From a virus, in IMG/VR virus record IMGVR_UViG_3300037842_000623, positions 1-22,368 of that record: a stretch of 22,368 bases of DNA; one strand, written 5' to 3'. Below are positions 1 through 22,368 of this stretch, in pieces; within the stretch, counting starts at the first letter, position 1; the number at the start of each line of letters is the position of its first letter. The notes under the pieces were generated by a model. The model did no database searches, was not told the DNA's origin, and saw only the letters and a program-made list of their open reading frames with translations. The position numbers and the translations under genes were made by a program.

Positions 1-308
1 AAGCCGAGTCGTCATTGTCTGTTGTTTCTGAATTCATTGTCTTCAGTTCCTCCCGGCTTATCCTTGTTGGTACCCACACCTAGGGTTGACGGCAGTAGGG
101 TTGAGTTTAGGTGCGTATTTGCTGGGCGTCAAGCCCGCACTGTGTACTTCTTAGAAGAATACCACTATTGGCTACGAGAACTACTAGGTATGTGGGTGGT
201 ATTCTGAAGAGTACCCGGATTGATTTTCCCCGGATTCTGGATATTTGGGGTCCGCGATGTACGTGCGTACACTACCCCCCCTCCCCCCGTTGTCATCATA
301 TTGACTAC
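1..308. other. Left-end stretch with no supported gene
   Basis: No convincing coding sequence is seen on either strand: the short open frames lack SD sites and recognisable protein sequence. Visible structure includes the palindrome GTACGTGCGTAC at 259-270, a C-rich run at about 275-288, and two CCCGGATT copies at about 215-240. A 12-base word GGTATTCTGAAG at 198-209 recurs at 1091-1102, just beyond the iteron-like array. This is probably control or intergenic DNA near a module border. Confidence 0.4.
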
Positions 309-396
309 ACACAATGCCATCACAATGCCATCACAATGACGACACTATGTCGTCACAATGATGACACTATAACGTAGTCACAATGATGACACTACA
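309..396. repeat. 11-bp-phased tandem repeat of (A/T)CAC(A/T)ATG
   Basis: An 8-base word related to TCACAATG begins at 309, 320, 331, 342, 353 and 364, exactly 11 bp apart, then after a 3-bp slip at 378 and 389. The larger unit GTCACAATGATGACACTA occurs at 352-369 and 377-394. Spacing of one helical turn puts all copies on the same DNA face, as in cooperative protein-binding sites. The repeat abuts the 3' end of the leftward gene at 392-661. Its function is unknown. Confidence 0.6.
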
Positions 397-661
397 ATTC
401 AACTGATTCTCCACGTCCATCACGACATGCGATACAATCACACTGCTGACGCAATCCGGCATAACATGTGTAACATTTCATCGGACGTGGAGCCCGCGTT
501 ACGGGCCGACTGAAAACACGCAACGCGTCAACGTAAATGGCATGGTGCTTGCGCTCGCGATGCAAGCTTGACGCGTTGCCGCCTTGCGTCACCAGCTTGT
601 CTATTTCTTCCTGTGTTGAAATAACCAGTTCGTGCAACGTCGTTGTCAGTGAGTCTACCAT
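392..661 (-). CDS. Small Cys-rich hypothetical protein (leftward)
   Basis: An 89-residue protein I do not recognise. The N-terminal 25 residues look helical (LHELVISTQEEIDKLV). The C-terminus has five cysteines (about C63, C66, C74, C76, C79) in a CxxC-x7-CxCxxC arrangement that could bind a metal. The start is chosen because GAAGGAAGAA lies about 5 bases before the ATG on the minus strand, and a promoter-like sequence lies about 70 bases upstream (732-760). It is transcribed away from the iteron-like array at 796-1085, so it could be regulated through that array or encode a factor acting on it; that is inference. A second leftward frame starting at 725 overlaps it without an SD site and is less likely. 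Coding status is moderately supported. Confidence 0.5.
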   Translation of the reverse strand: MVDSLTTTLHELVISTQEEIDKLVTQGGNASSLHRERKHHAIYVDALRVFSRPVTRAPRPMKCYTCYAGLRQQCDCIACRDGRGESVEL

Positions 662-731
662 TTAGTTCTTCCTTCATGAAATTGTTGAACAATTCTCTCA
701 AATCATTTTTAGTTTTTGCATTCATACACCT

Positions 732-760
732 ATTGTACGTTATATATCGTCAATCTTCAA
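732..760 (-). promoter_or_regulatory. Leftward sigma70-like promoter
   Basis: On the minus strand TTGAAG (755-760) and TACAAT (732-737) are separated by 17 bases. The predicted transcript starts near 725, giving a leader of about 64 bases before the ATG at 661. The -10 hexamer is identical to that of the promoter at 4054-4082. The array at 796-1085 lies directly upstream, which suits an activator or repressor site. Confidence 0.5.
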
Positions 761-795
761 ACCCAATATCGGTGTTTATTGCACAATTTTAATTG

Positions 796-1085
796 TTGAG
801 ACTGGATCTCAATACTAAATTATCTTCACAATATATCACAATTGATACTCAATCTCAATATCACAATTCTCGCACAATAAATCGATATTGAGACTTAATC
901 TCAATATTCAATATTCTCAAATAAAATCAAAATTGATACAGAATCTCAATATCAATTTTTCTTGCAAGAATTCAATATTGAGACTTAATCTCAATATTAA
1001 ACTATCTTCAAAATAATCACAATTGATACTGAATCTCAATATTGTAATTTTGAATCATTTTTATACTATTGAGACTTAATCTCAA
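796..1085. repeat. Seven-box iteron-like array, 45-46 bp period
   Basis: Seven 17-bp boxes start at 796, 842, 888, 933, 978, 1023 and 1069 (steps 46, 46, 45, 45, 45, 46). They alternate strictly between TTGAGAC-NNN-ATCTCAA (boxes 1, 3, 5, 7; palindromic arms TTGAGA/TCTCAA) and TTGATAC-NNN-ATCTCAA (boxes 2, 4, 6). The spacers after odd boxes resemble one another, so the true unit is about 91 bp carrying two unlike boxes. The surroundings are very AT-rich. Such organisation is typical of replication-initiator iterons, partition sites or operator arrays. Which of these applies cannot be told from sequence; the lack of coding makes a replication origin plausible. Confidence 0.75.
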
Positions 1086-1338
1086 TGTGCGGTATTCTGA
1101 AGGTATCCCCAATATTGAGGTTGTGTGGATCGTTCAAAGGGATTCCCACAATATATGGGGGGGACGTCCTATCGATTGTAAATTACATCGCCGAACACGG
1201 ATAAAAAAACGGCAAATTAAGATTATTTTCGCTGTTTTCCGCTCGCAATCAACCAAAAATTGTGATAAAGGCCTGCGCCGTTTTTTCATTCGGCTGGAGT
1301 AAATGGTATCATTTTTGTAACGGTGCGATATCGATCTA

Positions 1339-1421
1339 TTGTGGGGCCCCACAACGTCGTACGAGGGTATCTTTCAGCAAATACACACCGTTGTGGGTAT
1401 CTTTCTTGCGAGACCCCACAA
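1339..1421. promoter_or_regulatory. TTGTGGGG/CCCCACAA operator-like cluster
   Basis: A perfect 16-bp palindrome TTGTGGGGCCCCACAA lies at 1339-1354. A split copy, TTGTGGG (1391-1397) with CCCACAA (1415-1421), lies downstream with an 18-17 base gap. GGTATCTTTC is directly repeated at about 1366 and 1395. Another CCCACAA is at 1145-1151. Paired half-sites upstream of the early genes suggest a dimeric DNA-binding regulator; the protein is unknown. Confidence 0.5.
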
Positions 1422-1491
1422 GCAAATAACAAAGCGAAATCGTCAATTTTAAATTCTTTCGATTATTCTTTCCAAATTGTATCCACTAGGC

Positions 1492-1519
1492 TTGTGTCAT
1501 TGCCGATATTAACTATACT
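1492..1519 (+). promoter_or_regulatory. Candidate rightward early promoter
   Basis: TTGTGT (1492-1497), a 16-base spacer and TATACT (1514-1519) lie 43 bases before the first rightward gene, downstream of the operator-like cluster. The -10 matches consensus at 5 of 6 positions; the -35 is weak. Confidence 0.35.
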
Positions 1520-1561
1520 GGGAGACATGAGAAGCAAACAACAAAAAACGAAAGGCGAACA

Positions 1562-1870
1562 ATGAAACTGGCAGAACAATTTGCCAGGAAGATCAAAACG
1601 ATACAATTGCAAGAAATCGTTTTTTTCGAAGATCTTCCGAGAGAATGGCAGAAAGAAGCGGAGTCGAATTTAGGCGACCTGGCAGGGGACGCCAGATTTT
1701 TCATGCCTGGCAAGAACCAGAATCCAGAATCGCATGTCTTGTGGGATTTGACGGAGTGTATGAGAGTGGAATCCAAAGAAATGGACGGAGTGATCGGAAT
1801 CTCCAATGGTAGCGCATTGGCGGTTTGCTTGATTGACGATGAAACAGCCATTACGTGGCTGCTGGGTTAA
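1562..1870 (+). CDS. Hypothetical early protein
   Basis: A 102-residue soluble protein, first gene of the rightward early block. The ATG is preceded by GAAAGG with about 7 bases spacing, the SD form used throughout this region. The N-terminal half is charged and helical (LAEQFARKIK, LPREWQKEAESNLGDL). The C-terminus is hydrophobic with acidic residues (ALAVCLIDDETAITWLLG). No family is recognised and no signal peptide is seen. Its position next to the control region suggests early expression. Confidence 0.75.
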   Translation: MKLAEQFARKIKTIQLQEIVFFEDLPREWQKEAESNLGDLAGDARFFMPGKNQNPESHVLWDLTECMRVESKEMDGVIGISNGSALAVCLIDDETAITWLLG

Positions 1871-1950
1871 ATTCGAATTCTTGAATTTCTGATTGAAAGG
1901 TGCGCACGCCTATGGGCTGAGATACCCACAACTAAATTCTAAACCCTATG

Positions 1951-2001
1951 GAATCCTTAATCGGGGGACCGCTCACGGGCGGTCTGAGATTGTGAATTCT
2001 T
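1951..2001 (+). promoter_or_regulatory. Structured leader element E1
   Basis: Member of a six-copy family. The outer stem GGAAT/ATTCT (with a G-U) surrounds the 5' loop CCTTAATC, an inner hairpin GACCGC (1967-1972)/GCGGTC (1979-1984), and the conserved 3' segment ATTGTGAATTC (1989-1999). SD sequence GAAAGGAAAGGA and the ATG at 2031 follow. Its outer stem is the weakest of the six. Confidence 0.6.
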
Positions 2002-2030
2002 ACGAAATCGAAAGGAAAGGATACGGCATT

Positions 2031-2258
2031 ATGCCAAAATCTCAGGAAAGGATTGCCGCCATTATGGCAGATCCTACGGAATCGGATTGGTTGAAAAATA
2101 CGCTGAAAAGCGCATTGAGTCGGGATTGTCTCGATTCTGCAAGGGATTGTGAATGGCTGGCGATCTGCATGAATGAACGATTGGAAGAAATTACGGCGGA
2201 ATATCGCGCAGAATTGGACAATCGAATTGACGATCAATTCAAAAAAATGGGGATTTGA
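2031..2258 (+). CDS. Hypothetical early protein
   Basis: A 75-residue, mostly helical acidic protein beginning MPKSQERIAA. The ATG at 2031 is chosen over upstream in-frame starts because GAAAGGAAAGGA precedes it closely, and because element E1 occupies the upstream region. It holds the motif ADPTESDWLKNTLKSAL and a C-terminal helix rich in E, R and D (MNERLEEITAEYRAELDNR). No family is recognised. It begins the first E-element-headed gene block (2031-2969). Confidence 0.7.
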   Translation: MPKSQERIAAIMADPTESDWLKNTLKSALSRDCLDSARDCEWLAICMNERLEEITAEYRAELDNRIDDQFKKMGI

Positions 2259-2317
2259 GATTAGACTATGTGGTCTGTCTTGATAGAATGATAATAGAAA
2301 GAAGGGAAACAAGAAAT

Positions 2318-2584
2318 ATGGCAAGAATTGAAAAAATGTCCACACCGGGTGGCAATCCGTCACAAAATCAGACAATTCATCATGATGATGAAAAATCGGT
2401 TTTTGTTAGCTATGGAACCAAAATTGCCGAAATTGCCGAAAGTAACCGCGTTACTTTGGATCGGTCTTATTGGGATTATTCTGCGACTACCGGTAGATAT
2501 CGGAATAAATTTCTGAACGAAGGGATTGCCGAAACACGAAAAAAAATCGCATCAGGGGAATACAAATTGACAAACTTGAATTGA
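2318..2584 (+). CDS. Hypothetical early protein
   Basis: An 88-residue protein starting MARIEKMSTPGG. The start follows GAAGGGAAAC with about 8 bases spacing; the frame stays open upstream to 2255, but those codons lack an SD. The middle contains FVSYGTKIAEIAESNRVTLD and an aromatic/Arg segment SYWDYSATTGRYRNKFL. The C-terminal part is basic and helical. I do not recognise it. The next gene begins 12 bases after its stop. Confidence 0.65.
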   Translation: MARIEKMSTPGGNPSQNQTIHHDDEKSVFVSYGTKIAEIAESNRVTLDRSYWDYSATTGRYRNKFLNEGIAETRKKIASGEYKLTNLN

Positions 2585-2596
2585 AAGGTATGGATT

Positions 2597-2809
2597 GTGG
2601 AAGTCTATGAACGATTTGAGCATGAAAACGGACATTCGTTTGTGATCTTCAAATCAAGCAAACCTGATTGGTTGAACGTATCATTAACCACAGGAAGTAA
2701 AGATTTTTTGGGGTACGTAAATACAATTCAAGAGGGAATTGAATTGATAGAATCCCGTTTTGGTCCGGGAATTAAATTGAAAGGTACAGATTGTGGAAGA
2801 AAAAATTGA
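2597..2809 (+). CDS. Hypothetical early protein, GTG start
   Basis: A 70-residue protein starting at GTG within the module GAAAGGTATGGATTGTGGAA. Almost the same module starts the next gene (2793) and the one at 3044. The sequence looks like a small alpha/beta fold (VYERFEHENGHSFVIFKSSKP, then TTGSKDFLGYVNTIQEGIELIES). No family is assigned. The stop overlaps the following gene by 17 bases, so its 3' end contains that gene's SD. Confidence 0.65.
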   Translation: MEVYERFEHENGHSFVIFKSSKPDWLNVSLTTGSKDFLGYVNTIQEGIELIESRFGPGIKLKGTDCGRKN

Positions 2810-2969
2810 CGAAATTGTGTATGGAATTGCGAATCTCAGCAAACGCGACATTGTCGCGCTACGAGATCATTGCAAAGATCGGAGTGAAGATTTTGAGAGG
2901 GATTATATTGTGCGACCGATCTACCGGAAATTTTCTCAGATTTTGGGAATAATCATCCGAACATACTAA
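2793..2969 (+). CDS. Hypothetical small protein, GTG start
   Basis: A 58-residue frame (beginning MEEKIDEIVYGIANLSKRD) read from GTG at 2793, with GAAAGG at 2779-2784. It overlaps the preceding gene by 17 bases in another frame. The start module GAAAGGTACAGATTGTGGAA closely matches that of the gene at 2597. The protein is helical and charged with one Cys and ends IIIRTY. The stop lies next to the outer stem of element E2. No family is recognised. Confidence 0.6.
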   Translation: MEEKIDEIVYGIANLSKRDIVALRDHCKDRSEDFERDYIVRPIYRKFSQILGIIIRTY

Positions 2970-3017
2970 GAATCCAGAACCATAGGCAATTGCGATTGCC
3001 TATCATTGTGAATTCTT
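2968..3017 (+). promoter_or_regulatory. Structured leader element E2
   Basis: Outer stem AAGAAT (2968-2973)/ATTCTT (3012-3017); 5' loop CCAGAACC; perfect 9-bp inner stem ATAGGCAAT (2982-2990)/ATTGCCTAT (2995-3003) with loop TGCG; conserved ATTGTGA (3005-3011). The outer stem begins at the last base of the preceding stop codon. GAAAGGATA and a GTG start follow at 3030-3044. Confidence 0.75.
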
Positions 3018-3043
3018 GACACTAGAATTGAAAGGATAGAATT

Positions 3044-3319
3044 GTGGAATTATTGAAAATTGGAACGGTGGTCAAACCATCGGTAGGTGCGTTGCGCAAC
3101 AAACGCGATGCAATCGGACAAGCTGGAACATACGCGAAAAAAAATCTTTGCCAAAAATGGTATGATGATGAAAAGGCAAAGCGCGGAAAAATCACAAATG
3201 TAGCAAAAAAAGAATATGGTTCGCATTATGTCATTGAATGGGATTCTGGATCAATTTCTTACACTGCCACATATTTGGTAGTTGACGCAAATCAGAAAGA
3301 ATATGGGGATACGGAATGA
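3044..3319 (+). CDS. Hypothetical early protein
   Basis: A 91-residue protein with a GTG start in the module GAAAGGATAGAATTGTGGAA, behind element E2. Its content (IGTVVKPSVGAL, GKITNVAKKEYGSHYVIEWDSGS) suggests a small beta-barrel resembling KOW or Tudor-like folds, which is only an impression. It is basic in the middle and acidic at the end. The stop overlaps the next start in an ATGA, implying translational coupling. Confidence 0.65.
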   Translation: MELLKIGTVVKPSVGALRNKRDAIGQAGTYAKKNLCQKWYDDEKAKRGKITNVAKKEYGSHYVIEWDSGSISYTATYLVVDANQKEYGDTE

Positions 3320-3564
3320 AAACATACAACAATACAACAATGCCGAATATCGAAAGATTGATTGAATCTGTGTTGCACCCTATCAAAAAAGGAAAAAACA
3401 ATTGGAGAAAACGAAATATCACATTGTACGAACATCCGCGCGATATGCGAAAAGTAGTTTCGGAGGGAATATCGTTTGATGGAAAATTGAGAATAATTGC
3501 TGAAGAATCTTTGAATGATTGGTCGAGAGAATTGTCTCAATCTGGAAATTTTGTCACAAATTGA
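3316..3564 (+). CDS. Hypothetical early protein
   Basis: An 82-residue basic protein beginning MKTYNNTTMPNIERLIE, translationally coupled to the upstream gene through ATGA. An internal Met at codon 9 is an alternative start, but coupling favours the first. It contains KKGKNNWRKRNITLYEHP and a C-terminal helix. Nucleic-acid binding is conceivable from charge only. No family is recognised. It is followed by element E3. Confidence 0.6.
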   Translation: MKTYNNTTMPNIERLIESVLHPIKKGKNNWRKRNITLYEHPRDMRKVVSEGISFDGKLRIIAEESLNDWSRELSQSGNFVTN

Positions 3565-3614
3565 TTGAATCCGTATCCCTGCCCAATTGCGATTGGGTAG
3601 CATTGTGGATTCCA
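3565..3614 (+). promoter_or_regulatory. Structured leader element E3
   Basis: Outer stem GAATCC (3567-3572) pairs perfectly with GGATTC (3607-3612). The inner stem is CTGCCCAAT (3579-3587)/ATTGGGTAG (3592-3600) with one G-U and loop TGCG, and conserved ATTGTGG lies at 3602-3608. Relative to E2, both strands of the inner stem changed while pairing was kept. GAAAGGATAAG and ATG at 3642 follow. Confidence 0.75.
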
Positions 3615-3641
3615 TTAAACTAAGAAATTGAAAGGATAAGA

Positions 3642-4037
3642 ATGTCTGTAAATCCGTCCAACGAATTTTACAATGGCAATTTGTGTAAAATCTATTATGC
3701 TGAAATTTTACACGCCTGTGTTGATTGTGAAGCCAATCCGTTTACAATGCGAAATCTAAACGCAAATGATTATCGTGTTATCGCATTGTGCGTCAATTTG
3801 GGTATAGATTCGCATCTTGAAGCAATTTTTAATGCGAATGAAGAAATCAGATCGGACGGAAATTGTGACCTATCGCCAGAAAATTTGTGTGTCCTGCTAA
3901 GAAGGTTGAGCGAATACAATTTCTCAACCGATGATGATTATGATTCGGCGCACGGATTGGTTGATAGTATTCTGACAGTCTTAGGATTTGATGATTGTGG
4001 TCGATATGTCGGTCGCGTGGCAATGGGATTGGAATAA
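3642..4037 (+). CDS. Hypothetical early protein
   Basis: A 131-residue acidic protein with six to seven cysteines scattered through it (LCKIYYAEILHACVDCEAN near the start). The ATG follows GAAAGGATAAGA. Leucine-rich helical segments (NLCVLLRRLSEYN, LVDSILTVLGFDD) suggest a compact helical fold. No recognised family. It stands alone between E3 and the promoter at 4054. Its stop region forms a short hairpin GGATT/AATCC at about 4026-4040. Confidence 0.65.
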   Translation: MSVNPSNEFYNGNLCKIYYAEILHACVDCEANPFTMRNLNANDYRVIALCVNLGIDSHLEAIFNANEEIRSDGNCDLSPENLCVLLRRLSEYNFSTDDDYDSAHGLVDSILTVLGFDDCGRYVGRVAMGLE

Positions 4038-4053
4038 TCCGCAAAAATGTGTC

Positions 4054-4082
4054 TTGACATAGGATTCGCAGGTTGTTACAAT
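4054..4082 (+). promoter_or_regulatory. Strong sigma70-type promoter
   Basis: A perfect TTGACA (4054-4059), a 17-base spacer and TACAAT (4077-4082), 41 bases before the ATG at 4123. It is the best promoter match in the window and marks a new transcription unit inside the early block. Confidence 0.75.
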
Positions 4083-4122
4083 TGTGATAGACAAAAACAA
4101 ACAAAAAAGGAAGATTTGAATA

Positions 4123-4329
4123 ATGACTAATTGGCACCAAGCAAACGCAATCAGAACAAACTATCGAAACCGAAAAAAAGCCGCGCATATTGTCGATAAT
4201 TCCCGATATGGTTTTTTTGCATTGTGTGGAGAATCTTACCCAATTGTAACGGTTAATAAAGAATACGCTGACAATCTGGAGAACGGAACCTGCAAGAAAT
4301 GTTTGAAAAAACTACAATCCGAACGATAG
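4123..4329 (+). CDS. Small zinc-finger-like hypothetical protein
   Basis: A 68-residue basic protein directly behind the strong promoter, with SD AAAAAAGGAAGA. It has Arg/Lys-rich N-terminal residues (RTNYRNRKKAAHIV) and the cysteines ALCGE and CKKCLKK near positions 34, 58 and 61. With a nearby His this resembles a short zinc ribbon of the type found in small phage proteins. It may bind nucleic acid; this is inferred from composition only. Confidence 0.65.
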   Translation: MTNWHQANAIRTNYRNRKKAAHIVDNSRYGFFALCGESYPIVTVNKEYADNLENGTCKKCLKKLQSER

Positions 4330-4366
4330 AACTACGAAATAAAACAACAAACAAGAAAGGGAAAGA

Positions 4367-4714
4367 ATGACACACACATACACACAGAAAATTGCTGTAC
4401 GGAATTACGTCTACGGATTAACATTTTGGGAATCCCTTGGCGAATTCGAAAGGGAATTGAGCAATCTGGATCGCGCAGAATCCCTGTGGGATGCAATTGA
4501 AAGATATTGGCCGAATGCTGCCCGATGTTATGAGATTATCATTAGTCTGAAAACGGACATTTCAAACATCGACGAAAAAAAGTGGTTACATGAGGCATTT
4601 CGAAATGAAGTATGCCGATTGGTAACTATGAATACGGAATCGATCAAGAATTCCGGTATGCCGGAAGACATGACAATCAGGATGATGATTGACATGCTAT
4701 GTCCGAAATGGTAG
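4367..4714 (+). CDS. Hypothetical early protein
   Basis: A 115-residue helical protein (MTHTYTQKIAVRNYVYG at the start), SD AGAAAGGGAAAG. It contains YGLTFWESLGEFERELSNL and Trp-rich segments (SLWDAIERYWPNAARCYEII). No motif or family is recognised. It is co-transcribed with the 4123 gene and followed by element E4, which starts 8 bases after its stop. Confidence 0.65.
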   Translation: MTHTYTQKIAVRNYVYGLTFWESLGEFERELSNLDRAESLWDAIERYWPNAARCYEIIISLKTDISNIDEKKWLHEAFRNEVCRLVTMNTESIKNSGMPEDMTIRMMIDMLCPKW

Positions 4715-4722
4715 TGTAAACT

Positions 4723-4773
4723 AAGAATCCAGAACCCGCTATATCTAAGAGATATGGCGCATTGTGAATTCTT
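4723..4773 (+). promoter_or_regulatory. Structured leader element E4
   Basis: Outer stem AAGAAT (4723-4728)/ATTCTT (4768-4773); 5' loop CCAGAACC; inner stem GCTATATCT (4738-4746)/AGATATGGC (4750-4758) with one G-U and loop AAG; conserved ATTGTGA (4761-4767). The inner stem has no sequence similarity to E2 although the flanks are nearly identical. GAAAGGATAGG and ATG at 4791 follow. Confidence 0.75.
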
Positions 4774-4790
4774 GAGATTGAAAGGATAGG

Positions 4791-5114
4791 ATGATGAACA
4801 AATTAGCGACCTAATTTGCGGAATTGCTGACGGCATTGATACCGGACATTGGCGACGAATATCGGGCATCGGAAGATCCTGATGATGATACGCCGGGAAT
4901 GTGTGTTACATTCGGTGCAAATACAAGAATGCCGGGTGAATCGTGGGATTGGTCATATCAGACCGGCGACAATTCATACACGGGTGGCGCGTACGGATAT
5001 CCTCATTGGGGAGTTTGTTACCTTTACCGGGATTCAGACGTCAACGAATTGGCGGAATGTGCGGCAGGCGAGATTTTGGATGTCATTGCATGGGAAGGAA
5101 ATGCGTACCGATGA
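4791..5114 (+). pseudogene. Hypothetical gene with in-frame TAA at codon 8
   Basis: GAAAGGATAGG precedes ATG-ATG at 4791, but the frame meets TAA at 4812-4814 after seven codons, then continues in the same frame without stops to 5114 (ELLTALIPDIGDEYRASEDP and onward, including a Gly/Trp/Tyr-rich segment). One base change (CAA to TAA) would explain the stop. Alternatives are a TTG restart at 4824 with no good SD, programmed read-through, or a sequencing error. The downstream gene is coupled to its end through ATGA at 5111, which suggests the 3' part is or was translated. Intact length would be about 107 residues; no family is recognised. Confidence 0.55.
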
Positions 5115-5338
5115 AAATTGCACATTTTATGAACGGCGGATTCGTTCTGCATGGAATCACAGGCGATTTCAAGGGAAGGGTATCTGCATGGTATGACAAG
5201 GAAGGAAAATTGATCGATTGCGAACAATATCCTAGTATTGCCAATGTGCGATCAATCAAGCGAAACGGACCAATGTGGCAATTGTGCGAGAAACTAGGGA
5301 ATCGACACAAACATACTCCAATCACAGGAAGCAATTAA
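5111..5338 (+). CDS. Hypothetical early protein
   Basis: A 75-residue basic protein beginning MKIAHFMNGGFVLHGITG. The start at 5111 overlaps the previous stop in ATGA. The first half looks like beta strands (GRVSAWYDKEGKLIDCEQY), the second is basic. No family is recognised. A GGAAG-type SD for the next gene lies within its last codons. Confidence 0.6.
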   Translation: MKIAHFMNGGFVLHGITGDFKGRVSAWYDKEGKLIDCEQYPSIANVRSIKRNGPMWQLCEKLGNRHKHTPITGSN

Positions 5339-5340
5339 GG

Positions 5341-5694
5341 ATGAAATGGCCGAAAGATCAGATTGAGATTTACAAGAATGCAGTCGCGCAGGTTATTGAA
5401 TCAACAGGTAAATCGGCAGAAGAAATCAGAAAAGAGTATGCTTTCGCGCCAACAATGCGGATCATGTTTGAAATTGATCGGATTGTGTGTTACGATGCAC
5501 AATATGACAACAATCATCCTGCGTACCATGAGACAATACAAGACGGAAAAACATTTAAGGCAAGAATTCGACGATGCAAGCACAATCCTGATTTTGTGCT
5601 GTATCCAAGGGGATGCGACGACACACATAAAGCCACAATGCTACGGCATGTAGGGACTGAACTAGGTTTAATTCTAAGAAAGGGTAAGAAATGA
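5341..5694 (+). CDS. Hypothetical early protein
   Basis: A 117-residue protein starting MKWPKDQIEIYKNAV. The frame is open upstream to 5275, but 5341 is preferred because it sits 2 bases after the preceding stop with AGGAAGCAATTAAGG before it. It has an N-terminal helix (VAQVIESTGKSAEEIRKEY) and a basic C-terminus with RRCKHNPDFVLYPRGCDD. No known family. It is coupled by ATGA to the following gene. Confidence 0.65.
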   Translation: MKWPKDQIEIYKNAVAQVIESTGKSAEEIRKEYAFAPTMRIMFEIDRIVCYDAQYDNNHPAYHETIQDGKTFKARIRRCKHNPDFVLYPRGCDDTHKATMLRHVGTELGLILRKGKK

Positions 5695-6620
5695 CCAAAG
5701 CAAAGAAGAAAATGACCAAGCGAAAGATCGGGATTGATACCCACACAAGTAAGCTGACCGTAGAGAATACGGGATTGGTGAGCAAATGCCATACTGCTTC
5801 GGGCTGGAATGTGGAAACCAATTGTGGTACAGAATTTGTGGGTGACGATTGTGTAATTATGCGAGACGACGAATATGATGGAATGAGGAAAGACGAGTTA
5901 TATGAATTGTTTTGCGACTATGTGGAAGGATCGGAAATTTATCATTGTACCTATGTCGATGAATGGCACGCTTATTGGGATATGCCGGGATACATGGATC
6001 GTGGATCGATCTACTCTGGTGAAACGGAAGTCGCAGCGATTGTAGATTTGCTGGAATCCAATGAATCAGAAGAATCAAATATAGATGATTGGTGCATGGC
6101 AGCAATTGAACGATTGGTGCAGATTCACAATGATTCCGAAGATGATAATATCCGGGAAGAATGTCTTTCGGCAATTTGCTGGCATTTACCCAGCGAATCC
6201 GTAGATTTTCGTCCAGAAGTATTGTGCAACAATACAGATTTGATATATTCAGGGGATTGCAATCCGATCGATCATGACGGACGATGGATTGATACGCGGG
6301 ATTGGGCAGAACATGGATATGCTTCCTGCGTAGGAATTTGTAGTTATGACAATTTGATTGACATTGAATTCGGCACAATCAACAAAACAGGAACATTGGC
6401 AGAAATGGCTACATGTTACGGGATTGATGTTGACGAGATCACAATGCACCATAAAATTGATTATGCACATTCTCAATTTGGGGCAGAGAATGGCGACAAT
6501 CCAGAACGATTTACTCGCCTTGATGATTCCGGCTGGTTTCTGGATGACGGGAACGAATTGGTAGCAGAGTCGACGATTGAAGCACGATTGATCGAATTGG
6601 TGAAGGGATTGGCAGAGTAG
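5691..6620 (+). CDS. Large acidic hypothetical protein
   Basis: A 309-residue, strongly acidic protein, the largest of the early cluster, starting at an ATGA overlap with SD AGAAAGGGTAAGAA. The N-terminus is basic (TKAKKKMTKRKIG). The body is rich in Asp, Glu, Trp, Tyr and about a dozen Cys, with repeated short segments such as HCTYVDEWHAYWDMPGY and CSYDNLIDIEFG. It ends IELVKGLAE. The 18 bases encoding LVKGLA recur in the fragment ending at 6974, indicating duplication. Acidic early phage proteins are often host inhibitors or DNA mimics, but nothing specific identifies this one. Confidence 0.7.
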   Translation: MTKAKKKMTKRKIGIDTHTSKLTVENTGLVSKCHTASGWNVETNCGTEFVGDDCVIMRDDEYDGMRKDELYELFCDYVEGSEIYHCTYVDEWHAYWDMPGYMDRGSIYSGETEVAAIVDLLESNESEESNIDDWCMAAIERLVQIHNDSEDDNIREECLSAICWHLPSESVDFRPEVLCNNTDLIYSGDCNPIDHDGRWIDTRDWAEHGYASCVGICSYDNLIDIEFGTINKTGTLAEMATCYGIDVDEITMHHKIDYAHSQFGAENGDNPERFTRLDDSGWFLDDGNELVAESTIEARLIELVKGLAE

Positions 6621-6670
6621 AATGCTGAATCGATGGCGCGAGATCGGCGCGCCAGAGATTGTGAATTCTA
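6618..6670 (+). promoter_or_regulatory. Structured leader element E5
   Basis: Outer stem TAGAAT (6618-6623)/ATTCTA (6665-6670); 5' loop GCTGAATC; inner stem TGGCGCG (6634-6640)/CGCGCCA (6648-6654) with loop AGATCGG; conserved ATTGTGA (6658-6664). The outer stem includes the stop codon TAG of the preceding gene, so terminating ribosomes would cover it. The first base pair of the outer stem is T-A here and A-T in E2 and E4. Confidence 0.75.
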
Positions 6671-6702
6671 TGATCTATGAGAAGATATGAAAGGCGAAAC
6701 GA

Positions 6703-6876
6703 ATGACATATCGTCAGTTGATTGACCAACTGGAGAAGTTGGCAGAAGAGCAGTTAGATTGTGTTGTTACTGTTGAAGATCCTCATGAGGATGAATGTCG
6801 TGCCGCAGAACTACGAATCTGTGGTGACGGTCACGACAGCCTTACCGATAATCATCCTGTGATTTTTGTACCTTAA
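6703..6876 (+). CDS. Small conserved phage-type hypothetical protein
   Basis: A 57-residue acidic protein read from ATG 6703 behind GAAAGGCGAACG. The pattern MTYRQLIDQLEKLAEEQLD, then VTVEDP, and a C-terminal DNHPVIFVP is familiar to me from short uncharacterised proteins widespread in phage and bacterial genomes: a helix, then beta strands ending in an NHPV-type motif. No function is known. It is the first gene after element E5. Confidence 0.7.
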   Translation: MTYRQLIDQLEKLAEEQLDCVVTVEDPHEDECRAAELRICGDGHDSLTDNHPVIFVP

Positions 6877-6881
6877 GGAAA

Positions 6882-6974
6882 ATTCAGAATTCGGACGAAG
6901 CCCCTGCGACAACCAATGACGAAGAAATTACAGAAGAGGAATTCATTGATTTGGTGAAGGGATTGGCATCATGA
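6882..6974 (+). pseudogene. C-terminal gene remnant (DLVKGLAS end)
   Basis: A frame open from 6852 and ending TGA at 6972-6974 reads EEITEEEFIDLVKGLAS at its C-terminus but has no ATG, GTG or TTG start with an SD. The 18 bases at 6951-6968 are identical to 6597-6614 at the end of the large acidic gene. It is probably a truncated duplicate of that gene's tail. The stop overlaps the next start in ATGA, so it may have been a coupled gene. A rare ATT start at 6882 cannot be excluded. Confidence 0.35.
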
Positions 6975-7282
6975 TAATTGCTAGTGCATACACGGAGATT
7001 GTTGGCGCAGTAGAAGCATACGCTGACAATCTAGGGATTGATCCGGCTTTGATTCTGGAATGCGACGATCAGAAATGCGAAGAATCAGGTAGATGCACTG
7101 CGTGTAACATACCGTCCGAATTGATCAAGCTGTTCGTAGATAATCAGACAGAATTTGTCGACGAACTATATCAGGAATTGTATTTACTGGTGAATGGTCG
7201 GTATGTGTCTGGTGATACGGCAAAACGGTCGCAGGCTTGCCATGAATACTCAAACGGCAGACTAGAAATGTGGGTAGGCTAA
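6971..7282 (+). CDS. Cys-containing hypothetical early protein
   Basis: A 103-residue acidic protein starting at ATG 6971, with GAAGGGATT upstream and an ATGA overlap with the preceding remnant. It carries ECDDQKCEESGRCTACNIP (four Cys in 14 residues), a likely small metal-binding knuckle, followed by a helical segment (IKLFVDNQTEFVDELYQEL). No family is recognised. Element E6 follows its stop immediately. Confidence 0.65.
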   Translation: MIIASAYTEIVGAVEAYADNLGIDPALILECDDQKCEESGRCTACNIPSELIKLFVDNQTEFVDELYQELYLLVNGRYVSGDTAKRSQACHEYSNGRLEMWVG

Positions 7283-7335
7283 TAAAATGCTGGATCGATC
7301 CTGCGAGACCGGCGCAGGAGAGATTGTGGATTTTA
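7283..7335 (+). promoter_or_regulatory. Structured leader element E6
   Basis: Outer stem TAAAAT (7283-7288)/ATTTTA (7330-7335); 5' loop GCTGGATC; inner stem CCTGCG (7300-7305)/CGCAGG (7313-7318) with loop AGACCGG; conserved ATTGTGG (7323-7329). Compared with E5, one outer G-C pair is A-T, a paired change that supports RNA folding. AGAAAGGATAAG and ATG at 7361 follow. Confidence 0.75.
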
Positions 7336-7360
7336 CGGCAGGGTAAGAAAGGATAAGATT

Positions 7361-7552
7361 ATGATAAAATGCTTTCCGAAGTATTCATGGATGGTGCAAG
7401 TACGACCGAAACCGTTAAACTCGGAAGACTATAACGTCAAGTATGAAATCGTATTTGGTGGTCTGCCGGGGTATCATGTGGCGAAAGCAGCAGCGGACGA
7501 ATTGGAATCAAATCGATCCGATTTACAGATTTATGTTTGTCAAAACAACTAA
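7361..7552 (+). CDS. Hypothetical early protein
   Basis: A 63-residue protein, SD AAGAAAGGATAAG, first gene after E6. It reads as beta-strand, Gly-rich turn, helix (YEIVFGGLPGYHVAKAAADE), then strand. This pattern suggests a small alpha/beta domain. No family is recognised. The next gene starts 12 bases after its stop, with its own SD. Confidence 0.65.
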   Translation: MIKCFPKYSWMVQVRPKPLNSEDYNVKYEIVFGGLPGYHVAKAAADELESNRSDLQIYVCQNN

Positions 7553-7564
7553 GAAAGGGAAAGA

Positions 7565-7771
7565 ATGAGATACCATATAATTGTAGGAAACATCGGAACA
7601 GTAGAACGAGTTAAGAGCCCTATTGTTGCTGCTAGAATTTACGGACAGTACAAAGAACTGTCCAAAGGAAAATATGGACGAGCCTCCGGCGAGTCTGTAA
7701 CAATATTCGACACACATAAAGATTGTGTAGCTCTCGAATATGTGGGGACCAATGAAAGGGATGCAGAATGA
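7565..7771 (+). CDS. Conserved small phage-type protein
   Basis: A 68-residue protein, SD AAGAAAGGGAAAGA. The layout (YHIIVGNIGTV, a helix with AARIYGQYKELS, GRASGESVTIF, ending in EYVG) matches a small uncharacterised protein group I have met in phages and plasmids. No biochemical function is established for it. It couples by ATGA to the next gene. Confidence 0.7.
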   Translation: MRYHIIVGNIGTVERVKSPIVAARIYGQYKELSKGKYGRASGESVTIFDTHKDCVALEYVGTNERDAE

Positions 7772-8034
7772 CAATCACAGACAGAATCAACCAGGCTGCA
7801 AGTGGGGAACATCTTGACGGCGTCATGATCTACTGGGATACCGCTGCCGTTGGAGATGAGGGTACAGCGTATCGAGATGGCGAGGAATCAGGGGCATTGG
7901 AGTTCACTGGCTGGGGTGGCGAGGCGGACGGCAGTGAAGACGACACTTACCACGTGAGCAACTACTTCGGCGCGGATGGCAAGTACCTCGGGCCAGATAA
8001 ACATGGCGTGTACCCACAGTTTCAAACCATTTAA
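7768..8034 (+). CDS. Acidic hypothetical protein
   Basis: An 88-residue acidic protein starting in an ATGA overlap (ATG 7768). After a short helix it is Gly/Asp/Glu/Trp-rich (GWGGEADGSEDDTYHVSNYF), with aromatic residues and few basic ones. Codon usage is more GC-rich than in the genes before it. No family is recognised. Confidence 0.65.
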   Translation: MTITDRINQAASGEHLDGVMIYWDTAAVGDEGTAYRDGEESGALEFTGWGGEADGSEDDTYHVSNYFGADGKYLGPDKHGVYPQFQTI

Positions 8035-8046
8035 CTAAGGACAGCA

Positions 8047-8304
8047 ATGATTTCTGAATCCTACGCTGTGACTCCGTATGGTTTCCGGCAGGGGAATCGT
8101 CGTGTGATCGTCAACGCCGCCGCACAATGGACGTCAGACGGTCAGACGAGACTGATACAGGCAGTGGAAAACCTTGACGAATTCTCATGGATCGGCAGGA
8201 CATTTGCCAGACCGACAAATCCGGCAGACGCAGAGTATTGGGATAGTATTTTTTGGATGCTCGTCGAATCAGGCGGGATGGAACAAAGGACCATTGAAAG
8301 GTAA
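8047..8304 (+). CDS. Hypothetical protein
   Basis: An 85-residue protein starting MISESYAVTPYGFRQGNRRV, with CTAAGGACAGCA as SD. It has Arg-rich N-terminal strands, a central helix (TRLIQAVENLDEF) and a Trp-containing acidic part (PADAEYWDSIFWML). No family is assigned. The next gene's SD (GAAAGG) lies over its last codons. Confidence 0.6.
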   Translation: MISESYAVTPYGFRQGNRRVIVNAAAQWTSDGQTRLIQAVENLDEFSWIGRTFARPTNPADAEYWDSIFWMLVESGGMEQRTIER

Positions 8305-8315
8305 AGAATAAGAAA

Positions 8316-8417
8316 ATGACCGACAAGACAACACATTTATTTTGTGCAGCATTGACCTGTTCACTTGTCCTCATTCTGTGGGCATCGTTTCAATTACTGA
8401 CAATAACGTTTGAATGA
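8316..8417 (+). CDS. Tiny single-pass membrane protein
   Basis: A 33-residue frame behind GAAAGGTAAAGAATAAG. After MTDKTTH comes a hydrophobic stretch of about 22 residues (LFCAALTCSLVLILWASFQL), a likely membrane helix with a short cytoplasmic N-terminus. The stop overlaps the next gene's ATG (ATGA). Small phage membrane proteins of this kind may modify the host envelope or exclude other phages; nothing specific is shown. Confidence 0.55.
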   Translation: MTDKTTHLFCAALTCSLVLILWASFQLLTITFE

Positions 8418-9175
8418 AAGCACTGAGAATGAAAATTAAAATTAAAGAAAATGCAATGGCTAAGTATTGGAATCCAAAATGCCAAGGACAATATATTCCT
8501 ACCAAGGAAGAAAGAACTCATGCCGATAAGCTGGAAGCCATTCAAGGGATGACGATAGAAGTCAAGACAGATTTTTTGTTCTGCGACCAATACAACACCA
8601 AGCCAATAGAAGGAGTGAGCGACCAAGGTATGCGGATCATGGAAGCCTCTGTGTCGGAAGTGATTGACGATATTCGGGATACGGTAGGCAAATGTCCTTA
8701 TTGTGGACACCATACGCCCGGTAAAATCGACGGCTTCTGTGAGTCTTGTCTGGATTCCTCTTATCTTGACGAGCAAACTATAAAACGCGGTGGTACTCGC
8801 ATTCGACCAGTGGACGCCAAGCAAAACCGGGAAAAATGGGAAGAATTAACGCAGGAAGAATGGGACATGCTGAAACCTCAGTATGTCAAGCGACAGACCA
8901 CAGGCAAAGACAGCCGGAATGCTGAGAAGCTGAGAAAGCAGCGGGCAAGGTTGCATTCTGACCATAAAGCCAAAACAGAAGCACTTGACATTGAACGGGA
9001 CGGTATGATTTGGTTGATGGACAACAACATCAGCGTTGAAAACTGCATCTATTACAGTCACCGAAAGGTATTTTGTTTTGGATGGCGCAACAAGATTAGC
9101 AAGGGAGTTAAGAAAGTACTAGACACCAAATTGCAAGGTTTTCCATTCCAGACAGATTTTAAGGTTGAAAGGTAG
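8414..9175 (+). CDS. Zinc-ribbon hypothetical protein
   Basis: A 253-residue basic protein. The start at 8414 is chosen for its ATGA overlap with the membrane protein; Met 6 (8429) and Met 15 (8456) are alternatives. A zinc ribbon CPYC-x11-CESC (about C94, C97, C109, C112) sits mid-protein. It is followed by a charged helical region (KDSRNAEKLRKQRARLHSDHKAK) and a C-terminal HRKVFCFGWRNKIS with a FPFQTDF ending, a pattern I associate with uncharacterised phage proteins. It is probably a nucleic-acid-associated protein; this is inference. Confidence 0.7.
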   Translation: MKALRMKIKIKENAMAKYWNPKCQGQYIPTKEERTHADKLEAIQGMTIEVKTDFLFCDQYNTKPIEGVSDQGMRIMEASVSEVIDDIRDTVGKCPYCGHHTPGKIDGFCESCLDSSYLDEQTIKRGGTRIRPVDAKQNREKWEELTQEEWDMLKPQYVKRQTTGKDSRNAEKLRKQRARLHSDHKAKTEALDIERDGMIWLMDNNISVENCIYYSHRKVFCFGWRNKISKGVKKVLDTKLQGFPFQTDFKVER

Positions 9176-9179
9176 AGCA

Positions 9180-9542
9180 ATGCTTTACACAGAAATTCAC
9201 ACAGCGTTACAAATTGAGGATTATCCGCTAGGCGGCAGAAAACGCGGCATTGCTCGCTACAGAGTGACGACAGAACCAAGGCAAGGCAAACTGCAACGGG
9301 TGGAGCGGACAACTGAACACAATAATCAAGTTTCTAAGGCTCGCAAATTGACATACGGCAAGCGTGCAGCCATACTGGTCGGTGCGGACGGTCGCGTTTA
9401 TCCTGTGGTATGGTCTCAGCATTACGAAGTGTTCTCGGTCTACAAGAGCAACATGCAACACTCAGAGGAAACGATCAGCAAGGATGAAAAGCCGAACGAA
9501 TACGCGAACATGAAAGCCAGATCTGAAAGTATGGCAGAATAA
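9180..9542 (+). CDS. Hypothetical protein
   Basis: A 120-residue basic protein. ATG 9180 with GAAAGGTAGAGCA upstream is preferred over TTG 9165. It has Gly/Arg-rich strands (GGRKRGIARYRVTTEPRQGK), YGKRAAILVGADGRVYPVVW and an acidic helical tail. No family is recognised. A C4-5/G5 hairpin begins at its stop codon. Confidence 0.65.
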   Translation: MLYTEIHTALQIEDYPLGGRKRGIARYRVTTEPRQGKLQRVERTTEHNNQVSKARKLTYGKRAAILVGADGRVYPVVWSQHYEVFSVYKSNMQHSEETISKDEKPNEYANMKARSESMAE

Positions 9543-9574
9543 CCCCTAACAAGTCGGAAAGGGGGTGATTTTTT
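9542..9574 (+). terminator. Possible terminator or SD-sequestering hairpin
   Basis: ACCCCT (9542-9547) can pair with AGGGGGT (9560-9566), and six T residues follow at 9569-9574. This resembles a rho-independent terminator. The right arm AGGGGGTGA is also a near-perfect SD for the micro-gene at 9575, so the hairpin may instead control its translation. Confidence 0.4.
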
Positions 9575-9637
9575 ATGAGCGCGGACATGGTTGATTTGTT
9601 AGCTGTTTTGTTCATTTTTTATTGTGTATTCTGGTAA
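9575..9637 (+). CDS. Micro membrane peptide (20 residues)
   Basis: ATG at 9575 follows AGGGGGTGA, the strongest SD in the window, at about 6 bases. It encodes MSADMVDLLAVLFIFYCVFW, almost entirely one hydrophobic helix. Its tiny size lowers confidence, but the exceptional SD and the non-random membrane-helix content favour a real peptide. The nuclease gene starts 3 bases after its stop. Confidence 0.45.
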   Translation: MSADMVDLLAVLFIFYCVFW

Positions 9638-9640
9638 AAC

Positions 9641-10030
9641 ATGGAACCAAAACAAATAGCGAAGAAAAGCGAACACAGTCACCAAGCGGCATATTTTTGC
9701 TGGCTCGCGAAGCAGACTGAATGCCCACAACTTATGTATGCGTTCGCTGTACCGAACGGCGGACTACGCAACAAAGTACAGGCAGCGAAGTTGAAAGCTG
9801 AAGGAGTCAAACCCGGCGTGCCTGATGTTTTCCTGCCTTATCCTTGTGGGCAATATGCAGGGCTATGGCTTGAATTTAAGAAACCGGGATTTGAAAACCG
9901 GAAAAATGGAGGTCTCTCGACAGATCAAATAAGATGGCGGCAATACTTAGAGTCTTGCCATTATGAGTACAAAGTTGTGTATAGTTGGTTGCAAGCAGTT
10001 GATTGCACAATAGAATATTTAAAACCTTAA
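9641..10030 (+). CDS. VRR-NUC family nuclease
   Basis: A 129-residue stand-alone VRR-NUC domain, a PD-(D/E)XK-type nuclease fold found in phages and in FAN1-like repair enzymes. Family hallmarks are present: EHSHQAAYFCW (E11, Q15), AVPNGGLRNK (about 37-46), GVPD (59-62), the catalytic-type ExK in WLEFK (E78, K80) and a downstream Q in LSTDQIRW (Q96). Length is typical for phage copies. It probably acts on branched or structured DNA during replication or recombination; the precise substrate is unknown. No strong SD is seen, so translation may depend on the micro-gene just upstream. Confidence 0.85.
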   Translation: MEPKQIAKKSEHSHQAAYFCWLAKQTECPQLMYAFAVPNGGLRNKVQAAKLKAEGVKPGVPDVFLPYPCGQYAGLWLEFKKPGFENRKNGGLSTDQIRWRQYLESCHYEYKVVYSWLQAVDCTIEYLKP

Positions 10031-10061
10031 GCGTTACTTTTTAAACAAGAAAGAAAAGACA

Positions 10062-10730
10062 ATGGCAGCAAGTTTACAAGCGTTCGCGGCAACTGGAACC
10101 GCTTATTTGACCGCAGCAGACGGACAGGAATTGATGGATGGGGGATTGATCGCAGTATCTGCACCTCCACAGGCATCGCCAGAAAACCCTGCTGCATTTC
10201 TGTGTACTATTACAGATGCGGGTAAACAAATGCTGGCTGCCGGTATTGCACCCCATGCACCGGTCGCGCCAGCAACTCCCGTTGTGGAAGCGGGACAAGA
10301 ATTTGTAATAAGTTCCGACATCGCTGTACCTGATATCAATCGCGGTGGCGGTTCTGGCAGTTCGCGAAAGAAGAGAGCGGAAAAGTATCCTTTTTCCAAG
10401 CTGGAAATCGGGCAAAGTTTCCATGTGGCACCGGGAGAAGATATTGACAAGACGGCAAGAACGCTGTCTACTCAGGTCAGTAACGCCAACAAGGATAACA
10501 GGGTGCCCGCTGTACCTGCGGCTGAGAAGACGGTCACCAAACGCCGAATGGTTAAGGATGACGCAGGCAATGCAGTCAAAGACGCAACAGGGACAAAAGT
10601 TTTTGAGACCTATAAGGTCAAAGAAACAGTCATGGTTAGGCAAAAACACTTTGTGTCTCGCAAGGTGCCTGCCAGTGATCCACAAGGCGAAGGCATCCGA
10701 GTATTTCGAATTGCCATCACGACCACATAA
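10062..10730 (+). CDS. Conserved phage hypothetical protein
   Basis: A 222-residue protein, SD AAGAAAGAAAAG. An Ala/Pro-rich N-terminal region (about 1-100) is followed by a Gly/Ser linker and RKKRAEKYPFSKLEIGQSFHV. It ends in KHFVSRKVPASDPQGEGIRVFRIA. The pairing of a YPFSKLEIGQSF-type motif with a C-terminal RVFRIA recalls an uncharacterised phage domain family, whose exact name I cannot confirm. It is the last gene before the terminator at 10772. Confidence 0.65.
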   Translation: MAASLQAFAATGTAYLTAADGQELMDGGLIAVSAPPQASPENPAAFLCTITDAGKQMLAAGIAPHAPVAPATPVVEAGQEFVISSDIAVPDINRGGGSGSSRKKRAEKYPFSKLEIGQSFHVAPGEDIDKTARTLSTQVSNANKDNRVPAVPAAEKTVTKRRMVKDDAGNAVKDATGTKVFETYKVKETVMVRQKHFVSRKVPASDPQGEGIRVFRIAITTT

Positions 10731-10771
10731 TAACAGTTGTCTGTTGCTGATAATCAACAGGTGATATCGAG

Positions 10772-10803
10772 CCCAACTGATATTTTTATTGGTTGGGTTT
10801 TTT
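10772..10803 (+). terminator. Rho-independent terminator
   Basis: CCCAAC (10772-10777) pairs with GTTGGG (10792-10797), directly followed by six T residues. A second small hairpin CTGTTG/CAACAG (10741-10760) precedes it. It lies between the end of the long early block and the alpha-CTD-like gene. Confidence 0.75.
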
Positions 10804-10826
10804 CTTTATTCGTTCAGGGGATTAAA

Positions 10827-11183
10827 ATGCTTGCAGACAACATTCGTTATTACCGTGACGGTAGGTTACAAGTGCGAAACTCCATCCATGACGGTTGGGT
10901 ATTTGTGCCTAACATGCCAGCCCCTGATCCCGATCCCAATCCAGATCCACCGGTATTGGATTTGACTGTCTATGTCGAAAAAATCGAAGGGTTAAGCAAG
11001 GGGGACACAATAGATCTCGAAAGATCAGACATTGCCAACATCGGTGATTTGCTAACATGCACAAAAAAAGAAATTTTTTCGCTCGTGGGTCAGAATGGTC
11101 TTGATGCAATTAACGCATACCTTGCCGCTAGAGGGGTATCGTTAAAAGAAAATGGCAATACCAAGACATTCCCATCCGCTTAG
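10827..11183 (+). CDS. RNA polymerase alpha-CTD-like protein
   Basis: A 118-residue protein, start at ATG 10827 with CAGGGGATT upstream. The N-terminal 30 residues read as a small beta unit (YYRDGRLQVRNSIHDGWVFV). A linker PDPDPNPDPP follows. The rest (about 43-110) matches the helix-hairpin-helix layout of the bacterial RNA polymerase alpha C-terminal domain: LDLTVYVEKI, then IGDLLTCTKKEIFSL, then LDAINAYLAARGVSL. The Arg equivalent to E. coli R265, central to UP-element contact, appears to be absent. It may interact with transcription factors or DNA as a mimic. That role is inference; resemblance is by eye. Confidence 0.55.
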   Translation: MLADNIRYYRDGRLQVRNSIHDGWVFVPNMPAPDPDPNPDPPVLDLTVYVEKIEGLSKGDTIDLERSDIANIGDLLTCTKKEIFSLVGQNGLDAINAYLAARGVSLKENGNTKTFPSA

Positions 11184-11233
11184 CGATTATCCAAAGAACG
11201 TCCGTTACAACCTTTGAGATAACAAGACAAAAA

Positions 11234-11632
11234 ATGATTAAGGCAAGTTTTTTTGAATCAGTCGTAAATAAATTAGTGGAAGTTGATCCACGACAAGGCA
11301 ATGCGCTAAAAACAGGGTTTGAAATTGATATAAGCGGAACCATTCCGCAATCATTGAAATCAATCTTGTATGATTGTCTAATGGCTCGCAAGTGGACGCC
11401 GGTAAAAGGTCTTACCTTATCTAGCACAAAGCCTGTGTTTCCTGTCTATCAGGGCGTCACACGTTCAGGGTGGATACACTTCAAATTTCCCGCAGACTTG
11501 ATTTTAAATGTCAGCGAAATACTAATTGTTCGTCATATTGACGTGCGTATGACAGACCTCTACATCCAAAAAGATCTTAGTCGCGCGAAATTAGCTATAG
11601 CTCTTTGGCCTGACATAGAAATTAAACTATGA
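11234..11632 (+). CDS. Hypothetical protein
   Basis: A 132-residue protein starting MIKASFFESVVNKLVEVDP. The SD is weak (an AAGAC-like stretch). It alternates helix and strand (GWIHFKFPADLILNVSEILIV) with no recognised motif and no membrane helix. It couples to the next gene by ATGA. Function unknown. Confidence 0.6.
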   Translation: MIKASFFESVVNKLVEVDPRQGNALKTGFEIDISGTIPQSLKSILYDCLMARKWTPVKGLTLSSTKPVFPVYQGVTRSGWIHFKFPADLILNVSEILIVRHIDVRMTDLYIQKDLSRAKLAIALWPDIEIKL

Positions 11633-11967
11633 AACCACTGAAAGCAGAATACGAAGTCCAATTGTATGATGAACTCGAAAATCGATTAAAGATTAAACCG
11701 GGCTCATACCGGGCACACGTCTTAGACGCTCTTATCCCTGATACGTTACATACTTGCGATGCGTACTATCTGAACGTCAAAGGAAACATTGATCAGCGAT
11801 CAATGGGCAAGCAAATTAAAATGCTGATGCTTGACAAATACGATCATGAACCGCGACGAGAATATAAGACCGGATTTATCTTTGGGTTCATCGCGCAAAT
11901 ACTGCTTTCGGCAATGATTAGAAAAGCGGTCACATTGATCTTGGACTGGTACAATCGTAGGCGCTAA
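11629..11967 (+). CDS. Hypothetical protein with C-terminal hydrophobic helix
   Basis: A 112-residue basic protein starting at an ATGA overlap. The first 80 residues are soluble and mixed. The C-terminus FIFGFIAQILLSAMIRKAVTL forms a hydrophobic or amphipathic helix ending in DWYNRRR, which could be a membrane anchor. The stop overlaps the end of the convergent leftward primase gene by 4 bases. Confidence 0.6.
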   Translation: MKPLKAEYEVQLYDELENRLKIKPGSYRAHVLDALIPDTLHTCDAYYLNVKGNIDQRSMGKQIKMLMLDKYDHEPRREYKTGFIFGFIAQILLSAMIRKAVTLILDWYNRRR

Positions 11968-14216
11968 TATGCTTCGAGATCACCGACAATTGTGTAGAAT
12001 TTACCTGTAGTCGCAAATAGTTTCTCGACCTGCAACGGCGGCATACGCATTACATCGCCAGATTCTTCCAGCGCTTGCAAAGCCATCTTGATTGCCATTG
12101 ATGGTCCTCGCTTATCGTTAGCAAAGATTTTCAGTCGTCGCATGTTTGTTATGATGTATTTGAGCGGTAAACTGTACTTCTGATACATTGCAATCGTGAT
12201 CGCTTGCGACTTAGGTTTCGACTCCAAGAATCGTCGTAAGAATTTAACAATTGCGTTGACCTGTTGCTGCTCTGTATTGGTGCCAACTTCACCGTCATCG
12301 AATCTCTTTTTCAGAGTCTCTATGCCGTGTGTGACGAAGTTCTCTGCCCATGTAAAACATTCGGCATCAATAATAGGCGACATTGAATTTTTGCCCACAG
12401 CTAGTAAGGCGGCAACCCGCAGAGTTTTCAAGTGCGCCCTGTTCCACAACTCCGCAGACAACCCCGCATCATTGTTATTGATTTCCTCATCTGCACGGAC
12501 GTCCAAATCGTGACTAAGTTTGGCTGCAACGGAATCAAACGGAATCTCAATCCGTTTTGAGTTTTGTAACAATCCTTGCACCACTGACAACAGGGTAGCA
12601 AGTTTGTTGATTAGTTCGGGCGAAGGTTCGGCGCTCGCTGCATTAGGGTTTGATGGTGGTCGCTTGCCGAGATATTCGACGACGGCAAAACGCGGTAACA
12701 ATCCGCTGGATATCATTGCACCATCGACGTTGTCGTAGAACCAATCCGGTGTTGACTCACCTATCATCGAGAACGCAGGCGAATGCAGAATTCCGATTGT
12801 CTTCTCACTGTCACTATAGGCTGTGGGCATCAATCGGTCTGTTGCGCCGCTCTTTGAATAGAGATCAAGCATGACTTTTTGCAACATGAGATCTGGCGCG
12901 AAATGACCCTCGCACATTGATTTCAGTTTGATCCCAAATTCGCCAAAGATTGACAGCGTTGACAATGACCGTGATTTGCTAAATGCCCGCAGCAATGCTT
13001 GACCTGATGCGAGATCGCCCGGACCTTCGAAGTCGTCAATGTAAGGGCAAACTGTTTGCAATCGAGTATTCAACTTTGAGATACCTTTTGCCATAGCTTC
13101 TTTACCGCGACCTGTGCGAGCCAGCAGCAGCAGATAGAGATTTAGACCGGTTGAACTGACATTGAATGCTCGTCCAGCAATACCTGCCATCAAGCCCAAC
13201 GCACCGACGATTGAAACCTCTTTAATAGGCTTGTGAGAGGCACTATAAAGAAATTCGGCTATGTCACCGGCAAGTCCCGGCGGTGGTGTTAGCGGGCCTG
13301 CCTGCCGGTATAAATGCGATGGTTTCTGAATGATTCCGTTCGTAGGCACCAGAGGTTGCGGTTGAGGCGGAACAAATGTTTCGAAATTGATTTCCGGCAC
13401 AACATTGTCGAAACTTCGCACTATCATATTATTTACATAATCTTGCCTCTTTGCTTTCTTTCGTCGACCTAAACCCGATTGCAAAAACAACCTCTTGATC
13501 TGCTCTTTGTTCTGCGTGTAATAAGCAAGGATATCGATCAATGCGAAGTCGGCGCGTGACTGGTCCCCGAAATGCCAAGTAGTTATGTCACCTTGCCACA
13601 AATCTACAAACTTTTTACCGTTGCTCGCACTTGATGCGATGTTATAGATATCAAGATCGCCATGCTTTTGCGGTCGATCAATGTCATTTGCTGTTGCAGT
13701 CGAGTGATTAAATCCGAGATCTTCGCAAATGTGGTCTATTTTGCCTTGCGCAAATTGGATAGGTGCGTTGTGATACACATTGCCTGTGAACGTCATAAAT
13801 CGTTCGGACGAATACAATTCAAACGGTCCACGACGTCTACCTTTATCGGCTTTCATCTGCGCCTTGACAACAATGTGCAGACCGTTGCCACCCGGCGAAA
13901 TCTCAGAATATGAATCGAGTAACTTTTGGATGTACTCTTGCTTCTGAATTAATGCGGGTTCTGTTGTGTGATCGAGATCAACGATAAGCCACGGATCGTT
14001 CTTGGTAAGAACAAAACCTAAGCCGTCGAAATGCGAAATTGCAGTTACACAAGAATCGAAGGTACACCATGTTTCCGGTCTTCCTACATCTGCAAATGTG
14101 AATGTTCGTGGGTTGTACGGAACTTTGGTCGGCTTGTTGCCGCCTCTGTCTTCATGCCGCCAACACACCCACTGTGCGACCTGTTGCATCTCAACAGGAA
14201 TCCGTGAGTATATCAT
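11964..14216 (-). CDS. Primase-polymerase with helicase-like C-terminus
   Basis: A 750-residue leftward protein. The N-terminus resembles NrS-1-type phage primase-polymerases: WVCWRHEDRGGNKPTKVPYN (16-35), the metal-binding WLIVDLDHT (D80, D82), SPGGNGLHIVVK (H114) and the third acidic site in FELY (about E133). A linker motif DQSRADFALIDILAYY with SGLGRRKK (about 218-256) also fits that group. The C-terminal half has a Walker-A-like LLARTGRGKEA (about 364-374), as in DUF3987-type helicase-related domains. It likely makes primers and may unwind DNA at the origin. Transcribed with the HTH gene, opposite to all other replication genes. The start follows TAGGCGCC, a weak SD. Confidence 0.85.
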   Translation of the reverse strand: MIYSRIPVEMQQVAQWVCWRHEDRGGNKPTKVPYNPRTFTFADVGRPETWCTFDSCVTAISHFDGLGFVLTKNDPWLIVDLDHTTEPALIQKQEYIQKLLDSYSEISPGGNGLHIVVKAQMKADKGRRRGPFELYSSERFMTFTGNVYHNAPIQFAQGKIDHICEDLGFNHSTATANDIDRPQKHGDLDIYNIASSASNGKKFVDLWQGDITTWHFGDQSRADFALIDILAYYTQNKEQIKRLFLQSGLGRRKKAKRQDYVNNMIVRSFDNVVPEINFETFVPPQPQPLVPTNGIIQKPSHLYRQAGPLTPPPGLAGDIAEFLYSASHKPIKEVSIVGALGLMAGIAGRAFNVSSTGLNLYLLLLARTGRGKEAMAKGISKLNTRLQTVCPYIDDFEGPGDLASGQALLRAFSKSRSLSTLSIFGEFGIKLKSMCEGHFAPDLMLQKVMLDLYSKSGATDRLMPTAYSDSEKTIGILHSPAFSMIGESTPDWFYDNVDGAMISSGLLPRFAVVEYLGKRPPSNPNAASAEPSPELINKLATLLSVVQGLLQNSKRIEIPFDSVAAKLSHDLDVRADEEINNNDAGLSAELWNRAHLKTLRVAALLAVGKNSMSPIIDAECFTWAENFVTHGIETLKKRFDDGEVGTNTEQQQVNAIVKFLRRFLESKPKSQAITIAMYQKYSLPLKYIITNMRRLKIFANDKRGPSMAIKMALQALEESGDVMRMPPLQVEKLFATTGKFYTIVGDLEAY

Positions 14217-14225
14217 CCATGGCGC

Positions 14226-14456
14226 CTAGCAATTGGGGGTGTTGGAATCGTCATCCGTAAACAGCGGCTTGTCTGCCAGCAGGTTGTATAATCGTTCGAC
14301 TGCATCTACTCTCGCACCGATCGGCGGATGTTGACTTGTGAGCGTCGTGAGCCATCCGACCGATACACCGATTTTTTCAGAAATTTTGTCCAACGACATT
14401 GGACGCGGGCGATTCCGCAGCAGTTTGATCGTCTCGCTAAGTAAGGTTCGCTGCAT
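14226..14456 (-). CDS. HTH DNA-binding regulator
   Basis: A 76-residue leftward protein starting MQRTLLSETIKLL. ATG 14456 with AAGACAAGGC upstream is chosen because a promoter-like sequence places transcription start near 14491, excluding the in-frame TTG at 14498. Residues about 20-45 (SLDKISEKIGVSVGWLTTLTSQ) form a helix-turn-helix of the XRE-like type common in small phage proteins; a helix ERLYNLL follows. It lies 9 bases before the primase-polymerase gene and beside the divergent control region, so it may regulate both operons. Confidence 0.7.
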   Translation of the reverse strand: MQRTLLSETIKLLRNRPRPMSLDKISEKIGVSVGWLTTLTSQHPPIGARVDAVERLYNLLADKPLFTDDDSNTPNC

Positions 14457-14497
14457 TTGCCTTGTCTTTTCATAGGAAATCAAGTAAAGGGACGCCA

Positions 14498-14525
14498 ATC
14501 ATAACAGATTCTGTGGGCTAGACAA
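14498..14525 (-). promoter_or_regulatory. Leftward promoter for HTH/primase operon
   Basis: On the minus strand TTGTCT (14520-14525), a 16-base spacer and TATGAT (14498-14503), 42 bases before the HTH start. The -10 matches consensus at 5 of 6 positions. Confidence 0.55.
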
Positions 14526-14576
14526 AAGAGTTTGGCAAAAAATATCAGAATACCCCTGTTTGACCCTAGAATACAG

Positions 14577-14604
14577 TTGACAGTGCCGACGATACCTTTA
14601 GACT
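14577..14604 (+). promoter_or_regulatory. Rightward promoter for replication operon
   Basis: Consensus TTGACA (14577-14582), a 16-base spacer and TAGACT (14599-14604), 40 bases before the ATG at 14645. It is divergent from the leftward promoter, with about 50 bp between the -35 boxes. Confidence 0.55.
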
Positions 14605-14644
14605 GGGGCAATTACTTCCAACTTGTGTTTTAAGGGGACACAAC

Positions 14645-15127
14645 ATGACCGGCACATTTCCAACAGCACCGACACCGCTCGCACCAACAGCAGCACCAAC
14701 AGCCACACCAACTGAGAATATCGATTTGGTGATAGGCGAATGGTTTGCGGCATCCGAAGCACTCGCAGCAGCAAAGAAGACCGAAAAGGCTCTACGCGAT
14801 CAGGTGAGCAATTCGCATTTGTGGAACGCTGCAAAAACAACCGGCACGCAAACCTATGACCTTGGCAAAGGTTATGAATTGAAGATGGCTCGCACTGAGA
14901 CAGTGTCAGTCGCCAACAAAGAACATGAGGCAACTCATTGTATTATCAAGCTGCGCAACCTTGGCGAAGGGGCTACCGAACGAGCCAATCGATTGTTTAC
15001 ATTCTCTGCTAGAATGAGTGAAGCGGTTTATAAGGAGTTAACCGCCGAAGAACGAATGATTGTCGATCCAATTATCACCCGTAAGCCGGGTAGCACCAGT
15101 ATTAAACTCAAAGCACCAAAGGAGTGA
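14645..15127 (+). CDS. Hypothetical protein of the recombination operon
   Basis: A 160-residue protein, first gene of the rightward replication operon, SD AAGGGGACAC. The first 25 residues are a low-complexity Thr/Pro/Ala stretch. A long helix ([22 protein letters not shown]) and a mixed C-terminal domain ([24 protein letters not shown]) follow. Helix-containing proteins of this size commonly accompany phage recombination genes, but I cannot name the family. The CsrA start lies 2 bases after its stop. Confidence 0.65.
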
Positions 15128-15129
15128 GT

Positions 15130-15312
15130 ATGCTAGTTTTGTCACGAAAGATTAACCAAAAAATTATAATTAACGATGACATTGTCGTTACAATAGTAAA
15201 TATAAAAGGCGATCAAGTGAAACTTGGCATCAAAGCACCAAGTGACATTACTGTATATCGCGAAGAAGTTTATAAAGCGATCTTAAAGGAAATGGAGGAC
15301 ATAAATAAATGA
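15130..15312 (+). CDS. csrA: CsrA/RsmA-family RNA-binding translational regulator
   Basis: A 60-residue CsrA homologue. ATG 15130 is preferred over GTG 15124 because AAAGGAG sits 7 bases before the ATG. CsrA dimers bind RNA hairpins with a GGA core, often over SD sites, and block or stabilise mRNAs. Residues essential in the family are present: MLVLSRK (L4, R6), a central [12 protein letters not shown] (about 26-37) and ITVYREEVY with R44. Length is normal, so it should be active. It is embedded in the recombination operon, with its stop overlapping the Sak4-like start (ATGA). Its own SD contains AGGA, so autoregulation is possible. CsrA homologues on phages are known but uncommon. Confidence 0.95.
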
Positions 15313-15980
15313 GTTTACAATTGCTAAGCACAAATACAGTTACGCCTGTTAGTCATTGCTTGATATACGGTCCAGCTAAGTCAGGCAAAACACGATTGAT
15401 CCCCACAGCACCTCAACCGGTGATTTGCTCGTCTGACGCAGGGTTGGCTTCCATACGTGAACATAATCTACCTTTCCACGAAGTTCAAACGTACAGCGAT
15501 TACCTTGTTTTCGAACAAGCGGCAACAAAAGGCGAACTTAACGGGTTTGAAACGGTAGCTATTGACGATCTAACTGAGATTGCCTATTTGTTCATTCAGG
15601 AAGAAAGACCGAAGCACAAGAATTTGATGCAGGCTTATGGTGCATTGAATGATGAAATGATGCGAGTTATTCGCTTTTGGCGAAATCAATCGGCGTTTAC
15701 CGCTGTTATCATCTGTAAACAAGAAAGGATAAAAGATGAATCCACCGGAGGATTAATTTATGCCCCCATGATTCCGGGTAAAGCGGTCGCGCCGCAGTTA
15801 CCTTATTTGTTTGGATCTGTGTATCATACTGAGGAATGGACCGATCCGACTACGCAAGCAGTGCATGAAGTTGTGCGGTGTAAACGAAATGCACAGTATG
15901 ACGCAGGTGATCGTTCGGGAAAACTGAACGAAATTGAGTTTGCGAATCTCAAGGACATTTTTGCCAAAGTGCTGTCATGA
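15309..15980 (+). CDS. Sak4-like RecA-fold ATPase
   Basis: A 223-residue P-loop ATPase resembling phage Sak4 single-strand annealing/recombination proteins, a RecA-core family often encoded beside an SSB. Walker A GPAKSGKT (21-28) and Walker B TVAIDD (82-87) are clear. A later segment ([12 protein letters not shown]) fits the core strand region, and the length is typical. Coupled by ATGA to csrA upstream and to the zinc-finger gene downstream. A GGAGG lies 10 bases before the start. It probably promotes annealing of ssDNA coated by the SSB encoded two genes downstream. Confidence 0.8.
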
Positions 15981-16189
15981 GTAAAAATGTGCATCAAAAG
16001 CTTTTCAATTGGTCATATCGCGCAGGGGATGAAAATGATCTCAAGTGTAATGTCTGCGAAGATAAAATGTTGATTGATTGTCCGAATTGTGATGGCACAA
16101 GTCTAATAAACATTGGTGGCGGTGAAAAGGATCATTGCCCTTGTTGCGAAAACATAAAGGGTAAGGTTCTTTGCCCGGAATGTAACTAA
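15977..16189 (+). CDS. Stand-alone DnaJ-type zinc-finger protein
   Basis: A 70-residue protein with four CxxC pairs (CNVC, CPNC, CPCC, CPEC) spaced as in the DnaJ central zinc-binding region, with Gly residues after some pairs. It would fold around two zinc ions. DnaJ's J-domain is absent. Coupled by ATGA to the ATPase. A similar protein lies at 16998-17225 on the other side of the SSB gene. Function is unknown; protein or nucleic-acid binding is possible. Confidence 0.7.
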   Translation: MSKNVHQKLFNWSYRAGDENDLKCNVCEDKMLIDCPNCDGTSLINIGGGEKDHCPCCENIKGKVLCPECN

Positions 16190-16209
16190 CCTTTAAGAAA
16201 GTAATTATT

Positions 16210-16929
16210 ATGGTTCTGAATTTACCTGAAGCATTCGATCCGTCGCAAACAGCACCGTCAACCGGCAGCGCCGGTCAACTACCTGTGTCCGATGCGAAAG
16301 GTCATGTGGTTGTTATTGTCAGCGGTGAAATGGTGCCAACCGCCGGTGGAAGTGGCACATTCTTGGCATTGACCTTGCGGGTTGTAGAAGGTGTGGCAAC
16401 GGGCGCCGAAGGTGTGCATCGTCTAAATCTGCACAACCAATCGGCAGATGCTGTCAGAATTGCTTACTCTGAACTATCGGCAATCTGCCACGTTGTTGGC
16501 TGGTTGCAGCCATTGCAGGACGTGGAAGTGTTGTATAACAAACCCTTCCGTGTTGTGGTCGGAACACAAAAAGGCAAGGAAGCGGAAGGATACACAAGCG
16601 TTAAGAAAATCATGGATGTTCACGGAGCTAAGCCGGGCGAGCGGGCGGCAGGTGCAGCCACGGTTGCAGCACCAGCACCAGCACCAGCACCAGCACCAGC
16701 ACCAGCACCAGCACCAGCACCGGTTGCAGCACCGGTTGCAGGCGGATTTCCTGTGCAACCACCCGTGCCACCACCTGCTGCCGCTCCAGCAGTCGCTGCT
16801 GATCCTGTAGCGATGCCTGTTGTTGAGAACGTGCCTTTTGCCGCACCTGTGGCACCAGCACCCGTAGCGGCACCTGTTGCACCGACTGCACCTGCGAACC
16901 CTGCCGCCGCGCCATGGGCACAAGGCTAA
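16210..16929 (+). CDS. DUF669-like single-stranded DNA-binding protein
   Basis: A 239-residue protein. The N-terminal half fits DUF669-type phage SSBs with an OB-like fold: FDPSQTAP near the start, a strand VVVIVSGEM, GSGTFLALTLRVVEG, HRLNLHNQSADAVRIAYSEL and the later LYNKPFRVVVGT. The C-terminal 95 residues are Ala/Pro/Val repeats, including an uninterrupted PA run encoded by GCACCA units, ending PWAQG. The unstructured tail probably recruits partners such as the Sak4-like ATPase, as SSB tails do. The tail is unusually long. Confidence 0.8.
   Translation: MVLNLPEAFDPSQTAPSTGSAGQLPVSDAKGHVVVIVSGEMVPTAGGSGTFLALTLRVVEGVATGAEGVHRLNLHNQSADAVRIAYSELSAICHVVGWLQPLQDVEVLYNKPFRVVVGTQKGKEAEGYTSVKKIMDVHGAKPGERAAGAATVAAPAPAPAPAPAPAPAPAPVAAPVAGGFPVQPPVPPPAAAPAVAADPVAMPVVENVPFAAPVAPAPVAAPVAPTAPANPAAAPWAQG
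16669..16722 (+). repeat. (GCACCA)8-GCACCG hexamer microsatellite
   Basis: Eight perfect GCACCA units followed by GCACCG, encoding an Ala-Pro run in the SSB tail. Units of six bases keep the frame, so slippage would lengthen or shorten the tail by two residues at a time. Confidence 0.9.
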
Positions 16930-16947
16930 TCGATCCCTTGTCGGGGT

Positions 16948-16997
16948 GACCGGCTAACGATGGTGCCCCCTTACATTATTGTTAGTCGGTCATTTTT
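16948..16997 (+). terminator. Terminator-like hairpin after the SSB gene
   Basis: GACCGGCTAAC (16948-16958) pairs with GTTAGTCGGTC (16981-16991), 11 bp with one G-U, followed by A and five T residues (16993-16997). The large 22-base loop holds CCCC (16967-16970), which could alternatively pair with GGGG at 16943-16946, giving two exclusive folds as in attenuators. The next gene starts immediately after the T run. Confidence 0.6.
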
Positions 16998-17225
16998 ATG
17001 CTTAACGACAACGACTTCGATTGTCCCATTTGTCTCAACGTAGGTGAGTTGCATTGTCAAAATTGTTTAGGGGACGGTTGCGACAAATGCACGCAAGGGT
17101 ATGTGATGTGCCCTGCTTGCCTTGGCTTTTCCAGATTAAGAATCGACTGCAATGACACCCAGTCATCAAGTAGTGAACTCAGATTGCAGGACATTCTTGA
17201 GCGGACCTTTCTGCCCGACTTTTGA
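16998..17225 (+). CDS. Second DnaJ-type zinc-finger protein
   Basis: A 75-residue protein with four CxxC pairs (CPIC, CQNC, CDKC, CPAC) in about 45 residues, paralogous in style to the 15977 product. The pairs are separated by Gly-containing linkers as in DnaJ. The ATG follows the terminator T run directly and no SD is visible, so translation initiation is unclear. The last 74 bases overlap the methyltransferase gene in another frame; the true end or the downstream start could differ. The regular cysteine pairs argue for a real gene. Confidence 0.6.
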   Translation: MLNDNDFDCPICLNVGELHCQNCLGDGCDKCTQGYVMCPACLGFSRLRIDCNDTQSSSSELRLQDILERTFLPDF

Positions 17226-17955
17226 TTTTCTCATCGCAGATCCACCGTTCAACATCGGGCAGTCATATCAGGATTATGATGACAACATGCCCACACATGA
17301 GTACAGGCAGTTCTGTATCGAGTGGATCATCGCCAGTTGGAACAAACTCAAACCCGGTGCCGTCATGGTGCTGCATGGATCTATCAAGGTAAGCCGTGAG
17401 ATCTTGCGAGCATTATTCCAAACTCAGTTGGATGATTTCATCGAAACAGAGATTTGTTGGGCGTACAACTTTGGCCAATGCAATTTCAACAACTGGATTG
17501 AAACACACTGCCGGGCGATCGTGTTGAGGAAGCCGGGCAAAGATAAGAAATGGTATGTTGAAAAGGTCATGACTCCTTCTAAACGTCTGCTGATGGGTGA
17601 CAAGCGAGTAAGCACGTCACGATACAAAGGAATGGTTCCGTTCGGATCAGTGTGGGGAATTAAGACCGAAGATCAAGTTGCCTTGGAACCGATGGAAGGC
17701 GAACAAAATTGGGGCAGAGTACAAGGCAACAACAAAGAGCGTCGGCACGGTCACCCGAACCAACTACCGGAAGTTTACATCGAACGATTCTACAATGCGT
17801 ACACACAACCCGGCGACATTATCTACGTTGTATTTGGCGGCAGCGGTACGGAGATCGCTGTTGCTAAACGCATGGGTAGATCAGCCATTGCTACTGAAGT
17901 GAGTCCTTGGGCTTGCGAATCTATTAAGGGGAGATTGAATGACGTCAACGTATGA
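17152..17955 (+). CDS. DNA methyltransferase (DPPF, beta-class order)
   Basis: A 267-residue Mod-like DNA methyltransferase. The catalytic motif ADPPFNIG (about 29-36) precedes the SAM-binding motif VVFGGSGTEIAVAKRMG (about residue 225-245), the order of beta-class N4-cytosine/N6-adenine enzymes. A target-recognition-like region lies between them (KWYVEKVMTPSKR, SVWGI). No restriction enzyme is next to it, so it is probably an orphan phage enzyme protecting or marking DNA. It overlaps the zinc-finger gene (74 bases) and the nuclease gene (17 bases). The start at 17152 has no strong SD. Confidence 0.85.
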   Translation: MTPSHQVVNSDCRTFLSGPFCPTFDFLIADPPFNIGQSYQDYDDNMPTHEYRQFCIEWIIASWNKLKPGAVMVLHGSIKVSREILRALFQTQLDDFIETEICWAYNFGQCNFNNWIETHCRAIVLRKPGKDKKWYVEKVMTPSKRLLMGDKRVSTSRYKGMVPFGSVWGIKTEDQVALEPMEGEQNWGRVQGNNKERRHGHPNQLPEVYIERFYNAYTQPGDIIYVVFGGSGTEIAVAKRMGRSAIATEVSPWACESIKGRLNDVNV

Positions 17956-18838
17956 AACAGATATTTTGATTCGCGAAAAGATTGCCGAGTCACTGGAAGT
18001 CGAGATTGACGATTATTGCGAAAGCATCGTCGATGCTGACAACCGCACCCGGTTGGGTTCGAGCCAGATAGGCAAGTCATGCAGCCGCGAGATTTGGTAT
18101 GGCTTTCGATGGGCGAAGAAACCAGTGCTTGGCACCGCGACACGACCAGCCGGTAGAGTTGCTCGGTTGTTCAATCGAGGGCATCGCGAGGAACCGGCGT
18201 TGATAAAATATCTTGAAGCAATTGGCTGCAAATTCATCGCGCCGCCAGACGGCAGAGACCAGCATCCGTTTTCCTCTTGCGAAGAACACGCAGGCACCGA
18301 GGTTGATGGTATTGGTTACCTTCCGCCCAAGTTTGGGGTAGATGAAAAAGTGCTGTTCGAATTCAAGACGGCAAATATGAATTACTTCAATCGGATGAAG
18401 AAACACGGCATCCAAAACGAACAGCCGAAGTATTGGGCACAAGTCAACTTTGCTGGTTTGCTGGCAGGTTTGAAGTACGTTTGTTTCGTCGTCGTAAGCA
18501 AGAACGATGACGACATTCACATTGAGTTTCACAAACTCGATCCAGACTACGGCGAAATGTTGATTGACAAAGCGATGCACATTATCAGTGCTGTCGAGCC
18601 CCCGACAAAGATAGCTCTATCTGTTACCAACTTCGCCTGCAAGTTTTGCAACTTCAAGGATATCTGCCATCACGACGAACCGGTAGAAAAAAATTGCCGT
18701 AGTTGTAAACATGCCACACCAGCAGCAGGCGGCAAATGGGCCTGTTGTAACCCAGCTTTTGAAAACGGCGCAACTGGTATGGAGATCCCTGCCGACGTTA
18801 TTCCACTGGGTTGCCCACACCATGAAGGGGTTGACTGA
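17939..18838 (+). CDS. PD-(D/E)XK nuclease, Cas4/exonuclease-like, likely Fe-S
   Basis: A 299-residue nuclease. The order SSQIGKSCSREIWYGFRW (about 41-58), FNRGHREEP (E84, E85), GTEVDGIGYL (D123) and the active-site FEFKTAN (E141, K143) matches phage PD-(D/E)XK exonucleases related to Cas4/RecB. One early Cys (about C48) plus C-terminal ACKFCNFKDIC (about 232-242) fits the four-Cys 4Fe-4S cluster of these enzymes. A further Cys-rich tail (CRSC, CC) follows. It probably degrades DNA ends to yield ssDNA for the annealing system. Overlaps the methyltransferase by 17 bases and the helicase by 1. Confidence 0.85.
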   Translation: MTSTYETDILIREKIAESLEVEIDDYCESIVDADNRTRLGSSQIGKSCSREIWYGFRWAKKPVLGTATRPAGRVARLFNRGHREEPALIKYLEAIGCKFIAPPDGRDQHPFSSCEEHAGTEVDGIGYLPPKFGVDEKVLFEFKTANMNYFNRMKKHGIQNEQPKYWAQVNFAGLLAGLKYVCFVVVSKNDDDIHIEFHKLDPDYGEMLIDKAMHIISAVEPPTKIALSVTNFACKFCNFKDICHHDEPVEKNCRSCKHATPAAGGKWACCNPAFENGATGMEIPADVIPLGCPHHEGVD

Positions 18839-20514
18839 TGATCTATCCGAGATCTTATCAGTTGGAATGTGTGCAATCGGGATTCGACTATTTTGCAAAC
18901 GGTGGAAAAGGGAATCCTCTGTGGGCACTTCCGACTGGCACAGGCAAGTCAATCATCCCGCCTATGTTCATGCAGCGAGCGTTGCAACAGTGGCCTGATC
19001 AACGATTTCTTTTGTTGACTCACGTTAAGGAATTGATTCAACAGAACCACAAGGCACTGTTGAATGTTTGGCCAACTGCGCCCGTTTCGTTGTACTCTGC
19101 GGGTCTTGGTGTCAAGGAAGGATACGCGCCAATTGTGTTGGGCGGAATCGGAAGCGTTGTTAACTCAATCAAAGACATTGGCAGACGCGATGTAATGTTC
19201 ATCGACGAAGCACATTTGTTGTCGCCAAATGACGATTCGATGTATCAACAGACGATAGCCGAACTAAAGACGTACAATCCCCACATGAAAGTCATCGGTT
19301 TGACCGCAACTCCGTTTCGCATGGGGCAAGGTAGGCTTACCGATCCTGTGTATAAGAACGGCAAAGACAATGCGCCTATCTTCAGTGACACAGCTTTCGA
19401 TATCACCGGGGTTGATGCGTTCAACCGACTGATAGACGAATACTACTTGTCGCCGCTGGTGCCCAAGTCGACCGAAAGTGTTATTGATGTTTCGGACGTT
19501 CGGCAACTCGCAACCGACTTCAATCAAAAGCAACTCATTGAAGCTATTGACAAGCAGAACTTGACGGCAAGTGCGTTGCGTGAATCGTATGAGTTGTGCA
19601 GAGATCGCAAATCTTGGTTAGTTTTCGGCGCGGGTATCAAGAATTGTATGCAGATTGCAGAGATTCTAAACGCGATGGGTGTTGCAACAATTGCAGTTCA
19701 TTCAAAGATGCCTGACGATGAACGGAACAAAGCCATTGACGCATTCAAAGCAGGTCGATTCCGCGCGATCGTCAGCAACAACATCCTGACAACTGGATTT
19801 GATCACCCTGCAATCGATGCGATAATAGATCTACGCCCGACGACTTCAATACCTCTGCATATTCAGAAGTACGGTCGTGGCACACGTCCACTATTTGCAC
19901 CGTGGTACACGTTCGAGCATCTGCAACATTTACAGCATAGGAAAGATGCAGTTGAGGCTGGCGGCAAACGCAACTGTCTGGTGCTGGACTTCGCAGGCAA
20001 CACGCCACGACTAGGACCGATTAACGATCCCCGCATACCAAACCGAAAGAAGTCTGACGGTGGTGGTGATGTACCAATCAAACTATGTCCTGAATGCGGT
20101 GCGTATCACCACACGACTGCCAGAGTCTGCACTGAATGCGGGCATGAATTCATTTTCAAAACGAAGATCAAGCCAACGGCGTCGACTGATGAAATCATTG
20201 TGCGATCAGGTGTCAATGTCAAGTACATGAAGGTGAGCAAGCAGTATCCCTACATTCACAAGAAGACAGGCAAGCCAGACTCATTGAAGGTGGCGTACTG
20301 GTGCGGGATGCAGTTGCTGAATTGTTGGTTGTCGTTTGATGGAAAAGGCATAGCTAAACATCGTGCCCATGAATGGTGGCGGCAGCATCAAGGTGACGAC
20401 ATTCCTCAGTCAACAGCGGAAGCATACAAGAGGTTTGGCGAATGTCGCCAGACAGGATCACTCAAGGTTGATTTGGGCGGCAAGTGGCCTGAAATCTTAG
20501 AATACTTATTTTGA
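18838..20514 (+). CDS. SF2 DEAH-box helicase with C-terminal zinc ribbon
   Basis: A 558-residue superfamily 2 helicase of the type found in phage replication operons. Walker A PTGTGKS (32-38), DEAH (123-126), TATPFR (156-161), a domain-2 motif with NNILTTGFDHP (about 314-323) and motif VI QKYGRGTRP (343-351) are all intact. After the core a zinc ribbon CPEC-x10-CTEC (C417, C420, C431, C434) and a roughly 120-residue extension follow. The stop of the nuclease overlaps the start by one base. It likely unwinds DNA in replication or recombination. Confidence 0.9.
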   Translation: MIYPRSYQLECVQSGFDYFANGGKGNPLWALPTGTGKSIIPPMFMQRALQQWPDQRFLLLTHVKELIQQNHKALLNVWPTAPVSLYSAGLGVKEGYAPIVLGGIGSVVNSIKDIGRRDVMFIDEAHLLSPNDDSMYQQTIAELKTYNPHMKVIGLTATPFRMGQGRLTDPVYKNGKDNAPIFSDTAFDITGVDAFNRLIDEYYLSPLVPKSTESVIDVSDVRQLATDFNQKQLIEAIDKQNLTASALRESYELCRDRKSWLVFGAGIKNCMQIAEILNAMGVATIAVHSKMPDDERNKAIDAFKAGRFRAIVSNNILTTGFDHPAIDAIIDLRPTTSIPLHIQKYGRGTRPLFAPWYTFEHLQHLQHRKDAVEAGGKRNCLVLDFAGNTPRLGPINDPRIPNRKKSDGGGDVPIKLCPECGAYHHTTARVCTECGHEFIFKTKIKPTASTDEIIVRSGVNVKYMKVSKQYPYIHKKTGKPDSLKVAYWCGMQLLNCWLSFDGKGIAKHRAHEWWRQHQGDDIPQSTAEAYKRFGECRQTGSLKVDLGGKWPEILEYLF

Positions 20515-20541
20515 ACCGCGTCATTTCGTCCGACGTGTGGA

Positions 20542-20577
20542 GCATCGGCAGGTACGGCCAAATGTGCCTGTCGGTGC
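20542..20577 (+). promoter_or_regulatory. Stem-loop in the polymerase gene leader
   Basis: GCATCGGCAGGTA (20542-20554) pairs with TGCCTGTCGGTGC (20565-20577) over 13 bp with three G-U pairs and a 10-base loop. TATTTTGAAAGG follows at once, so the stem ends 6 bases before the polymerase SD. The short T run makes a weak terminator possible, but placement suits translational control or RNA processing. Confidence 0.55.
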
Positions 20578-20597
20578 TATTTTGAAAGGTAAGGACG

Positions 20598-22368
20598 GTG
20601 CGTAGTTACGAAAAACAAATCTACAGCAAGCCGCCGATGTTGTTTGCGACAGACGAAGAGATCGTTGCATTGTCCAAATCGGTTTGGATATTCGACATTG
20701 AGTTATTCGAAAACTTTCTGCTGATTGCGTTCAAGTGCTACGACACAGGCCAGATTGTATTTTTCGAACAGTCGCCTGCCGCTAAGATCGACTTTCCCAA
20801 GTTGGCATGGATGACGCAGAACCTGACGTTGGTTGGCTTCAACAGCAAGCATTACGACCAATTTATTCTGTGGGCAACTCTGGCAAATAAATGGACGGAA
20901 GAACTGAAAGCGATTTCAGATTCAATCATTTACGGTGAAATGAAACAGAAAGAGATCGAATCGAAATTCAATTTCAAGTGTCGCCATTTTGATCACATTG
21001 ACTTGCAACAAGTAGCACCGGCGGCAGCACAACAACTATCGCTCAAGCACTATGGCGCACGGATGCACTCCCACCGACTGCAAGAGTTGCCGCTGAATCA
21101 CAATCATGCAGTCAGTGAAACGATGGCTAATGAGTTACGCAGCTACTGCATCAATGATCTCGACGTAACAGGCTTGCTCTACCACAAGTTGAAAACGCCA
21201 ATCCAACTCCGAACCGAAATGAGTACGTCATACAAGACGGACCTGCGGTCATCGTCAGATGCACAAATTGCAGAGAAGGCAATCGGCGCTGAGTTGCAGG
21301 CTATGACCGGCATCAAGCACAAGGCACCGGCAGTGCCGAAAGGCGAGACATTCCGGTTCAATCAGTTGGCGTATTTGGATTTTCAAACCCCAGTGCTTCG
21401 CGAGTTACGCGACAAGATTTACGAAACCGATTTCGTCATCACGACCGAGGGCAAGGTAGAGGTGCTGAGGGATGGCGAATCAATCAGTGCAAAGAATCTT
21501 TGGAAGGTGACGATTAACAAAACGAAATACAAATTGGGCATCGGCGGATTGCATTCGGAAGAAAAGAAACGATCAATCTACACAGACGATACCAACTTCA
21601 TTTTTGATCGTGATGTAGCGAGCTACTACCCAGCAATCATCTTGAATCAGGGACTGTACCCACACCATATTGGACGCGGGTTTCTGGACGTTTACCGGGA
21701 CATTTACGAACGACGATTAGCAGCCAAGAAAGCAGGCGACAAGCAAACCTCAGAGTCATTAAAGATTTGCATTAACGGTTGCTTCGGAAAGTTGGGCTCG
21801 CGATGGTCAATCTTCTATTCGCCGCACCTTTTAGTCCAGGTGACTCTCAGTGGGCAGTTATCATTGTTGCTGCTAATTGAGTCGCTGGAATTGGCTGGAA
21901 TACCCTGCATGAGTGCGAACACAGACGGTGTCGTGATTCTGTGCCCGAGAGACCGCCAGAGCGACTATCTGAGGGTGGTTGCTGAGTGGGAGAAGGCAAC
22001 AGCATTCGTCACCGAGGAAACGCCTTATTTGAGCGTACACAGCCGCGACGTGAACAACTACATCGCGATCTGCATGGACGGTAAGGTGAAAGCCAAAGGT
22101 GTTTATGTTAACAGCCTGTCAATGGGTAATCCTGATCGTCAAAGCTTAATGAGCAACCCAACAGTTGCCATTTGCAGCGAAGCTGTTATGCGGTTCTTGC
22201 AAACTCACAATAAACCGAATCCAACCACAATTGAGCAGACGATAAAATCATGCACTGACATTCGCAAATTCTTGTCAACTCGTCGCGTCAATGGCGGTGC
22301 GGTGCGTGACAAAGTTGATCTCGGCAAGGTGGTGCGATGGTACATCCGAAAGGATGACTATGGTGCCA
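20598..22368 (+). CDS. Family B DNA polymerase (3' end beyond window)
   Basis: A partial replicative polymerase, 590 codons without a stop, continuing past the window. It starts at GTG 20598 with GAAAGGTAAGGAC upstream. The 3'-5' exonuclease motifs are WIFDIELFEN (D33, E35), GFNSKHYDQF (N82, D87) and SYCINDLD (Y183, D187). Polymerase motif A is DVASYYP (D339), motif B KICINGCFG (K389, N393) and motif C SANTDGV (D443). Motif C reads NTD where the family usually has DTD; the second Asp, the metal ligand, is kept. The tail after motif C continues with KAKGVYVN. Palm and proofreading functions appear intact. Confidence 0.9.
   Translation, partial: MRSYEKQIYSKPPMLFATDEEIVALSKSVWIFDIELFENFLLIAFKCYDTGQIVFFEQSPAAKIDFPKLAWMTQNLTLVGFNSKHYDQFILWATLANKWTEELKAISDSIIYGEMKQKEIESKFNFKCRHFDHIDLQQVAPAAAQQLSLKHYGARMHSHRLQELPLNHNHAVSETMANELRSYCINDLDVTGLLYHKLKTPIQLRTEMSTSYKTDLRSSSDAQIAEKAIGAELQAMTGIKHKAPAVPKGETFRFNQLAYLDFQTPVLRELRDKIYETDFVITTEGKVEVLRDGESISAKNLWKVTINKTKYKLGIGGLHSEEKKRSIYTDDTNFIFDRDVASYYPAIILNQGLYPHHIGRGFLDVYRDIYERRLAAKKAGDKQTSESLKICINGCFGKLGSRWSIFYSPHLLVQVTLSGQLSLLLLIESLELAGIPCMSANTDGVVILCPRDRQSDYLRVVAEWEKATAFVTEETPYLSVHSRDVNNYIAICMDGKVKAKGVYVNSLSMGNPDRQSLMSNPTVAICSEAVMRFLQTHNKPNPTTIEQTIKSCTDIRKFLSTRRVNGGAVRDKVDLGKVVRWYIRKDDYGA

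Follow-up and report, generated by a model that had tools for sequence, protein, structure and literature searches.

Organisation of the control region

The window analysed in this study is the whole stretch of 22,368 bases of a virus record, which is probably a fragment. It contains a non-coding region between divergent ORFs that harbours an array of seven boxes. The features of this region and its borders are as follows.

392-661, minus strand: leftward ORF of 89 aa with a Cys-rich C-terminus, for which no homologue was found
662-1561, no strand: non-coding control region containing the array, between divergent ORFs
732-760, minus strand: leftward sigma-70-like candidate promoter TTGAAG-17-TACAAT (consensus match only)
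796-812, plus strand: Fur-type box 1 (odd), TTGAGACTGGATCTCAA, PSSM score 23.1
842-858, plus strand: Fur-type box 2 (even), TTGATACTCAATCTCAA, PSSM score 20.2
888-904, plus strand: Fur-type box 3 (odd), TTGAGACTTAATCTCAA, PSSM score 26.4
933-949, plus strand: Fur-type box 4 (even), TTGATACAGAATCTCAA, PSSM score 18.9
978-994, plus strand: Fur-type box 5 (odd), TTGAGACTTAATCTCAA, PSSM score 26.4
1023-1039, plus strand: Fur-type box 6 (even), TTGATACTGAATCTCAA, PSSM score 20.2
1069-1085, plus strand: Fur-type box 7 (odd), TTGAGACTTAATCTCAA, PSSM score 26.4
1493-1520, plus strand: promoter-like TTGTGT-16-TATACT upstream of the first early gene, found by eye and below the promoter-tool threshold
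1562-1870, plus strand: first rightward early ORF, 102 aa, no assigned function

The seven boxes, each 17 bp long, start at positions 796, 842, 888, 933, 978, 1023 and 1069, which gives successive steps of 46, 46, 45, 45, 45 and 46 bp over a total extent of 796-1085. All of them fit the exact form TTGA(G/T)AC-NNN-ATCTCAA, where odd boxes (1, 3, 5 and 7) display TTGAGAC and even boxes (2, 4 and 6) TTGATAC. Beyond these seven, neither strand of the 22,368-base record contained the exact box. The array was also distinctly AT-rich, with a GC content of 26% against 45% for the window. The number, size, extent, alternation and steps of the boxes reported in a first-pass annotation were all reproduced, and so was its repeat unit of about 91 bp composed of two boxes: TRF attributed a score of 317 to period 90 versus 187 to period 45, and this preference indicates that the two-box unit is correct. 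The spacers following odd boxes had likewise been described as alike. This held for spacers 1, 3 and 5, which resembled each other more than the other spacers did (the odd/even partition being the best of ten 3+3 splits), but spacer 6 departed from the pattern. The odd/even alternation may simply be the scar of a duplication of the two-box unit.

At 10.5 bp per turn, the steps correspond to 4.29-4.38 helical turns, so that neighbouring boxes are rotated relative to each other, in agreement with the value near 4.3 turns given previously. The earlier description of the boxes as palindromic or near-palindromic needed refinement. Their arms do pair (TTGAGA..TCTCAA in odd boxes, with TTGATA as left arm in even ones), but two invariant bases, C at position 7 and A at position 11, stay unpaired in every box. 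Each box is therefore a directional pseudo-palindrome, and all seven share the same orientation.

The leftward candidate promoter is located 36 bp from box 1 and is directed at the 392-661 gene. On the other side, the TTGAGA of box 7 is a possible -35 element (18 bp, TATTCT; consensus match only). Rightward promoter candidates near the array were weak and the best one lies about 400 bp from box 7, which is too distant for simple occlusion. An array of promoters was considered and rejected: TTGAGA in the boxes yields several -35/-10 matches, but their spacing varies and AT-rich DNA gives many such matches. No RNA family was matched in Rfam, and DNA similarity searches (positions 1-1570 against phages and 600-1570 against plasmids) returned nothing useful.

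Other repeats were recorded in and around the control region. A second array, at 303-394, is made of 11-bp direct repeats (CACAATGCCAT / CACTATGNCGT) that recur once per helical turn; it is situated just beyond the end of the leftward ORF and has an iteron-like look. Half sites TTGTGGG/CCCACAA cluster at 1145-1421 and 1925, including a perfect palindrome (TTGTGGGGCCCCACAA, 1339-1354) and TTGTGGGTATC at 1391 and 1921; close to the early genes, this cluster might serve a different regulator as operator. Finally, GGTATTCTGAAG is exactly repeated at 198-209 and 1091-1102, flanking the control region, with 0.00 occurrences expected by chance.

The box as a Fur-type dyad

When shifted by one position, the boxes read as a 7-1-7 dyad, TGAGACT-T-AATCTCA for odd boxes and TGATACT-N-AATCTCA for even ones, in which the two half sites agree at 6/7 and 5/7 positions, respectively. 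We take this dyad to be of the Fur 7-1-7 kind, in which a single central base separates two 7-bp half sites of inverted orientation. The even-box TGATACT is near the classic TGATAAT half site. Against this reading, the TGAGAC clade variant differs from the E. coli Fur consensus, which it matched at 10-11 of 14 half-site positions by a hand count. The consensus of the viral boxes (see below) was TGAGA(C/A/T)T-N-A(A/G/T)TCTCA, which covers the classic-type TGAGAATNATTCTCA. In the literature, the Fur box is described as a dyad of about 19 bp, GATAATGATAATCATTATC, and Fur as a protein that oligomerises on DNA (PMC3788343). A PSSM derived from bacterial boxes scored the seven window boxes at 18.9-26.4 and the next best site of the window at 10.0, but its core positions were preset by the search pattern, so that only flanks and centre count as independent evidence.

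Occurrence before bacterial iron genes

Bacterial genomes were searched with a two-box pattern, TGAGACNNNNTCTCA-N12-40-TGAKACNNNNTCTCA, which occurred in 108 stretches. These were concentrated in Verrucomicrobiota, Planctomycetota, Holophagae and Marinimicrobia, and a confinement to so few phyla is unlike chance. Some matches were clearly unrelated repeats, namely 52-bp repeats in Bacillaceae and in-frame repeats in Bacteroidales. The intergenic repeats of four Bacillaceae loci (L303, L304, L319 and L322), which contain TGAGAC....CTCTCA boxes and recur every 52 or 104 bp, apparently form an unrelated family.

Pfam analysis of 30 box-facing neighbour proteins at 26 bacterial loci, partly picked by eye and thus not blind, revealed an iron-type gene at 14/26 loci, with the box pair within about 100 bp upstream. 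TonB-dependent receptors were the most frequent (11 loci: L261, L267, L268, L283, L293, L308, L310, L317, L331, L332 and L336), and the others were FeoA (L305), MotA/ExbB (L316 and L310, the latter also displaying a TonB-dependent receptor) and FUR (L298). A Fur-family gene was present inside the 8 kb around the box pair at 7 of the 108 loci; in two of them, L317 and L261, it is next to the TonB-dependent receptor preceded by the boxes. Fur-like proteins near bacterial boxes matched Fur, Irr and PerR in NCBIfam, all below cut-offs. The closest correspondence with the window was found in Marinimicrobia, where both boxes before a TonB receptor (L268) are identical to the 19-mer ATTGAGACTTAATCTCAAT, which represents boxes 3, 5 and 7 with their flanks.

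The reverse approach, starting from 30 Verrucomicrobiota FeoA loci (about 96 kb), uncovered a looser box pattern twice, in both cases 17-18 bp before the FeoA match, while the other 28 loci were devoid of it. The box pair occurred in only 1/195 sampled Verrucomicrobiota genomes, and this rarity indicates that box pairs cover no more than part of the Fur regulon in this phylum. In Verrucomicrobia, genes for DUF6662 proteins were also encountered 25-82 bp downstream of these tandem boxes (L257, L258 and L266), so DUF6662 may belong to an iron regulon there.

The box is not phage-specific. As expected for a Fur-type operator, a 7-1-7 dyad was found together with occurrences of the same site before bacterial iron-uptake genes or fur. 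On the basis of the box pairs preceding bacterial TonB receptors, FeoA, ExbB and FUR, the boxes of the window are read as most likely being Fur-family operators, with iron as the likeliest metal, lying in phage control DNA that separates two divergent blocks of genes. The first-pass annotation had suggested a nucleoprotein switch between the 392-661 gene and the rightward early genes. This is near the reading best supported here, except that the site appears to be a Fur-family operator and not a private phage box.

Occurrence in other viral contigs

A search of viral contigs with 20 exact bases of the box gave no match, and the 14-base form was found in 120 viral stretches. Among these 120 loci, an array finder run as a background control detected arrays in 5, three of which (L013, L054 and L073) carry nearly the window's own box; a finer scan added L036, L040 and L082. 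L054 also displayed extra single boxes. The two-box pattern was more productive, with 83 viral stretches versus 2 for the reversed pattern. Clusters of three to six boxes were present in 62 of the 83 loci, and no such cluster appeared in shuffled sequence. After removal of near-copies, 45 distinct arrays of at least three boxes were retained, mostly in non-coding DNA, with a median step of 38 bp (quartiles 35 and 43) and no preference for a helical phase across arrays (Rayleigh p ~0.28). With its seven boxes, the window array was the longest among those found.

Viral arrays often directly preceded a phage gene of the same direction, at 55 bp in L203 and 57 bp in L195, and in L013/L249 an array is located about 120 bp before the gene for the terminase small subunit. 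One phage contig (L219/L220) displayed four Fur-type box pairs with a uniform 49-bp step, as well as single boxes, between successive small genes, a layout that looks like a phage regulon. Arrays directly before phage genes and the intergenic pairs of L219/L220 favour gene control as the function of these sites.

None of the 10,481 open frames from the viral loci and the window matched Fur at E<1, and no homologues of TonB, FeoA or ExbB were found on the main array-bearing viral loci. With no Fur gene found on these loci or in the window, the binder is probably the host's Fur. Alternatively, the array might be the operator of a phage-encoded, non-Fur protein that shares or borrows Fur specificity. 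The viral genomes were available in part, the window phage through 22 kb, and an HTH protein is indeed encoded beside its primase (14226-14498). Against this, the box is shared by phages in which the genes next to the array look unrelated to those of the window, and it also precedes iron genes in bacteria; furthermore, KL1-type phages possess the conserved HTH gene without having the array. We hold this origin of the binder to be quite unlikely. Regarding the host itself, no cultured relative with a known host was found for the array-bearing phage contigs, and it is assumed that the host of the window phage carries a Fur of this specificity.

The phage and its relatives

The right-hand part of the window encodes a replication module composed of a VRR-NUC nuclease, a primase with an NrS-1-type helix-bundle domain, an HTH protein, CsrA, a Sak4-like annealing protein, an SSB, a methyltransferase, a Cas4-type exonuclease, an SF2 helicase and a DNA polymerase. 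CsrA is a host-type RNA-binding regulator, here phage-encoded within the replication operon (15124-15312, Pfam E 9e-25). The best matches of the module reached about 40-46% identity in Kilunavirus/Septimatrevirus and Nipunavirus phages, and the primase, the helicase and the 8414-9175 protein tie the phage to Kilunavirus, Septimatrevirus, Nipunavirus and Casjensviridae. The first 8 kb showed no DNA-level resemblance to any phage record.

The window's array was absent from all checked relatives among the four taxa cited above, and seven phage genomes with the replication module or its HTH gene were devoid of it (L130, L131 in part, L133 and L176-L179), but similar arrays occur in the other viral contigs described above. 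Two candidates for kin arrays, in Hafnia phage Enc34 (L132) and in viral contig L139, were rejected because their repeats are different sites. Enc34 displays five 28-bp semi-palindromic repeats (CGACCTGTCAGGTTTTTCAAGTAAG, 33248-33448) in a divergent control region, enclosed by a pair of 29-nt inverted repeats resembling two facing promoters. L139, which encodes a relative of the 8414-9175 protein, shows clustered TTGCAAC...GTTGCAA palindromes in a divergent non-coding region (6416-6670). A further viral contig, L174, possesses a large AT-rich non-coding region (13063-13909) with several arrays, one of which alternates 25 and 23 bp.

These comparisons also bear on the replication origin and the partition site proposed in the first-pass annotation. 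For neither was positive evidence obtained, as the box recurs before bacterial iron genes and as dispersed boxes or pairs between phage genes. In the case of an origin, the boxes would be iterons bound by a phage initiator, comparable to the semi-palindromic repeats bound by RepA in a non-coding region of the V. cholerae satellite PLE (PMC7145576). The AT-rich array, the long non-coding region between divergent genes and the neighbouring repeat families, such as the 11-bp repeats, would suit this interpretation. We nevertheless judge it very unlikely: Pfam and PHROGs recognised no initiator among the proteins searched, and related phages have the same primase module without the array. GC skew along the record, including its switch, tracks gene direction and does not decide the matter. 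The recognition sequence of NrS-1-type primases, TTTGGTTA, was discarded as a feature of the control region, its single match being located outside it, near 15.15 kb, with 0.9 expected by chance.

A partition centromere is the least credible of the readings considered and is deemed extremely improbable, despite a period and box size very similar to those of sopC of plasmid F, which is made of twelve 43-bp repeats with 16-bp inverted repeat motifs (PMC6238139). Both are short tandem repeats containing short inverted repeats, but box sequence and genomic setting differ and no ParB was found with the phage array. More generally, neither ParA nor ParB was found among the window proteins searched (part of the ORFs of what is probably a fragment), the replication genes are of lytic type and, once again, the same box precedes bacterial iron genes.

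A model for the array

We consider it fairly probable that the array is a seven-site Fur-family operator bound by host Fur, which would render the flanking phage promoters iron-responsive. According to this model, iron-loaded Fur dimers of the host would start with the odd boxes, the stronger sites, and extend to the weaker even ones as Fur activity rises, giving a protein-coated stretch of 290 bp that separates the leftward promoter from the rightward early operon. The coated array would repress the flanking promoters (activation seems less likely), and these would be released when free iron drops. Fur binding, the host's Fur as binder, the graded filling of strong and weak boxes and the sign of the effect are what we infer from the sites and their setting.

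As the main alternative, the sites could act as a sponge, the array on a multiplying phage genome soaking up host Fur and thereby derepressing host iron uptake. Titration by Fur boxes on a multicopy plasmid is established (Fur titration assay, PMC3145626). The 3-7 boxes of viral arrays, against mostly two in bacterial operators, the lack of iron genes found on array-bearing viral loci and a spacing without helical phase, as for independent sites, are in keeping with such a role. However, many arrays are promoter-like, right before a phage gene of the same direction (L203, L195 and L013/L249), and the pairs at several intergenic places in some phages have the look of gene control. Moreover, Fur is abundant in E. 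coli, so that seven sites would matter only at high copy number. Titration as the function of the array is rated as unlikely, albeit ahead of the phage-encoded binder. Sequence cannot separate the switch from the sponge, and both can hold.

Taking the iron-responsive operator together with this variant, the balance tips slightly towards a more general proposal: several lineages of uncultured phages would carry rows of host-Fur operators as an iron-sensing switch or a Fur sponge, by which infection would be tied to host iron homeostasis or would rewire it. Iron limits growth across much of the ocean and in many lakes. If the proposal is true, phages could make the expression of their genes conditional on host iron status, or could open host iron uptake upon infection, and viral lysis would be linked to iron cycling through a concrete DNA element. 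Pairs of TGAGACNNNNTCTCA 27-55 bp apart also provide a searchable signature, and the element hints at hosts for uncultured phages.

Comparison with known systems

No report of Fur-operator arrays in phages was found in the open literature searched. In bacteria, the array is comparable to the tandem Fur boxes before TonB receptor, feoA and exbB genes, with which it shares box sequence, dyad and flanks, up to the 19-bp identity with L268. Yet bacterial boxes are mostly two in number, whereas the phage array counts seven, is built on a two-box unit of 91 bp and has no adjacent iron gene. Several separate Fur operators along one promoter region are also known from the Helicobacter pylori arsR promoter, where three operators are present and Fur compacts the promoter (PMC5007355). 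There, however, the distances are irregular, the gene is bacterial and compaction was measured.

With respect to phages, GIL01 is controlled by host LexA (PMC4551915). In this case, phage promoters are placed under a host stress regulator, which for the window array is a proposal; the system differs in being LexA/SOS, in a temperate phage and with SOS boxes grouped in a single promoter. The nearest precedent comes from alphaproteobacterial phages, in which host CtrA-binding sites are clustered in intergenic or terminal regions (lytic deferment; PMC9437464). CtrA is a cell-cycle regulator for which both binding and control of phage promoters were demonstrated, whereas the site described here is a putative Fur-family operator with regular spacing. 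In both cases, sites of a host master regulator occur in large numbers in non-coding control DNA and across unrelated phage lineages; in the window, all seven are concentrated within 290 bp of such DNA and none lies elsewhere.
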